Assembly (NCBI GenBank): GCA_025363435.1
Contig: JANYDY010000115.1
Location: 21,484-85,483 of the forward strand
DNA length: 64,000 nt
Origin: Betaproteobacteria bacterium
GTDB lineage: Bacteria > Pseudomonadota > Gammaproteobacteria > Burkholderiales > SG8-41
Reading direction: 5' to 3'
The position numbers and the translations under genes were made by a program. How positions within the stretch are numbered: the first letter of the stretch is position 1; each line of letters starts with the position of its first letter. Positions 1 to 64,000 of the stretch are shown here, piece by piece. The notes below the pieces were generated by a model, which worked only from the letters and a program-made list of their open reading frames with translations, did not search any database and was not told the DNA's origin.

Positions 1-739
1 GCGGGTGTCCTGCGCACTGGCTGACCATAGCGCGCAGACGATCGGCGTCTTTGATCTCGACGTTCTTGTTTTGCACGGCAATGATGCCTTCGGTCTGGAA
101 GTGCGATAGCGCACGGCTGATGGTTTCGAGTTTGAGACCGAGATAGCTGCCGATTTCATGGCGCGTCATGCGCAGAAGAAAGCGGCTCGGCGAGTAGCCG
201 CGGGCGGCGAAACGCTGTGAAAGATTCAGCAGGAACGCCGCCAGGCGCTCTTCGGCACGCATGCTGCCCAGCAACAGCATGACGCCGTAGTCGCGTGCGA
301 TCTCGCGGCTCATGATGCGGTGAAAATGCTGTTGCAACGTTGGAATCTCGCGGCTCAATTTTTCGAGATCGCCGAAAGGTATTTCGCATACCTCGCTGTC
401 TTCGAGCGAAACCGCATCGCACATATGGTTGCCGCTGCCAATGCCGTCCATGCCGAGCATTTCGCCGGCCATGTGAAAACCCGCGACCTGTTCGCGGCCG
501 TCATCGTGCATGACGCAGCTTTTGAAAAAACCAGTGCGCACGGCAAACAGCGATTGCAGCGCGCTGCCGGCGCGATAAAGATATTCGCCGCGTTTGAGCG
601 GGCGCTTGCGGTTGACGATTTCGTCGAGTTTTTGCAGTTCATCGGGTGCAAGTCCTGCCGGCAGACAAAGTTCCTGCAGGCTGCAGGCTGAACAGGCGGC
701 GCGCAGCGTGTGGGAAACAATCGGGATCACGGTATTCAT
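1..739 (-). CDS. fnr: FNR/CRP-family transcriptional regulator (3' part runs off the left edge)
   Basis: Minus-strand reading from CAT at 737-739 gives MNTVIPIVSHTLRAACSACSLQELCLPAGL...LYRAGSALQSLFAVRTGFFKSCVMHDDGREQVAGFHMAGEMLG..., with the FNR N-terminal Cys cluster and CRP-like effector domain. The listed ORFs here are in other frames. Confidence 0.85.
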   Translation of the reverse strand, partial: MNTVIPIVSHTLRAACSACSLQELCLPAGLAPDELQKLDEIVNRKRPLKRGEYLYRAGSALQSLFAVRTGFFKSCVMHDDGREQVAGFHMAGEMLGMDGIGSGNHMCDAVSLEDSEVCEIPFGDLEKLSREIPTLQQHFHRIMSREIARDYGVMLLLGSMRAEERLAAFLLNLSQRFAARGYSPSRFLLRMTRHEIGSYLGLKLETISRALSHFQTEGIIAVQNKNVEIKDADRLRAMVSQCAGHP

Positions 740-830
740 AAGTTGGCCTTATGCCTGTTGCATCTGTTGCGGCGCGTCAACGTAATCTTAAATCCCGCCG
801 GGCCGGTCGGGCGCGGAATCCGTGCCGGCA

Positions 831-844
831 TTGATCTATGTCAA
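831..844. promoter_or_regulatory. FNR-box-like site TTGATCTATGTCAA
   Basis: Matches FNR consensus TTGAT-N4-ATCAA except one position; lies between fnr and hemN, 50 bp before the hemN ATG at 894. Confidence 0.7.
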
Positions 845-893
845 AACCGCAGTTGCCCCGAGGTTGATACTAGCACCTCACGAAACTGAAATC

Positions 894-2309
894 ATGCCGC
901 AAACAGTGACTATGCCGCCGCCGGCGCTCCCGGCACTGGAAATCGATCTAGAGTTGATCCGCCGGTTTGACGGCCGCGGACCGCGTTATACCTCGTACCC
1001 GACCGCCGACCGCTTCGTCGAGGCGTTTGATGCCGAGGCCTACCAGTCGTGGCTGGCGCGTCGCAATATCGGCGGTATCGCGCGTCCGCTGGCGTTGTAT
1101 ATGCATCTGCCATTTTGCAGCACGCTGTGTTTTTACTGCGGCTGTAACAAGATTGTCACGCGCGATCGCAGCAAGGGCGAGGTCTATCTCAAATATCTGA
1201 ATGAAGAAATTGCCCTGCAGACATCACTGCTCGGCGGCGATACCAAAGTGCGCCAGATGCACTGGGGCGGCGGTACGCCGAATTTCTTTTCGATCGAACA
1301 AGTCTCCGCGTTGATGCGCGGGCTGCGCGATCACTTCAAATTTGATCCTGCCGGCGAATACTCGATCGAAATCGATCCGCGCTCGGCCAATGCGAAATAC
1401 GTTGCGGCGCTGGCGGCACAGGGTTTCAACCGGATGAGTGTCGGCGTGCAGGATTTCGATCCGGAAGTGCAGCGCGCCGTTCATCGCATACAGAGCGAAG
1501 CGGAAACGCTGGAAGTCATTGATGCAGCGCGCGCGCACGGTTTTACCGGGATCAACGTCGATTTGATCTACGGTTTGCCGAAGCAGACGCTGGTCAGTTT
1601 CGAGCACACGCTCGAACGTGTGATCAAGGCGGCTCCCGACCGCATTGCGGTCTATAACTACGCGCATATTCCATCGCTGTTCAAGCCGCAACGGCGCATT
1701 CGCGAGGTTGATTTGCCGTCGCCGGACACGCGGCTCAAGCTGCTCACGCTGGCGATCCGCCGGCTCACCGGCGCCGGTTATCAATACATCGGCATGGACC
1801 ATTTTGCGAAGGGCGACGACGGGCTGGCGGTGGCGCAGCGCCAGGGTCGCCTGCATCGCAATTTTCAGGGTTATTCAACGCACGCGGACTGCGATCTGCT
1901 GGCGCTTGGCGTGTCGGCGATCGGCAACATCGGCCCGACCTACAGCCAGAACCATCGCACGCTGGACGAGTATTACAGCACGCTGGATCGCGGTGAACTG
2001 CCGGTGATGCGCGGCCTTGAACTCTCCGCGGATGATCTGCTGCGGCGCGCCGTCATCGGCGGTCTGATGTGCAACTTTGCGCTGATCAAGCAGTCGCTCG
2101 CGATCGGTTACTTGATCGATTTCGACAAATATTTTGCCGCCGAGCTGGCTGAGTTGCGCGAATTCGAGCAACTCGGCATGCTCGAGCTCGACGATTATGA
2201 AATTCGTGTGACGCCGAAAGGACGCCTGCTGGTACGTAATATCTGCATGATATTCGACCGCTACCTGCGGCAGGATCAGGAACGCCGCCGCTACTCGCGC
2301 GTGATTTAG
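894..2309 (+). CDS. hemN: Oxygen-independent coproporphyrinogen III oxidase
   Basis: ORF 822..2309; HLPFCSTLCFYCGCNKI radical SAM motif, GGGTPNF, GINVDLIYGLPKQT. Start at 894 preferred because the FNR-box-like site lies upstream. Confidence 0.92.
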   Translation: MPQTVTMPPPALPALEIDLELIRRFDGRGPRYTSYPTADRFVEAFDAEAYQSWLARRNIGGIARPLALYMHLPFCSTLCFYCGCNKIVTRDRSKGEVYLKYLNEEIALQTSLLGGDTKVRQMHWGGGTPNFFSIEQVSALMRGLRDHFKFDPAGEYSIEIDPRSANAKYVAALAAQGFNRMSVGVQDFDPEVQRAVHRIQSEAETLEVIDAARAHGFTGINVDLIYGLPKQTLVSFEHTLERVIKAAPDRIAVYNYAHIPSLFKPQRRIREVDLPSPDTRLKLLTLAIRRLTGAGYQYIGMDHFAKGDDGLAVAQRQGRLHRNFQGYSTHADCDLLALGVSAIGNIGPTYSQNHRTLDEYYSTLDRGELPVMRGLELSADDLLRRAVIGGLMCNFALIKQSLAIGYLIDFDKYFAAELAELREFEQLGMLELDDYEIRVTPKGRLLVRNICMIFDRYLRQDQERRRYSRVI

Positions 2310-2439
2310 TCGCGCCGTCAGCGTTACCGGCGCGTGACCCGGGCGCGCCGCCGGGCGCCGCTGCAGCGGTGCAGTGACGACTTGCGCGACGCAAAATGCT
2401 ACACTTCGCAGCGCAAAAAATCATGTCGCGGGATCGCAG

Positions 2440-3858
2440 ATGAACGAGAAAAAGCACGTCAAGTTTAACGGACGCCTGGTGATCGTCGGCTTCGGTTCGG
2501 TCGGGCAGGGCACTCTGCCGCTGCTGCTGCGGCATATCGACATGCCGGCTGAACGCGTCTCCATATTGACCGGCGACACGCGCGGCATCGAAGAGGCCAA
2601 GCATTTCGGCATCAAGTTCAACGTCAAGCCGCTGACGCGCGAGAACTATAAAACCGTACTCGACCCGCTGCTGGCGAAGGGCGATTTTCTGCTCAACCTG
2701 TCGGTCGAGGTGTCGAGCGTCGACCTGATCGAGTATTGCTGCAAGCGTGGCGTCATGTATCTCGATACCTGCATCGAGCCCTGGCTCGGCGGCTACTACG
2801 ACACCAGCGTGTCGGCGTCACGGCGCTCCAACTACGGCTTGCGCGAAGAAGTGCTGCGCCTGCGCAAAAAATATACGAGCGGCGCGCCGACGATGATTCC
2901 AACCCACGGCGCCAATCCGGGGTTGATCTCGCATTGGGTCAAGCAGGGCTTGATCAATCTCTCACGCGACATCCGCAAGCGTGCTGCCAAACCGGAATCG
3001 CGCGAAGACTGGGCGCGGCTGGCCATGCAGCTCGGCGTCAAGGCGATCCACTGTTCGGAACGTGACACGCAGGTGGCCAATCCGGGCAAGCGCCGGCTCG
3101 AATTCGTCAACACCTGGTCGGTCGATGGTTTCGTTGGCGAGGGTTCGCAGCCCTGTGAACTCGGCTGGGGTTCGCATGAGAAACATTTCCCGCGCGACGG
3201 CAAGCAGCACAAATTCGGCTGCAAGGCAGCAATTTATCTGACACGCCCCGGCGCCTCGGTGCGCGTGCGCTCGTGGACGCCGCTCGAAGGCTGTTTTCAC
3301 GGTTTTCTGATTACCCATGGCGAGGCGATTTCGATTTCCGATTACCTGACCGTGCGATCCGCCAAGAAAGTGGTCTACCGGCCGACCTGTCATTACGCCT
3401 ATCACCCCTGCGACAACACCATCCTGTCGTTGCACGAATACGCCGGCAAGAACTGGGCGTTGCCCGAAAACAAACGCATCCTGATGGATGAAATTTACGA
3501 CGGCGCTGACGAATTGGGGGCCTTGTTGATGGGGCACGCCAAAGGCGCTTATTGGTACGGCTCGCGCCTGACCATACACGAGGCGCGCAAACTCGCGCCT
3601 TTCAATAATGCAACCAGCCTGCAGGTTGCCGCCGGGGTCATGGCCGGCGTGGTGTGGGCGATGGAAAATCCGCGCCGCGGCGTCTGCGATCCGGACGATC
3701 TTGATTTTCAGCGCGTGCTCGAAATCGCCAATCCCTATCTGGGCAGCGTCGGCGGCACTTATACCGACTGGACGCCGCTCGACGACCGCGGGCAGCTGTT
3801 TCCGGAAGACGTCGATACCGCTGATCCGTGGCAGTTCAAAAACATCCGCGTCAATTGA
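2440..3858 (+). CDS. hss: Homospermidine synthase (saccharopine dehydrogenase-like fold)
   Basis: MNEKKHVKFNGRLVIVGFGSVGQGTLPLLLRHID... and GVMYLDTCIEPWLGGYYD are typical of bacterial homospermidine synthase. Confidence 0.85.
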   Translation: MNEKKHVKFNGRLVIVGFGSVGQGTLPLLLRHIDMPAERVSILTGDTRGIEEAKHFGIKFNVKPLTRENYKTVLDPLLAKGDFLLNLSVEVSSVDLIEYCCKRGVMYLDTCIEPWLGGYYDTSVSASRRSNYGLREEVLRLRKKYTSGAPTMIPTHGANPGLISHWVKQGLINLSRDIRKRAAKPESREDWARLAMQLGVKAIHCSERDTQVANPGKRRLEFVNTWSVDGFVGEGSQPCELGWGSHEKHFPRDGKQHKFGCKAAIYLTRPGASVRVRSWTPLEGCFHGFLITHGEAISISDYLTVRSAKKVVYRPTCHYAYHPCDNTILSLHEYAGKNWALPENKRILMDEIYDGADELGALLMGHAKGAYWYGSRLTIHEARKLAPFNNATSLQVAAGVMAGVVWAMENPRRGVCDPDDLDFQRVLEIANPYLGSVGGTYTDWTPLDDRGQLFPEDVDTADPWQFKNIRVN

Positions 3859-3899
3859 CCGCCTGCCCGGGCGCTGGCCGGTTCTTTTGAATTGCCGAG

Positions 3900-4457
3900 A
3901 TGAGCGCAACACATCCCGTTGACGAACCGCCTTCCGACTGGGTGCGCCGTTTCGCGCCGCGCATAGCGGTCGGCGGCAGCGTGCTCGATGTTGCCTGCGG
4001 CAGCGGCCGCCATGCGCGTTTTCTCGCGGCGCAGGGTTTACAGGTGCTGGCGGTTGATATCGATGCCGTCGCACTTGAACCGCTCAAAGATATCGCCGGG
4101 ATACGCAGGCACGCCGCGGATCTGGAAGGTTCGCCCTGGCCGTTTGCCGGGCAGACATTCGACGCCGTTGTTGTTACCCGTTATCTGCACCGGCCCTTGC
4201 TGGCGCTGATGGTCGACGCATTGGCGCCGGACGGCGTGCTGATCTACGAGACCTTTGCGGCGGGCAACGAGCGCTTCGGACGCCCGCGTAACCCGGAGTT
4301 TCTGCTGCAACCGGGCGAGCTGCTGGAACTGGCGCGCGGGCGGTTGCGCGTGCTTGCCTTTGAAGACCTCTACGTCGAGTTGCCCAAGCCGGCAATGATG
4401 CAGCGGATCTGCGCCGTCCGCGCCGCCGTTGCGGGAAAAAATTCACCGCCGCTGTAA
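3900..4457 (+). CDS. Class I SAM-dependent methyltransferase
   Basis: VLDVACGSGRHARFLAAQGLQVLAVDID motif I/II. Confidence 0.8.
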   Translation: MSATHPVDEPPSDWVRRFAPRIAVGGSVLDVACGSGRHARFLAAQGLQVLAVDIDAVALEPLKDIAGIRRHAADLEGSPWPFAGQTFDAVVVTRYLHRPLLALMVDALAPDGVLIYETFAAGNERFGRPRNPEFLLQPGELLELARGRLRVLAFEDLYVELPKPAMMQRICAVRAAVAGKNSPPL

Positions 4458-4545
4458 CCTTTTTCACGGGTCGCGCGTTGCCTGAAGTAATAGCCCTTGC
4501 GTGTCGTTGTCAGGAATGCGCGCGGGGCGTGACCAGGGCGGCAAT

Positions 4546-4734
4546 ATGAGTTCCAGCGAAAACAGAATACCGGCGAATCCACCGCTCCAATATGCGGAAG
4601 AGGTGTTGTGTGCCAACTGGAACCCGCTGGCGCTGCTGTTGGCGGAACCGGTGCAGCGTGCGCGGGCGTCGGCTGTCGACGGTAGCGATGCCGAGGCATT
4701 TCTGGCCCGGCTTTATCGCTGCCAGCAAGCCTGA
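4546..4734 (+). CDS. Small hypothetical protein (62 aa)
   Basis: ORF with internal ATG at 4546; no recognised domain. Confidence 0.35.
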   Translation: MSSSENRIPANPPLQYAEEVLCANWNPLALLLAEPVQRARASAVDGSDAEAFLARLYRCQQA

Positions 4735-4895
4735 GCGCGCCGCCCCTCCAGACTGCCGCGCGCCGCGCCAGTTGTGGCGCTGCAACCTATGCCCCGGGCG
4801 ACGGTCAGAAGCATTGCTGGTCCAAATCCCGAATGCGGTAGAATCTGCGCTTAATTAGCGGGTTGCTGACCAATTTTTCCAGGAAAAACCGATAG

Positions 4896-5780
4896 ATGGC
4901 ATCACTGAGCGGCAGCGTAGTGGCGATTGTTACGCCGATGCACGAGGACGGCAGTCTGGATCTGGACGCGTTCCGGAAACTGATCGACTGGCATATCGCC
5001 GAAGGCACTGACGGCATCGTCGTTGTCGGCACCACCGGCGAGTCGCCGACGGTCGACTTTGACGAGCATCATCTGCTGATCAAGACTGCGGTCGAACACG
5101 GCAACCGCCGCGTGCCCATCATCGCCGGTACGGGGGCTAATTCGACGCGTGAGGCGATCGAACTGTCGGTCTACGCCAAGCAGGTCGGCGCCGACATGAG
5201 CCTGTCAGTGGTGCCTTATTACAACAAGCCGACGCAGGAAGGGCTTTATCAGCATTTCCGCGCGATCGCCGAAGCGGTCGAAATTCCGCAGATCGTCTAT
5301 AACGTACCGGGCCGTACCGTTGCCGATCTGGCCAATGAGACCATGCTGCGCCTGGCACAGATTCCGAATATCGTCGGCATCAAGGACGCAACCGGCAATC
5401 TCGAGCGCGGCAGCGATCTGTTGCGGCAGGCGCCGGCCGGGTTTTCTGTTTATAGCGGCGACGATGCGACAGGCATTGCGCTGATGCTGTTGGGGGGGCA
5501 TGGCGTTATTTCGGTCACCGCCAACGTGGCGCCGCGCCTGATGCACGACATGTGCGCGGCGGCGCTCAAGCCCGATCCGGTTCGGGCGCGTGAATTGAAC
5601 AACCGTCTGCTCGGGTTGCATCGCCATCTTTTTGTCGAGGCAAACCCGATCCCGGTCAAATGGGCGCTCATGCAGACCGGACAGATCGGCAAGGGAATCC
5701 GTTTGCCGCTGACCGCGCTGTCGGAAAACTGTTACGGCCAGGTGCGCGCGGCGATGTTGCAGGCCGGCGTCAAGGTTTAA
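4896..5780 (+). CDS. dapA: 4-hydroxy-tetrahydrodipicolinate synthase
   Basis: [43 protein letters not shown] motifs. Confidence 0.95.
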
Positions 5781-5793
5781 GGAAAGCGCAACG

Positions 5794-6954
5794 ATGAAGC
5801 GAATGACTCGAATGCGGAACTGGGTTGTGTTGTTGCCGTTTTTGCTTGCGGCATGCAGCAGTATGCCTTCGATTCAGAGCGACAAGGTTGATTACAAGTC
5901 GCAGAGCGCGAAACTGCCGCAGCTCGAAATCCCGCCCGATCTGACCAGGCCCGGAACGGACGATCGTTTTGCGGTGCCCGATATTAATGCTGCACGCAGC
6001 GGTGCAACGGCCTCGGATTACAACAAGGATCGCATTGCGCGGCCGGATGCGTCGCGGGCGTCAGTGCTGCCTTCGCAGGAGAATGCGCGTATTGAGCGGT
6101 CCGGTTCGCAGCGCTGGCTGGTGGTCAAGGGCGAGCCTGACGCCGTCTGGAATGCCGCCAAACTGTTTTGGCAGGAGCTCGGTTTCATTGTCAATATAGA
6201 GCATCCCGATGCCGGCGTAATGGAGACCGACTGGGCGGAGAATCGCCCCAAAGTCGATGCCGGCGTGGTGCGCAATTTTTTGAGCAAAATGCTCGATAGC
6301 GTTTATTCGACTGCCGAGCGTGACAAGTTCCGTACCCGGCTGGAGCGCGGCGCCGAGCCCGGGAGCACCGAAATTTACATCAGCCACCGCGGCATGGAAG
6401 AGGTTTATACCTCTTCGGGAATCGACACTAAATCGACCAAATGGCAACCGCGTCCGCCGGACCCGGATCTTGAAGCCGAAATGCTGCGACGCTTGATGAC
6501 GCGTTTTGGCGTGCAGCAGGAGCGCGCCAAGACCGAAGTGGCGTCAGCGTCAGCTGCAAAGCCGGTGTTGCGCGCAACGCTGATCAAGAGCAAGGACGGT
6601 GGCGGCCAGCTATCGGTTGACGATCAATTCGACCGCGCCTGGCGTCGCGTCGGACTGGCGCTGGATCGCGTCGGTTTCACCGTCGAAGACCGCGATCGCT
6701 CGAAGGGGCTGTATTTTGTGCGCTACGTCGATCCGGACACCGACAACAAGGCTGCGCCTGAGAAGGGCTTTTTCGCCAAACTGAATCCCTTCGGCAAGTC
6801 CGATAAGAAGACCGCCACCAGCGAGCAGTTTCGCATTCAGGTCAGGGACGCTGCTACCGCCAGCGAGGTCAGTGTGCTGAGTAAGGATGGCGTGGTTGAA
6901 AAATCAGAAACGGCAAGCCGCATACTGGCGCTGCTCTACGAGCAGCTCAAGTAA
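5794..6954 (+). CDS. bamC: Outer membrane assembly lipoprotein BamC (NlpB)
   Basis: Lipobox LLAACSS; follows dapA directly, as is usual in proteobacteria; BamC-like two-domain sequence. Confidence 0.85.
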   Translation: MKRMTRMRNWVVLLPFLLAACSSMPSIQSDKVDYKSQSAKLPQLEIPPDLTRPGTDDRFAVPDINAARSGATASDYNKDRIARPDASRASVLPSQENARIERSGSQRWLVVKGEPDAVWNAAKLFWQELGFIVNIEHPDAGVMETDWAENRPKVDAGVVRNFLSKMLDSVYSTAERDKFRTRLERGAEPGSTEIYISHRGMEEVYTSSGIDTKSTKWQPRPPDPDLEAEMLRRLMTRFGVQQERAKTEVASASAAKPVLRATLIKSKDGGGQLSVDDQFDRAWRRVGLALDRVGFTVEDRDRSKGLYFVRYVDPDTDNKAAPEKGFFAKLNPFGKSDKKTATSEQFRIQVRDAATASEVSVLSKDGVVEKSETASRILALLYEQLK

Positions 6955-7047
6955 GGCGGGAAGCGTGAGGCGGAACAGTTGCAGGCCTGCAGCGTCAGAA
7001 GGTTTTACCGCTCACCCCTTACACCTCGCTTCTCCCGTGCTTCATTG

Positions 7048-7812
7048 ATGCGCTTTGCTTCGCTTGGCAGCGGCAGCGAGGGTAACGGGCTGCTGGTCGA
7101 ATCCGGCAGTACGCGCATACTTGCCGATTGCGGCTTCAGTCTTGCTGAAACCATCACGCGTCTGGCCCGCCTCGGCATCGAAGCTGAATCCGTCAACGCG
7201 GTGCTGGTTACGCACGAACATGACGATCACGTCGGCGGCGTGGCGCGATTTGCGCGCAAGTTCAAAAAACCGGTGTGGCTGACCCACGGCACGTTGCAGG
7301 CATCGGCGGCGGTTCTCGCCGGCGTTGACGACGTGCGCGTGTTCGATTGCCACCGGTGTTTTACGATCGACGCGATTGAAGTCGAGCCTTACACCGTGCC
7401 GCACGATGCGCGCGAACCTTCGCAATTCGTGTTCGGCGACGGCAACGTCCGGCTCGGCCTGCTGACAGATGCGGGTTCACTGACCGCGCACATGCGCGCC
7501 ATCCTCAATAATCTCGATGCGTTTGTGCTTGAATGCAACCACGATACCGAATTGCTGAGCAATAGCAGCTATCCGGAAAAACTCAAGCAGCGTATCGGCG
7601 GCCGCTTCGGGCACTTGTCGAACGACACTGCCGCCGAACTGCTGGCGGGGCTTGATCGCAGCCGGCTCAAGCACGTGATTGCCGCGCATCTCAGCCGGAA
7701 GAACAACCGCCCTGAACTGGCGAGTGAGGCGCTGGCGCGCGCGATGTCATGCGAAACGCAGTGGATAGGCGTTGCCGATCAGGCGCACGGATTCGACTGG
7801 CGGGATCTCTGA
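7048..7812 (+). CDS. MBL-fold metallo-hydrolase (YycJ/WalJ-like)
   Basis: MRFASLGSGSEGNGLLVESG..., THEHDDHVGG metal motif, AHLSRKNN. Confidence 0.85.
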   Translation: MRFASLGSGSEGNGLLVESGSTRILADCGFSLAETITRLARLGIEAESVNAVLVTHEHDDHVGGVARFARKFKKPVWLTHGTLQASAAVLAGVDDVRVFDCHRCFTIDAIEVEPYTVPHDAREPSQFVFGDGNVRLGLLTDAGSLTAHMRAILNNLDAFVLECNHDTELLSNSSYPEKLKQRIGGRFGHLSNDTAAELLAGLDRSRLKHVIAAHLSRKNNRPELASEALARAMSCETQWIGVADQAHGFDWRDL

Positions 7813-7848
7813 CCGGTTGATGCGGGGCGCATGAAAATCGGGTGCGAA

Positions 7849-7876
7849 AAAAAGCCGGCCCGCAGGCCGGCTTTTT
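7849..7876. terminator. Bidirectional rho-independent terminator between convergent genes
   Basis: AAAAAGCCGGCC-CGCA-GGCCGGCTTTTT perfect stem with A/T tracts on both sides. Confidence 0.9.
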
Positions 7877-7894
7877 AATTCTGCAATTACGCCA

Positions 7895-8167
7895 TTACTT
7901 CTTCATTGCGTCCTTGGCTGCTTCGGCGGCACCTTTGGCTGCTTCGGCGGCGCCTTTGGCGGCATCGGCTGCGCCTTTGGCTGCATCAGCGGCACCTTTT
8001 GCTGCGTCGGCGGCTGCATCTTTGGCGGCTTCGGGTGCCGGTGCAGCCGGCGCCGGTGTGGCGGCCGGAGCGGGCGTTGCCGGAGCTTGCGGTGCGGGTG
8101 CGGGTTTTTCGCCGCAGGCTGTAAGGCCGAGTGCGACGATGGCGGAAATCAACAGGGTGCGATTCAT
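7895..8167 (-). CDS. Small Ala-rich lipoprotein with 7-aa AAKGAAD/E repeats
   Basis: MNRTLLISAIVALGLTACGEKPAP... lipobox followed by Pro/Ala linker and tandem AAKGAA[DE] heptads. Confidence 0.7.
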   Translation of the reverse strand: MNRTLLISAIVALGLTACGEKPAPAPQAPATPAPAATPAPAAPAPEAAKDAAADAAKGAADAAKGAADAAKGAAEAAKGAAEAAKDAMKK

Positions 8168-8327
8168 GGTGTGTCCTCAAAAAGTTGAATACGATACATC
8201 AGGGTGAAAAAGTTCTACTGCGGGAAGTTGTTGCATCGAACGGCTGCCAGGACAGTCGATCCGGAGCGGGAATTGTATGCTGAACGCATGCGAAATTCCA
8301 GTACCCGGGGGTTTTCTTACACGACGC

Positions 8328-8828
8328 TTACAGTCCGGTTTTGCTTGCGGTGACTGCCGGCGCTGATGCCTGCCAGATTTCGTCAAAGCGTTTGAGCAGC
8401 GAATAAGTCGCGGCAACATCGCCGATCGTCGCCGCGCCGCGTACATCATTGTAATGAAACCGGTGTACGAAACGTATGTCGTCGGCAATCGAGAACGGAT
8501 CGTAGACCTGCCGTGCCACCGGTTGCGTCCGGTGAATCGCCATGCTGTGACTGAATTGTTTGAGCAGCAGCATCAGGCGCGGGCAGTCGCGAACGATATT
8601 TCCCGTTTCATGCAGCACGATGCAGACACGATTGGTGCGTTTGGCGAGCAGTAGCCGGCGCAGCAGGTCGAAGCGCTGCGGTGTGTTGAATGCGGCGGTA
8701 ATACGGCGGTCAAAAATGCGCACCGTATGCGTTGCATTCGCGATCAATTCGTCGAGGGCTTCTTCGTAGGCGGCGTTGCCTTTGAGCTTGCGCTCGCCGG
8801 GCATGCGTTCGGGCGGGACCAGTTCCAT
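8328..8828 (-). CDS. Conserved hypothetical protein (possible PLD-like/QatB-type fold, unassigned)
   Basis: 166-aa ORF directly downstream of the cupin gene; plausible coding sequence. Confidence 0.6.
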   Translation of the reverse strand: MELVPPERMPGERKLKGNAAYEEALDELIANATHTVRIFDRRITAAFNTPQRFDLLRRLLLAKRTNRVCIVLHETGNIVRDCPRLMLLLKQFSHSMAIHRTQPVARQVYDPFSIADDIRFVHRFHYNDVRGAATIGDVAATYSLLKRFDEIWQASAPAVTASKTGL

Positions 8829-8831
8829 GAT

Positions 8832-10016
8832 TCAGCTGCGGGTGCGTGCGCCGCGCCGCGGTTGCGTTGCTTTTTTTGATTCAGGTGCGCGATCGGCAAC
8901 TCCGCCGGGTTGTAGATAGCCCGCTTCATACCAGCGCTGCAGATGCGCCAGCACAGCGCGGCTCACGTGCGCGCCGGCGGCAAGCCGGCGGTCGTCGGCG
9001 AGTTTGCGCAATGCGCCCGCATCGCCGGCGGCCACTGCGACGGCTTCGCCATTGATGAAGATATTCCTGCAGTCGAACAGCATGCGGCTTTTCAAATCAA
9101 GCTGCAGTCCCTGTGTTTGCAGTTTGCGCGCGAAGGCCGCTGCGTTAAGCGGAGGCGGTGGATCGAACACGGTGTTTTGCCGCGGTTCGCTCAGCATTTC
9201 ACCGAGACTGCGGTCGATATCGGCGTCGCCCCAGCGCATCGCGGCGATCATCCGGCGCACTGTTTTACGCATTTGCGCGCCGATCTCGGCGCGGTGGGTC
9301 TGGCGCTTGAGACGCGGATCGCGGTAGAGGGCATCGCCGCTTAAATGGTCGTGCAGGTATTCGAGGAATTGCGCTGTGACTTCGCGTTGATTCGGCGCGC
9401 GCATGCCGATCGACCAGGTCAGGCATTCACCGACGGCGCTGCCGTTGTGCGCATAGTCCGGCGGCAGATAAAGCAGGTCGCCGCTTTGCATCAGTAAATC
9501 GCGCTGCGCACGGAAGCGGTTGAGAATTTTCAGCGGGGCGCCGTCGATCAGCGCCAGATCGCGCTGATTGCTGATCTGCCAGCGGCGCGTGCCGGCACCC
9601 TGCAGGAGAAACACGTCGTAGCTGTCGAAATGCGGGCCGACACCGCCACCCGGCGCGGCATAACTGACCATCACGTCGTCGTGCCGCGCATACGGAATAA
9701 AACCGAAGGCGGTTTGCAGTGCGCGCGCCGCCGGCACCAGCGTGTCGACGCCGTTTACCAGCAGCGTCCAGTTGCGCGCCGGCAGTTGCGCAAAGTCGCG
9801 CCGCCGGAACGGGCCGTGGCGTACCTGCCACTGGCGTCCGCTGCCGATCACCAGCCGCGATTCGGTGTCGTCGCGGCAGGCCAGATCGATCAGGTCGGCG
9901 CGCCCCAGTGCGCCGGCCAACGCGGGCGCGATGCCGCGCAGCACCAGCGGTTTTTTCTGCCAGTGCTCGCGCAGAAAACGAGCAACGCCGAACGCTTGCA
10001 GCGGGTTTTTTCTCAT
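8832..10016 (-). CDS. Cupin-4 / JmjC ribosomal-oxygenase-like protein (YcfD/RoxA family)
   Basis: GGGVGPHFDSYDVFLLQGAGTRRWQI, GDLLYLPPDYAHNGSAV (HxD...H iron site), QKKPLVLRG N-terminus. Confidence 0.85.
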   Translation of the reverse strand: MRKNPLQAFGVARFLREHWQKKPLVLRGIAPALAGALGRADLIDLACRDDTESRLVIGSGRQWQVRHGPFRRRDFAQLPARNWTLLVNGVDTLVPAARALQTAFGFIPYARHDDVMVSYAAPGGGVGPHFDSYDVFLLQGAGTRRWQISNQRDLALIDGAPLKILNRFRAQRDLLMQSGDLLYLPPDYAHNGSAVGECLTWSIGMRAPNQREVTAQFLEYLHDHLSGDALYRDPRLKRQTHRAEIGAQMRKTVRRMIAAMRWGDADIDRSLGEMLSEPRQNTVFDPPPPLNAAAFARKLQTQGLQLDLKSRMLFDCRNIFINGEAVAVAAGDAGALRKLADDRRLAAGAHVSRAVLAHLQRWYEAGYLQPGGVADRAPESKKATQPRRGARTRS

Positions 10017-10147
10017 GTTTCGATTATAACTTCCTGATTCCAAGGCGCACGCATGCCGCAGTGTGCGGTTGAAATTCGCGAAGTCGCACCCGCAGTATCC
10101 TTTGCTACAATCGGCCCATCGGGTCCCGAACTATTGCGGGGTTTCGC

Positions 10148-10624
10148 ATGTTGCAGGTTGGTCAGCCAGCGCCGGCATTTGATCTGCCCGATGCAGATAT
10201 GGAATGCGTTAGCCTGGCGGCGTACCGCAATCGCAAAATTGTCGTTTTGTATTTTTATCCGCGCGACGACACGCCGGGTTGCACTATGGAATCGATCGAT
10301 TTCAGCGATTTGCAGGATGATTTCGATCGTTGCCAGACGGTAGTGCTCGGCATCAGCATGGACGATTTCCTGAGCCACAGCGAGTTCCGCGACAAGTACG
10401 GGATTGCGGTGAAACTGTTGTCGGACGAAGAAGGCGAGGTGTGCGGCAGTTACGGGGTGTTGCAGGAAAAGGAACGCGACGGCGTGCGCCGGAACTGTAT
10501 TCAGCGCTCGACCTTCGTGATCGACAAGCGCGGCGTGATTGCGCAAGCGTGGTATGGCGTCAACCCGCGCGGACATGCGGCGGACGTATTGCAAACAATA
10601 AGGAGCGCAGGCAAATGCAAGTAG
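10148..10624 (+). CDS. bcp: Peroxiredoxin, BCP/AhpC-TSA family
   Basis: QPAPAFDLPDADMECVSLAAYRNRKIVVLYFYPRDDTPGCTMESIDFSD. Confidence 0.9.
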   Translation: MLQVGQPAPAFDLPDADMECVSLAAYRNRKIVVLYFYPRDDTPGCTMESIDFSDLQDDFDRCQTVVLGISMDDFLSHSEFRDKYGIAVKLLSDEEGEVCGSYGVLQEKERDGVRRNCIQRSTFVIDKRGVIAQAWYGVNPRGHAADVLQTIRSAGKCK

Positions 10625-11094
10625 CACAGGACATGGTAGTCAAACTGCAATACGAACTGCGCAACTCGGAAGGCGAGTTGCTGGAAAAAACCGAAGAGCC
10701 CCTCGAATATCTGCATGGCGGTCATCAAGGCATGTTTCCGCGCATTGAAGAAGCGCTTGAGGGCAAGAAGGCCGGTGATGCCTGCGAGATCTATCTGCAG
10801 CCTGCCGATGCGTTCGGCGATTACGATGAGGCGTTGGTGCAGATCGAACCGCGCGACAAATTTCCCAAAGACATCGAAGTCGGCATGCGCTTCGAGGGCG
10901 GCGCCGAAGAGGGCCATGGCACGGTGGTTTACACCGTGACCGACATTGCCGACGGCAAGGTTGTGGTCGATGGCAATCATCCGCTGGCCGGCATGGCGCT
11001 GCGTTTTGTCTGCACCGTTGAGAACGTGCGTGCGCCGACCAAAGAGGAACTTGAACACGGGCATGTGCACGGCGAACACGGCCATGAACATTAG
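10615..11094 (+). CDS. slyD: FKBP-type peptidyl-prolyl isomerase, SlyD-like, with His-rich tail
   Basis: QVAQDMVVKLQYELRNSEGELLEKT...GNHPLAGMALRF; C-terminal HGHVHGEHGHEH. Overlaps bcp by 10 nt. Confidence 0.85.
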   Translation: MQVAQDMVVKLQYELRNSEGELLEKTEEPLEYLHGGHQGMFPRIEEALEGKKAGDACEIYLQPADAFGDYDEALVQIEPRDKFPKDIEVGMRFEGGAEEGHGTVVYTVTDIADGKVVVDGNHPLAGMALRFVCTVENVRAPTKEELEHGHVHGEHGHEH

Positions 11095-11250
11095 AATCCC
11101 CGATAACCTGCTGCGCGGCGCGATTGCTTCGTTGCGCAGTGCTCGGAACCTCGCCTATCCGGGTGATTGATATGTCTCGGTTCCTGCGCGTTGCGCGCCG
11201 CGCACTCACGCCGCGCGCTACGGTTCTTCGGCGATTCCAAAAGGATTTTT

Positions 11251-12165
11251 TCAGCGGCCCGGGCTGATAGAAAACTGCAGGCGTCCGTTGCTTTCGCCGA
11301 CACGCACTCTCAACCAGTTGGTGTCGGGACTGCCGAAAACCTCGGCGCGGGTGAAGTTTGCGAGCGGCTTGCCGCTTTGCGGATGCTTGAGTGGTTGATC
11401 GACGCGATAGGTGTGCGTGTCGCCATGACCAAACAGCACGGCACCGGTGAAGTTCGCCGTTTCCTGCGTCAGTGCGGCAAGCAGGCCATCGTAACCGCGG
11501 CGCGGATTGCCCGATTGTAAAAACGGATTCGCCTGTGTCATGACGACAACGCCGTGCGCATTCTGCGCTCGCGCCAGCGCAAAACCCTGCCGCAGCCAAA
11601 CCAGCGCAGCGGCCGTTCGCGCGGCCGATTCGTCCGGCATGCGCAGATTGTTATTGCCGCCGGGAAAGTTCAGCGCAATAAACAAAACGCCATCGTGTTG
11701 CCAGCGCATGTGTTCGGGATACGGCGGTGCTGCAGTAATGTCACTTTGTCGCGCCAGCTTGAGCGGCGTCTGGCCGAGACTGTTGGCGCCCTGAAAAAAC
11801 CGCGCACGCAATGCGGCAAGCCGTTCGAGCGGGTCGTAACTGCCGGCGAGCAGTCGCGAGCAGTCGGTCCATTCATTGTCGCCGGGGATATAGATGAAGG
11901 CATGGTGTGAAGCTTCGAACATCGCGCGGCGTTGTTCGAATATCGCATCGCTGCATGACGACCAGCCATTTTTGAAATCGCCTACGTGTACAACAAACGC
12001 CATCTCGCTGCGATTGATTTCCTGCAGCATTGTGGTAAATGCCGTTTCCTCGGCGGCGCTGTAGGGCGTGTCGCCGAGCAGCGCAAAAGTGAAATCGGCA
12101 CGCGCGCTGCTGCACAGCGTCAACGCGACCATGGTGAGAATTGCAGGAACGGCGCGCAGCTTCAC
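11251..12165 (-). CDS. Secreted metallophosphoesterase-like protein
   Basis: Signal peptide; [28 protein letters not shown] calcineurin-like motifs. Confidence 0.7.
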
Positions 12166-14723
12166 GCGTCGAGAAACCTGCGCAGTTCGTAGAGCGCTTC
12201 GAGCGCCTGCTTCGGCGTCAGCGCGTCCGGATCAAGCGCCTGCAGTTTTTCCAGCAGCATGGGATCGATCGCCGGCTCTGGCGCCACCGTCGGTGCGGTG
12301 AAGAGATCAGGCTGGTGGTCGCGCGCAACACTCTCTTGCTCAAGCGCAATCAGATGTTTTTTTGCCGCGCGGATCACAGCGCCAGGAATGCCGGCGAGCT
12401 GCGCGACTTGCAGTCCATAGCTTTGATTAGCGGGGCCTTCTTCGACGCTGTGCAGGAAAACGATGCGGTCCTTGTGTTCAACCGCATCGAGATGCACGTT
12501 GACTGCCTGTTTAAATTCCTGCGTCAGGCGTGTTAATTCGAAATAGTGCGTCGCGAACAGCGTCAGGCTTTTGTTGACGTCGAGCAGTTGTCGCGCGATC
12601 GCCCACGCCAGCGCCAGTCCGTCGAAAGTCGAAGTGCCGCGGCCGATTTCATCCATCAGCACGAGGCTCGCCGGTGTGCCGTGATGCAGGATGTAAGCCG
12701 CCTCGGTCATTTCGACCATGAAAGTCGAACGGCCGCCGGCCAGATCGTCAGCGGCGCCGATGCGCGTGAAAATGCGGTCGAGCGCGCCTATTTTGGCGCT
12801 TTGCGCCGGCACAAAGGAGCCGCAATGCGCGAGCAGCGCAATCAGCGCGACCTGCCGCATGTAAGTCGACTTGCCGCCCATGTTGGGGCCGGTGACGAGC
12901 AGAAGCTGGCGCGCCGCTGAGAGTTGCGCGTCGTTGGCGACAAAATTATCGATCTGCTGCTCGACCACCGGATGGCGGCCGCCTTTAATTTCAATCAGCG
13001 GCATTTCGACGAGTTCGGGCTCGCACAGCGCCAACGTTTGCGCGCGTTCGGCAAACGTCGTCAACAAATCGATTTCGGCGAGTGCGGCGGCAACGCGCTG
13101 CAAGACCGGGATTTCCGGCGCGAGGGCGTCGAGCAACTGGTCGTAGAGCAGTTTTTCACGCGCCAGCGCGCGGTCCTGTGCCGACAACGCCTTGTCTTCA
13201 AAGGTCTTGAGTTCCGGCGTGATGTAGCGTTCGGCATTTTTCAGTGTCTGCCGGCGGCGGTAATCGTCGGGCACTTTCTCCGACTGCGCGCGCGTCACCT
13301 CGATATAGAAGCCGTGCACGCGGTTGTATTCGACTTTCAGCGTGGCGATGCCGCTGCGCGCGCGTTCGCGCGCTTCGAGATCGAGCAGGAATTGCCCGCA
13401 GTTGGTTTGTATAGCGCGCAATTCGTCGAGATCGGCGTCGAAACCGTCTGCGATGACGCCGCCTTCGCGGACCAGGGCGGCGGGCTCGGCGAGAATTGCG
13501 CGCTCGAGCAGTGCGTGCACGGCATCGAGCGGACGCGCCTCAATGGCGAGTTGCTGCAGGCGCGGACGGTCGAGACGGCCGAGTTGCGCGCTGATTTCGG
13601 GCAGCAGTGCAAGCGTGCTGCGCAGTCCAGACAGGTCACGCGGTCGCGCGCTCTTCAGCGCAATGCGCGCGGTGATGCGCTCGACATCCGCGCAGGCTTT
13701 GAGTGCAGTGCGCAGCGCCGCTGCAGCGACGTCGCTGTCGCCGGCGAGCAGGCCGACCGCCGACAAGCGCGCCTGCGATGGAGTGTGATCGCGCAGCGGA
13801 TGGTGCAGGGTGTGGCGCAGCAGGCGGCTGCCCATGCCGGTGGCGCAGGTGTCGAACAATGACAGCAGCGTCGGCGTCGCTTCACCGCGGATGGTTTCAG
13901 AAATCTCGAGATTGCGCCGTGTCGCCGGATCGATACCGATGTAGGTAGCCGTATCTTCGACTGAGAGGCCGGTGACGTGCGCGATGGAATTGCCTTGCGT
14001 CGCACGCGCGTATTCGATCAATGCGCCGGCGGCGCAGACCGCGGCGGGCAGGCGCTCAATGCCGAACGCTGTCAAATCGTGCGTGTTGAACTGGCGCGTC
14101 AGCGCGCGGCGCGCGGCTTCGCTGTCGAATTGCCATACCGGCAGACGCTTGACCGCGAAGCCCGGATTGTCGGGCAGCACGACCGATGACGAATCTGCAA
14201 CCAGCACTTCGGCCGGCCGCAGGCGTTCGAGTTCCCCCGCCAGTTGCTCCGCTGTCGTCACCGAGGCGCGCATGCGACCGGCGGCCAGTGCGAGCCATGC
14301 CATACCGATGTCGTTCTGTTGCGGCCACAGCGCGAGCAGTACGTTGTCGCGTTTGTCATCGAGCAGCGCTGCGTCGGTCAGTGTGCCCGGCGTGACGATG
14401 CGTGTGACTTTGCGCTCGACCGGCCCTTTCGAGGTGGCCGGGTCGCCGATCTGTTCACACACCGCAACCGATTCACCGCCTTTCACCAGTTTGGCCAGAT
14501 ACTGCTCGACCGAATGGTAGGGCACGCCGCACATCTTGATCGGTTCGCCGGCAGACGTGCCGCGCGCGGTCAGCGTAATGTCGAGCAGGCGCGCGGCTTT
14601 TTCAGCATCGGTGAAAAACAGTTCGTAGAAATCCCCCATGCGGTAGAACAGCAGCATGTCGGGATGTTCTGCCTTGATGCGCAGGTACTGCTGCATCATC
14701 GGCGTGTGTGACGGGGCATTCAT
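12162..14723 (-). CDS. mutS: DNA mismatch repair protein MutS
   Basis: [75 protein letters not shown]. Confidence 0.98.
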
Positions 14724-14828
14724 GCGGGTAAAAGGGGCGTCGGGCGAAGCCCGTATTGTGCCTGTAAGCGGCACGCTGCGGATAGCGGCGGGAGACCCGG
14801 TTTGCCGCCGGTGCTGCGGGGGCTTGCG

Positions 14829-16061
14829 TTAGCCGGCTGAGCCGGCATTGCGCCAGAGTTCGGTCAGGTCGCTAAATCCCCATTGGGCCGGATCTTCCTG
14901 CGCAATGATGCGGTCGTTGGTCTGGGGGCGCGACAGATCGATTATTTGTGGCGGCAGGCGCACCTGCGATTTGGTCGAAAAAAACACTTTGATTTTCGGT
15001 GTCAGCAGCGAGACGGGGGATTGATCGACGACGACACCGAGACGCCCCGATTGCAACCGCACCAGGCTGCCGACCGGATAGATGCCGACACTTTTAACGA
15101 AGGCTTGGAAGATGCGATCATCAAAGTGACCTATGCTCCATGACGCCATTTTGTGCACGGCTTCGGCCGGGTCCCAGCCCTTTTTGTACGGACGCTCGGA
15201 AGTGATCGCGTCGTAAACATCGCACACCGCGCCCATTTTGGCGTAGAGGCTGATGTTGTCGCCGGCGAGTTTGTGCGGATATCCGCTGCCGTCGATTTTT
15301 TCGTGATGATGCAGGCTCACATCAAGTGCAATTTCACCAACACCCTTGCCGCCGGTCAGCATTTCATGTCCGGCCAGCGGATGGCTTTTGACCAGCGCGA
15401 ATTCCTCATCGGTCAGTTTGCCAGGCTTATTGAGCACTTCGAGCGGAATCGCCATTTTGCCGACGTCGTGCAGCAGGCCGGCCATACCGGCCTCGCGTGT
15501 TTGGGCGTCGTTGAGGCCGAGCTTGCGCGCCAGCGCAATCATCAGTCCGCAGACTGCGACCGAATGCATATAGGTGTAATCGTCAGAGGTTTTGAGTCGA
15601 GCAATGCTGATCAGTGCGCACGGGTTGCGCGCGACCGATGCAGAGATGTCTTCCACCAGCGGCATTACGTTGTCCGCTTCTATGGCCTTGCCCATGCGCG
15701 CCTCGTTGAACATCGAGACGACGGCTTTTTTGGATTCGGCGACGATGCTCGAAGCGCGCTCTATTTCGGCGTTGATGGATGTGAGTTCGGGCGCTGCGGG
15801 TAGCGCCGCTTTCTGCGCCGGCGGCGCAATTTGTTCAACCGCTGCTTGCGCAGTTGCCGGGGCAACCGCCACCACGATGTCGAGCCCCTTGTCGGTGTCG
15901 ATCAAGGCTTCCTTGATGCCGCTGCCGAGAATTTTCGCGATCTGGCCGGCGTCCTTCAGCTGAAAGGAGGTGCGCCAGAACGGATGATCCATCCAGCTGC
16001 CGCACAGTTCGTGCAGGAACATGCCGGGTCGCAGTTGATGGGTATCAATTTTTCTCAGCAT
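14829..16061 (-). CDS. HD-GYP domain phosphodiesterase with DUF3391 N-terminus
   Basis: LRKIDTHQLRPGMFLHEL; GLLHDVGKMAIPLEVLNKPGKLT; HHHEKIDGSGYPHKL. Confidence 0.9.
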   Translation of the reverse strand: MLRKIDTHQLRPGMFLHELCGSWMDHPFWRTSFQLKDAGQIAKILGSGIKEALIDTDKGLDIVVAVAPATAQAAVEQIAPPAQKAALPAAPELTSINAEIERASSIVAESKKAVVSMFNEARMGKAIEADNVMPLVEDISASVARNPCALISIARLKTSDDYTYMHSVAVCGLMIALARKLGLNDAQTREAGMAGLLHDVGKMAIPLEVLNKPGKLTDEEFALVKSHPLAGHEMLTGGKGVGEIALDVSLHHHEKIDGSGYPHKLAGDNISLYAKMGAVCDVYDAITSERPYKKGWDPAEAVHKMASWSIGHFDDRIFQAFVKSVGIYPVGSLVRLQSGRLGVVVDQSPVSLLTPKIKVFFSTKSQVRLPPQIIDLSRPQTNDRIIAQEDPAQWGFSDLTELWRNAGSAG

Positions 16062-16253
16062 GATTTCGCAGGCATGGTTTGCCGCATGCGAAAACAGGCG
16101 CCACCGGATTCCGGCAGATCGAGCGCTTGCTCCACGCCTGCGCGCAGTGGTCTCAAGAGTACACATCCTGATTACGGCAAAGCCGGCGTAATCTTTAAGG
16201 CAGTATCACGGCAGGCGGGTATGAATCCGCCCCGCGCGTGCCGGATGCGGAGG

Positions 16254-17852
<1,599 letters not shown>

Positions 17853-17881
17853 GATGTGCCTGCGGCGCGCGCGCCGCTGAA

Positions 17882-18679
17882 TTACTTCTTGAGCTTGTCG
17901 CTCAGGTACGGCGCGAGCGACTGGATCAGTTGGGAAAACAGCTTCGGATTGGCGGCAACGATGTTGCCGGATTCAAGGTAGCCGCCGTTGCCGAGAAAAT
18001 CGCCGACCAGACCGCCGGCTTCGGTGATGAGCAGGCTGCCGGCCGCCATATCCCAGGGCGCCAAGCCGAATTCCCAGAAACCGTCGAGACGTCCGGCGGC
18101 AACGTAGGCGAGATCAAGGGTGGCGGCGCCGGCGCGGCGGATGCCGCTGGTTTTTTGCGTGAGGTCTTTGAACATCGCAAGATAGTTGTCGATTTGCGAA
18201 AATTCCTTGAACGGAAAGCCGGTTCCGAGCAGGCAGCCTTGCAGCTTGAGGCGTTTGCCGACGCGCATGCGGTGATCGTTCAGATAGGCGCCGCGGCCGC
18301 GCGAGGCGGTAAACAATTCATTGCGGATCGGATCGTAAATCACCGCCTGCGACAGCACGCCTTTGTGCGACAGCGCAATCGACACCGCATAGTGCGGAAA
18401 GCCGTGCAGAAAATTCGTCGTGCCGTCGAGCGGATCGATAATCCAGACATACTCAGAATTGCCGGAGGCGCCGCTTTCCTCTGCTAAAATCGAATGGCTC
18501 GGATAGGTTTCCTGAATGACGCGAATGATCATGCGTTCGGCTTCGCGGTCGACTTCCGAAACATAATCGTTGGCTGCCTTCGTCGTGACCGTCAGGATGT
18601 CGATATTTTGCGCGGCGCGGTTGATAATGCTGCCGGCGCGGCGCGCTGCCTTGACGGCGGTATTGAGCATCGGATGCAT
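17882..18679 (-). CDS. suhB: Inositol-1-monophosphatase family protein
   Basis: [62 protein letters not shown]. Confidence 0.95.
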
Positions 18680-18767
18680 GGCGGCGGCGATCAGGATAAA
18701 GTGTTAAAAATCACGGGAGTCTGCGGCGCTGGAGCGGTACGGGCCGGACTCGAAGGGGCGTATTGTA

Positions 18768-19496
18768 GTGAATAACACCGACGCGCTCAAAAATATTCGT
18801 ATCGTGCTCAGCCGGCCCAGCCATCCGGGCAACATCGGCGCTGCGGCGCGCGCGATGAAGACCATGGGTTTGAGCGATCTGCGCCTGGTCCAGCCGCGCC
18901 ATTTTCCGCACCCCGATGCGGTGGTGCGAGCCGCCGGCGCTGATGACATATTGAACGCTGCGCAGGTTGTTGAAACCTTGCCGGAGGCGCTGTCAGACTG
19001 CGTATTTGCCGTTGCGGCGACGGCGCGTCACCGCGAACTGCGGCATGAGGCGCTGGACGCGCGTGCTGCGGCACACGCCGTGGTGGCGACGGCGCCGCAG
19101 GCGGTTGCCATCGTCTTCGGCAACGAAACCGCCGGGTTGACTGCGGATGAAGCGGCGAATTGCAGAATCTGGGCACGAATTCCGGTGAATCCGGAATTTT
19201 CTTCACTGAATCTCGGCGCTGCTGTGCAGGTGTTTGCCTATGAGCTGCGCATGGCCTGCGTGATCGCAACGCCGGCGCCGGCGCCGGAGTTCGCGCCGGC
19301 CACGCTTGAGCAGGTCGAACAGCTATACCGGCACCTCGAAGAACAAATGACAGTGACCGGTTTTTACAATCCCGCCAATCCGGGGCGTCTTGAATTGCGG
19401 CTGCGACGGCTGCTGGCACGCGCGCAGCTCGAAGCCGAAGAAGTCAATATCCTGCGCGGATTTCTGAAAACGCTGGAGCGGCCGAAAATCCGCTAG
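18768..19496 (+). CDS. trmJ: tRNA (cytidine/uridine-2'-O)-methyltransferase TrmJ, SPOUT family
   Basis: IRIVLSRPSHPGNIGAAARAMKTMGLSDLRLVQP; VFGNETAGLTADE; IPVNPEFSSLNLGAAVQVFAYEL. Confidence 0.93.
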   Translation: MNNTDALKNIRIVLSRPSHPGNIGAAARAMKTMGLSDLRLVQPRHFPHPDAVVRAAGADDILNAAQVVETLPEALSDCVFAVAATARHRELRHEALDARAAAHAVVATAPQAVAIVFGNETAGLTADEAANCRIWARIPVNPEFSSLNLGAAVQVFAYELRMACVIATPAPAPEFAPATLEQVEQLYRHLEEQMTVTGFYNPANPGRLELRLRRLLARAQLEAEEVNILRGFLKTLERPKIR

Positions 19497-19505
19497 CGCG
19501 GTCGC

Positions 19506-20270
19506 TCAAGTCGTGGTGGAGCTATCGCGGTTTTTTAGTGCCGATAAAGCAAGCCATGCCATTGGTACCAGCACCAATGCAGCGGACAGCAGCTGGCCGT
19601 AGAAACCTTCCGGTCCATACGGTTCGGTCGCCTCGTGCCAGAACGCGTTGTCGAGCGGCAGCACGTTGGCTTCACTTAATTCGTGGAAGCTGTAGATGAA
19701 CAATTGCGCGACGAACAGCAGCAAAAAAATCGACGTCACCTGAAAAAACAGATCGAGGCGCACGCGGTGGCCATAGCGCGTCCACGCCCAGGCGACCGCG
19801 GCGGCGATGCCGATGCCGATGCCGGCGCCGGCTATCATTTCGAGCGAGCCGGTTTTTAACGCGAGCGCATTGACGATAAATGCAGTCTCCATGCCTTCGC
19901 GCGTAATCATCAGAAGCACAAATGCAAAAACGCCGAGCGATGCGCCGGTACCGGTTTTTTGCGCCGCGCTTTCAATTTTTGAGTTGATCGTGCTACGCAG
20001 ATGTTTTGCCGCGCGCAGCATGTAAATCACCATGCCGAGCACCATTGCTGCAGCGATGGCGGCGAGTATGCCTTCCCACAACGGTTGCACGGCGACTTCC
20101 GCCAGGGCGACGCCCAGCACGATGCTGAGCGCAACGGCAGTGGCGGTGCCCCAATAGGCGGGGGCCAGCAACGCCGTGCGTCCGGTTTTGCGCAGATAGG
20201 CAATGGTGATGGCCACGATCAGGAACGCTTCTATGCATTCGCGCAGGGTAATGACGAGGATTTGCAGCAT
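19506..20270 (-). CDS. FTR1-family high-affinity iron permease
   Basis: MLQILVITLRECIEAFLIVAITIAYL; MITREGMETAFIVNAL (REGxE motifs), multiple TM segments. Confidence 0.92.
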   Translation of the reverse strand: MLQILVITLRECIEAFLIVAITIAYLRKTGRTALLAPAYWGTATAVALSIVLGVALAEVAVQPLWEGILAAIAAAMVLGMVIYMLRAAKHLRSTINSKIESAAQKTGTGASLGVFAFVLLMITREGMETAFIVNALALKTGSLEMIAGAGIGIGIAAAVAWAWTRYGHRVRLDLFFQVTSIFLLLFVAQLFIYSFHELSEANVLPLDNAFWHEATEPYGPEGFYGQLLSAALVLVPMAWLALSALKNRDSSTTT

Positions 20271-20284
20271 TCTGGCCGTTACTT

Positions 20285-20309
20285 AATAGTGAGAATGGTT
20301 CTCATTATT
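20285..20309. promoter_or_regulatory. Fur-box-like inverted repeat
   Basis: AATAGTGAGAA-TGG-TTCTCATTATT, arms match 10/11; 15 bp upstream of the FTR1 start codon. Confidence 0.8.
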
Positions 20310-20386
20310 GGAATTGACGCTGCGGATGTCAATCATTTTCGCCCCAAAAGCGCTCTCGGTCGGTACGAAATACTTGCTGAATGTCA

Positions 20387-20411
20387 ATAGTTGACTGTTT
20401 TACTGGGGAAA
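20387..20411 (+). promoter_or_regulatory. IscR type-1-like half site overlapping the -35 of the cysE promoter
   Basis: ATAGTTGACTGTTTTACTGGGGAAA; left half matches ATASYYGACTR exactly. Also TTGACT (20391)-N17-TAATCT (20414). Confidence 0.5.
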
Positions 20412-20446
20412 GGTAATCTGCTAGCCCATTTTGTTAAAAATCAATC

Positions 20447-21175
20447 ATGTTCAAGCGAATACGGGAAGAGATCGCGATCGTTTTTGAGCGCGATCCGGCG
20501 GCGCGCAACGCGTGGGAAGTGATGACCTGCTATCCGGGGTTTCATGCCATGTTGATGCACCGCTTCGCCCATCTGTTGTGGCAGGCCAGGCTGCGCTGGC
20601 TGGCGCGTTTTGTTTCCTATATCGCGCGCTGGTTGACCGGTATTGAGATCCACCCGGGAGCGATGATCGGACAGCGCTTTTTCATCGACCATGGCATGGG
20701 CGTGGTGATCGGCGAAACCGCCGAGATCGGCAACGACTGCACGCTCTATCACGGCGTAACACTGGGCGGCACCTCGTGGAATCGCGGCAAGCGCCACCCC
20801 ACGCTCGGCAATAACGTGGTGGTCGGCGCCGGCGCAAAAATTCTTGGCCCCATCGTCATCGGCGACGGTGCGCAAATCGGTTCGAATGCGGTGGTTGTCA
20901 AAGCGGTGCCGCCGGGGGCGACGGCGGTCGGCATTCCCGCGCGCATTGTTGAAAAAGAGGCGGGCGACACAGCCGGCTTCTCGGCCTATGCGGTGGGCAG
21001 CGATATGAACGATCCGGTGTCGCGTGCGATTCATGAATTGATTGATCACGGCGTGGCGACCGACAAGCGCATTGAAAAAATCCTCGCGCATCTGGAAAAA
21101 CTCGGCGTCGATTGCGCTGATTCAGCGGCACGCGATCGCTTCGATCCGGGCTACCTGAACAAGATCGTTGATTGA
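20447..21175 (+). CDS. cysE: Serine O-acetyltransferase
   Basis: [25 protein letters not shown]; hexapeptide repeat [32 protein letters not shown]. Confidence 0.95.
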
Positions 21176-21206
21176 GGGGATGCATGCCCTTGGAAGCGCA
21201 AGCGTT

Positions 21207-21259
21207 AAACTTGACCAGTTAACTCGGATATTCTATAGTTGACAAGTTTACTCTGGTAT
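21207..21259 (+). promoter_or_regulatory. Two tandem IscR type-1-like operators with a sigma70 promoter
   Basis: Sites AAACTTGACCAGTTAACTCGGATAT (21207-21231) and ATAGTTGACAAGTTTACTCTGGTAT (21235-21259); TTGACC (21211)-N17-TATAGT (21234). Confidence 0.65.
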
Positions 21260-21297
21260 GTGATTCATGCAATTCAATGTTTTAAAAGGAATTTCAC

Positions 21298-21777
21298 ATG
21301 AGACTGACGACTAAAGGACGTTTCGCTGTGACCGCGATGGTGGATCTGGCGATGCGCCACGGCGGCGGCCCGGTGGCGCTTGCCGAAATCAGCCAGCGCC
21401 AGAAAATCTCCTTGTCATACCTGGAGCAGTTGTTCGGTAAATTGCGGCGGCGCGGGCTGGTCGATAGCGTGCGTGGCCCCGGCGGCGGTTATTGCCTCGC
21501 CAAGGACATGGCGCAAATCGCTGTTTCCGACGTCATTCTTGCGGTTGACGAGCCGATCGATGCGACGCAATGCGGCGGCAAGGAAAACTGTCGCGACGAC
21601 CAGAAATGCATTACCCACGATTTATGGGCGCAGTTGAACAAGCGCATTTTTGATTACCTCGGCGGCGTAACGTTGAAGCAACTGGTTGAGGAACAGAAAG
21701 CCAAACAGAACGGCGTCACCCAGATGCACGACATGCGCGAAATCAGCCGCACGCCGCGTACACCGGTTTCGGCCTGA
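21298..21777 (+). CDS. iscR: Rrf2-family Fe-S regulator IscR
   Basis: MRLTTKGRFAVTAMVDLAMR; Cys cluster CGGKENCRDDQKCITHDLW. Confidence 0.95.
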   Translation: MRLTTKGRFAVTAMVDLAMRHGGGPVALAEISQRQKISLSYLEQLFGKLRRRGLVDSVRGPGGGYCLAKDMAQIAVSDVILAVDEPIDATQCGGKENCRDDQKCITHDLWAQLNKRIFDYLGGVTLKQLVEEQKAKQNGVTQMHDMREISRTPRTPVSA

Positions 21778-21806
21778 GCGCGGTGGCATTTCCGGATCAA
21801 CGTTTC

Positions 21807-22952
21807 ATGGCCCACGTCTACCTCGACCATAACGCGACTACGCCGCTCGACGAGCGCGTGCTCGCGGCGATGCTGCCGTTTCTGCGCGAGCAGTACGGCA
21901 ATGCGTCGAGCCGCCACGAATTCGGCACGCTGGCGCGGCAGGCGGTCGAGCGCGCGCGCGAGCAGGTCGCCGCGCTGGTAGGGGCAAAAAACGCGCAGCT
22001 GGTTTTTACCAGCGGCGGTACCGAGTCGAACAATGCATTCATCAAAGGCGCGGCCGGCATGCTGCGCCCGGCGCAGATCGTGATCAGTGCAATTGAACAT
22101 CCCTGCGTCGCCAGGCCCGCCGCGGAACTAGTGCGCGCCGGCTGGAAATTGCGCAAGCTCGCCACTGATAGCGACGGTCGTGTCAGTGTTGCCGACGCGG
22201 CGCGGGCCTTCAGCGAAAAGACCGGCATTGCGTCGGTGATGCTGGTGAATAACGAAACCGGTGTGATTCAGGACGTCGCCGCAATCGCCGAACGGGCGCG
22301 TGCGGCGGACGCCTGGATGCATACCGATGCAGTGCAGGCGCTGGGCAAGATCGATGTCGACTTCGCGGCGTTGAATGTGCACGCGATGACGTTGTCGGCG
22401 CACAAGATCTACGGCCCCAAGGGTGTCGGTGCGCTGGTGCTCGATAAAAAAATTGAATTAAAGCCGCTCTTGAGCGGCGGTGGTCACGAGCAGGGGCTGC
22501 GTTCGGGCACCGAAAATGTGGCGGGTATTGTTGGTTTCGGCGCGGCTTGCGAAATCGCCGCGGCGCGCCGGCGTGAACTCGCGCCGCGGCTCGCTGCGTT
22601 GCGCGATCAGTTCGAGCGCGGTTTGGTGAATCTTGGTGCAACCATATACGGTGCCGCTGCGGCGCGCATTGCTAACACCAGTTATTTTTCACTTGCCGGC
22701 ATCGACGGAGAAACGCTGGTGGTCGAACTCGATAAATGCGGCTTTGCTGTTGCGAGTGGCGCGGCGTGTTCGAGTGCGAGTACCGAACCCAGCGCAACGC
22801 TGCTGGCGATGGGTGTCGCGCCGGAAGTGGCGCGCGGTGCAGTGCGCGTCAGCGTCGGTGCAGCGACTGCGCCGGCTGAAATCGATGCATTTGTCAGTGC
22901 GCTGACGGCGACTGCACAACGATTGAGACAACTGACCGCGATTGCGGTCTGA
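21807..22952 (+). CDS. Cysteine desulfurase, NifS/IscS type
   Basis: VYLDHNATTPLDERVLAAMLPFL; MTLSAHKIYGPKGVGAL (PLP Lys); SGAACSSASTEPS. Confidence 0.93.
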   Translation: MAHVYLDHNATTPLDERVLAAMLPFLREQYGNASSRHEFGTLARQAVERAREQVAALVGAKNAQLVFTSGGTESNNAFIKGAAGMLRPAQIVISAIEHPCVARPAAELVRAGWKLRKLATDSDGRVSVADAARAFSEKTGIASVMLVNNETGVIQDVAAIAERARAADAWMHTDAVQALGKIDVDFAALNVHAMTLSAHKIYGPKGVGALVLDKKIELKPLLSGGGHEQGLRSGTENVAGIVGFGAACEIAAARRRELAPRLAALRDQFERGLVNLGATIYGAAAARIANTSYFSLAGIDGETLVVELDKCGFAVASGAACSSASTEPSATLLAMGVAPEVARGAVRVSVGAATAPAEIDAFVSALTATAQRLRQLTAIAV

Positions 22953-22972
22953 ACCGTAACGGAGCACACATC

Positions 22973-23326
22973 ATGACGATATCCCTGACGGACAACGCGG
23001 CAAAACAAATACAAACACAGCTCGCCAAACGCGGCCGCGGCGTTGGTCTGCGCGTCGGCATCAAAAAAGTCGGCTGCTCGGGTTTTGCCTATACCTTCGA
23101 TTACGCCGATGAGATAAAAGCCGGCGATCAGGTCAGCGAAAACAACGGCGCGAAGCTTGTGGTGGATGCCGAAAGCCTCGGTTTTTTGAACGGCGCGAAA
23201 CTTGATTTTGTGCGCGACGGCTTGAAGCAGACTTTCAAGTTCGAAAACCCCAATGTCGATGCGACTTGCGGCTGCGGCGAAAGCTTCAGCATCAAGGGCG
23301 ACGCCGACGCCACGGCGAAAGCCTGA
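22973..23326 (+). CDS. A-type Fe-S carrier (HesB/IscA family)
   Basis: GLRVGIKKVGCSGFAYTFDYAD...DATCGCGESF conserved Cys pattern. Confidence 0.93.
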   Translation: MTISLTDNAAKQIQTQLAKRGRGVGLRVGIKKVGCSGFAYTFDYADEIKAGDQVSENNGAKLVVDAESLGFLNGAKLDFVRDGLKQTFKFENPNVDATCGCGESFSIKGDADATAKA

Positions 23327-23365
23327 TCCGCGCGCGGATCGATTGAAGGAAGCGATGGAATTGCA

Positions 23366-24802
23366 ATGAGCAGCGTTCTGCAAAATCTGGTCAACAAACC
23401 CTACGAGCACGGCTTCGTCACGGATATCGAATCGGATACCGCGGCCAAGGGGCTGAGCGAAGACACCATACGGTTTATTTCCGCCAAGAAAGACGAGCCG
23501 CAGTGGTTGCTCGATTTTCGTTTGAAGGCTTACCAGCACTGGCTGACGATGACGCCGCCCGCGTGGGCCAATGTGCATTATCCGCCGGTCGATTTTCAGG
23601 CGATCAGCTATTACTCGGCGCCCAAGGCAAAGAAAAAACTCGCCAGCATGGACGAAGTCGATCCGGAGCTGCTCAAGACTTTTGAAAAACTCGGCGTGCC
23701 GATGAACGAACGCGCCAAACTCGCCGGCGTCGCCGTCGACGTGATTTTCGACTCGGTTTCAGTGGCGACGACCTACAAGGCCAAGCTTGCTGAAGTCGGC
23801 ATCATTTTCTGCTCGATTTCGGAGGCGGTGCACAACCATCCGGAGCTCGTGCAGAAGTATCTCGGCAGCGTGGTGCCGACCGGTGACAATTTTTATGCGG
23901 GGCTCAATTCCGCAGTGTTTACCGATGGTTCGTTCTGCTTTATTCCGAAGGGCGTGAAATGCCCGATGGATCTGTCGACCTACTTCCGCATCAATACCGA
24001 GTCTTCGGGCCAGTTCGAGCGCACGCTGATCATCGCCGAAGAGGGCGCCACGGTGTCGTACCTCGAAGGCTGCACGGCGCCCAAGTTCGATACCAACCAG
24101 TTGCATGCGGCGGTGGTTGAGCTCGTTGCACTCGACAACGCCGACATCAAATATTCGACCGTGCAAAACTGGTACGCGGGCGACGAAAACGGCGTCGGCG
24201 GCATTTACAACTTCGTCACCAAGCGCGGTTTGTGCAAGGGTGTGAATTCGCGCATTTCGTGGACACAGGTTGAGACCGGCTCGGCGATCACATGGAAATA
24301 TCCGAGCTGCATCTTGCGCGGCGATAATTCGGTCGGCGAATTTTATTCGGTGGCGCTGACCAATCACTATCAGCAGGCCGATACCGGCACCAAGATGATT
24401 CATATCGGCAAGAACACGCGCAGCAAGATTGTTTCCAAGGGGATTTCTGCCGGGCATTCAAACAACAGCTATCGCGGCCTCGTGCGCATTGCGCCGACCG
24501 CAAGCGGCGCGCGCAACTATTCGCAGTGCGATTCGATGCTGATCGGTGATCAGTGCGGCGCTAATACCTTTCCGTACATCGATGTACGCAACCCCGGTGC
24601 CAAGGTCGAGCACGAAGCATCGACCTCGAAAATCGGCGAAGACCAGTTGTTCTATTTCGCCCAGCGCGGCATCGGCGCTGAAGAAGCGGTGTCGATGATC
24701 ATCAACGGATTCTGCAAGGACGTGTTTCAACAATTGCCGATGGAGTTTGCGGTCGAGGCGACCAAGCTGCTCGGCGTGAAGCTTGAAGGAAGTGTCGGAT
24801 GA
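23366..24802 (+). CDS. sufB: Fe-S cluster assembly scaffold SufB
   Basis: [55 protein letters not shown]. Confidence 0.97.
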
Positions 24803-25593
24803 TAGGCAAGGACAGCAAAACGCTGCTCGACGTGCAGGGTCTGCGTGCGACGGTCAATGGCATCGAAATTTTGAAGGGCATGGATCTCACGATCAAGAGC
24901 GGAGAAGTGCACGCCATCATGGGGCCCAATGGTTCGGGTAAAAGTACTTTTGCCAAAGTGCTGGCCGGACACCCGGCGTATGTCGTTACGGGCGGCAGCG
25001 TGCAATTTGAAGGCAAAGATCTGTTTGTGCTGGCGCCGGAAGCGCGCGCGCGCGCCGGCCTGTTTCTCGGTTTCCAGTATCCGATCGAAATTCCGGGTGT
25101 GGCTAACGCGCAGTTCCTGCGCCTCGCCTACAACACCGTACAGACGCAGCATGGCAAAGACGAACTCGATCCGCTCGAATTCGACGACTTCGTGCGCGAG
25201 AAAATGAAGCTGCTCGAAATGAACCCTGACTTTCTCGACCGTAGCGTTAACGAAGGTTTTTCCGGCGGCGAGAAGAAGCGCAATGAAATTCTGCAGATGG
25301 CGCTCCTTGAGCCGCGTGTGGCGATACTCGACGAAACCGACTCGGGGCTCGATATCGACGCGTTGCGCATTGTCGCCGGCGGCGTCAATCAGTTGGCGAA
25401 TAAAGACAATGCAGTGGTGCTGGTCACGCATTATCAGCGCCTGCTGAATTACATTGAGCCTGACTATGTGCATGTGATGGACGCCGGCCGCATTATCAAG
25501 ACCGGGCCGAAAGCGCTGGCGCTCGAACTCGAATCGCGCGGTTACGACTGGGTTAGTGCGGAAGCCCGCGCCGGGGCGGGTGCGGCGGCATGA
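24799..25593 (+). CDS. sufC: Fe-S cluster assembly ATPase SufC
   Basis: [50 protein letters not shown]. Confidence 0.97.
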
Positions 25594-26882
25594 CGGCAGC
25601 AACGAACAAGTCTTTCCTCGCCGATTTGCTGGCGGGGCGGCCAACCGCAGACCGTGGCGACGCGATGAGCCGTCTGCGCGCGCGCGCGGTCGAGCGCGTC
25701 GGCGCGCTGACGGTGCCGAACACGCATGATGAAGACTGGCGCTTTACCGATATTTCACCGCTGACGCGCCTGTCGTTTCAGCCGGTGCGCGCGGCGACAA
25801 AATTGAGCGCAGCGGATATCGCGCCGTTTGTGCTGGCGGAAGCGGCATCGCGCCTCGTTTTTGTTGACGGTATTTATGCACCGCAGTTGTCGACGCCGGC
25901 AAGCGGCCCGGTTGTGCTGTCATCGCTGGCGGCGGCGCTGCCGGTGCAGGCAATCGCAATTGAGACGGAGCTTGGCCGCATGGCAGCGTTCGAACACAAT
26001 GCTTTCACGGCTTTGAACACGGCCTTCGTCAACGATGGCGCATTGCTGTTGTTGCCGCGCGGCGCGGTAGCTGAAAAACCGGTTCATTTGCTGTTTATAG
26101 CCACGCAAAAAGAAGTCGCCAGTTATCCGCGTTGCCTGGTGGTGGCGGGGGCGGGCAGTAGCGCGACGGTAATCGAAGATTATGTTGCACTGACCGAAGA
26201 TGCTTATCTGACAAATACAGTCGGCGAATTCGTACTTGGCGAAGACGCGCGGCTGCATCATGTTCGCGTGCAGCGCGAGAGCAGCGCCGGTTTTCACGTC
26301 GGCCACAGTGCAGTTTCAATTGCGCACGGCAGCCATTATCACGGCGTCAACGTAGGCTTCGGCGCGCGCTTGTCGCGTTACAACCTCGACATGGTGCAGA
26401 CGGCGGAAGGCGGTGAATGCACGATCGGCGGGCTCGCCATGGTTGATGACAATCAGCTGGCCGACACGCATACCACCATCGATCACACCAAACCGCACGG
26501 CGTCAGCCGCCAGCAGCACAAGTGCATCGTCGGCGGCAGCGCGCGCGCCGTATTTAATGGCCGCATCGTCGTGCGCAAGGGGGCGCAACTGACCAATTCC
26601 ACGCAGTCGAGCCGCAATCTGCTGCTCTCGGATCGCGCGCGCGTCGATACCAAACCGCAGCTCGAAATATTCGCTGACGACGTGAAGTGCACGCACGGCG
26701 CCACTGTCGGTCAGCTTGAAGCCGACGAAGTGTTTTATCTGAAAAGCCGCGGGCTCTCGGACGCAGCGGCGCGCAGCCTTCTGACCTATGCTTTTGGCGC
26801 TGAAATTCTGCGTCAAATATCGGTGTCGGAACTGCGTCAGCGGCTTGAGCAGACGGTGCTGGCGCAGACGGAGCGCGCATGA
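25590..26882 (+). CDS. sufD: Fe-S cluster assembly protein SufD
   Basis: Position after sufC; IDHTKPHGVSRQQHKCIVGGSARAVFNGRIVVRKGAQLTNSTQSSRNLLLS; KCTHGATVGQLEADEVFYLKSRG. Confidence 0.95.
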   Translation: MTAATNKSFLADLLAGRPTADRGDAMSRLRARAVERVGALTVPNTHDEDWRFTDISPLTRLSFQPVRAATKLSAADIAPFVLAEAASRLVFVDGIYAPQLSTPASGPVVLSSLAAALPVQAIAIETELGRMAAFEHNAFTALNTAFVNDGALLLLPRGAVAEKPVHLLFIATQKEVASYPRCLVVAGAGSSATVIEDYVALTEDAYLTNTVGEFVLGEDARLHHVRVQRESSAGFHVGHSAVSIAHGSHYHGVNVGFGARLSRYNLDMVQTAEGGECTIGGLAMVDDNQLADTHTTIDHTKPHGVSRQQHKCIVGGSARAVFNGRIVVRKGAQLTNSTQSSRNLLLSDRARVDTKPQLEIFADDVKCTHGATVGQLEADEVFYLKSRGLSDAAARSLLTYAFGAEILRQISVSELRQRLEQTVLAQTERA

Positions 26883-28132
26883 AGAGCGCTTCTGCTAAAC
26901 GTACAGTTGGTGCGGCATTTGACGTGCAACGTGTTCGCGCCGACTTTCCGATACTCGACATCAAGGTCGGCGGCAAGCCGCTGGTTTATCTTGATAACGC
27001 CGCATCGAGCCAGATGCCGCAGCCGGTGATCGACCGTCTGGTGCGCTATCAGCGCGAGCAGCACGCCAACATCCATCGCGGTGTGCATTATCTGTCGGAG
27101 ACCGCTACTGCCGAATTCGAGGCGGCACGCAGCAAGCTGGCGCGTTTCGTCAACGCGCGCGAAGAGCGCGAAGTGATTTTCACCAGCGGTACCACCGAGG
27201 CGATCAATCTTGTTGCGCACGGCTACGGCCGAAAATTTATCGCCACCGGCGACGAAATCATCCTGACGACGCTGGAACACCATTCGAATATCGTGCCCTG
27301 GCAGATGCTGGCTGAAGAGAAGGGCGCGAAAATCCGCGTCGTGCCGGTCAACGATGCCGGCGAGCTGCTGGTCGACGAATACGAAAAGCTTTTTAACGAA
27401 CACACGCGTTTTGTCGGCCTGAGCCATATGTCGAACGCGCTGGGCACGATCAATCCGGTGAAGAGCATGATCGCCTTTGCGCACGCGCGTGGCGTGCCGG
27501 TGCTGCTCGACGGCGCGCAGGCTGCGCCGCATATCGCCATCGATGTGCAGGATCTCGATTGCGATTTCTACGCATTTTCGGGGCACAAGCTGTGCGGCCC
27601 GACCGGCATCGGCATGCTCTACGGCAAAGCCGCGCAACTCGAGCGCATGCAGCCGTTCAAGGGCGGTGGCGACATGATTTTGTCGGTGACGTTCGAGAAA
27701 ACCACCTACAACACCATTCCGCACAAGTTCGAGGCCGGCACGCCGCCGATCGCCGCGGCGATCGGCCTTGGGGCGGCGATTGATTACCTGTCGAACATCG
27801 GTCTCGAAACGATTGCGGCGCATGAACTCGAGTTGCTCGATTACGCCACAAGCGAGGTCAATAAATTGCCCGGTGTGCGTATCCTCGGCACCGCCGAACA
27901 CAAGGCGGCGGTGCTGTCGTTTATTGTCGAGGGCGTGCATCCGCACGACGTCGGCACACTGCTCAATCAGGACGGCATCGCCGTGCGCACCGGCCACCAC
28001 TGCGCGCAGCCGGTGATGCGGCGTTTCAAGGTGCCGGCAACCTCGCGCGCCTCGTTCGCGTTCTACAACACCATGGCGGAAGTCGATGCGCTGGTTGCCG
28101 GCATTCGCAATGTGCAAAAGGTTTTTGCCTGA
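26879..28132 (+). CDS. sufS: Cysteine desulfurase SufS
   Basis: YLDNAASSQMPQPVIDRLVRYQREQHANIHRGVHYLSE; FSGHKLCGPTGIG; RTGHHCAQPVMRRF. Confidence 0.96.
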   Translation: MKSASAKRTVGAAFDVQRVRADFPILDIKVGGKPLVYLDNAASSQMPQPVIDRLVRYQREQHANIHRGVHYLSETATAEFEAARSKLARFVNAREEREVIFTSGTTEAINLVAHGYGRKFIATGDEIILTTLEHHSNIVPWQMLAEEKGAKIRVVPVNDAGELLVDEYEKLFNEHTRFVGLSHMSNALGTINPVKSMIAFAHARGVPVLLDGAQAAPHIAIDVQDLDCDFYAFSGHKLCGPTGIGMLYGKAAQLERMQPFKGGGDMILSVTFEKTTYNTIPHKFEAGTPPIAAAIGLGAAIDYLSNIGLETIAAHELELLDYATSEVNKLPGVRILGTAEHKAAVLSFIVEGVHPHDVGTLLNQDGIAVRTGHHCAQPVMRRFKVPATSRASFAFYNTMAEVDALVAGIRNVQKVFA

Positions 28133-28620
28133 TGTCCGACCCGAAAGCTCTTTATCAGGAAGTGATCCTCGATCACAACCGCAAGCCGCGCAACTACGGC
28201 GCGCTGGCGGATGCGAGCCATCACGCAGAGGGGCACAACCCGCTGTGCGGCGATCACATTACAATGGCGCTGCGCCTCGATGGCGACAAAGTCGGCGCGA
28301 TTGCCTTTGAAGGCGAGTCCTGCGCGATTTGCAAGGCCTCGGCCTCGATGCTGACGACCAACGTCAAGGGCAAATCGCGCGATGAAGCCGAAGTGCTGAT
28401 ACAGGAATTTCGCGACATGGCGACCGGCAAACTTGACGTCGCCAGTGAACCGCATCATCTCGGTCGCCTGACGGTATTCGGCGGCGTGCGCGATCTGCCG
28501 ACGCGCGTGAAATGCGCGATTCTGCCCTGGCACACGTTGCACGCGGCGTTGAATTCCGCCGGCAGCACTTCCACCGAATCCGAACAGGACCCGATGCATG
28601 CGCCGATCGGCGATGCGTAA
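28132..28620 (+). CDS. sufU: SUF-system NifU-like scaffold/sulfur acceptor SufU
   Basis: YQEVILDHNRKPRNYG; NPLCGD; GESCAICKAS; TRVKCAILPWHTL. Confidence 0.93.
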   Translation: MSDPKALYQEVILDHNRKPRNYGALADASHHAEGHNPLCGDHITMALRLDGDKVGAIAFEGESCAICKASASMLTTNVKGKSRDEAEVLIQEFRDMATGKLDVASEPHHLGRLTVFGGVRDLPTRVKCAILPWHTLHAALNSAGSTSTESEQDPMHAPIGDA

Positions 28621-28631
28621 CGAGAACAACA

Positions 28632-29192
28632 ATGCCGAAAATTTCTGAAATCGAGAACACGCCGAATCCGAACGCGATGAAGTTCATATTGAAAGAGCCG
28701 CTGACCTGGGGTATTGCCCGCTCCTACGACAATGTGACGCAAGCCGAGGGCGATCCGCTTGCGTCTGCACTGTTCGATATCGAGCACGTCACTAACGTTT
28801 TTTATGTAGATCACTGGATTACGGTCACGCAGGACGGCGCCGCCGACTGGCAGGAGCTCAAACGCAAAATCGCCGAGCCGATCCGCGAAGCACCTGCGGC
28901 TGACGAGCGTTCTGCGCAGGTTGCCGCCGCCGCCGCGCAGCCGGCTGCTGATATGAGTGAGGCGGATCTGGCGCGGCTCGACCGCATCAACAATTTGCTC
29001 GATGAAGAAATCCGCCCTTATCTGCAGGGCGACGGTGGCGACATTTACGTGGTGTCGCTCGAAGCCAATAAACTTACCGTGCATTATCAGGGCGCTTGCG
29101 GCAGTTGCCCGAGCTCGCTGTCCGGTACGCTGGCCGGCATCGAGAATCTGCTGAAATCGGTCGAGCCCGATATCGAAGTCATAGCTGCCTGA
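28632..29192 (+). CDS. Nfu-type Fe-S carrier (Nfu N-terminal domain plus NifU C-terminal domain)
   Basis: TPNPNAMKFILKEPLTWG N-domain and LDEEIRPYLQGDGGDIYVV...CGSCPSS CxxC domain. Confidence 0.9.
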   Translation: MPKISEIENTPNPNAMKFILKEPLTWGIARSYDNVTQAEGDPLASALFDIEHVTNVFYVDHWITVTQDGAADWQELKRKIAEPIREAPAADERSAQVAAAAAQPAADMSEADLARLDRINNLLDEEIRPYLQGDGGDIYVVSLEANKLTVHYQGACGSCPSSLSGTLAGIENLLKSVEPDIEVIAA

Positions 29193-29216
29193 CGCAAGCT
29201 CGATAAACGCGCCGGC

Positions 29217-30290
29217 ATGGACAACCTCACGCATGCTCTGAGCGGCGCCCTGCTGGCGAAAGCGACTGCACCTGTCAGACCCGATCGCGGCAGTCCAAGC
29301 CTGGGCCAGCGCATGCTGGCGTGCACGATAGCGACCGGCGTGGTGCCGGATCTGGATTTCATCGCCGGTTATCTGTCGCCGCTCTCCTATCTGTTCTACC
29401 ACCGCGGCGTTTCGCACTCGTTCGTCATGCTGCCGCTGTGGGCAATACTGCTGGGCGCCCTGTGGTCGTGGCTGCAGGCAAGAAACCTGCGGCTGTGGCG
29501 CGACTACGCCGGAATTTTTGCGATGGGTATTGCCCTGCACATAACCGGCGACCTGATTACTTCGTATGGCACGCAGATTTTTGCACCGCTCTCGACCACG
29601 CGTTACGCGTTATCAACCACCTTCATCATTGATCTGTGGTTGATGGGTTTGCTGGCGGTCGGGCTGGTGATTGCAGTGAGTGCGCGCAATTCGCGTTGGC
29701 CTGCGGTGATTGCCTGTCTTGCTGTCGTCGGCTATATCGGATTTCAGTCGGTGCTGCGCGAGCGTGTGCTTGAATTCGGCGCAGCTTATGCGCGTGAGGC
29801 CGGTTTGCAAAATGCGCGGATACGCGCGTTGCCGAGCCCGTTGTCGCCATTCAACTGGGTGGCGATAGTGCAGCAACCGTCGGACCTGCGGTTTGCCTAT
29901 GTCAGTCTGTGGCGGGATAGTGCGCTGCCGCCACCCGGTGAAAATGCGGGTTTTTTCGAACGCGTCGGCGCGCCCTACCGGCCGCTTGCCGATGCGCAAT
30001 GGTCGGCACGTACTTTGTTTGGCGATGGCACCAACGCCGGCGAGCGTGCGATGATCGAAACGGCCTGGCGCGAGCCGGCGTTTGGATTTTTCCGCTGGTT
30101 TTCCGCTTATCCGATGTTTTATCGTATCGAACGAACGGGTGAAAGCGCGTGCGTATGGTTCGAAGATCTACGCTTTCAAACGCCGGGTCGCGCGACGGTG
30201 CCGTTTCGTTACGGTATGTGCCGCGAACGCGATGGCGCGTGGCAGGCGAATCAACTGCGGGACGACGGTAGCCGCACCTACGTCTACTGA
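29217..30290 (+). CDS. DUF457/YdjM-family membrane-bound metal-dependent hydrolase
   Basis: MDNLTHALSGALLAKA; VPDLDFI; YHRGVSHSF motifs. Confidence 0.85.
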   Translation: MDNLTHALSGALLAKATAPVRPDRGSPSLGQRMLACTIATGVVPDLDFIAGYLSPLSYLFYHRGVSHSFVMLPLWAILLGALWSWLQARNLRLWRDYAGIFAMGIALHITGDLITSYGTQIFAPLSTTRYALSTTFIIDLWLMGLLAVGLVIAVSARNSRWPAVIACLAVVGYIGFQSVLRERVLEFGAAYAREAGLQNARIRALPSPLSPFNWVAIVQQPSDLRFAYVSLWRDSALPPPGENAGFFERVGAPYRPLADAQWSARTLFGDGTNAGERAMIETAWREPAFGFFRWFSAYPMFYRIERTGESACVWFEDLRFQTPGRATVPFRYGMCRERDGAWQANQLRDDGSRTYVY

Positions 30291-30292
30291 AT

Positions 30293-31123
30293 TCAGTTGA
30301 ACAGGTTCAAGACGCCGTCGAGTCCGACCCAGGTCAGAGCGTGTGTCGCCTGCGCGCGCACCACCGGCTTGGCGTGATAGGCGATGCCCACACCGGCCTC
30401 GCTCATGAATTTCAGATCGTTGGCGCCGTCGCCCATGCCGATGATCTGTTCTTTATTGATACCAAGTTCTTCGCGTTTTTCAATCAAGGCCTGTTTCTTG
30501 ACCTCCGCGTCGACTATTTCGCCAACGACTTTTCCGGTCAGCATGTCGTCGGCGATTTCCAGCATGTTGGAACGCGTGTAATCGAGCTGCAGGCGTTCGC
30601 AGATGCGTTCGGTAAAGAAGGTAAAGCCGCCGGAAACCAGCAGCGTTTTGATGTCGAGACGACGGAAGCGCGCAATCATGATTTCCGCGCCCGGCGACAG
30701 ACGTACGCGTTCGTCGTAAACACGCTTCAAGGCGCCGGCTTTGAGGCCTTTCAAAAGCGCGACGCGTTCGCGCAGGCTTTGCGGGTAATCGAGTTCGCCG
30801 CGCATGGCGGCGGCGGTGATCGCCGCGACCTGCGGTTTTAATCCCTGCATGTCGGCGATTTCGTCGATGCATTCGATCGTTATCAGCGTCGAATCCATAT
30901 CCATGACGGCAAGGCGTTGTTCGGCGAGGCGGCGTTCCGCCGGCACGAATGCGTAATCGAGTTTTTTTTCTTCGCAGAAAGGCGCGATGTCGACGTGCGC
31001 GGTGGCGTCGCGCAGGCGGAATGCCGAAGGTGTGATCGCTTCGATCGCTGCGGCGCCGGCGAGTTTGGCGAGGTGTTTCAGGTCCGGTGTGGCGATGTCG
31101 GCGCCTTGTATGATCAGATTCAT
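30293..31123 (-). CDS. serB: Phosphoserine phosphatase
   Basis: VMDMDSTLITIECIDEIADMQGLK; LVSGGFTFFTERI; GMGDGANDLKFMSEAGVGIAYHAKP. Confidence 0.96.
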   Translation of the reverse strand: MNLIIQGADIATPDLKHLAKLAGAAAIEAITPSAFRLRDATAHVDIAPFCEEKKLDYAFVPAERRLAEQRLAVMDMDSTLITIECIDEIADMQGLKPQVAAITAAAMRGELDYPQSLRERVALLKGLKAGALKRVYDERVRLSPGAEIMIARFRRLDIKTLLVSGGFTFFTERICERLQLDYTRSNMLEIADDMLTGKVVGEIVDAEVKKQALIEKREELGINKEQIIGMGDGANDLKFMSEAGVGIAYHAKPVVRAQATHALTWVGLDGVLNLFN

Positions 31124-34100
31124 CGTTTGCTCTTTACGGGTTCGGGTGGCGCAGCCAGTTCGGCGAACAGTTGCTTCACGCGTTCGACGCGTTCGGCCAC
31201 TTCATGCAGATCGGCTTCGACGCGCAGTTTATCCTGCCCGGCCAGCTTGTATCGTTTATTGCGATGGATCATTTGCATGACGCGTGCAGCGTCGATTGGC
31301 GGGTTCGGGATGAATTGCAGCTGTATGGACGATTCCGAGGCGTCGATACGCGCAATGCCGAGGGGTTTGCCGAGCAGCCGCAGGCGGTGGCTTTCGAGCA
31401 GTGTTCTGGCGTGTTCGGGCAGAAGGCCGAAGCGGTCGATCAGTTCTTCGTGCATACGATCGAGGTCGTCGGGGTTTTCGCAGTTGGCGAGCCGCTTGTA
31501 GAGCACCAGCCGCTCGTGCACGTCGTTGCAGTAGGCATCGGGCAACAGCGCCGGCGCATGCAGATTGATTTCGGTGGTCACCCCCAGGGGGGCGGCGAGG
31601 TCTGGCTCTTTGCCGAGCTTTAACGATTTGACCGCGGTGTCGAGCATGCTGCAATAGAGATTGAAGCCGACTTCCTGCATTTCGCCGGCCTGCGAATCGC
31701 CGAGCACTTCACCGGCGCCGCGGATTTCAAGGTCGTGCATGGCGAGGAAAAAGCCCGAACCGAGCTCTTCCATCAACTGAATCGCTTCCAGCCGCTTCTT
31801 TGCTTGTGAAGTGATTTCACCTTCGTCGGGCAAGAGCAAATAGGCATAGGCCTGGTGATGTGAGCGGCCGACGCGACCGCGCAACTGGTGCAGCTGTGCC
31901 AAACCGAACTTGTCGGCGCGATTGATAATGATGGTGTTGGCGGTCGGCACGTCGATGCCGGTTTCGATGATGGTAGTGCAGAGCAGAACATTGAAACGCT
32001 GCTGGTAGAAATCGCGCATCACCATTTCGAGTTCGCGCTCGCGCATCTGGCCATGTGCGATGCGGATGCGCGCCTCCGGCAAGAGGCGGACGAGGTTTTC
32101 CTCGGTCTGCCGCATCGTGTCGACGTCGTTGTGCAGAAAATAAATCTGCCCGCCGCGTTTGAGTTCGCGCAAGGCCGCTTCGCGGATCAGGCCTTTGCTG
32201 CTGCGCGACACGAATGTCTTAATGGCGAGCCGGCGCTGCGGCGCCGTCGCAATCACCGAAAAATCGCGCAGGCCTTCGAGCGCCATGCCGAGCGTGCGCG
32301 GAATCGGCGTGGCCGTCAGTGTTAGCACATCGACCTCGGCGCGTAAGGCTTTCAGGCGCTCTTTCTGGCGCACGCCGAAGCGGTGTTCCTCGTCGATGAT
32401 GACGAGGCCCAACTGACGGAATTTGATATCGCTTTGCAATAGCTTGTGCGTGCCGATGACGATATCGACCTTGCCTTCGCCGAGTGCGACCAGCGTCTCA
32501 TTGACCTCTTTCTGCGAACGAAAGCGCGACAGTTCGCCGATTTTGACCGGCCAGTCGGCGAAGCGGTCGGAGAAGGTGTTGAAGTGCTGTTCGGCCAGCA
32601 GGGTGGTCGGCACCAGCACCGCGACCTGTTTGCCTTCGTTGATGGCGACGAAGGCGGCGCGTAGCGCCACTTCGGTTTTGCCGAAACCGACGTCGCCGCA
32701 GATCAGGCGATCCATCGGTTTGCCCTGCTGCATGTCGTTTAGTGTCGCGTTGATGGCGGCGCGCTGATCCGGCGTTTCCTCGAAAGGAAAGGCTTCGCAG
32801 AAGGCGTCGTAGTCGTGTTGCACTAGATTGAAGGCATGGCCTTCGCGCGAAGCGCGTTGTGCATAGAGATTCAGCAACTCGGCGGCGGTGTCGCGCACGC
32901 GCGCGGCAGCTTTTTTCTTGGCTTTTTCCCACTGGCCGCTGCCGAGATCGTGCAGGGGTGCGGTTTCGGCCGGGCCACCGCTATAGCGACTGATCAGATG
33001 CAGTTGCGATACCGGCACATAGAGTTTGTCGCCGCGCGTATATTCGAGTGCAAGGAATTCAGTTTCGCCATCGCCGAAATCGAGGTTTTCAAGACCGAGG
33101 TAACGGCCAATACCGTGGCTTTCGTGCACCACCGGGTCGCCGACCTTGACCTCCGAGAGGTCGCGCAGCATGCCTTCGGCAGTAGTCTTGCGCGCTTCGC
33201 GTTCGCGCTTGGCGCGCACCTGCGAGGCGTAGAGTTCGTTTTCGGTGACGACGGCGAAACCGCGGGTATGAATAAAGCCGGTGGCGCAGGGCGCAACACC
33301 GATCATCAGTGCTTGCGTACTTTTTACGAACTCATCGAAACTCGCGCACGGCAGCGGCTTCAGGCCGTACTGGGCGAAATATTCGAGCATGGTCTCGCGG
33401 CGCCCGGCGGACTCGGCCAGCAGTAGTGTGCGGCCGCTGTAGCCATTGAGAAACGTTTTGAGTTGCGCGAGCGGATCGTTCGCTCTTCGATCAACAGCCA
33501 AATTTGGCAGGGCTGTGGTCTCACCCCCATCCCCGCCTTTCCCCTTCGAGGGGGAAGGCGTTTCCTTTGGCATATTGAGCGCGCGCGCGTCATTCCCTCC
33601 CCCTTGAGGGGGGAGGGCCAGGGTGGGGGTGGCAGCCGTCGAAATTTCAATGCGGGCAAAAGATTTGATTGCACCGAAGAAAGCATCGGCGGCAAGAAAC
33701 AGTTCGCGCGGCGCCAGCACCGGCTCGGCGCGGTTGCCGCCGAAGAGTTCGTAACGCGCCTGCGTATCCAGCCAGAACTGTTCAATTGCCGGCGCGACGT
33801 CACCGTGCAGGATGATCGTCGTGTTCTCCGGCAGATAGTCGGTCAGGATTGCGGTGTTCTCGAAGAACAGCGGCAGGAAGTATTCGATGCCGGCGGGTGC
33901 GATGCCGTTGCTGACGTCTTTGTAGAGCCTGGAGCGCGATGCGTCGCCGTCGATGCGCGCGCGGAAGTTGCGGCGGAACATGGTCTGGCCGTCTTCGTCG
34001 AGCGGAAACTCGCGTGCCGGCAGCAGGCGCACTTCCGGCACCTTGTAAATGCTGCGCTGGGTGTCGACGTCGAAGCTGCGGATCGATTCGATCTGGTCGT

Positions 34101-34665
34101 CGAAGAGATCGATGCGGTAAGGCAGTGCGCTGCCCATCGGGAATAGATCGATGATGCCGCCGCGGAAACTGTATTCGCCGGGCGTGAGCACCTGCTTGAC
34201 GTGGCTGTAGCCGGCGATGGTCAATTGCTTGCGCAGTTCGTCGCCGGCGAGTTTTTCGCCCTGTTTGAAAAAGAAAGTGCGCGCGGCGAGATATTCGTTC
34301 GGCATCAAGCGATAAAGTGCAGTGGTGACCGGCACGATCGCGACGTCGAAGGTCTGCTGCGTGATTTGGTACAGCGTGGCGAGGCGCTCGGAGACCAGAT
34401 CCTGATGTGGCGAGAAATGATCGTAGGGCAGGGTTTCCCAGTCCGGCAGCAGATGCACTTTCAGTGCCGGATTGAAGAAGGGAATCTCTTCGAGCAGCCG
34501 TTGCGCGTCGGCGGCGGTGCCGGTAATCACGGCGAGCGGGCGCACCCTACCCGCCAGTTCGGCGATCGCGAGCGCGTCGGCCGAGCCGTGGAGCGGGCCC
34601 GCGCTGCCCTTGTGGCCGCGCGGCAATGCTTCCATCAACATTCTGTATGCTGCAGGTTGTTTCAA
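31120..34665 (-). CDS. mfd: Transcription-repair coupling factor
   Basis: 1181 aa; DPVVHESHGIGRYLGLENLD; CGDVGFGKTEVALRAAFVA; DEEHRFGVRQKERLKALRAEVDVLTLTATPIPRTL. Confidence 0.98.
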   Translation of the reverse strand: MKQPAAYRMLMEALPRGHKGSAGPLHGSADALAIAELAGRVRPLAVITGTAADAQRLLEEIPFFNPALKVHLLPDWETLPYDHFSPHQDLVSERLATLYQITQQTFDVAIVPVTTALYRLMPNEYLAARTFFFKQGEKLAGDELRKQLTIAGYSHVKQVLTPGEYSFRGGIIDLFPMGSALPYRIDLFDDQIESIRSFDVDTQRSIYKVPEVRLLPAREFPLDEDGQTMFRRNFRARIDGDASRSRLYKDVSNGIAPAGIEYFLPLFFENTAILTDYLPENTTIILHGDVAPAIEQFWLDTQARYELFGGNRAEPVLAPRELFLAADAFFGAIKSFARIEISTAATPTLALPPQGGGNDARALNMPKETPSPSKGKGGDGGETTALPNLAVDRRANDPLAQLKTFLNGYSGRTLLLAESAGRRETMLEYFAQYGLKPLPCASFDEFVKSTQALMIGVAPCATGFIHTRGFAVVTENELYASQVRAKREREARKTTAEGMLRDLSEVKVGDPVVHESHGIGRYLGLENLDFGDGETEFLALEYTRGDKLYVPVSQLHLISRYSGGPAETAPLHDLGSGQWEKAKKKAAARVRDTAAELLNLYAQRASREGHAFNLVQHDYDAFCEAFPFEETPDQRAAINATLNDMQQGKPMDRLICGDVGFGKTEVALRAAFVAINEGKQVAVLVPTTLLAEQHFNTFSDRFADWPVKIGELSRFRSQKEVNETLVALGEGKVDIVIGTHKLLQSDIKFRQLGLVIIDEEHRFGVRQKERLKALRAEVDVLTLTATPIPRTLGMALEGLRDFSVIATAPQRRLAIKTFVSRSSKGLIREAALRELKRGGQIYFLHNDVDTMRQTEENLVRLLPEARIRIAHGQMRERELEMVMRDFYQQRFNVLLCTTIIETGIDVPTANTIIINRADKFGLAQLHQLRGRVGRSHHQAYAYLLLPDEGEITSQAKKRLEAIQLMEELGSGFFLAMHDLEIRGAGEVLGDSQAGEMQEVGFNLYCSMLDTAVKSLKLGKEPDLAAPLGVTTEINLHAPALLPDAYCNDVHERLVLYKRLANCENPDDLDRMHEELIDRFGLLPEHARTLLESHRLRLLGKPLGIARIDASESSIQLQFIPNPPIDAARVMQMIHRNKRYKLAGQDKLRVEADLHEVAERVERVKQLFAELAAPPEPVKSKR
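33521..33632. repeat. REPIN-like pair of inverted palindromic repeats inserted inside mfd
   Basis: Left arm TCACCCCCATCCCCGCCTTTCCCCTTCGAGGGGGAAGGCG (33521-33560) aligns with the reverse complement of right arm CATTCCCTCCCCCTTGAGGGGGGAGGGCCAGGGTGGGGGTGG (33591-33632); each arm also forms its own hairpin. Confidence 0.75.
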
Positions 34666-34701
34666 AAAAGGCGCAATTATACCGGCGTTTGCGTCAGGTA
34701 T

Positions 34702-35775
34702 TTACCGGTGCCGGTTGATTGCGATCGGGATACGCTGGCGCCCGAACTGTCCGTTGAATAGTGCAAACGCGCCGGCAATCGTCGTTGCGCAGTGCGGGCA
34801 TTTCGCTTCCGGCGTGACTTCATGTGATTCGATCCGGTGCCAGTCGCGCACGATCAGCGCGGCGCGGCATTGCGGACAGAACGTCGTGCCGCCTTCAGTG
34901 TCGTGCACGTTGCCGGTGTAGACGTAATGCAGGCCGGCATCGAGCGCGATTTTTCTCGAGCGCGTCAATGTTGCCGGCGGCGTCGGCGGCAGGTCGTTCA
35001 TTTTGTAGTCGGGATGAAAGGCGGTGAAATGCAGCGGCACGTCGGGGCCGAGTTCTTTCATGATCCACGCGCTCATCGCGGCGATTTCTTCGGGCGAGTC
35101 GTTTTTACCTGGAATCAGCAGCGTGGTGATTTCGAACCACACCTTCGTCTCGTGTTTGAGATAGACCAGCGTGTCGAGCACCGGCTGCAAATGCGCGCCG
35201 CAGAGCTTGAAATAGAACTCGTCGGTGAACGCTTTCAGATCGACGTTGGCGGCGTCGATTTTCGAATAGAAGTCGCGGCGCGGTGCGTCGTGCATGTAGC
35301 CGGCGGTGACCGCGACCGTTTTCACGCCGCGCGCGTGGCAGGCGTCGGCGACGTCCATTGCGTATTCAGCGAAAATTACCGGGTCGTTGTAGGTGAAGGC
35401 GACGCTCTTGCAACCACCGTCGACCGCCGCCTGCGCGATCGCCTCGGGCGAAGCCTGGTCAGCGAGCCGGTCCATGTCTTTTGATTTGCTGATGTCCCAG
35501 TTCTGGCAGAACTTGCAGGCGAGGTTGCAGCCGGCGGTGCCGAACGACAGCACGCTGGAACCGGGATAAAAATGATTCAGCGGTTTTTTTTCGATCGGGT
35601 CGATGCAGAAACCCGACGAGCGGCCGTAGGTGGTCAGCATCATCCAGTCGCCCACGCGCTCGCGCACGAAGCAGGCGCCGCGCTGGCCGTCGTGCAATTT
35701 GCAGTCGCGCGGACAGAGGTCGCATTGCATGCGGCCGTCGGCGAGCAGATGCCACCAGCGTCCGGCGTAACTCAT
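34702..35775 (-). CDS. amrS: AmmeMemoRadiSam system radical SAM enzyme
   Basis: MQCDLCPRDCKLHDGQRGACFVRE; GTAGCNLACKFCQNWDISKSK CxxxCxxC; AFTYNDPVIFAEYAMDVA. Confidence 0.93.
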   Translation of the reverse strand: MSYAGRWWHLLADGRMQCDLCPRDCKLHDGQRGACFVRERVGDWMMLTTYGRSSGFCIDPIEKKPLNHFYPGSSVLSFGTAGCNLACKFCQNWDISKSKDMDRLADQASPEAIAQAAVDGGCKSVAFTYNDPVIFAEYAMDVADACHARGVKTVAVTAGYMHDAPRRDFYSKIDAANVDLKAFTDEFYFKLCGAHLQPVLDTLVYLKHETKVWFEITTLLIPGKNDSPEEIAAMSAWIMKELGPDVPLHFTAFHPDYKMNDLPPTPPATLTRSRKIALDAGLHYVYTGNVHDTEGGTTFCPQCRAALIVRDWHRIESHEVTPEAKCPHCATTIAGAFALFNGQFGRQRIPIAINRHR

Positions 35776-35779
35776 GGCA

Positions 35780-36382
35780 TTAGTCGTCTTCGCGAAACTT
35801 GCTGACGGTGTAACGCGAGAGTTTGACCGCAGGGTCCCAGAAATCAGGCGGCAGGCCGCCTTTGTACTTGAGATTGCCCATGAAGACGCTGGCGTCGGCA
35901 AACTCTTCCCACACTTGCGGCAGGAAGGTGCTGCGGTGATGGCCGTACTCGAAAATCACGCCGTCGATGCCGGGGCGTAGTTGTGCCAGCGCGTCGGCTT
36001 CGTCGCGCCATTGCATCAGCGCCACTGCTGAGAGCACGGAAACTTCGACTTTTATGCCGGAAAATTCCTCCGCGGTCAGTGCTTTAAAACGCGGGTCACG
36101 GAATGCTGCAGCGAGCGCATTGGCGCGTACGTCCTCGCCCAGCGCGCGATGCGCTTCCAGCGTGCCGATGCAGCCGCGCAGCTTGCCGGCCAGCGTCAGC
36201 GTGACGAAGCAAGCGCCGGTCGCCTGCAGCCGCGCGGCATCAGTTGCAGGTGTGGTCGCCAGTTTTAGCTGCGATGCGATGGCGTTACGTGCCATTGCTA
36301 GAAGCACTTTTCCGGCATCGGCCGGCAATATATCCGCGCTTTGCATTTGCGCCATCGCCAGCGCGCCGATATCAGTGGACAT
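35780..36382 (-). CDS. amrA: AmmeMemoRadiSam system protein A (AMMECR1-like)
   Basis: ACFVTLTLAGKLRGCIGTLEAHRALGEDVRANALAAAFRDPRFKALT. Confidence 0.93.
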   Translation of the reverse strand: MSTDIGALAMAQMQSADILPADAGKVLLAMARNAIASQLKLATTPATDAARLQATGACFVTLTLAGKLRGCIGTLEAHRALGEDVRANALAAAFRDPRFKALTAEEFSGIKVEVSVLSAVALMQWRDEADALAQLRPGIDGVIFEYGHHRSTFLPQVWEEFADASVFMGNLKYKGGLPPDFWDPAVKLSRYTVSKFREDD

Positions 36383-37193
36383 GTTGCTCCTTGTTATCTT
36401 CAGAGCAGAATACAAAGGCGCCGTAGCCGACAACACGCTGACGGTCGCCGGCAGTGTCGCCTGAATTGCGCAGATCGATCAGGTCCGGGGTCAGGTGGTG
36501 ACGGCGCGCGGCGAGGGCGAGCCCGTTGACCGGCGTGCCACCGCAGGCCTGAGTGTGCGTAACGTCGCTGCGCATGTCGAGTATGGCCTGCGCGGTAGCA
36601 CGGTCGAGCGCTTGCGCTTCAGCGTAATTCAGATAGTGCGACAGATCAGAGCTGACCACGATCAGCGTCTCTGCACCGCCCCATAGCGTATCGATGACCT
36701 GCGCAACTTCTTCGGCACTGGCGTCGCCCACCGCCAGCGGTACCACGGTAAAGTCGGCGAGTGCCGATTGCAGAAAGGGCAGATGCACTTCGAGAGAATG
36801 TTCTTCAGCGTGGGCGGCACCGTTAACGCACACCTGCGGCAGCAACGACAACGCGGCATGTGCCTTGGCATCCACCATAAGGTTGCCGAGCGGCGTTGCC
36901 AGCATGCTTGCGGCCGGCAGTGCGAGTCCGCGTATGGCGACGCGATGCACCGGCCCCAGCAGCACGACGCGTTTGATGCGGTCGCGCGCGGGCGCCAGTC
37001 GTGCATAAGCTGCTGCGGCGACAGGGCCCGAATAAATATAGCCGGCGTGCGGCGCAATGATGGCCTTGGGCACCGGTTTGGCGCGCGCGGCGGGTTCGGC
37101 AGCGGCCAGCATCGCTTCAACCTCGCGGCGCAGTTCGGCGGCGGCGGACGGATAAAAAAGTCCGGCGACTGTGGGCGGGCGGACGTTGATCAT
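36372..37193 (-). CDS. amrB: AmmeMemoRadiSam system protein B (MEMO1-like)
   Basis: RPPTVAGLFYPSAAAELRREVEAML; IIAPHAGYIYSGPVAAAAYARL; VVSSDLSHYLNYAEAQALD. Confidence 0.93.
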   Translation of the reverse strand: MINVRPPTVAGLFYPSAAAELRREVEAMLAAAEPAARAKPVPKAIIAPHAGYIYSGPVAAAAYARLAPARDRIKRVVLLGPVHRVAIRGLALPAASMLATPLGNLMVDAKAHAALSLLPQVCVNGAAHAEEHSLEVHLPFLQSALADFTVVPLAVGDASAEEVAQVIDTLWGGAETLIVVSSDLSHYLNYAEAQALDRATAQAILDMRSDVTHTQACGGTPVNGLALAARRHHLTPDLIDLRNSGDTAGDRQRVVGYGAFVFCSEDNKEQHVH

Positions 37194-37346
37194 GGAATGC
37201 TCCTCGCGGTTTATGCGGGACGTCGCGCGTAATATCAATTGCGGCGCACAGGATGGTGATTATAGTCCCGCCCGAGACGCGTCAACATGGCGCCGGTGCG
37301 CATAACAACTGCTGGTACAATCGTGCGGGTTACCCTTTTATTTCTT

Positions 37347-38045
37347 ATGCCAAAATTTTTCGCTCTCGTTCCGGCCGCCGGCAGCGGTGCGCGCATGGCT
37401 GCCGCCCGGCCCAAGCAATACCTGACGCTGGCCGGCAAACCGCTGCTCTATCACACGCTGAAACAACTCTGCGCCGGCGCCGATATCGAACGCGTGTTCG
37501 TGGTGCTCGCCGCGGGCGACGATTTTTATGCGCAGCAGGACTGGCAACCGTTTGCCGGCAAACTCGAACCGCTGTATTGCGGCGGCGCAACCCGCGCAGC
37601 GAGCGTATTCAACGGCCTCCTGGCGGTGCGTGATCTGGTCGCAGCCGACGACTGGGTGCTGGTGCACGATGCGGTCAGACCCTGCCTGCCCGCTGCCGCG
37701 CTTGAGCGCTTGATTACAACACTGCGTGACGATGCGGCAGGCGGTCTGCTCGCCCTGCCGGTGGTGGATACGATCAAGCGCGCCGATGGCGAGGGCCGGG
37801 TCGCACAAACAGAATCGCGCGATGCGCTGTGGCAGGCGCAGACGCCGCAGATGTTTCGTTATCGCGTGCTGCTCGAAGCGCTGCGCGCAATCGACCCCGT
37901 AGCGGCAACCGACGAAGCAAGTGCGATCGAACGCATGGGTATGCGGCCGCGGCTGGTGATGGGGGACACGCGCAACCTCAAGGTCACGTATCCTCACGAC
38001 CTTGAACTCGCTGCACTCATTCTGAAAAGCATGGAGAACGTATGA
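37347..38045 (+). CDS. ispD: 2-C-methyl-D-erythritol 4-phosphate cytidylyltransferase
   Basis: [45 protein letters not shown]. Confidence 0.96.
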
Positions 38046-38533
38046 GAATCGGTCAGGGCTTTGACGCGCATGCACTGGTTGACGGCCGCCGCCTCGTCAT
38101 CGGCGGCGTGACTATTCCGCATCCGCGCGGTCTCGACGGGCATTCCGACGCCGACGTGCTGTTGCATGCGATTTGCGACGCCTTGATCGGTGCTGCCGCG
38201 CTCGGCGATATCGGTCGCCATTTTCCCGACAGCGATCCGCAATACAAAGGCGTCGATAGTCGCAAGCTGCTGCGCGCAACGGCGGCGCTGCTGGCCAAAC
38301 ATGGCTGGAGTCTGCTCAATCTTGACGCCACCATCATCGCGCAGGAGCCGCGCATGGCGCCGCATGTGCCGGCAATGATCACCAACATCGCTGTCGATCT
38401 CGGTGTGCCGGAAGGCAGCATCAGCGTCAAGGCGAAGACCACCGAGAAACTCGGTTTCACCGGCCGCGGCGAAGGCATTGCCGCCGAAGCGATTGCCTTG
38501 ATCGCACCGCTGGCGGCGGGCGTTCCCGGGTAA
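38042..38533 (+). CDS. ispF: 2-C-methyl-D-erythritol 2,4-cyclodiphosphate synthase
   Basis: [83 protein letters not shown]. Confidence 0.97.
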
Positions 38534-38543
38534 GCGGCTGACC

Positions 38544-38972
38544 CTATTTGACCGCGGCCGGTGGCGCGGCCTTCGGCGCTTCTTTTTTTGCAGGCGCCGC
38601 CGGCGGTTTCGGTGCAACGGTGGTTTCGCGGAATTGTTCGATCAGGCGAAAGGCGCCGCCGATCACACTCGAATTCGGATTGTCGTGGCAGTACGCGTCG
38701 AGGTAGGCGTAGAGTTGATCGCCGACAGGCAGCGTGCCGGTCGGCACCTGCCGCGCCGGATTGGCGTAGTTGTAGCCGGAGACGAAGCCGAGGATCCAGA
38801 ATTCGTATTGCTGGCGGATTGCCCGGTTATTTGCGTATTTTCCCCAGGTTGCGCATGAAGCATTATCGAACGGAAAAAAAATATTGATTTGCTGCTCGGC
38901 AGCAAGCGCCGGCGCAGTGATCGCCGCGGTCAGCGCCGCAGTTAGCGCGGCGCGCATCAGAAATTTACGCAT
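38544..38972 (-). CDS. Secreted hypothetical protein, possibly HdeA/HdeB-like
   Basis: Signal peptide ending APALAA; one Cys pair (SCATWGKY... AYCHDNP) and Pro/Ala/Lys tail. Confidence 0.55.
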   Translation of the reverse strand: MRKFLMRAALTAALTAAITAPALAAEQQINIFFPFDNASCATWGKYANNRAIRQQYEFWILGFVSGYNYANPARQVPTGTLPVGDQLYAYLDAYCHDNPNSSVIGGAFRLIEQFRETTVAPKPPAAPAKKEAPKAAPPAAVK

Positions 38973-39023
38973 ATTGTTCCCGGTGCAAATGCATCAATGC
39001 GCGCATGCTAGCAGGTTTGTATA

Positions 39024-39542
39024 ATGCGTGACGAGGCGCTTGCCGCCATCAGAGGGATGCCAAACCCCATGGACTACGTTGCCGTTTTTAACCGCAGCCG
39101 CAGTGAACAGAGCGGGCAGGGTGACGATCTTCAATTGCCGCACTGGAGCGAGGAGAACTGGCGCACGCTGTTTGCAGTGACCAGCACGCGCAGCTTCAAG
39201 GCCAGCGAAGTGGTGATTCAGCGCGGGGTCGCAGATCGCGCGCTGTATTTTGTTGCTGCCGGCTCGCTCGAAGTCGGCGTTACCTATATGGACGGCGTGA
39301 GCATCAGCCCGATTGCCAAAATCAGCGCCGGCAGCGTGATCGGCGAGCAGTCGTTTTTTGACGGTCAACCGCGCTCGGCAAATGTATGGGCGGTGACCGC
39401 AGGCGAATTGCTGTGCCTGACCGCTGATCAGTTCCAGACGTTGTCGGACAAGGAACCTGGGTTGGCGCGCGATTTGTTGTTTGCGCTGGGGCGTGTCTTG
39501 TCGTTGCGCCTGCGCAATACGACGGTTCGCATCCGGCGCTAG
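39024..39542 (+). CDS. Cyclic nucleotide-binding domain protein
   Basis: ASEVVIQRGVADRALYFVAAGSLEVGV...KISAGSVIGEQSFFDGQPRSANVWAVTAGELLCLT cNMP-binding fold, no HTH. Confidence 0.8.
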   Translation: MRDEALAAIRGMPNPMDYVAVFNRSRSEQSGQGDDLQLPHWSEENWRTLFAVTSTRSFKASEVVIQRGVADRALYFVAAGSLEVGVTYMDGVSISPIAKISAGSVIGEQSFFDGQPRSANVWAVTAGELLCLTADQFQTLSDKEPGLARDLLFALGRVLSLRLRNTTVRIRR

Positions 39543-39549
39543 CTGCACA

Positions 39550-40923
39550 TTACAGAGCGGGCAGTTCAACCCGCGCTTCGAGCCCGCCGCCATCGCGCGC
39601 CAGCAGCTGCACGCTACCGTGGTGCAAGCGGGCGATTCTGTCGACAATCGCCAGCCCCAGACCGGAACCGCTGGTGCTGCGCGCCGTATTCAGGCGCGTG
39701 AACGGCTGCAGCATGCGTTCGGCGTCAGCGGCGGGAATGCCGGGGCCGCGGTCGAGCACCGACAGGCGCACGCGATTGTCGTGCAACGACGTTTCGATTT
39801 CGACCGCCGCGCTGCCGTGGCGCAGGGCATTGTCAATCAGATTGGTGAGCAGCCGCTGCATGGCGAGCGGTTTGAGCTGCAGCCGCGACACTTTGCCGCT
39901 GCGCGCGGTGATGGCGACGCCCTGACGCCGGTAGCGCTCGGCAATCGTATTGACGATTTCATCGAGATTGCATTCAGTGGCGGCGCTTTGTTCGCCACTG
40001 ACGCGCGCGAAATCGAGAAACTGGTTGATCACGGCGTCGATATCGGCAATGTCCTGCACCATGCCTTCCATCAGCGACGGATCGGTTTTGTCGCCAATCA
40101 TTTCAAGGCCGAGACGGATGCGTGCCAGCGGTGTGCGTAAATCATGTGATACGCCGGCAAGCAGCAGCGCGCGGTCTTCGTCGAGGCGCTTGAGGTCGGT
40201 CGACATCTGATTGAAGGCGTGCGACAGCGTGCGGATTTCGCTCGGCCCGCTTTCGTCAACCGGTGCCGGCGTCTGTCCGCGGCCGATCGCCGCCGCCGCG
40301 CGCGTCAACTCGCGCAGCGCGCGGCCGATGCGGGTAACGATCAGAAACGCGCCGATGACAGACAGCAGTAAAACCAGCAGGCCCCAGCCGATCCAGCGCA
40401 GTTGTTCGGTACGCTCGACGCGCTCGCGCGGCATGCTGACCCAATAATCGACATTGTCGATGGCAAAATTGACCCACACATTTCCGGCCGCGCCGGTTGA
40501 TTGCAGCAGCCGGGTGTCGCTGCCGAGGCGCCGCTGCAGCTCGGCAATAAGCAGGCGCACGAACGGCCGGTCAACCAGTGGTTCTACCGCTTCGTTCGGT
40601 GCGCCGGCGTGAACCTGGATGCCCTCCTGCTCGGACAGATCGCGCAGCAGATCGAAGCGCTTGTCGGGATTGGCGGTGATCAGTGCTGAGCGCGTCAGAT
40701 TGACGATGCTGGTGATTTGCTGCGCCACCTGCACGGCGCGCGGTTCGCGTTCGGAGACGCGAAAAATTTGCAGCCACGCGAAGTTGCCGGCCACCAGCAG
40801 CAATGCGAGCAGCAGCATGGCGCGCCACAGCAAGCTTTGCGGAAAAATTTTCAATGCGGAAGTGCGGCCGGCGACGGTGGCTATTTCGTGCCGTCGGGCA
40901 CGAACACGTAACCGAACCCCCAC
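39550..40923 (-). CDS. envZ: EnvZ-type sensor histidine kinase (start approximate)
   Basis: LLAGVSHDLRTPLARIRLGLEMI H-box; HAMP region; GSGLGLAIVDRIARLHHGSV. Confidence 0.92.
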   Translation of the reverse strand: MGVRLRVRARRHEIATVAGRTSALKIFPQSLLWRAMLLLALLLVAGNFAWLQIFRVSEREPRAVQVAQQITSIVNLTRSALITANPDKRFDLLRDLSEQEGIQVHAGAPNEAVEPLVDRPFVRLLIAELQRRLGSDTRLLQSTGAAGNVWVNFAIDNVDYWVSMPRERVERTEQLRWIGWGLLVLLLSVIGAFLIVTRIGRALRELTRAAAAIGRGQTPAPVDESGPSEIRTLSHAFNQMSTDLKRLDEDRALLLAGVSHDLRTPLARIRLGLEMIGDKTDPSLMEGMVQDIADIDAVINQFLDFARVSGEQSAATECNLDEIVNTIAERYRRQGVAITARSGKVSRLQLKPLAMQRLLTNLIDNALRHGSAAVEIETSLHDNRVRLSVLDRGPGIPAADAERMLQPFTRLNTARSTSGSGLGLAIVDRIARLHHGSVQLLARDGGGLEARVELPAL

Positions 40924-41603
40924 ACCGTCTGGATAAAGGCGGGTTTGGCCGGATCGGTTTCAATCAGCTTGCGCAAACGTGAAATCTGTACGTCGATGGC
41001 GCGGTCGAAGGCGCCGAATTCGCGACCGCGCGCCAGTTCGGTCAGTTTGTCGCGCGACAACGGCGAACGCGCGTGTTGCACCAGAACCTTGAGCAGCGCG
41101 AATTCGCCGGTGGTGAGGGAAATCGGCGCGCCGGCGCGCGACAGGCTGCGCGCGGCAAGATTAAAACTGAATTCGCCGAATTCAACCACCTGCGCTTCGC
41201 TGCTTGGCGCCCCCGGCGGCTGCGTTTCCGGCGCGCGCCGCAGCACAGCTTGTATGCGTGCCACCAGTTCGCGCGGGTTAAACGGTTTGGGCAGGTAGTC
41301 GTCGGCGCCGACTTCCAGGCCGACGATGCGATCGACGTCATCCCCCTTGGCGGTCAGCATGATGATTGGAATTTTGTCGCCGAGTCCGCGCAGCCGGCGG
41401 CAGATCGACAGGCCGTCCTCGCCCGGCATCATGAGATCGAGCACCATCAGATCATAGCGTTCGCGCGCGAGCCAGCGGTTCATGTCATTACCGTCAATGG
41501 CGGCGCGCACGCTGTAACCCTGCTCGCTTAAATAGCGGTTGAGCAGTTCGCGCAGTCGTGCGTCGTCATCAACGACAAGTATGCGTGTCTTGGTATCTGT
41601 CAT
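40881..41603 (-). CDS. ompR: OmpR-family response regulator
   Basis: RILVVDDDARLRELLNRYLSEQGYSV; LDLMMPGEDGLSICRRLRG; winged helix C-terminus ending VWGFGYVFVPDGTK. Confidence 0.95.
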   Translation of the reverse strand: MTDTKTRILVVDDDARLRELLNRYLSEQGYSVRAAIDGNDMNRWLARERYDLMVLDLMMPGEDGLSICRRLRGLGDKIPIIMLTAKGDDVDRIVGLEVGADDYLPKPFNPRELVARIQAVLRRAPETQPPGAPSSEAQVVEFGEFSFNLAARSLSRAGAPISLTTGEFALLKVLVQHARSPLSRDKLTELARGREFGAFDRAIDVQISRLRKLIETDPAKPAFIQTVWGFGYVFVPDGTK

Positions 41604-41981
41604 GTGCGTCATCCTAGCCATTTCGATTTGCCAATGCCACTGTTTTGTAAGTGATTGTTAATGTGCCTCGCAGCGAAACAATTTGTTACAAAAGACCGCC
41701 CGCGGCGCTCCGGTATTCGCCTGCTGCGGGCGTAGTATTCGTCAACGCACGAAAACTGTTTACGTTATCGACGCAGGTTCGCAGGCAACAGACTAAAAGT
41801 ATTAACCGAGCGGCAAGCGCCGCCACAGGAGTTGGCATGGCAGCAATCATCGCACTGGGCGCAATCGCGACATGGGCACTGGCCGCAGCGGCTGCGCACC
41901 GGCGTCGTGTTGTGGTGCGCTTTTATAATGGCGAGCGAGGTGTCGCGTTGCGGCGCCCGATCGATCCATGAAGGAGCAGGC

Positions 41982-42251
41982 ATGCGAACCCTGATCGGCT
42001 TGGCGGCGCTTTTGGCGATGATGATCGCAGCACCGGTGATGGCCAATGGCTGGCGTAACGGCGGCGGTTTGCATGTGCAGACGCAGCGTCATCAGCAGGA
42101 CCGTTTCCAGCGTCAACCGCAGCGCGATTTCCGCAATCCGCAGCAGCACCCGGAGCGTCCGCGCGACGGCCGCATGACGGACCAGGAACGGCGCGATCTG
42201 CATCGCGATCTTGACCGCGCGAATCGTGAACTCTACAAAGACCGGCGCTGA
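41982..42251 (+). CDS. Small secreted Gln/Arg-rich hypothetical protein
   Basis: Signal peptide MRTLIGLAALLAMMIAAPVMANG followed by charged DQERRDLHRDLDRANRELYKDRR. Confidence 0.55.
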   Translation: MRTLIGLAALLAMMIAAPVMANGWRNGGGLHVQTQRHQQDRFQRQPQRDFRNPQQHPERPRDGRMTDQERRDLHRDLDRANRELYKDRR

Positions 42252-42284
42252 ACGGCCGGTCTATAAACCTGAAAGGTAAACACC

Positions 42285-42797
42285 ATGAAACGTACTTACG
42301 CATTTTTACTGACTGCAATTCTGTCGGTGATGACGGCGGCTGCTGCTGCGCAGGGCTTGCCCGGCGCAACCGTGAACAAGGGCGATGGCGCTGCATCCAA
42401 GGGTGCGGCTTCCCGCGATGCCATGCGCGAACGCTGCCAGCAAAATCCGCAGGAATGCGAAAAGAAGAAGGCCGAATTCCAGAAGCGCCGCGAGGAATGC
42501 CGTGCCGACCCGGAAAAATGCAAATCCGATCGCAAATCAAAGCGCGAAGAACGTTGCAAAGCCAATCCGCAGCAATGCGAGGAATTCAAGAAAAAAATGC
42601 AGGAGCGGAATGAACAGTGCAAAGGCGACCCTGAGAAATGCCGCGCCGAAATGAAGTCGCGTCGCGAAGAGCGTTGTAAGGCCGACCCGAAACGCTGCGA
42701 GGAAATGAAAGCGCAGTTCGAGAAGCGCCGCGCGGAATGCAAGGCCAATCCCGACAGCTGTAAACCGGCCGGCGGGCGCAAACCCGACGCCAAGTAG
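42285..42797 (+). CDS. Secreted charged protein with six C-x6-C repeats
   Basis: Signal peptide MKRTYAFLLTAILSVMTAAAAAQG; repeats CQQNPQEC, CRADPEKC, CKANPQQC, CKGDPEKC, CKADPKRC, CKANPDSC. Confidence 0.75.
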   Translation: MKRTYAFLLTAILSVMTAAAAAQGLPGATVNKGDGAASKGAASRDAMRERCQQNPQECEKKKAEFQKRREECRADPEKCKSDRKSKREERCKANPQQCEEFKKKMQERNEQCKGDPEKCRAEMKSRREERCKADPKRCEEMKAQFEKRRAECKANPDSCKPAGGRKPDAK

Positions 42798-42823
42798 AAG
42801 AACCGGCAAACCACGGCGCAATC

Positions 42824-44248
42824 ATGGCTAAACGACTGCTTGTTTTGCTGATTGCGCTGTTGCCGGTGCTGGCGTCCGGCGCGCCAATGGGCTTCGATGA
42901 GGCGCGCCATCTGCTCAACCGCACGAGCTTTGCCGGCAACGTCGAAGACATCGAGGCGTTCGGCAAACTGACGCGCGCGCAGGCCGTCGACCAGTTGCTG
43001 GGGTGGACTGGCGGTCGGGTCGCCACGCCTGCGCCCGCGTGGGTGAATGATTTCGAATCGCCGCGCAAACTGCGCGGCGCCAGCGAGGAAGAACGCAAGG
43101 CTTTTCAGCGCCAGCAATTCGAAAAGGGTGCCGAATTGCGCCGCTGGTGGGTGACGGAAATGCTCACCACACAATCGCCGTTGACGGAAAAAATGGTGCT
43201 CTTCTGGCATAACCATTTTGTCTCGAGCCTGCAGAAAGTGCGTTCTCCTGTCTTGATGTACCGGCAGAACCAGCTGCTGCGCAAACACGCTTTCGGTTAT
43301 TTCGGCGACATGCTGCATGAGGTCTCGAAAGACCCGGCGATGGTGGTTTATCTCGACGGCGCGTCCAACCGCAAAGGGCAGCCGAACGAGAACTTCGCGC
43401 GCGAAGTGATGGAGCTGTTCACGCTCGGCGAAGGCAATTACGGCGAGCAGGACATCAAGGAGGCGGCACGCGCATTTACCGGCTGGAGTATCGATTTGGA
43501 GAGCGGTGAATTTCTGTTCAGGCGCCCGGCGCATGACGACGGCGTCAAGACGGTGCTCGGCAGAAGTGGCAACTTCGACGGCGATGCGGTGCTCGATATT
43601 CTGCTGGCACAACCGCAGACGGCGGAACTCATCGTCAGCAAGTTGTGGCGCGAATTCGTGTCGCCGCAGCCGGATAGCGCGGAAGTGCGCCGCATTGCGC
43701 GCATGTTTCGCGACAACCGCTACAACGTCAAGGTGGCGCTGCGCGCGCTGCTGACTTCGGATGCCTTCTACGCGCCGCAGAATCGCGCCGCGTTGATCAA
43801 ATCGCCGATCGATCTGATCGTTGGCACTTTGCGCCAATTCCGTTTTGAAACCGGTGAAGTTACGCCGTTTCTGCTGGCGGCGCGCCAGCTCGGCCAGGAC
43901 GTTTTTGCGCCGCCGAATGTCAAGGGCTGGCCGGGCGGCGAAGCCTGGATCAACAGCGCATCACTGCTCTCGCGCAAGCAGTTTCTCGAGCGTTTGTTTC
44001 GCGCCCAGGAAATGCCGCAGCCGCTGCCGGCGATGGCGCCGAATGCAGACGGGGGGGCGCGTTTTGCGCGTGCGGTGATGGATATTCATTTCGACAGCGA
44101 ACGCTGGCTGAAACAGTTCAAGCCGGGCGATGCGGCATTGATGAAGGTCGTGCTTGCAGCCGAACCGGCATCGACGGTTGCCACCGCGGCGCAGGGCGTG
44201 GAGCGCCTGCGCGAACTGGTGCTCGATCCGTCTTACCAGTTGAAGTGA
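42824..44248 (+). CDS. DUF1800 family protein
   Basis: GFDEARHLLNRTSFAG; MVLFWHNHFVSSLQKV; NENFAREVMELFTLGEGNYGEQDIKEAARAFTGWSID. Confidence 0.92.
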   Translation: MAKRLLVLLIALLPVLASGAPMGFDEARHLLNRTSFAGNVEDIEAFGKLTRAQAVDQLLGWTGGRVATPAPAWVNDFESPRKLRGASEEERKAFQRQQFEKGAELRRWWVTEMLTTQSPLTEKMVLFWHNHFVSSLQKVRSPVLMYRQNQLLRKHAFGYFGDMLHEVSKDPAMVVYLDGASNRKGQPNENFAREVMELFTLGEGNYGEQDIKEAARAFTGWSIDLESGEFLFRRPAHDDGVKTVLGRSGNFDGDAVLDILLAQPQTAELIVSKLWREFVSPQPDSAEVRRIARMFRDNRYNVKVALRALLTSDAFYAPQNRAALIKSPIDLIVGTLRQFRFETGEVTPFLLAARQLGQDVFAPPNVKGWPGGEAWINSASLLSRKQFLERLFRAQEMPQPLPAMAPNADGGARFARAVMDIHFDSERWLKQFKPGDAALMKVVLAAEPASTVATAAQGVERLRELVLDPSYQLK

Positions 44249-44296
44249 GCCGGGAGTCATGCGTTTGGCGGCAATTTTTATGCGAAGGGAACGGAC

Positions 44297-45457
44297 ATGG
44301 ATAGACGGGAATTTTTGAGCGCTGGCGCGGCGGCTGCCGTGGCCGCTTGCTTTCCGCAAGCCGCGAATGCCGCCGCAGCCGCCGCTCGCTACGACAACCT
44401 GCTGATTCTGGTCGAGCTCAAAGGCGGCAACGATGGTCTGAATACCGTGGTGCCGTTTGCCGACGCCGATTATTACCGGCTGCGCCCGCGCCTTGCGATT
44501 GCGCGCGATCAGGTTCTGCAGCTTGACGCCAGTGCAGGCCTGCATCCGGCATTGCAAGCGTTGATGCCGTTGTGGCAGAACCGCGAACTCGCGGTGGTGC
44601 AAAGCGTCGGTTATCCGAGTGCGAATCTGTCGCATTTCCGCTCGATAGAGATCTGGGATACCGCTTCGAAAAGTGATCAATATCTGAACGAAGGCTGGCT
44701 GACCCGCGCATTTGCCGATGCGCCGGTGCCGCGCAGTTTTGCCGCCGACGGCATTGTCGTCGGCTCGAACGAGATGGGGCCGCTTGCCGGCGGCGGCACG
44801 CGCGCGCTGGCGCTGACCAATACCGAGCAGTTCCTGCGCCAGGCGCGGCTGGCCGGTGGTGAGGGCGTCTCGCGCAATGCGGCGCTGTCGCATATTCTGA
44901 AAGTCGAACGCGACGTTACGCAGGCGGCGGCCAACATCGGCAGCGGCGTGGCTCTGCGCAGTGAGTTTCCGAACAATGCCTTCGGCAATGCGCTGAAGAC
45001 CGCGGCGCAGGTGGTGGCGAGCAAGGCCGGCGTGGCGGTTATAAAGGTGACGCACAACGGATTCGATACGCACAGCGGCGAGCAGGGCACGCATCAGCGG
45101 CTGCTCAAGGATCTGGCTGAAGGCATGGTCGCGATGCGCGCGGCCATGCAGGAAATCGGGCGCTGGGACAGCACGCTGATGATGACGTACAGCGAATTCG
45201 GCCGGCGTCCGCGCGAGAACCAGAGCGGCGGCACCGATCACGGCGCGGCGAACGCGCATTTCGTCGCCGGCGGGCAGGTGCGCGGCGGGCTTTACGGGCT
45301 GCCGCCGGCACTCAGCCGGCTCGATGGCAACGGCAACCTGCCTTTTGCCGTCGATTTTCGCGACTTGTACGCAACCGCACTCGGCCGCTGGTGGGGTATC
45401 AACCCGCAGGTGGCGCTCAACGGACGCTATACGCCGGTCGATTTTTTGCGCGCCTGA
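44297..45457 (+). CDS. DUF1501 family protein, Tat-type signal
   Basis: MDRREFLSAGAAAAVAAC; LILVELKGGNDGLNTVVPFADADYYRLRP; MMTYSEFGRRPRENQSGGTDHGAANAHFVAGG. Confidence 0.92.
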   Translation: MDRREFLSAGAAAAVAACFPQAANAAAAAARYDNLLILVELKGGNDGLNTVVPFADADYYRLRPRLAIARDQVLQLDASAGLHPALQALMPLWQNRELAVVQSVGYPSANLSHFRSIEIWDTASKSDQYLNEGWLTRAFADAPVPRSFAADGIVVGSNEMGPLAGGGTRALALTNTEQFLRQARLAGGEGVSRNAALSHILKVERDVTQAAANIGSGVALRSEFPNNAFGNALKTAAQVVASKAGVAVIKVTHNGFDTHSGEQGTHQRLLKDLAEGMVAMRAAMQEIGRWDSTLMMTYSEFGRRPRENQSGGTDHGAANAHFVAGGQVRGGLYGLPPALSRLDGNGNLPFAVDFRDLYATALGRWWGINPQVALNGRYTPVDFLRA

Positions 45458-45591
45458 TACCCTCCGCAGCGACGCCGATTTCGCTCTGAATCCGGCGGCG
45501 CGGCCTATTTTTTGCGCAGCAAGGGCCGGTTTTTGAGCCGCAGACCCCTGAATTCATATATCATTGGGGCCTTGGGAGGACCCGAGGCCGC

Positions 45592-45608
45592 TACCGATCT
45601 CATCGGTA
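45592..45608. promoter_or_regulatory. Palindromic operator candidate upstream of the DGQHR gene
   Basis: TACCGA-TCTCA-TCGGTA perfect 6-bp arms, 44 bp before the ATG at 45652. Confidence 0.4.
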
Positions 45609-45651
45609 AGTATATGTAAGCATTGGATAAAATAAACTCGAAAGACGCACC

Positions 45652-46785
45652 ATGCTCGCAACCAGAATTCGCCAAAAAGACGGGATTTTCTATCTCGCCA
45701 GTTATTCTGCGAAGGAAATACTCAGTAAGGTGCGGTTTATAAGCCGCTATTACGATGAGGACGAGCAGATCGCGCCTCAAACGGTGCCGCAACACGATGA
45801 AATCGCCCAGTTCATCGCCCGCGTTGAACGCACCGACGCAGCCTTTCAGCGCCAGTTGTCGCGCGCCAAAGTGCGCTCACTGAAGAATTTTTATGAAATG
45901 GCGGTTACCCAGCCGCCGATCCCCGGCACTGTTTTGCTGTTTACCAGCGACCGCCTGAATTTTCGCGCGCTTGAAGGTCAGGAGCAGGTCGGCCATTTGC
46001 AGGACCCGACCTCCAAGTTTCTGATCATCGACGGCCAGCACCGGCTTGCCGCGTTGCGGTTTTATCTCTCCGAGCATCCCGACGAAGCAAAGAATATCGA
46101 TGTGCCTTGCGTGATTTTTGACGGCCGCAGCGAAGATTTCGCAGCGGAAATGTTCGTTATCATCAATTCGACGCCGACGCGCATCAACAAAAGCCATCTG
46201 GTCGATTTGTACGAGCGGGTGTCGTGGGCCGATCCGGACCGCCGTTTTGCCGCGCGCCTGGTTGACAGCCTCTACAGCGAAGCCGACAGCCCGTTGCGTT
46301 ATCGCGTCAACCGTCTTGGTGGCCGCAGCCAGAAAGATAAATGGATACTGCAGGCTGAACTGTTCAACGAACTCTATCGCTGGGTGCGCGCCGACTGGAA
46401 AAAAATCAAGCAGGCGAGCAACAGTTATCGCGAAGCCGAGAAGTATTACAACGTTGTGCGTGATTTCCTGAAGGCCGCGCACAAAGCCTGGGGTGACACC
46501 TGGGCGAACGATGCTTACATGAGCACCAAACCGGTGACGCTGAAAGCAATGATCCGCGTCTGCGCCGATCTCGCGCGTGAAGATGCCGATCCCGCCGATG
46601 GCCGCCAGAAGCGTTGGGAGCAGCGCCTTGCGGTGTGGGCTGACCAGCAGAAGGCCTTCAAGGTTGAAGGTTTCTACGAACGCTTCCCCGCCAAAGGCGA
46701 AGTCGAACGCGTGGCGCGTATCCATCGCGATCTGGCGCGTGCGGCAAGTATCGAAATCAGGAGTACCGCGAAGACCGATAAATAA
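45652..46785 (+). CDS. DGQHR-domain protein (DndB-like family), orphan
   Basis: FLIIDGQHRLAALRFYLSEHPDEAKNIDVPCVIFDG; EMFVIINSTPTRINKSHLVDLYE. Confidence 0.85.
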   Translation: MLATRIRQKDGIFYLASYSAKEILSKVRFISRYYDEDEQIAPQTVPQHDEIAQFIARVERTDAAFQRQLSRAKVRSLKNFYEMAVTQPPIPGTVLLFTSDRLNFRALEGQEQVGHLQDPTSKFLIIDGQHRLAALRFYLSEHPDEAKNIDVPCVIFDGRSEDFAAEMFVIINSTPTRINKSHLVDLYERVSWADPDRRFAARLVDSLYSEADSPLRYRVNRLGGRSQKDKWILQAELFNELYRWVRADWKKIKQASNSYREAEKYYNVVRDFLKAAHKAWGDTWANDAYMSTKPVTLKAMIRVCADLAREDADPADGRQKRWEQRLAVWADQQKAFKVEGFYERFPAKGEVERVARIHRDLARAASIEIRSTAKTDK

Positions 46786-46804
46786 CGGCTTTCACGCAAG
46801 CAAC

Positions 46805-46833
46805 AAAAAGCGGCCACTTGATGGCCGCTTTTT
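46805..46833. terminator. Bidirectional rho-independent terminator
   Basis: AAAAAGCGGCCA-CTTGA-TGGCCGCTTTTT between convergent ORFs. Confidence 0.9.
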
Positions 46834-47401
46834 ATTTCTGGTCTGTGCCCGGCAGCTGCGCCGGCGTCAAGGCTGCAGGTGCCTGGGCGGCCGCACGAAA
46901 AAACACGATGGCCAGTGCGAAGTCCATCACCATGGACGCCGGTAGTGCAGCAAGCGCCAGAACGATGCTCGCCGTGAACGTTCCCACGGCAATCGCCGCG
47001 CAACAAAACAGCTTGAGTCCGGGCAACACGCTTTCAGTCGCCAGCAGCTTGATGCCAACGACGATGTAGAGCACGCCGAGCGCGACCAGACCGCCGAACA
47101 GCACAAGCAGGACGTACGTGTCTTCGGGCGTCGCGATCAATGCGCCGAACTGCAGAATGACAGAAACAATCATGATCGCAGTGAGATAGCTGTTGGCCAC
47201 AGGCGCTTGTTTTTGTTCCAATAATGCACGCAGGCTCGCGAGGACGTATAAAAGCAGCAAAACGTTGGTGATCTGCATGGTCATCGACAGTGTCGTTGGC
47301 CCGCTGCGCGTGGCGATTACCTGGGCTGCAAATAACGGGATTGTCAGGACCGCGCTGATTGCAGCGATCCAAGCGGCGAATTGCAAAGCGGTTTTGCTCA
47401 T
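46832..47401 (-). CDS. Multi-pass membrane protein of unknown function
   Basis: 189-aa ORF with several hydrophobic segments; terminator at its 3' end. Confidence 0.6.
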   Translation of the reverse strand: MSKTALQFAAWIAAISAVLTIPLFAAQVIATRSGPTTLSMTMQITNVLLLLYVLASLRALLEQKQAPVANSYLTAIMIVSVILQFGALIATPEDTYVLLVLFGGLVALGVLYIVVGIKLLATESVLPGLKLFCCAAIAVGTFTASIVLALAALPASMVMDFALAIVFFRAAAQAPAALTPAQLPGTDQK

Positions 47402-47639
47402 TTCTTACCTTGTCCAGGTCGTCCTCGATAACAGGGCATTTGTCACGGTTGCATACCGGGATCCGGAGATTCTGCAGTGCGGCATGCGGCTATTTTTTCA
47501 ATGGCCGGTGCGGTGGAAATCTGCCGAGTTTTCTTCATCGAAATATGAAAAAAGATATGCTAGGATACGCAACAGTTTGACCGAACGGGCAGTTCTTTCC
47601 CGGTTCACCCATCATCACCAATTATCATAGGGGCACATC

Positions 47640-47915
47640 ATGAAATCATTCCACTTTCAGCAAAAAGCGCGTCAATTTGGTCAGGGCATGACTGAATACA
47701 TCATCATCGTGGCGTTGATTGCAGTTGCTGCAATCGGCGTCTACAGCTATTTCGGTCAGGCCATCCGCGGTCAAACCGCGCAGATGACTAACGAATTGGC
47801 CGGTGGTTCGAGCTCGGCAGGCAAGACTGCTGCAACCGGTGCATCGACCGCCGCAGATACCGCCGCCACCACCAAGCAAAACTTGGGCACTTATAACGGA
47901 CAAGCTGGGAAGTAA
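47640..47915 (+). CDS. Flp-type pilin
   Basis: ARQFG|QGMTEYIIIVALIAVAAIGVYSYF: Gly(-1), Glu(+5), Tyr(+6), hydrophobic helix; first gene of the Tad run. Confidence 0.85.
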   Translation: MKSFHFQQKARQFGQGMTEYIIIVALIAVAAIGVYSYFGQAIRGQTAQMTNELAGGSSSAGKTAATGASTAADTAATTKQNLGTYNGQAGK

Positions 47916-47953
47916 AGAGCGGCTGTCTTAATCGCTCGGCGCGGAAGATTCCG

Positions 47954-49714
47954 GTGATGCGCGGCCGAGCGAGTTTTTCTCAGCGCGGGCAGGCGCTCGT
48001 GTTCGTCACGATCTTCATGCTTGTCGTTATGCTGGCGCTGCTTACCATGTACAGCATGGGGCAGCTCACCACCGAGAAAATGAAGCTGCAGAACACCGCG
48101 GATGCGGCCGCTTACAGCGCCGCCGTGGCGCAGGCGCGCGACTACAATTTCTCGGCCTATACAAATCGCGCCATGATCGCCAATCAGGTTGCGATGGCGC
48201 AGTTGGTCGGTCTGACTGCGTGGGTGCGCAATTACGACGATACATTTAGAACATTAACGCCGCAGGTGAGCTGGATGGCGCGCGGTGCCGTCGCCAACGT
48301 ACTGTGGACTCCGTTTGTGGGTGCTTTAAGGGCCGCCGCCGGCGGGCTGAGAAGCGGATTTAATTCTGCAGCGCCGATTGTCGCCAAGGGTTTGCAGATC
48401 ATCATCGATGCGCTCGGATTCGGCCAGTCGGTGTACCACTACGGCACGGCGCTTACCGTTGCGCAGACGCTGGGTGTCGACAATAAAATGAACACGATTC
48501 TGGCCGGCCTCGCTGGTTTTGATATGAGCGGGTTCACCAGTTTGATTGCATTCGGCAACCAGTATGATGTTGTAAAAATGAATGATCCGGATGCTGCTCT
48601 GAGCCTGCTCGGACTTGTCGGATACGCCTACAACACCTACGAGTGGTTCAAATTTACCTCGGAAAAAAACCCGACGCTGGCTAAATCGACGACCGGTAAG
48701 ACCGCTGATGGCGGAAATTCGGAACGCTTTGCCAAAGTTACGACCAGTTCGATGGATGGTTTCTACGATATACGCACGCGACCGTGGGTGCCGTTTCCGT
48801 GGCCGTTACCGTCTGTGCTGGTGGATCCGACCTTTCTAGTTGGCGGGCCTATGGTCTACGGTTTCACCATGCTGCTGTTTCATAACGGCGGCACCGAACT
48901 CAGAAATAACAACAAGACGTGGAGCGCGATGGATGTGACGAGTTTTTTCGGGCTCGTCACCATTCCGATTTTTATTCCGCCGTTCGGACCGTTTATCAAT
49001 CTGCCGATCCTGCCGTGGCTGATTCCGCCGTTCGGACCCGGCGCAGGGGGCGCGGCACAGGCCGGGCCTTCGAATTCGATCAGTTCAACCGGCAATTTCG
49101 ATCGCGATAATCCGGCGGGTAGTAAATCCGGCTTTGATTCTTACGGCAAGTCTTACTCCGCAAACGCAATTGTCGCGGCCATGCAGCAGGGTAAGGGGGC
49201 GGGGACGTCGCTGGCCACCAGCGGCGGTTTACGTACCTATCGCGATGTCGCAGATGTGGCCCAGGTTACCGATACAGACCATCAGAATCTGAGTTCCCCG
49301 CCGATCATTGTTGAGGTGGAGAAACCATCCAATACGATCTTCACAAGTGCAAATGGTAATTTGCGTGTCGGGCGCGGCGGCAGCACTACAGCCGATCCTG
49401 CCGGTTGCGGCCCGAGCGCGCGTACTGCGCCGGCCATAACGGCGCTGGTGGCTACCGGAAATCTCGATGTCGGCGACGGTATGGCCAGTAATTGCATGCG
49501 CGCGCTGTCCAAAGCCGAGGCTTATTTTTCGCGTCCCGCCGATATATTTGCGCGCGGTGACGGCAAGGCGGAGTACGGCAGTCTTTACAGTCCTTATTGG
49601 CAGGCAAGATTGTTGCCGAACAGTATTGCCGAGCAGGCGGCATCGATGATTATTCAGGGATTGAGTTTCGGTACAATTGCCTCATGGTACAACGACTACC
49701 TCGCCAAATTCTAA
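47954..49714 (+). CDS. Large TadG-like pilus-associated protein (586 aa)
   Basis: N-terminal SQRGQALVFVTIFMLVVMLALLTMYSMGQLTTEKMKLQNTADAAAYSAAV resembles TadE/TadG-like N-termini. Confidence 0.7.
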   Translation: MMRGRASFSQRGQALVFVTIFMLVVMLALLTMYSMGQLTTEKMKLQNTADAAAYSAAVAQARDYNFSAYTNRAMIANQVAMAQLVGLTAWVRNYDDTFRTLTPQVSWMARGAVANVLWTPFVGALRAAAGGLRSGFNSAAPIVAKGLQIIIDALGFGQSVYHYGTALTVAQTLGVDNKMNTILAGLAGFDMSGFTSLIAFGNQYDVVKMNDPDAALSLLGLVGYAYNTYEWFKFTSEKNPTLAKSTTGKTADGGNSERFAKVTTSSMDGFYDIRTRPWVPFPWPLPSVLVDPTFLVGGPMVYGFTMLLFHNGGTELRNNNKTWSAMDVTSFFGLVTIPIFIPPFGPFINLPILPWLIPPFGPGAGGAAQAGPSNSISSTGNFDRDNPAGSKSGFDSYGKSYSANAIVAAMQQGKGAGTSLATSGGLRTYRDVADVAQVTDTDHQNLSSPPIIVEVEKPSNTIFTSANGNLRVGRGGSTTADPAGCGPSARTAPAITALVATGNLDVGDGMASNCMRALSKAEAYFSRPADIFARGDGKAEYGSLYSPYWQARLLPNSIAEQAASMIIQGLSFGTIASWYNDYLAKF

Positions 49715-50559
49715 AGCGAATAGTGAATACACCGTCTTATCGCAGACAACCGCAATCAGGGCAGGCACTGGTCGAATTTACGATTGCAGCCGCTACCGTG
49801 ATGTTGCCGCTGTTTCTGATTATTCCGCTGCTCGGTAAATACATGGACATCAAGGCCACGTCCATACAGGCCGCGCGATATGCCGCTTGGGAGCGTACGG
49901 TATGGTTCGGCAGTTCCGATTGGACTGCCGCACAAAAAACCGATCTGGAAATCCAGCACGAAGTGCTGCAGCGTTTTTTTTCCGATAACGCGACCGCCAA
50001 GATTCAGAGTTCGCAAAGCTCGGCCGGCACCTGGGCCGGCGGGCCCAAACCGTTGTGGAAGGATCGCGGCGGCAACTCGATGCTGGCCGATTACAACTCG
50101 AATGTTAATCAAGGCAGTGCGCGCGCCCAGACGCCCGGCACGATGGATGCCATTCTGGATCCGGTTGTCAGCGTTGTGAATGTCGTCGACAGTATTCTGG
50201 GTTCCAAGTTTGAACTCGACATGAAGAGCCTTTACACCACCACGATCAAGGTGCAGACCGTGCAGACGGGGCCGATTCGCGATGTCATTACCGGAAGATC
50301 GTCGTCGTCGGGCGCGCCGCTGTTTACCGCAACCAATGTGCTGGTGGCCAATGGCTGGAACGCCAATGGTCCCGACAACGTAAAGAAGCAGGTTGAAGGC
50401 CTGACGCCGATGTCGATTGCGCAGCGTGACCCCACGAAGACGATTCTGCAGATCCTGCAGATTGTGACGACGGTGTTCGCGCCCGAATTGATGCCGGACC
50501 ATCTCAAGTTCGGTGGCGTAATTCAGCCGGATATCGTGCCTGACGACCGTTTGAAATAA
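49684..50559 (+). CDS. TadE-like minor pseudopilin
   Basis: QSG|QALVEFTIAAATVMLPLFLIIPLLGKYMDIKATSIQAARYAAWERTVW; overlaps the upstream gene. Confidence 0.7.
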   Translation: MVQRLPRQILKRIVNTPSYRRQPQSGQALVEFTIAAATVMLPLFLIIPLLGKYMDIKATSIQAARYAAWERTVWFGSSDWTAAQKTDLEIQHEVLQRFFSDNATAKIQSSQSSAGTWAGGPKPLWKDRGGNSMLADYNSNVNQGSARAQTPGTMDAILDPVVSVVNVVDSILGSKFELDMKSLYTTTIKVQTVQTGPIRDVITGRSSSSGAPLFTATNVLVANGWNANGPDNVKKQVEGLTPMSIAQRDPTKTILQILQIVTTVFAPELMPDHLKFGGVIQPDIVPDDRLK

Positions 50560-50570
50560 TTGCGCCAACG

Positions 50571-51299
50571 ATGACGAATTTGTTCAAGCGGTTTTCCGGA
50601 TTTTTCATTGCGCTTGCTGCTGTGGCGGCGTGTACTTGCGCGCCGGCGATGGCGGACGAGCCGAAGCTTGATTGCGCGCCGTTTCCGGCCCCGGAATTCA
50701 AGCTGACCTGGGTGATGCAGGATATTTTGTTTAACGGCCTGCCGATGCAGGTAAAAAAATTCGACAGTCCCGAGAGCGCGCAATCGATACTGGCGTATTA
50801 CCGGCGCGAGTGGAAGGCGGCGCCGCAACGTCCGGCCGGTATTGAATATGAAATCGGCGAATGGAAGGTCATCGCAGCATTACGCGGAACCTGTTTTTAT
50901 ACGGTGCAGGTGCAACGCGGCGCCGGCAATGGATCGACCGGATTGCTGGGGGTGAGCCAACTGCAGGATCCGGGGCAGGCACGCGTCGCCGGCAAGGGCA
51001 TTCCAATGATGTCAGGTAGCAACGTGGTGAACGATATCAACCACCGCGATCCCGGCAAAGCCGCGCGCACAATACTGCTGATGAATGCTTTTTCTCCTGC
51101 TGCTAACGCCGATTTTTACCGGCGTACCATGACCGCAGACGGATGGCGTATTATTGCGGATAATACTTTGCCAATACGCGGCGGCAATGGCGAAGCCCAT
51201 ACCCTCACATTGAAACGCGGCCTCAATGAGGCCGGCATGACTATTTCGCGCAGTGGCGAGGGCAGTAGCGTGTTGTTGAATATGATGGACAAACCTTAG
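50571..51299 (+). CDS. Secreted hypothetical protein embedded in the Tad operon
   Basis: Signal-peptide-like N-terminus, 242 aa, same strand and tight spacing; no recognised family. Confidence 0.65.
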   Translation: MTNLFKRFSGFFIALAAVAACTCAPAMADEPKLDCAPFPAPEFKLTWVMQDILFNGLPMQVKKFDSPESAQSILAYYRREWKAAPQRPAGIEYEIGEWKVIAALRGTCFYTVQVQRGAGNGSTGLLGVSQLQDPGQARVAGKGIPMMSGSNVVNDINHRDPGKAARTILLMNAFSPAANADFYRRTMTADGWRIIADNTLPIRGGNGEAHTLTLKRGLNEAGMTISRSGEGSSVLLNMMDKP

Positions 51300-51309
51300 G
51301 GGACGACAG

Positions 51310-51528
51310 GTGGCTGGAAAAACCGGATTTAGCGTGCCGCAACTGAGTCGCCAGTACGGTCAGGCAGCGACCGAATACACCGTTGTGGTCTTTTTCGCCG
51401 TGATGGTTTTGCTGGTGCCGGATGAAAACGGCGACGTGGCGATTGTCAAACTTGCAAATGCTTTCAAGACCTTCTATAAAGCTTTCGCCTACGCACTTTC
51501 TTTTTCAATTCCGCTAACCCCATTTTGA
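51310..51528 (+). CDS. Second small Flp-like prepilin (GTG start)
   Basis: SRQYG|QAATEYTVVVFFAVMVLLVPDEN: same G|QxxxEY motif as the 47640 gene. Confidence 0.65.
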   Translation: MAGKTGFSVPQLSRQYGQAATEYTVVVFFAVMVLLVPDENGDVAIVKLANAFKTFYKAFAYALSFSIPLTPF

Positions 51529-51535
51529 GCAACTT

Positions 51536-52624
51536 ATGCGCATCCTTCGAATTTTGATCTCGCGAATAAACCGGATGTGGCTGCTGCTCGGTGTAGCAGT
51601 GCTGCTCGGATTGACCGCGACCTGGGTGACCATGCAATACCTGAAGGTGCGTGAACAGCGTATTGAAGCCGAGGTGAAAAAACGCGCCAGCGGCGGCAAT
51701 ACCGTAGATGTGGTGGCGGTCGCGCGTAATCTGCCCAAAGGTGCCGTAATCAGCGGGGAAAATCTGGTCAAGCGCGAAATACTGGAAGACCTCGTTTACG
51801 AGGAAACCATCCTGTTGAATGATTTTGACAAAGTGAATGGTATGAAACTCGCGCGCGCAGTCGAGAGCGGGCGGCCATTGCGTCGCTCGGATCTTGAACT
51901 GCGCACCAAGGAATTTTCCGAGGAACTCACGCAGGGCACGCGCGCGATCACCATAGAAGTTGATGAAATCAACTCGGTTGCACAGATGGTGCGGCCGGGC
52001 AATCTGGTTGACTTGATGTTGATTGTGGCTGATCCCAACGACCCATCCGGCGGGCAGCAGGTTGTTTCCCTGCTGCAGAAAGTCAAAGTGCTGGCGACCG
52101 GCCAAACGGTTGCGCGCAACGCTGACCGCGACCGCGACGCTGCGAGCGCGCCTGCGAAGGGCGGTCTGGTCGGACCGGGTTCCTCGGCTGGCAATAGCAC
52201 GGGGCCGCTGCGTTACAGCAACTTTACGTTTGAGGTGACGCCCGAAGAGGCGGCGCGCATCGCGCTCGGCCAGCAACTCGGAAAAATCAGGGCGGTACTG
52301 CGCAACGACGAAGACATGCGCATGGACCCGCTGGCAAAAATAAACAGCCAGTCGCTGATGCAAGGTTACTCACCTGGCAAAAAAGGCCAGCAGCAGGCCG
52401 AGCGACCCACCGTCGAATTTATTATCGGCGGCAAGGGCGGCGGCGGCGCTACTCCGACGACCGTCAATGTAAACATGGCTTCGCCAATGGGTGGCGGCGT
52501 ACCAACCAGCGCTGCGCCTGCGAGCCCACCACCGGCAGCGGCGGGTACCGGACAGGTCAATATTCCCGGCCTCGGCAATGTGCCGTTCACAGTGCCACCC
52601 GGTGCCGGCGTAACAGGCAGGTAG
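51536..52624 (+). CDS. cpaB: Flp pilus assembly protein CpaB/RcpC
   Basis: VVAVARNLPKGAVISGENLVKREI (SAF domain); TQGTRAITIEVDEINSVAQMVRPGNLVDLMLI. Confidence 0.9.
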   Translation: MRILRILISRINRMWLLLGVAVLLGLTATWVTMQYLKVREQRIEAEVKKRASGGNTVDVVAVARNLPKGAVISGENLVKREILEDLVYEETILLNDFDKVNGMKLARAVESGRPLRRSDLELRTKEFSEELTQGTRAITIEVDEINSVAQMVRPGNLVDLMLIVADPNDPSGGQQVVSLLQKVKVLATGQTVARNADRDRDAASAPAKGGLVGPGSSAGNSTGPLRYSNFTFEVTPEEAARIALGQQLGKIRAVLRNDEDMRMDPLAKINSQSLMQGYSPGKKGQQQAERPTVEFIIGGKGGGGATPTTVNVNMASPMGGGVPTSAAPASPPPAAAGTGQVNIPGLGNVPFTVPPGAGVTGR

Positions 52625-52677
52625 TGAACTTTACAGTGCAGATACGCGCTGCTCTTGATTAATATTGGAACATCGCA

Positions 52678-53982
52678 ATGAGCTCTCGTCTGAAAGTTGT
52701 GTTTGCCATCGTCGCCGGTATTTTGCTTGCGCCCTGGGTCAACTGGGTTAACGCCGCCGAAGAGATCACCGCGATCAACCTCTACGTCGGAGAGGTCAAG
52801 ACCCTGCCGCTGACAAAAATACAGCGCGTCGCATTGGGTAACGGCAAAGTTGTTACTGCGAATGTTCTTGAGAACGAATTGCTGTTGCTTGCCGAGACCC
52901 CGGGACGCACCAGTCTTTTCGTCTGGACTACCGACGGCAAGCAGTCGATGTTTGATGTCACCGTTTCCGCCAGCGACGGCGGCAATACGCAGAAACGATT
53001 GAAAGATCTGCTCTCGGGCATGCCCGGCATAGCGGTTGATCGCGCCGGCGAGCATGTTGTCGTCACCGGCACCGCGACCAAGGCGAATCTGGCGCGTATC
53101 GACGCAATCGCGAAATTGTTCCCGCAGACACTCAATCTGGTGCGCGAAGAAGAAGTGACGATGAAGCGCATGGTTTACATGAAAGTGCAGATCGTCGAGA
53201 TGAAGAAGTCGCTGAGCGAGAATATCGGTGTTGCCTGGGATCAGACGGCAAACGGTCCGGCAGCGGGTTTCGGCGGTGATCTCGTTAACAACAATCTTTT
53301 CCGTATTCCCAATACCGCACCGACGAATTTCCCGTCGCCGTTGCCGTTGTCGCTGCAGGCTTTCCGTGGCTACCTCGGGCTCACGACGTCGATTACTTCC
53401 CGGATCAACCTGGCGGTGAATACCGGCGATGCTTTCGTGCTGGCAAGCCCCGAACTGAGCACGCGTAGCGGCGGAGAAGCAAAGTTCCTGGCGGGCGGCC
53501 AGATTCCGCTGATTACACCGGCCACGGCGTTTGCGCCGGCATCGATCACCTACAAGGATTACGGCATCAAGCTTTCGATCATGCCGACCGCCGATGAGAG
53601 AGGCAATGTCAGCACCACCATCAAGACCGAAGTCAGCAGTATTGATAGTTCGGTTGCAGTGCAGGGCAATCCCGGTTTTCTCACGCGTGCGACCGATTCC
53701 GAAGTGAACGTGCAGGCGGGGCAGACCATCGTTATATCCGGGCTGGTGAACAGCGATCTGGCGAAGGATGTGACAAGGGTGCCGGGGCTCAGCAATATTC
53801 CGATTCTCGGCGCACTGTTTCGTTCAACCAATTTCCGCAACAACCGCACCGACCTCGTGATTTTCGTGACGCCGACGGTGATCGACCCGACTTCGACCAT
53901 GAATCGTGAGCGGTTGGAGAAAGCGCAGGATATGCAGAACAAGTTCCAGCGCCAACTCGGCCCCAAGGGTATCGTCGACTAA
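52678..53982 (+). CDS. cpaC: Type II/IV secretin CpaC/RcpA
   Basis: LYVGEVKTLPLTKIQRVALGNGKVVTANV; secretin core SSIDSSVAVQGNPGFLTRATDSEVNVQAGQTIVISGLV...LPGLSNIPILGALFRSTNFRNNRTDLVIFVTP-type sequence. Confidence 0.92.
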   Translation: MSSRLKVVFAIVAGILLAPWVNWVNAAEEITAINLYVGEVKTLPLTKIQRVALGNGKVVTANVLENELLLLAETPGRTSLFVWTTDGKQSMFDVTVSASDGGNTQKRLKDLLSGMPGIAVDRAGEHVVVTGTATKANLARIDAIAKLFPQTLNLVREEEVTMKRMVYMKVQIVEMKKSLSENIGVAWDQTANGPAAGFGGDLVNNNLFRIPNTAPTNFPSPLPLSLQAFRGYLGLTTSITSRINLAVNTGDAFVLASPELSTRSGGEAKFLAGGQIPLITPATAFAPASITYKDYGIKLSIMPTADERGNVSTTIKTEVSSIDSSVAVQGNPGFLTRATDSEVNVQAGQTIVISGLVNSDLAKDVTRVPGLSNIPILGALFRSTNFRNNRTDLVIFVTPTVIDPTSTMNRERLEKAQDMQNKFQRQLGPKGIVD

Positions 53983-54013
53983 TTCAACTTAAACGCCTGC
54001 GGGAGCCAGTACC

Positions 54014-55765
54014 ATGTTTGCTGTTGAAGTTAAATCTCCAAAGGGCCAGCAGAATCGCGTCGAGTGCCAGATTGATTCCTGCACCATAGGCAAGGCCGAC
54101 GACAATCTCATCGTCGTGCGAGGCTGGTCGGTAGGCAAGCGCCACGCCACAATCCACCGCCGTGCTGACGGATATTTTGTCGAAGACCATGGCGCACTGG
54201 GCGCCACCGAAGTCAACGGCAAGATTATCGAAAAACAGTACGGGCCGTTGCAGGCGGAAGATGTTATCCGTATCGGTGATTACAATTTGAAAGTTGTTGC
54301 CGATGCCGGGCAACCGGCGGCAGCTGCGCCGGACGCGATGCCGGTAGCTCAGCCCGTTGTTTCCCAACCTGCTGCAGTGGCTGCGGCACCTGCGGCTGCC
54401 AAACCGGCGGCGCCGGTCGCTGCAGCACCCGTTGCGGCGCCTGCACCGGTAACGCCGGTTTCGGCGCCGGCGCCGGTGTCACCGCTGGTCGCGGCGATGA
54501 ACGAGGCGCGGCGCAATCTGCATAGCAAGCTGATCAGCCAGATGGATTTGCGCCGGCTCGACGTCAGCCATATGGGCGAGGATGCGCTGCGCACCAGTAC
54601 GCAGGCGATGATCGCGGAGATACTCGCCGCCGACCGTTCGCTGCCCGCCGAACTCGACCGCGTCAGGCTGGCCAAGGATGTGCTCGATGAAGTGGTGGGC
54701 CTTGGCCCGCTTGAGGATTTGCTGGCCGATCCGACGGTGAGCGAAATCATGGTCAACCGCTTTGATGAAATTTACGTTGAGCGCAAGGGCCAGCTCACCA
54801 AGTCTGACATCACCTTCAGCAACGATCAGGCGGTACTCGGTGCAATTGAGCGTATCGTCGCGCCGATCGGCCGGCGCATTGATGAAAGTTCACCGATGGT
54901 CGATGCACGCCTGAAAGACGGTTCGCGCGTCAATGCGGTGATTCCGCCGCTGGCGCTGAAGGGCTGCAACATCACGATCCGCAAGTTTTCCAAGACCAAA
55001 CTGGTCGATAAAGACATGATCGGCTATAACTCCGTCACCGCCGACATGATGAGCTTTCTAAAGATTGCGGTTGAACAGGCGGCCAATATTGTGATTTCCG
55101 GCGGCACCGGTTCCGGCAAGACCACTCTGCTTAATGTGATGTCCAATTACATTCCCGACGACGAGCGCATCGTCACCGTCGAAGACGCTGCCGAATTGCA
55201 ACTTGCCAAACCGCATTTGATTTCGCTCGAGTCGCGCCCGCCCAATTCCGAAGGCAAGGGCGCCATCACCATCCGCGATCTGGTCAAGAACTGTCTGCGC
55301 ATGCGCCCCGACCGTATCGTCGTCGGCGAGTGCCGCGGCGGCGAGGCGCTCGATATGTTGCAGGCGATGAACACCGGCCACGACGGTTCGCTGACGACGG
55401 CGCATGCCAACACGCCGCGCGATTGTATCGCCCGTCTCGAGGTGATGACGCTGATGTCGGGGTTGGATCTGCCTTTACGCGCGATTCGCGAACAGATTGC
55501 TTCGGCTGTGCACATGATTGTGCAGCAAAGCCGTTTTCCAGACGGCAGCCGCAAAGTCACCCACATCACCGAAGTTACCGGCATGGAAGGCGACATCGTG
55601 CAGTTGCAGGATATTTTTCTCTTCAAGCAGGACGGCTACGATGCCAACGGCAAGGTCAAGGGCCGCTTTGTCGCCACCGGCAATATCCCGGACTTCTGCC
55701 AGGATCTGGCCGCGCGCGGTATCCCGGTTGATCTGGGGATTTTTCAGCCGCCGGAACGCCGCTGA
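54014..55765 (+). CDS. cpaF: FHA domain fused to CpaF/TadA secretion ATPase
   Basis: N-terminal SCTIGKADDNLIVVRGWSVGKRHATIHRRADGYFVEDHGALGATEVNG FHA pattern, Ala/Pro linker, then CpaF with VISGGTGSGKTTLLNVMSNYIPDDERIVTVEDAAELQL. Confidence 0.93.
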   Translation: MFAVEVKSPKGQQNRVECQIDSCTIGKADDNLIVVRGWSVGKRHATIHRRADGYFVEDHGALGATEVNGKIIEKQYGPLQAEDVIRIGDYNLKVVADAGQPAAAAPDAMPVAQPVVSQPAAVAAAPAAAKPAAPVAAAPVAAPAPVTPVSAPAPVSPLVAAMNEARRNLHSKLISQMDLRRLDVSHMGEDALRTSTQAMIAEILAADRSLPAELDRVRLAKDVLDEVVGLGPLEDLLADPTVSEIMVNRFDEIYVERKGQLTKSDITFSNDQAVLGAIERIVAPIGRRIDESSPMVDARLKDGSRVNAVIPPLALKGCNITIRKFSKTKLVDKDMIGYNSVTADMMSFLKIAVEQAANIVISGGTGSGKTTLLNVMSNYIPDDERIVTVEDAAELQLAKPHLISLESRPPNSEGKGAITIRDLVKNCLRMRPDRIVVGECRGGEALDMLQAMNTGHDGSLTTAHANTPRDCIARLEVMTLMSGLDLPLRAIREQIASAVHMIVQQSRFPDGSRKVTHITEVTGMEGDIVQLQDIFLFKQDGYDANGKVKGRFVATGNIPDFCQDLAARGIPVDLGIFQPPERR

Positions 55766-56616
55766 TGAGCAGTCTGAATTTTGTAATCGGACTCGTGCTG
55801 GTGGCAGCTATTGTCATCGGCGTGGTTCTTATACAGCTTGCCGAGGAATTTCTGCGGCGGCAGAAAAAAAACATTGCGACCACCGCAAAAAGCGGCCTCG
55901 ACGATATGTTCATATTTGTCGATCCGACGAAAATTTTTTACTACAATGTGGTTGCGCTAATTGTAATTCCACTGGTGCTTTGGTTACTGTTCGATGCGGC
56001 GATTCTGGCGATTGCGGCGGCTGTCATTGTCACGATCATGCCGAAATTTGTAGTCAGTCATTTGCGCAAGCGTCGCCTCAAACTGTTCGAGCGCCAGTTG
56101 CCGGACGCGCTGTTGATGATTTCGGGTGGCATGCGCGCTGGCGCCAGCCTGACGGTAGCGCTCGAATCGATGGTCAAGGAACAGAAGCCGCCGCTCGCGC
56201 AGGAATTCGAATTGATGCTGCGCGAACAGCGTTTGGGCGTGGATTTTGATACTGCGCTGAAGAATATGGAAAAACGCATGCCGCTGCAGGATTTCATCCT
56301 GGTGGTTGCCGGCATGCGGATTTCGCGCGAGGTCGGCGGCAATTTTGCTGAGATACTTGAGACGCTGGCGGATACGTTGCGGCGCAAACACCAGATGGAA
56401 GGCAAGATCGACGCTCTTACGGCGCAGGGCCGCATGCAGGGCCTGATCATGACCTGTTTGCCGCTGTTTCTGCTGCTGGCCCTGACCAAGATGGAACCGG
56501 AAGCGATGGCGCCGATGTACAACACGCTGGTCGGTTGGGCGACGCTGGCGGTGGTGGCGGCGATGGAAGTCATCGGCTATTTTGCAATTCAGAAAGTTGT
56601 CACGATAGACGTCTGA
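55765..56616 (+). CDS. tadB: Tad inner-membrane platform protein TadB
   Basis: T2SSF domain: QLPDALLMISGGMRAGASLTVALESMVKEQKPPLAQEFELMLREQRLGVDFDTAL. Confidence 0.9.
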   Translation: MSSLNFVIGLVLVAAIVIGVVLIQLAEEFLRRQKKNIATTAKSGLDDMFIFVDPTKIFYYNVVALIVIPLVLWLLFDAAILAIAAAVIVTIMPKFVVSHLRKRRLKLFERQLPDALLMISGGMRAGASLTVALESMVKEQKPPLAQEFELMLREQRLGVDFDTALKNMEKRMPLQDFILVVAGMRISREVGGNFAEILETLADTLRRKHQMEGKIDALTAQGRMQGLIMTCLPLFLLLALTKMEPEAMAPMYNTLVGWATLAVVAAMEVIGYFAIQKVVTIDV

Positions 56617-57500
56617 TGAGCGACCTGACGCTGGCAATGACGGTAGGCGGACTGATCGGCGTTTGTGCGCTGTTTCTGTTCTATAGCCTCGGCTCACTCA
56701 AGGCCGAAGTGCCCTCTGAAGACCGCGAGTACATGGATCCGCTGCCGTTCGCGTTGCGTTTGATGTGGCCAGTCGTGCGTTTTCTCGAATTTCACCTGTG
56801 CGCATTTATTCCGCCGGATTCGCTCGAGCGCACGCACGAAAAATTGCAGCTTACCGGTGTGGGTTATCTGCTGAACGCCGAGCAGTTTTATGCAGTGCGT
56901 ATCGTTTCGGTGCTGGCTGTTTTCGGTATGACGTATTTCGGCCTCGAGATGTTGCAAAAGGAATCGACGAATACCCTGTTGTTCAGCCTGCTGCTCGGTT
57001 ATTTTTATCCCGAGATCTGGTTGCGCGATGTGCGTGCGCGCCGCTACAAGGCGGTGCAGAAAGCGCTGCCGGTGTATCTCGACTTCATTACGATGGCGGT
57101 CGAAGCCGGGCTGAATCTGACCGGCGCGATCAATCAGGCTATGGACAAAGGTCCGGCCGGGCCGCTGCGCCACGAATTTTTTATGGTGGTGCGTGATCTG
57201 CGTTCAGGCCTGCCGCGTGCCGACGCCTTGCGGCGTATGGAAAAACGTCTTGCCATGTCGGAGATCACCAGCTTTGTCGGTACCGTCATCCAGGCCGAAA
57301 AAATGGGCGCTTCACTGGGCGCCGCACTGCGCTCGCAGGCCGAACAACGACGCACCGAACGCTTTCAGCGCGCCGAGAAACAGGCCATGGAGGCGCCGGT
57401 CAAACTGATCGGCCCGCTGATGATGTTTATTTTCCCGGTGACCTTTATTGTGCTTGGTTTTCCGATTGTCATGAAGTTCCTGAACTCGGGGATGTTTTGA
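56616..57500 (+). CDS. tadC: Tad inner-membrane platform protein TadC
   Basis: ALPVYLDFITMAVEAGLNLTGAINQAMDKGPAGPLRHEFFMVVRDLRSGLPRADALRRMEKR (T2SSF). Confidence 0.9.
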   Translation: MSDLTLAMTVGGLIGVCALFLFYSLGSLKAEVPSEDREYMDPLPFALRLMWPVVRFLEFHLCAFIPPDSLERTHEKLQLTGVGYLLNAEQFYAVRIVSVLAVFGMTYFGLEMLQKESTNTLLFSLLLGYFYPEIWLRDVRARRYKAVQKALPVYLDFITMAVEAGLNLTGAINQAMDKGPAGPLRHEFFMVVRDLRSGLPRADALRRMEKRLAMSEITSFVGTVIQAEKMGASLGAALRSQAEQRRTERFQRAEKQAMEAPVKLIGPLMMFIFPVTFIVLGFPIVMKFLNSGMF

Positions 57501-57853
57501 AGCTGGGCGCAGTCTACGAAGAGGGCGGCCGCTGCGTCGTCTCGCGGGTGTGGCGCGCCGCGAGTGCGCCTGAGCGCATGCGCGGCCTGCTCGGCCGCCC
57601 GCCGCTTGCGCACGACGAAGGAATGCTGATCGAGGCCTGCGGCATGGTGCATACCTTCGGCATGAAATACCGGCTCGATCTTGCATTTCTGGATTCGCTC
57701 GGGCGCGTCTGCAAGCTGGTGCACGAACTGCGGCCGGCGCGCTGCGCGGGCAGTTTCCGCGCGAAATCGACGCTTGAACTCGCACCCGGCACGCTGGAAA
57801 AAACCAGGCTCCGGATCGGCGACCGCCTCAACTGGCAGGAAGCGGCAACATGA
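57497..57853 (+). CDS. DUF192 family protein
   Basis: RMRGLLGRPPLAHDEGMLIEACGMVHTFGMKYRLDLAFLDSLGRVCKLVHELRP; 4-nt overlaps with both neighbours. Confidence 0.88.
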   Translation: MKLGAVYEEGGRCVVSRVWRAASAPERMRGLLGRPPLAHDEGMLIEACGMVHTFGMKYRLDLAFLDSLGRVCKLVHELRPARCAGSFRAKSTLELAPGTLEKTRLRIGDRLNWQEAAT

Positions 57854-58356
57854 ATCTTCACCGCTGCGCCGCGGCTGTATTGTTTCTGGCAATGATTTCG
57901 GGTTGCACCATGCTCGGCAGCCACGGCGGCGGCGACGATCTGCTCAGAATGCAGCGTGAGGCGCAGGCGGCTTTCGACAACGGCGACGATGCGCGTGCGG
58001 AAGTGTTGTTCAAGGCGCTGGTTCGCGCCATACCGAACGATGCGGAGACCTGGCTGCGGCTGGGCAATCTTTACGCGCGTACCAACAATGCCGATCAGGC
58101 GGTGGAAGCCTATATGAAATCGCTGTCGTTGAACAACAACGATTCGCGCGCCTGGAATAACCTCGGCATCGTGCGCCTGCGCCAGTCGTGGGCGGCGCTG
58201 ATACGCGCCAACGCGCTGGCTGATCCGAAAGATCCGGCGTTTGCCAACAGCAGCGAGACCGTCAAGGTGCTCGAACAATTACCTTCGATCGCAGACCTCA
58301 AAGCGGCAAAGCCGGCCGCCGGTGCCGAACCGCGCAAAGCGGGGGCGCAGAAATGA
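57850..58356 (+). CDS. tadD: TPR lipoprotein, TadD-like
   Basis: Lipobox AMISGCTM; TPR sequence AETWLRLGNLYARTNNADQAVEAYMKSLSLNNNDSRAWNNLGIVRL. Confidence 0.85.
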   Translation: MNLHRCAAAVLFLAMISGCTMLGSHGGGDDLLRMQREAQAAFDNGDDARAEVLFKALVRAIPNDAETWLRLGNLYARTNNADQAVEAYMKSLSLNNNDSRAWNNLGIVRLRQSWAALIRANALADPKDPAFANSSETVKVLEQLPSIADLKAAKPAAGAEPRKAGAQK

Positions 58357-59207
58357 TCGCGCCGGTCGTGGCGTACCGGCTGTTTGCACGCGCAGTGCCG
58401 CAGCGCGGCCAGGCGATGATTGAGTACTTGATCATTTTCCCGGCGCTGCTCCTGCTGGTCATGGGGGCGATTCAGTTTGCGCTGATTTACCAGGCGAAGT
58501 TCACGCTTAACTACGCGACCTTCATGGCGGCGCGACAGGGCGCGCTGAAGAACGCCAAACTGACGCCGATCAAGGACGGCCTCGCCGCCGGCATGACGCC
58601 ACTGTTCATGCGCACCACCAGCTCGCCGGATGTCGGCGATCTGGCAAAGGCGCGTGTTATTGCGATGATCGAAGCATTCAATCCGCTCACTACCAAGGTC
58701 GAGATTATCAGTCCGACCAAGCAGGCGCACATTGACATGGGCAATAACATCCCGAACGATAACCTGATGTACCGCAGCACCTCCGGCGATGGCATGTCCG
58801 TGCAGGATGCCAACCTGTTGAAAATCCGCGTCACCTATTGCGTCAGATTGATCGTGCCCTTCGTCAACCGCGTGATTTATGCGCTGTCCAACGGCATTAC
58901 GGGCGCGAAAAATCTCACCGACGAATCATTCTGGGTATCGCCGTCGGCACCGACGACGCCCAATATGTGCACGATGCCTTCCGATACGGTCGCCAGTCTC
59001 GTCAGCAAGCTCGATGATGTTTCCGGCATGCCCGCGGACATCAAAAACGCGATTGGCGCCGCCGGAAATTCAGTGGCAGACCTGCTCAACAACATTCCGA
59101 CGACCATTCCGTTTCTGAACTGGAACATCGCCGGTATGCGTATTCCGATCACCGCCGAGGCGATCGTGCGCATGCAAAGTCCGGTAGCGGTCGATAATCT
59201 GCCCTGA
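58353..59207 (+). CDS. TadE-like pseudopilin
   Basis: PQRG|QAMIEYLIIFPALLLLVMGAIQFALIYQAKFTLNYATFMAARQGAL. Confidence 0.85.
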   Translation: MIAPVVAYRLFARAVPQRGQAMIEYLIIFPALLLLVMGAIQFALIYQAKFTLNYATFMAARQGALKNAKLTPIKDGLAAGMTPLFMRTTSSPDVGDLAKARVIAMIEAFNPLTTKVEIISPTKQAHIDMGNNIPNDNLMYRSTSGDGMSVQDANLLKIRVTYCVRLIVPFVNRVIYALSNGITGAKNLTDESFWVSPSAPTTPNMCTMPSDTVASLVSKLDDVSGMPADIKNAIGAAGNSVADLLNNIPTTIPFLNWNIAGMRIPITAEAIVRMQSPVAVDNLP

Positions 59208-59289
59208 TCGGTCGCGCGCTGCGTTTGGCTGGAAGTAGTGCCTGATGCGATTGATGCGGACCGGCGTCGTCAGCCTTGCCCCGTAGTTC

Positions 59290-62200
59290 CTAACGGCGCG
59301 GCGTGCCCGGGCCGTTGCCGCGGCCTTCCCGATACAAATTCACGCCGTCGCCCTGTACTGCCAGCACCGGCGCCGGCAATGCACTGGTACTCGGTGCCGC
59401 AAGCGCGACCGGCGTCGCGGCGCCTGCTGCGGGTGCTGCAGGATTCGCCGGTTTTGCCGCGGGCGGGGCGACAATTCCTTTTGCAATTACTGCGTCGTTA
59501 TTTGCGGTCGGCGCAGGCGTATTGTTGCCGCCCGTTGCAGCCGCGAGCGGTTTTGCCGCGGGTTTCCCGCCGCTGCTTGCAGCGATAGCGACGCACGAGC
59601 CACCGCCACCGGGCGCGGCAGCTGTGCCGGGCGGGCAGTTCACTGTTGCCTGATTTGAGTTGCTGTCGCTCGCGGTTGCAGTACCGCTAGACGCGGTGCC
59701 GCCGCCAGTCGTCGAGCCACCGGGATCGGTCGAGCCACCGGTGCCGCCGGTTGTGCCGCCACCGGTACCACCGGTCGAACCGCTTGATGCCGTTGAAGTG
59801 CCGCCGCCGGGCGTCGAGCCACCGGGGTCGGTCGAGCCACCAGTGCCGCCGGTTGTGCCGCCGCCGGTGCCACCGGTCGAACCGCTTGATGCCGTTGAGG
59901 TGCCGCCACCGCCGGTAGTCGAACCACCGGGCTCGGTTGAGCCACCGGTGCCGCCGGTTGTGCCGCCACCGGTGCCACCGGTTGTGCCGCCACCGGTGCC
60001 ACCGGTCGAACCGCTTGATGCTGTTGAGGTGCCACCGCCGCCGGTAGTCGAACCACCGGGATCGGTTGAGCCACCGGTGCCGCCGGTTGTGCCGCCGCCA
60101 GCACCGCTGGTCGAACCGCTTGATGCCGTTGAGGTGCCGCCACCGCCGGTAGTCGAACCACCGGGATCGGTCGAGCCACCAGTGCCGCCGGTCGTGCCGC
60201 CGCCGGTGCCACCGGTCGAACCGGTTGATGCCGTTGAAGTGCCACCACCTGTCGTCGAACCACCGGGATCGGTTGAACCACCGGTGCCGCCGGTTGTTCC
60301 GCCGCCAGTACCGCCGGTGGGCGTGCCTCCGCCACCGGTACCAGTTGTTCCACCGGGCGTAGTCGAACCCGGATCAACGCCGGCGACCGGACCAGTGGGT
60401 GCGGGCGGGCCGGCGGGATCGGGCGGGGTGCCGCCAGGTGTAGTCGAACCCGGATCGACACCGGCGACCGGACCAGTGGGTGCGGGCGGACCGGCGGGAT
60501 CAGGCGGTGCGCCGCCGGGTGTAGTCGAACCCGGATCGACGCCTGCGACCGGACCAGTGGGTGCAGGCGGACCGGCGGGATCAGGCGCGGTGCCGCCGGG
60601 CGTAGTCGAACCCGGATCGACGCCTGCGACCGGACCTGTGGGTGCAGGCGGACCGGCGGGATCAGGCGGTGTGCCGCCAGGTGTAGTCGAGCCCGGATCA
60701 ACGCCTGCAACCGGACCTGTGGGTGCGGGCGGACCGGCGGGGTCGGGCGGTGTTCCACCGGATGTTGTTGTTCCGGGATCAATAGCGACGGGACCGATCG
60801 GTGTCGTCGGATCGGTTGGATCGGGCGGCGTTCCACCTGGCGGTGTAGTGCCCGGATCAATAGCGACCGGACCGATCGGTGTGGTCGGATCGGGCGGTGT
60901 GGTACCCGGTGGTGTGGTGCCGGGATCGGGCGGGCCTGCGATCGGACCGACCGGTGTGGTCGGATCTGGCGGTGTGGTACCTGGTGGTGTGGTGCCCGGA
61001 TCGGGCGGACCAACAACGACCGGACCGATTGGATCAGGTGGCGTGGTTCCCGGAGGCGGTGTCGTCGGATCATCGGGCGGCACATAGGTAATGACGATGA
61101 CAGGGTCGCCGGGATCAGTCGACCCGGTACCCGGTGTTGGCAACGGACTGCCACCGGTGCCCGGCGGAGTTGTTCCGCCAGGTGGCGTGGTCGAACCCGT
61201 ACCCGGAGGGGAGGAAGGAGGTGTCGATGGTATTGTGCCGGTTGCCGTGCCTGTTGCACCACCGGTAGGACCGCTCGACGGCCCTGCAGTGCCGGGGCCA
61301 CCGCCACCACCGCCCCCGCCGCCTCCACCACCCCCGCCGCCTCCACCACCGCCTCCGCCGCCCCCACCCCCGCCACCGGGGACAACGCCGGTGCCCGGCG
61401 TCGGTGTTCCACCGGGTGTCCATGTTCCTGTGCCCGTGGGTATCGTGCCGCTGGTGCCGCTGCCGCCCGTCGCAATGGTGGCAGTCGTGTGCGTGAAAAT
61501 TGTTCCGGTAGTGGAAACCGCAAGCGTGCGGCTGCCGATGTTGAACGGCGTAACACCGGTCACCGAATCGGAACCGGTGTGAATGTTGCCGGTTAGCGTA
61601 TTGCTCGGTCCCGAACTGACCGTCGTGCCGCTGACGGTGATCGCAGCGGTCGCATTGAATTTATTGAGCAGATCAAGCGAATAATTCGTATTGATCGTCT
61701 GCTTGCTGCCGGGCAGGCCGATCAGGGTACTGGTTGCCGTGGTTGATGCCGTGCTGATCAACATGCCGGACGCCGCCGGCAATGCGCCGACGGTGGTCGA
61801 TAGATCCGCGCCTGCCGCACCGGCGCCGGTGATCTTGATCGTGTCGCCGACGTTGATGCCGGCGCTCGAATTGACAATCAGCGTGCCGCTGCCGGCGCGT
61901 ATGGTGCCGGTGGTCGTGAACGGTCCGCCGAACAGCGGCGTAATCGTTACCGTGACATTGTTGACCGCGGTGGTTGCGCTGGCGCCCAGCGTGATCAGCG
62001 GGCCGAGCGCCGATATCGTTGTGGAGAGAGTGGCGCCGCCGGGGCCTGCACCGAGCACATCGATGGTGCTGCCAGCACTGAAACCGCTGGTGGTATTGAC
62101 CGTCAGCAGATCGGAGCCCGCGGTGGCATTGCCGACTGCATTGGTGTGGTAGTCGATCGAGTTGAATACGCCGACGGTGTTCGACAGCGTATAGGGTTGC

Positions 62201-64000
62201 AATGAGACATTGACACCGGCGGCCGTCGTGTAATTGCCGGCCGCACTCGGCAGCGACAGCGTGTTTGCCTTGAACAGCAGGTTGGTGCCGGTGCTGTTCA
62301 GCGCTTCGAGCGTAATGCCGCCCGCGCCGCCGGCAACCAGCGCCAGATTGTTCACCGTGCCGACATTGTGCGCGACGATATTACCGGTGGTCGATACGTT
62401 GAGATTGCGCGCGCCCAGACTCAGCGCACCGTCGTTGCCGATGAATACATTGCCGGTCTGCCGCGGTGTGCCGGTAATGCCCAGCGGGAAGGTCGGCGGG
62501 AAAGTACCGCTGGTGTCACCGCCGATGGTGAGGTTGGCCTGCGGATGAAATTGATTGAGCAGCGCCGACGAATAATTGGTCGAGCCGGCGCCGACCGCCG
62601 TATTGGTAACTGCGGCGCCCGCTACCGCTGCCGTCACCAGATCGTTGATGGTGACGGAGGTGCCGGTGATGGCAGTGATCGATGTCGTCAATGCGGCGCC
62701 GCCGACGCCGGCGCCGGCGACAACGATGGTGTCGCCGACCGCGAAGCCGGTGCCCGAGCCAACCGTCAGCACCTTGGGCTGAGTGATCGCGGCATTCGTT
62801 ATTGCCGTGGTCACCGCGGTACCGACGACGATTGCGGACGACGCCGGCAGCGCGTTTACAGTCGCCACCAGCGCAGCGCTAGCCGCGCCCGCGCCGGCAA
62901 CGCTGATGCTGTCGCCGGGGTTGATGCCCGCGCTCGATGAAATAATCAATGTGCTCGAGCCGCTGCGGATCGAGCCGGTTGTGGTGAATGTTGCGCCGAC
63001 TGTCGGGGTAACGGTGACAACAACGTCGGTTACGTTAGTGGCGGCAGCGCCGCTGAGTGTGACGAGCGGGCCCAGCCCGGTAATCGTGGTTCGTACCGAA
63101 GCGCCGGCAGTGCCGGCGCCGGCGATATCAATGGTGTCGCCTTTACTGAATCCGCTGGTGGCGCTGACGGTGATGACATCGGTTGTTGCCGCGGCAGTGC
63201 CGGATATCGACAGATTGCCGCCCGTGGTGGCGGCATGCGGCAGGTCGGTGCCCGTCGCATTATTAATGCCGATCACGTTGCCGGTGGTGAATGGCTGCAG
63301 CACGACATTGACGCCGGATGTGGTCAGCGCCTGGGTAATCGTCAGGTTATCGGCGCGCAACAAAATATTCTGACCGGAACTGTTGAGCAGCGTGATCGTT
63401 TGTTTTGCGCCGGCGGCTTCCGAACTCAACGCCAGATTGCCGGTGACGTTGATCGCCGCGGCGCTCAGATCGCCGCCGGTGCGCAGTGTCACATTGCCGG
63501 CGCGCAGATCCTTGTTCTCGCCGATGCGATAGGTCGAGGTCGCATCGGGCGTCGTCGTCCACGCGCTTGCAATTATCAGTTTGTGCGCGTCGTTGCTGGT
63601 GATCGTCGCGATCTGGCCGACGCCGGTGCCGCCGGTGATTTCGATTTTTCTGCCGGCATGCTGATTGGTGGCGAAGGTGCTGTTGTTATCGGTCAGCGAC
63701 GAGGCCGGCACGGTGGCGCCGCTGCTTGCCGTGCCGGTGGTTGCAACGTCCTGCACACCGAGCGTAAATGCGGTTAACGCGCCGGTGCGCGCAGTGTTGT
63801 CGATGGTGGCATCCTTGCTGCCGTTGAGCAGCAGGGATGCGACATTGGTTTTCAGATCGAAGGTGCCCTTGCCGACTTCAGCAGTCAGATTGAGCAGGCT
63901 CGCTTCGATGCTGCCCGAGCCGGTGGTTGTTGCTTTCGTGTCGCCAACCAGAAACAGCAGCAGTTGGCCGGTGCGGTCGGTCACCGGCGAGGTATCGTCG
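59290..64000 (-). CDS. Very large repeat-rich surface/adhesin-type protein (5' end beyond the window)
   Basis: Continuous minus-strand ORF of at least 1564 aa: beta-helix-like repeats (GDTIxxxGAGxxGAxLxTTI), poly-Gly, Pro/Asp/Thr tandem repeats, Ala/Pro-rich C-terminus ending LYREGRGNGPGTPRR. Confidence 0.8.
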   Translation of the reverse strand, partial: DDTSPVTDRTGQLLLFLVGDTKATTTGSGSIEASLLNLTAEVGKGTFDLKTNVASLLLNGSKDATIDNTARTGALTAFTLGVQDVATTGTASSGATVPASSLTDNNSTFATNQHAGRKIEITGGTGVGQIATITSNDAHKLIIASAWTTTPDATSTYRIGENKDLRAGNVTLRTGGDLSAAAINVTGNLALSSEAAGAKQTITLLNSSGQNILLRADNLTITQALTTSGVNVVLQPFTTGNVIGINNATGTDLPHAATTGGNLSISGTAAATTDVITVSATSGFSKGDTIDIAGAGTAGASVRTTITGLGPLVTLSGAAATNVTDVVVTVTPTVGATFTTTGSIRSGSSTLIISSSAGINPGDSISVAGAGAASAALVATVNALPASSAIVVGTAVTTAITNAAITQPKVLTVGSGTGFAVGDTIVVAGAGVGGAALTTSITAITGTSVTINDLVTAAVAGAAVTNTAVGAGSTNYSSALLNQFHPQANLTIGGDTSGTFPPTFPLGITGTPRQTGNVFIGNDGALSLGARNLNVSTTGNIVAHNVGTVNNLALVAGGAGGITLEALNSTGTNLLFKANTLSLPSAAGNYTTAAGVNVSLQPYTLSNTVGVFNSIDYHTNAVGNATAGSDLLTVNTTSGFSAGSTIDVLGAGPGGATLSTTISALGPLITLGASATTAVNNVTVTITPLFGGPFTTTGTIRAGSGTLIVNSSAGINVGDTIKITGAGAAGADLSTTVGALPAASGMLISTASTTATSTLIGLPGSKQTINTNYSLDLLNKFNATAAITVSGTTVSSGPSNTLTGNIHTGSDSVTGVTPFNIGSRTLAVSTTGTIFTHTTATIATGGSGTSGTIPTGTGTWTPGGTPTPGTGVVPGGGGGGGGGGGGGGGGGGGGGGGGGGGPGTAGPSSGPTGGATGTATGTIPSTPPSSPPGTGSTTPPGGTTPPGTGGSPLPTPGTGSTDPGDPVIVITYVPPDDPTTPPPGTTPPDPIGPVVVGPPDPGTTPPGTTPPDPTTPVGPIAGPPDPGTTPPGTTPPDPTTPIGPVAIDPGTTPPGGTPPDPTDPTTPIGPVAIDPGTTTSGGTPPDPAGPPAPTGPVAGVDPGSTTPGGTPPDPAGPPAPTGPVAGVDPGSTTPGGTAPDPAGPPAPTGPVAGVDPGSTTPGGAPPDPAGPPAPTGPVAGVDPGSTTPGGTPPDPAGPPAPTGPVAGVDPGSTTPGGTTGTGGGGTPTGGTGGGTTGGTGGSTDPGGSTTGGGTSTASTGSTGGTGGGTTGGTGGSTDPGGSTTGGGGTSTASSGSTSGAGGGTTGGTGGSTDPGGSTTGGGGTSTASSGSTGGTGGGTTGGTGGGTTGGTGGSTEPGGSTTGGGGTSTASSGSTGGTGGGTTGGTGGSTDPGGSTPGGGTSTASSGSTGGTGGGTTGGTGGSTDPGGSTTGGGTASSGTATASDSNSNQATVNCPPGTAAAPGGGGSCVAIAASSGGKPAAKPLAAATGGNNTPAPTANNDAVIAKGIVAPPAAKPANPAAPAAGAATPVALAAPSTSALPAPVLAVQGDGVNLYREGRGNGPGTPRR
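59690..60330 (-). repeat. Coding tandem repeat, about 34-43 aa per unit (GGTGGGTTGGTGGSTDPGGSTTGGGGTSTASSGST)
   Basis: Marker 'cttgatgc' recurs at about 59783, 59885, 60014, 60119 and (variant) 60224: periods 102, 129, 105, 105 bp, all multiples of 3. Confidence 0.85.
60360..60765 (-). repeat. Five-copy 81-bp coding tandem repeat (27 aa, PAGPPAPTGPVAGVDPGSTTPGGTPPD)
   Basis: 'tagtcgaRcccggatc' at 60360, 60441, 60522, 60603, 60684: exact 81-bp spacing. Confidence 0.92.

Follow-up and report, generated by a model that had tools for sequence, protein, structure and literature searches.

The window, a stretch of 64,000 nucleotides of DNA, carries the canonical Tad/Flp set (flp, cpaB, cpaC, cpaF, cpaG, cpaH and tadE/G) together in one cluster, which is intact on a single contig. 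The genes and features of the cluster are:

47640..47915, + strand: flp pilin (Flp_Fap E 5e-4, below the Pfam cut-off; homologous to the flp of relatives)
47954..49714, + strand: tadG-like protein (Pfam Tad)
50571..51299, + strand: putative secreted protein of 242 aa with a signal-like N-terminal stretch (no Pfam or NCBIfam match)
51536..52624, + strand: cpaB/rcpC (Pfam RcpC and SAF)
52678..53982, + strand: cpaC/rcpA secretin (Pfam Secretin, E 1.3e-38; T2SS-T3SS_pil_N at residues 32-96)
53983..54013: gap of 31 bp between cpaC and cpaF, the site of cpaE/tadZ in other Tad loci (compare L055 and L057)
54014..55765, + strand: cpaF (tadA), 583 aa, comprising an FHA domain, an Ala/Pro linker, a helical bundle and a PilT/VirB11-type motor ATPase
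54014..54310, + strand: FHA domain of CpaF, residues 1-99 (Pfam, model and PDB fold matches)
54305..54478, + strand: flexible Ala/Pro linker of CpaF, residues 98-155, 67% Ala+Pro (composition and full-length model)
54482..55762, + strand: three-helix bundle, NTD and ATPase of CpaF (Pfam T2SSE, alignment and model)
55765..56616, + strand: cpaG/tadB inner-membrane platform (Pfam T2SSF)
56619..57500, + strand: cpaH/tadC inner-membrane platform (Pfam T2SSF)
57497..57853, + strand: DUF192 protein within the tad operon (Pfam PF02643, E 4.8e-17)
57850..58356, + strand: TPR lipoprotein, tadD-like (Pfam TPR)
58353..59207, + strand: TadE-like minor pilin (Pfam TadE)

The scan of the cluster genes revealed no CpaA/TadV prepilin peptidase. 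On the minus strand at 59290-63984, an ORF of 1564 amino acids with Gly/Thr/Pro-rich repeats converges with the tad operon; it is possibly a large repetitive adhesin.

The original prediction placed an FHA domain at the N-terminus of CpaF, followed by an Ala/Pro linker of about 60 residues, and both features were confirmed. The cpaF ORF matches Pfam FHA (PF00498, E 1.6e-11) at residues 23-88 and Pfam T2SSE (PF00437, E 1.1e-60) at residues 229-505, contains the Walker A sequence SGGTGSGKTT at residues 362-371, and aligns with seven relatives having the identical domain order. A model of residues 1-99, built with 41 homologues, forms an FHA beta-sandwich (pLDDT 93.9, pTM 0.87), and its best PDB matches in Foldseek are the FHA domains of Ki67, GarA, EmbR and OdhI. 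The linker measures 58 residues, 67% of them alanine or proline. A full-length AlphaFold model, built from eight sequences and of low overall confidence (pLDDT 57), was used for domain layout only; in it residues 98-154 fall below a pLDDT of 50, indicating disorder, and helices span residues 157-179, 189-206 and 216-228. This order is identical to that of the class III CpaF proteins (FHA-IDR-3HB-NTD-CAD), which are mostly betaproteobacterial and include E3HIW0 of Achromobacter xylosoxidans (PMC12019362). With its FHA domain, disordered linker, and three-helix bundle, NTD and ATPase, the window protein is a member of class III.

CpaE/TadZ is not encoded in the tad operon of the window. Its absence between cpaC and cpaF had been predicted, and the distance of 31 bp from the end of cpaC to the start of cpaF indeed leaves room for no gene. 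Genome-wide, AAA_31 matched Soj/ParA, an orphan ParA, FlhG and Mrp, all identified from their translations, with one further frame of 181 amino acids below threshold. The genome search for cpaE/tadZ proposed with the prediction found no full-length CpaE when a profile of 14 CpaE sequences was used; as the genome is 91.7% complete and in 118 contigs, this absence is not absolute outside the tad cluster. A candidate second CpaF (C35:19368) was rejected, being a PilT-family ATPase by sequence.

Distribution of FHA-CpaF and CpaE

The flanks (up to 10 kb) of 90 CpaF loci and of the window were screened with FHA and CpaE profiles built in the present analysis, the CpaE profile having 32 seeds and being searched against CpaF-masked ORFs. 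CpaE was present in the flanks of 0/41 FHA-CpaF loci, among which L112 was entered as FHA by eye and some (e.g. L071 and L089) have short flanks. Where FHA was lacking, 34 CpaFs had an adjacent CpaE and 14 had CpaE fused to their N-terminus; of the remainder, L129 has neither FHA nor CpaE, and a contig end truncates L113. A second sample of 150 genomes, a few of them shared with the first, was drawn evenly from the order of the window and contained 50 CpaFs. An adjacent CpaE was found for 0/22 FHA-CpaFs versus 25/28 CpaFs without FHA (Fisher 5e-11, which describes the pattern and not a count of independent events, since few independent contrasts exist); the latter figure becomes 26/28 once the divergent CpaE of G098 is included. 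Genome-wide, no full-length CpaE was detected in 13/19 FHA-CpaF genomes; the remaining six have eight CpaE genes, each of which adjoins a CpaF without FHA. One same-genus genome (G008) has both kinds of locus, as do Massilia relatives. Mutual exclusion of FHA-CpaF and CpaE holds at all loci tested.

At L129, at L158 4786-6168 (G152:C33) and at L159 4253-5494 (G088), CpaF has no FHA domain and no CpaE could be recognised next to it; these Tad systems appear to be devoid of both, so loss of CpaE does not need an FHA domain. At L076, L078-L081, L086, L087, L091, L096, L102, L107, L121, L130 and L134 the N-terminus of CpaF is fused to a MinD-like CpaE. These fusions come from Bdellovibrionota, Elusimicrobiota, Omnitrophota, WOR-3 and others, and the CpaE receiver domain is missing from them. 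CpaE is thus joined to CpaF where the FHA domain sits in FHA-CpaF, which argues that CpaE is a direct partner of CpaF.

The gene for the 242-aa protein is present in 21/24 FHA-type loci of Proteobacteria, the three exceptions each having less than 2.6 kb of upstream sequence, and in 1/16 other FHA loci (a weak match); it occurs in 0/34 CpaE-adjacent and 0/14 CpaE-fused loci, hence in 0/48 CpaE-bearing loci. The gene is a marker for the proteobacterial FHA-type Tad subtype, and its product is a possible new Tad component. The DUF192 gene was also found in 20/24 FHA-type and 10/34 CpaE-adjacent Tad loci.

The prediction that the FHA domain could replace TadZ gains comparative support from the mutual exclusion and from the CpaE-CpaF fusions; the replacement itself we infer from this pattern. 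In a tree of the CpaF core, FHA/CpaE states change only four times. A single FHA-CpaF clade was not rejected (AU p 0.31), and there are only one or two independent contrasts, so all FHA-CpaFs may belong to one deep clade and the exclusion may be one evolutionary event that involved no functional replacement. TadZ relatives are found in archaeal pili, where the origin of Tad has been placed (PMC6668835), which argues that CpaE was probably lost and not primitively absent.

The FHA domain and the loss of CpaE might instead be two features with no connection beyond their inheritance in one old Tad lineage, in which CpaE is dispensable and the FHA domain serves, for example, motor self-assembly or auto-regulation. 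The small number of contrasts fits this explanation, as do the CpaFs that have neither FHA nor CpaE, but no reversal occurs in either sample, across Pseudomonadota, Myxococcota and PVC and even in genomes with both systems, and a third group has CpaE fused at the same end of CpaF. On this evidence, unrelated inheritance appears rather unlikely.

Phosphothreonine contact residues and Ser/Thr kinases

FHA domains contact the phosphopeptide through an arginine, a serine and an asparagine, while a glycine and a histidine are structural (PMC4037201). The FHA domain of the window keeps the structural G26 and H44 and reads K27, G41 and G63 at the three contact positions, a register also obtained by profile alignment to GarA. 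Of the Arg/Ser/Asn triad, 25 proteobacterial CpaF FHA domains keep none (15 domains), one (9) or two (1), and a second set of 17 CpaF FHA domains keeps zero or one; in a comparison set of 22 standalone FHA domains the triad is complete in 18, with two of three residues in the other 4. W38 is present in 25/25 of the proteobacterial domains and 13/17 of the second set, and P78 in 25/25 and 17/17; G77 is conserved too. Together with D58, the clade-specific W38 and G77-P78 make up a conserved FHA surface in the proteobacterial branch that differs from the phospho-site. In FHA-CpaFs of Myxococcota and PVC the triad is often retained (complete in 6/15), and decay of the phospho-site therefore belongs to the branch of the window. 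These residues warn against labelling such FHA domains as phospho-readers by default.

The kinase search proposed with the prediction did return a match, although an incomplete one. The single Pkinase match in the genome, an ORF of 249 amino acids at L006 1465-2214 (contig C11), has no N-lobe, its alignment starting at position 70 of the profile; it overlaps the end of a transglutaminase gene and is decayed, frameshifted or misassembled. At three loci of the sister genus (L050 3338-4690, L051 16488-17840 and L052 12099-13526) a Ser/Thr kinase gene directly precedes flp on the same strand, and its product has a C-terminal cNMP-binding-like region, as read from the sequence. This kinase gene is missing at the locus of the window, and two same-genus genomes have orthologues (66-68%) located elsewhere. 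A kinase-motif scan based on a regular expression alone flagged 7/40 FHA loci and two loci without FHA, which amounts to a weak enrichment. Phospho-control is possible in the relatives and is not supported for the window protein.

These data bear on the proposal that the FHA domain still reads phosphothreonine, with K27 in place of the arginine, and that the motor is gated by a Ser/Thr kinase, in the manner of T6SS Fha1/TagH or of the suggestion made for Myxococcus Kil. The sister-genus kinases, with their cNMP-binding region and their same-genus orthologues, and the triad retained in other FHA-CpaF lineages would be consistent with such a switch. Against it stand the K/G/G residues of the window, the retention of at most one contact in 24/25 members of the clade, and the weak enrichment of the kinase motif; moreover, the kinase match of the window's own genome lacks the N-lobe, yet its FHA domain is 89-91% identical to those of same-genus relatives. 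Phospho-switching is therefore considered unlikely. The original prediction that the domain could couple the motor to Ser/Thr phosphorylation is not supported for the window protein, and the absence of phospho-binding residues, which it had named as evidence against itself, was found at K27, G41 and G63 as far as phospho-reading is concerned.

A possible docking role for the FHA domain

The window locus encodes the motor of a CpaE-free Tad pilus subtype, and the architecture of this CpaF, a folded FHA domain on a flexible linker, is conserved in a deep clade. The chances seem about even that phospho-independent docking by the FHA domain covers part of the CpaE job. In the CpaF hexamer each subunit would contribute one FHA head, and the six together would form a phospho-independent docking ring. 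By tethering the motor either to the inner-membrane platform or to a partner that positions it, this ring would assume a share of the work done elsewhere by CpaE dimers arranged in a ring about CpaF. Models of the Caulobacter system place six CpaE dimers around CpaF, where they approach the base of the motor in the piliated state (PMC13170226); the six FHA heads, each on its flexible linker, would occupy a comparable place. Docking is favoured because of this placement and because the FHA domain of the T3SS protein PrgH, which has a poor phospho-site, tolerates mutation of that site without effect, while deletion of the domain blocks assembly (PMC3635987). The FHA domain of afadin likewise binds in a phospho-independent manner (PMC9355967). 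The window genes tested include no other cytoplasmic protein shared by the FHA-type clusters. Counting against docking, K27 may still be capable of binding phosphate, a kinase precedes flp in three sister-genus genomes, and the triad persists in Myxococcota and PVC.

Supply of the CpaE function in trans by an unlinked ParA/MinD-family protein is highly improbable: the genome does hold an orphan ParA-like gene (L014 1435-2259) and FlhG (L015 1105-2001), but no candidate matches CpaE over its full length, and FlhG adjoins flhF and a sigma factor.

For the wider history of these systems, we tentatively suggest that a branch of Tad may have swapped the MinD-like CpaE/TadZ for an FHA domain on the motor, which in Proteobacteria would later have acquired a new conserved surface and become a docking module independent of phosphorylation. 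If so, the CpaE-CpaF fusions and the FHA-CpaFs together would make the N-terminus of CpaF a shared attachment point for alternative positioning or regulatory modules.

Comparison with known systems

The FHA-CpaF fusion has already been published. The class III FHA domain is said to bind phospho-threonine peptides (PMC12019362), whereas the contact residues are lost from the window protein. CpaE and TadZ are mentioned neither in that paper nor in the description of the Myxococcus Kil apparatus (PMC8460266), and no link between the FHA domain and CpaE was found in the open-access literature searched.

The canonical Tad systems of Caulobacter and Aggregatibacter share with the window the secretin, CpaB, CpaF, CpaG/H, Flp and TadE/G. 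CpaE, however, which has been called ubiquitous in Tad and which models arrange in a ring about CpaF (PMC13170226), is lacking from the window. FHA-CpaF systems are a natural counter-example to a ubiquitous CpaE, allowing its role and its replacements to be asked about directly, and the CpaE-CpaF fusions point independently to a direct partnership of the two proteins.

The cytoplasmic FHA domains of the T3SS proteins PrgH, MxiG and YscD resemble that of the window in having a decayed phospho-site within a ring-shaped envelope machine (PMC3635987). The T3SS domain is carried by a membrane ring protein and that of the window by the motor; the likeness is one of working and not of membership.

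KilF of the Myxococcus Kil predation apparatus is an FHA-fused Tad-type ATPase (PMC8460266), and CpaE is likewise missing at L069 and L070, two FHA-CpaF loci of Myxococcaceae. Unlike the window, the FHA domains of L069 and L070 retain the Arg/Ser/Asn triad. Kil is encoded in two clusters with several FHA proteins and has a short secretin without N0 (PMC8460266), whereas the CpaC of the window matches T2SS-T3SS_pil_N near its N-terminus (residues 32-96).
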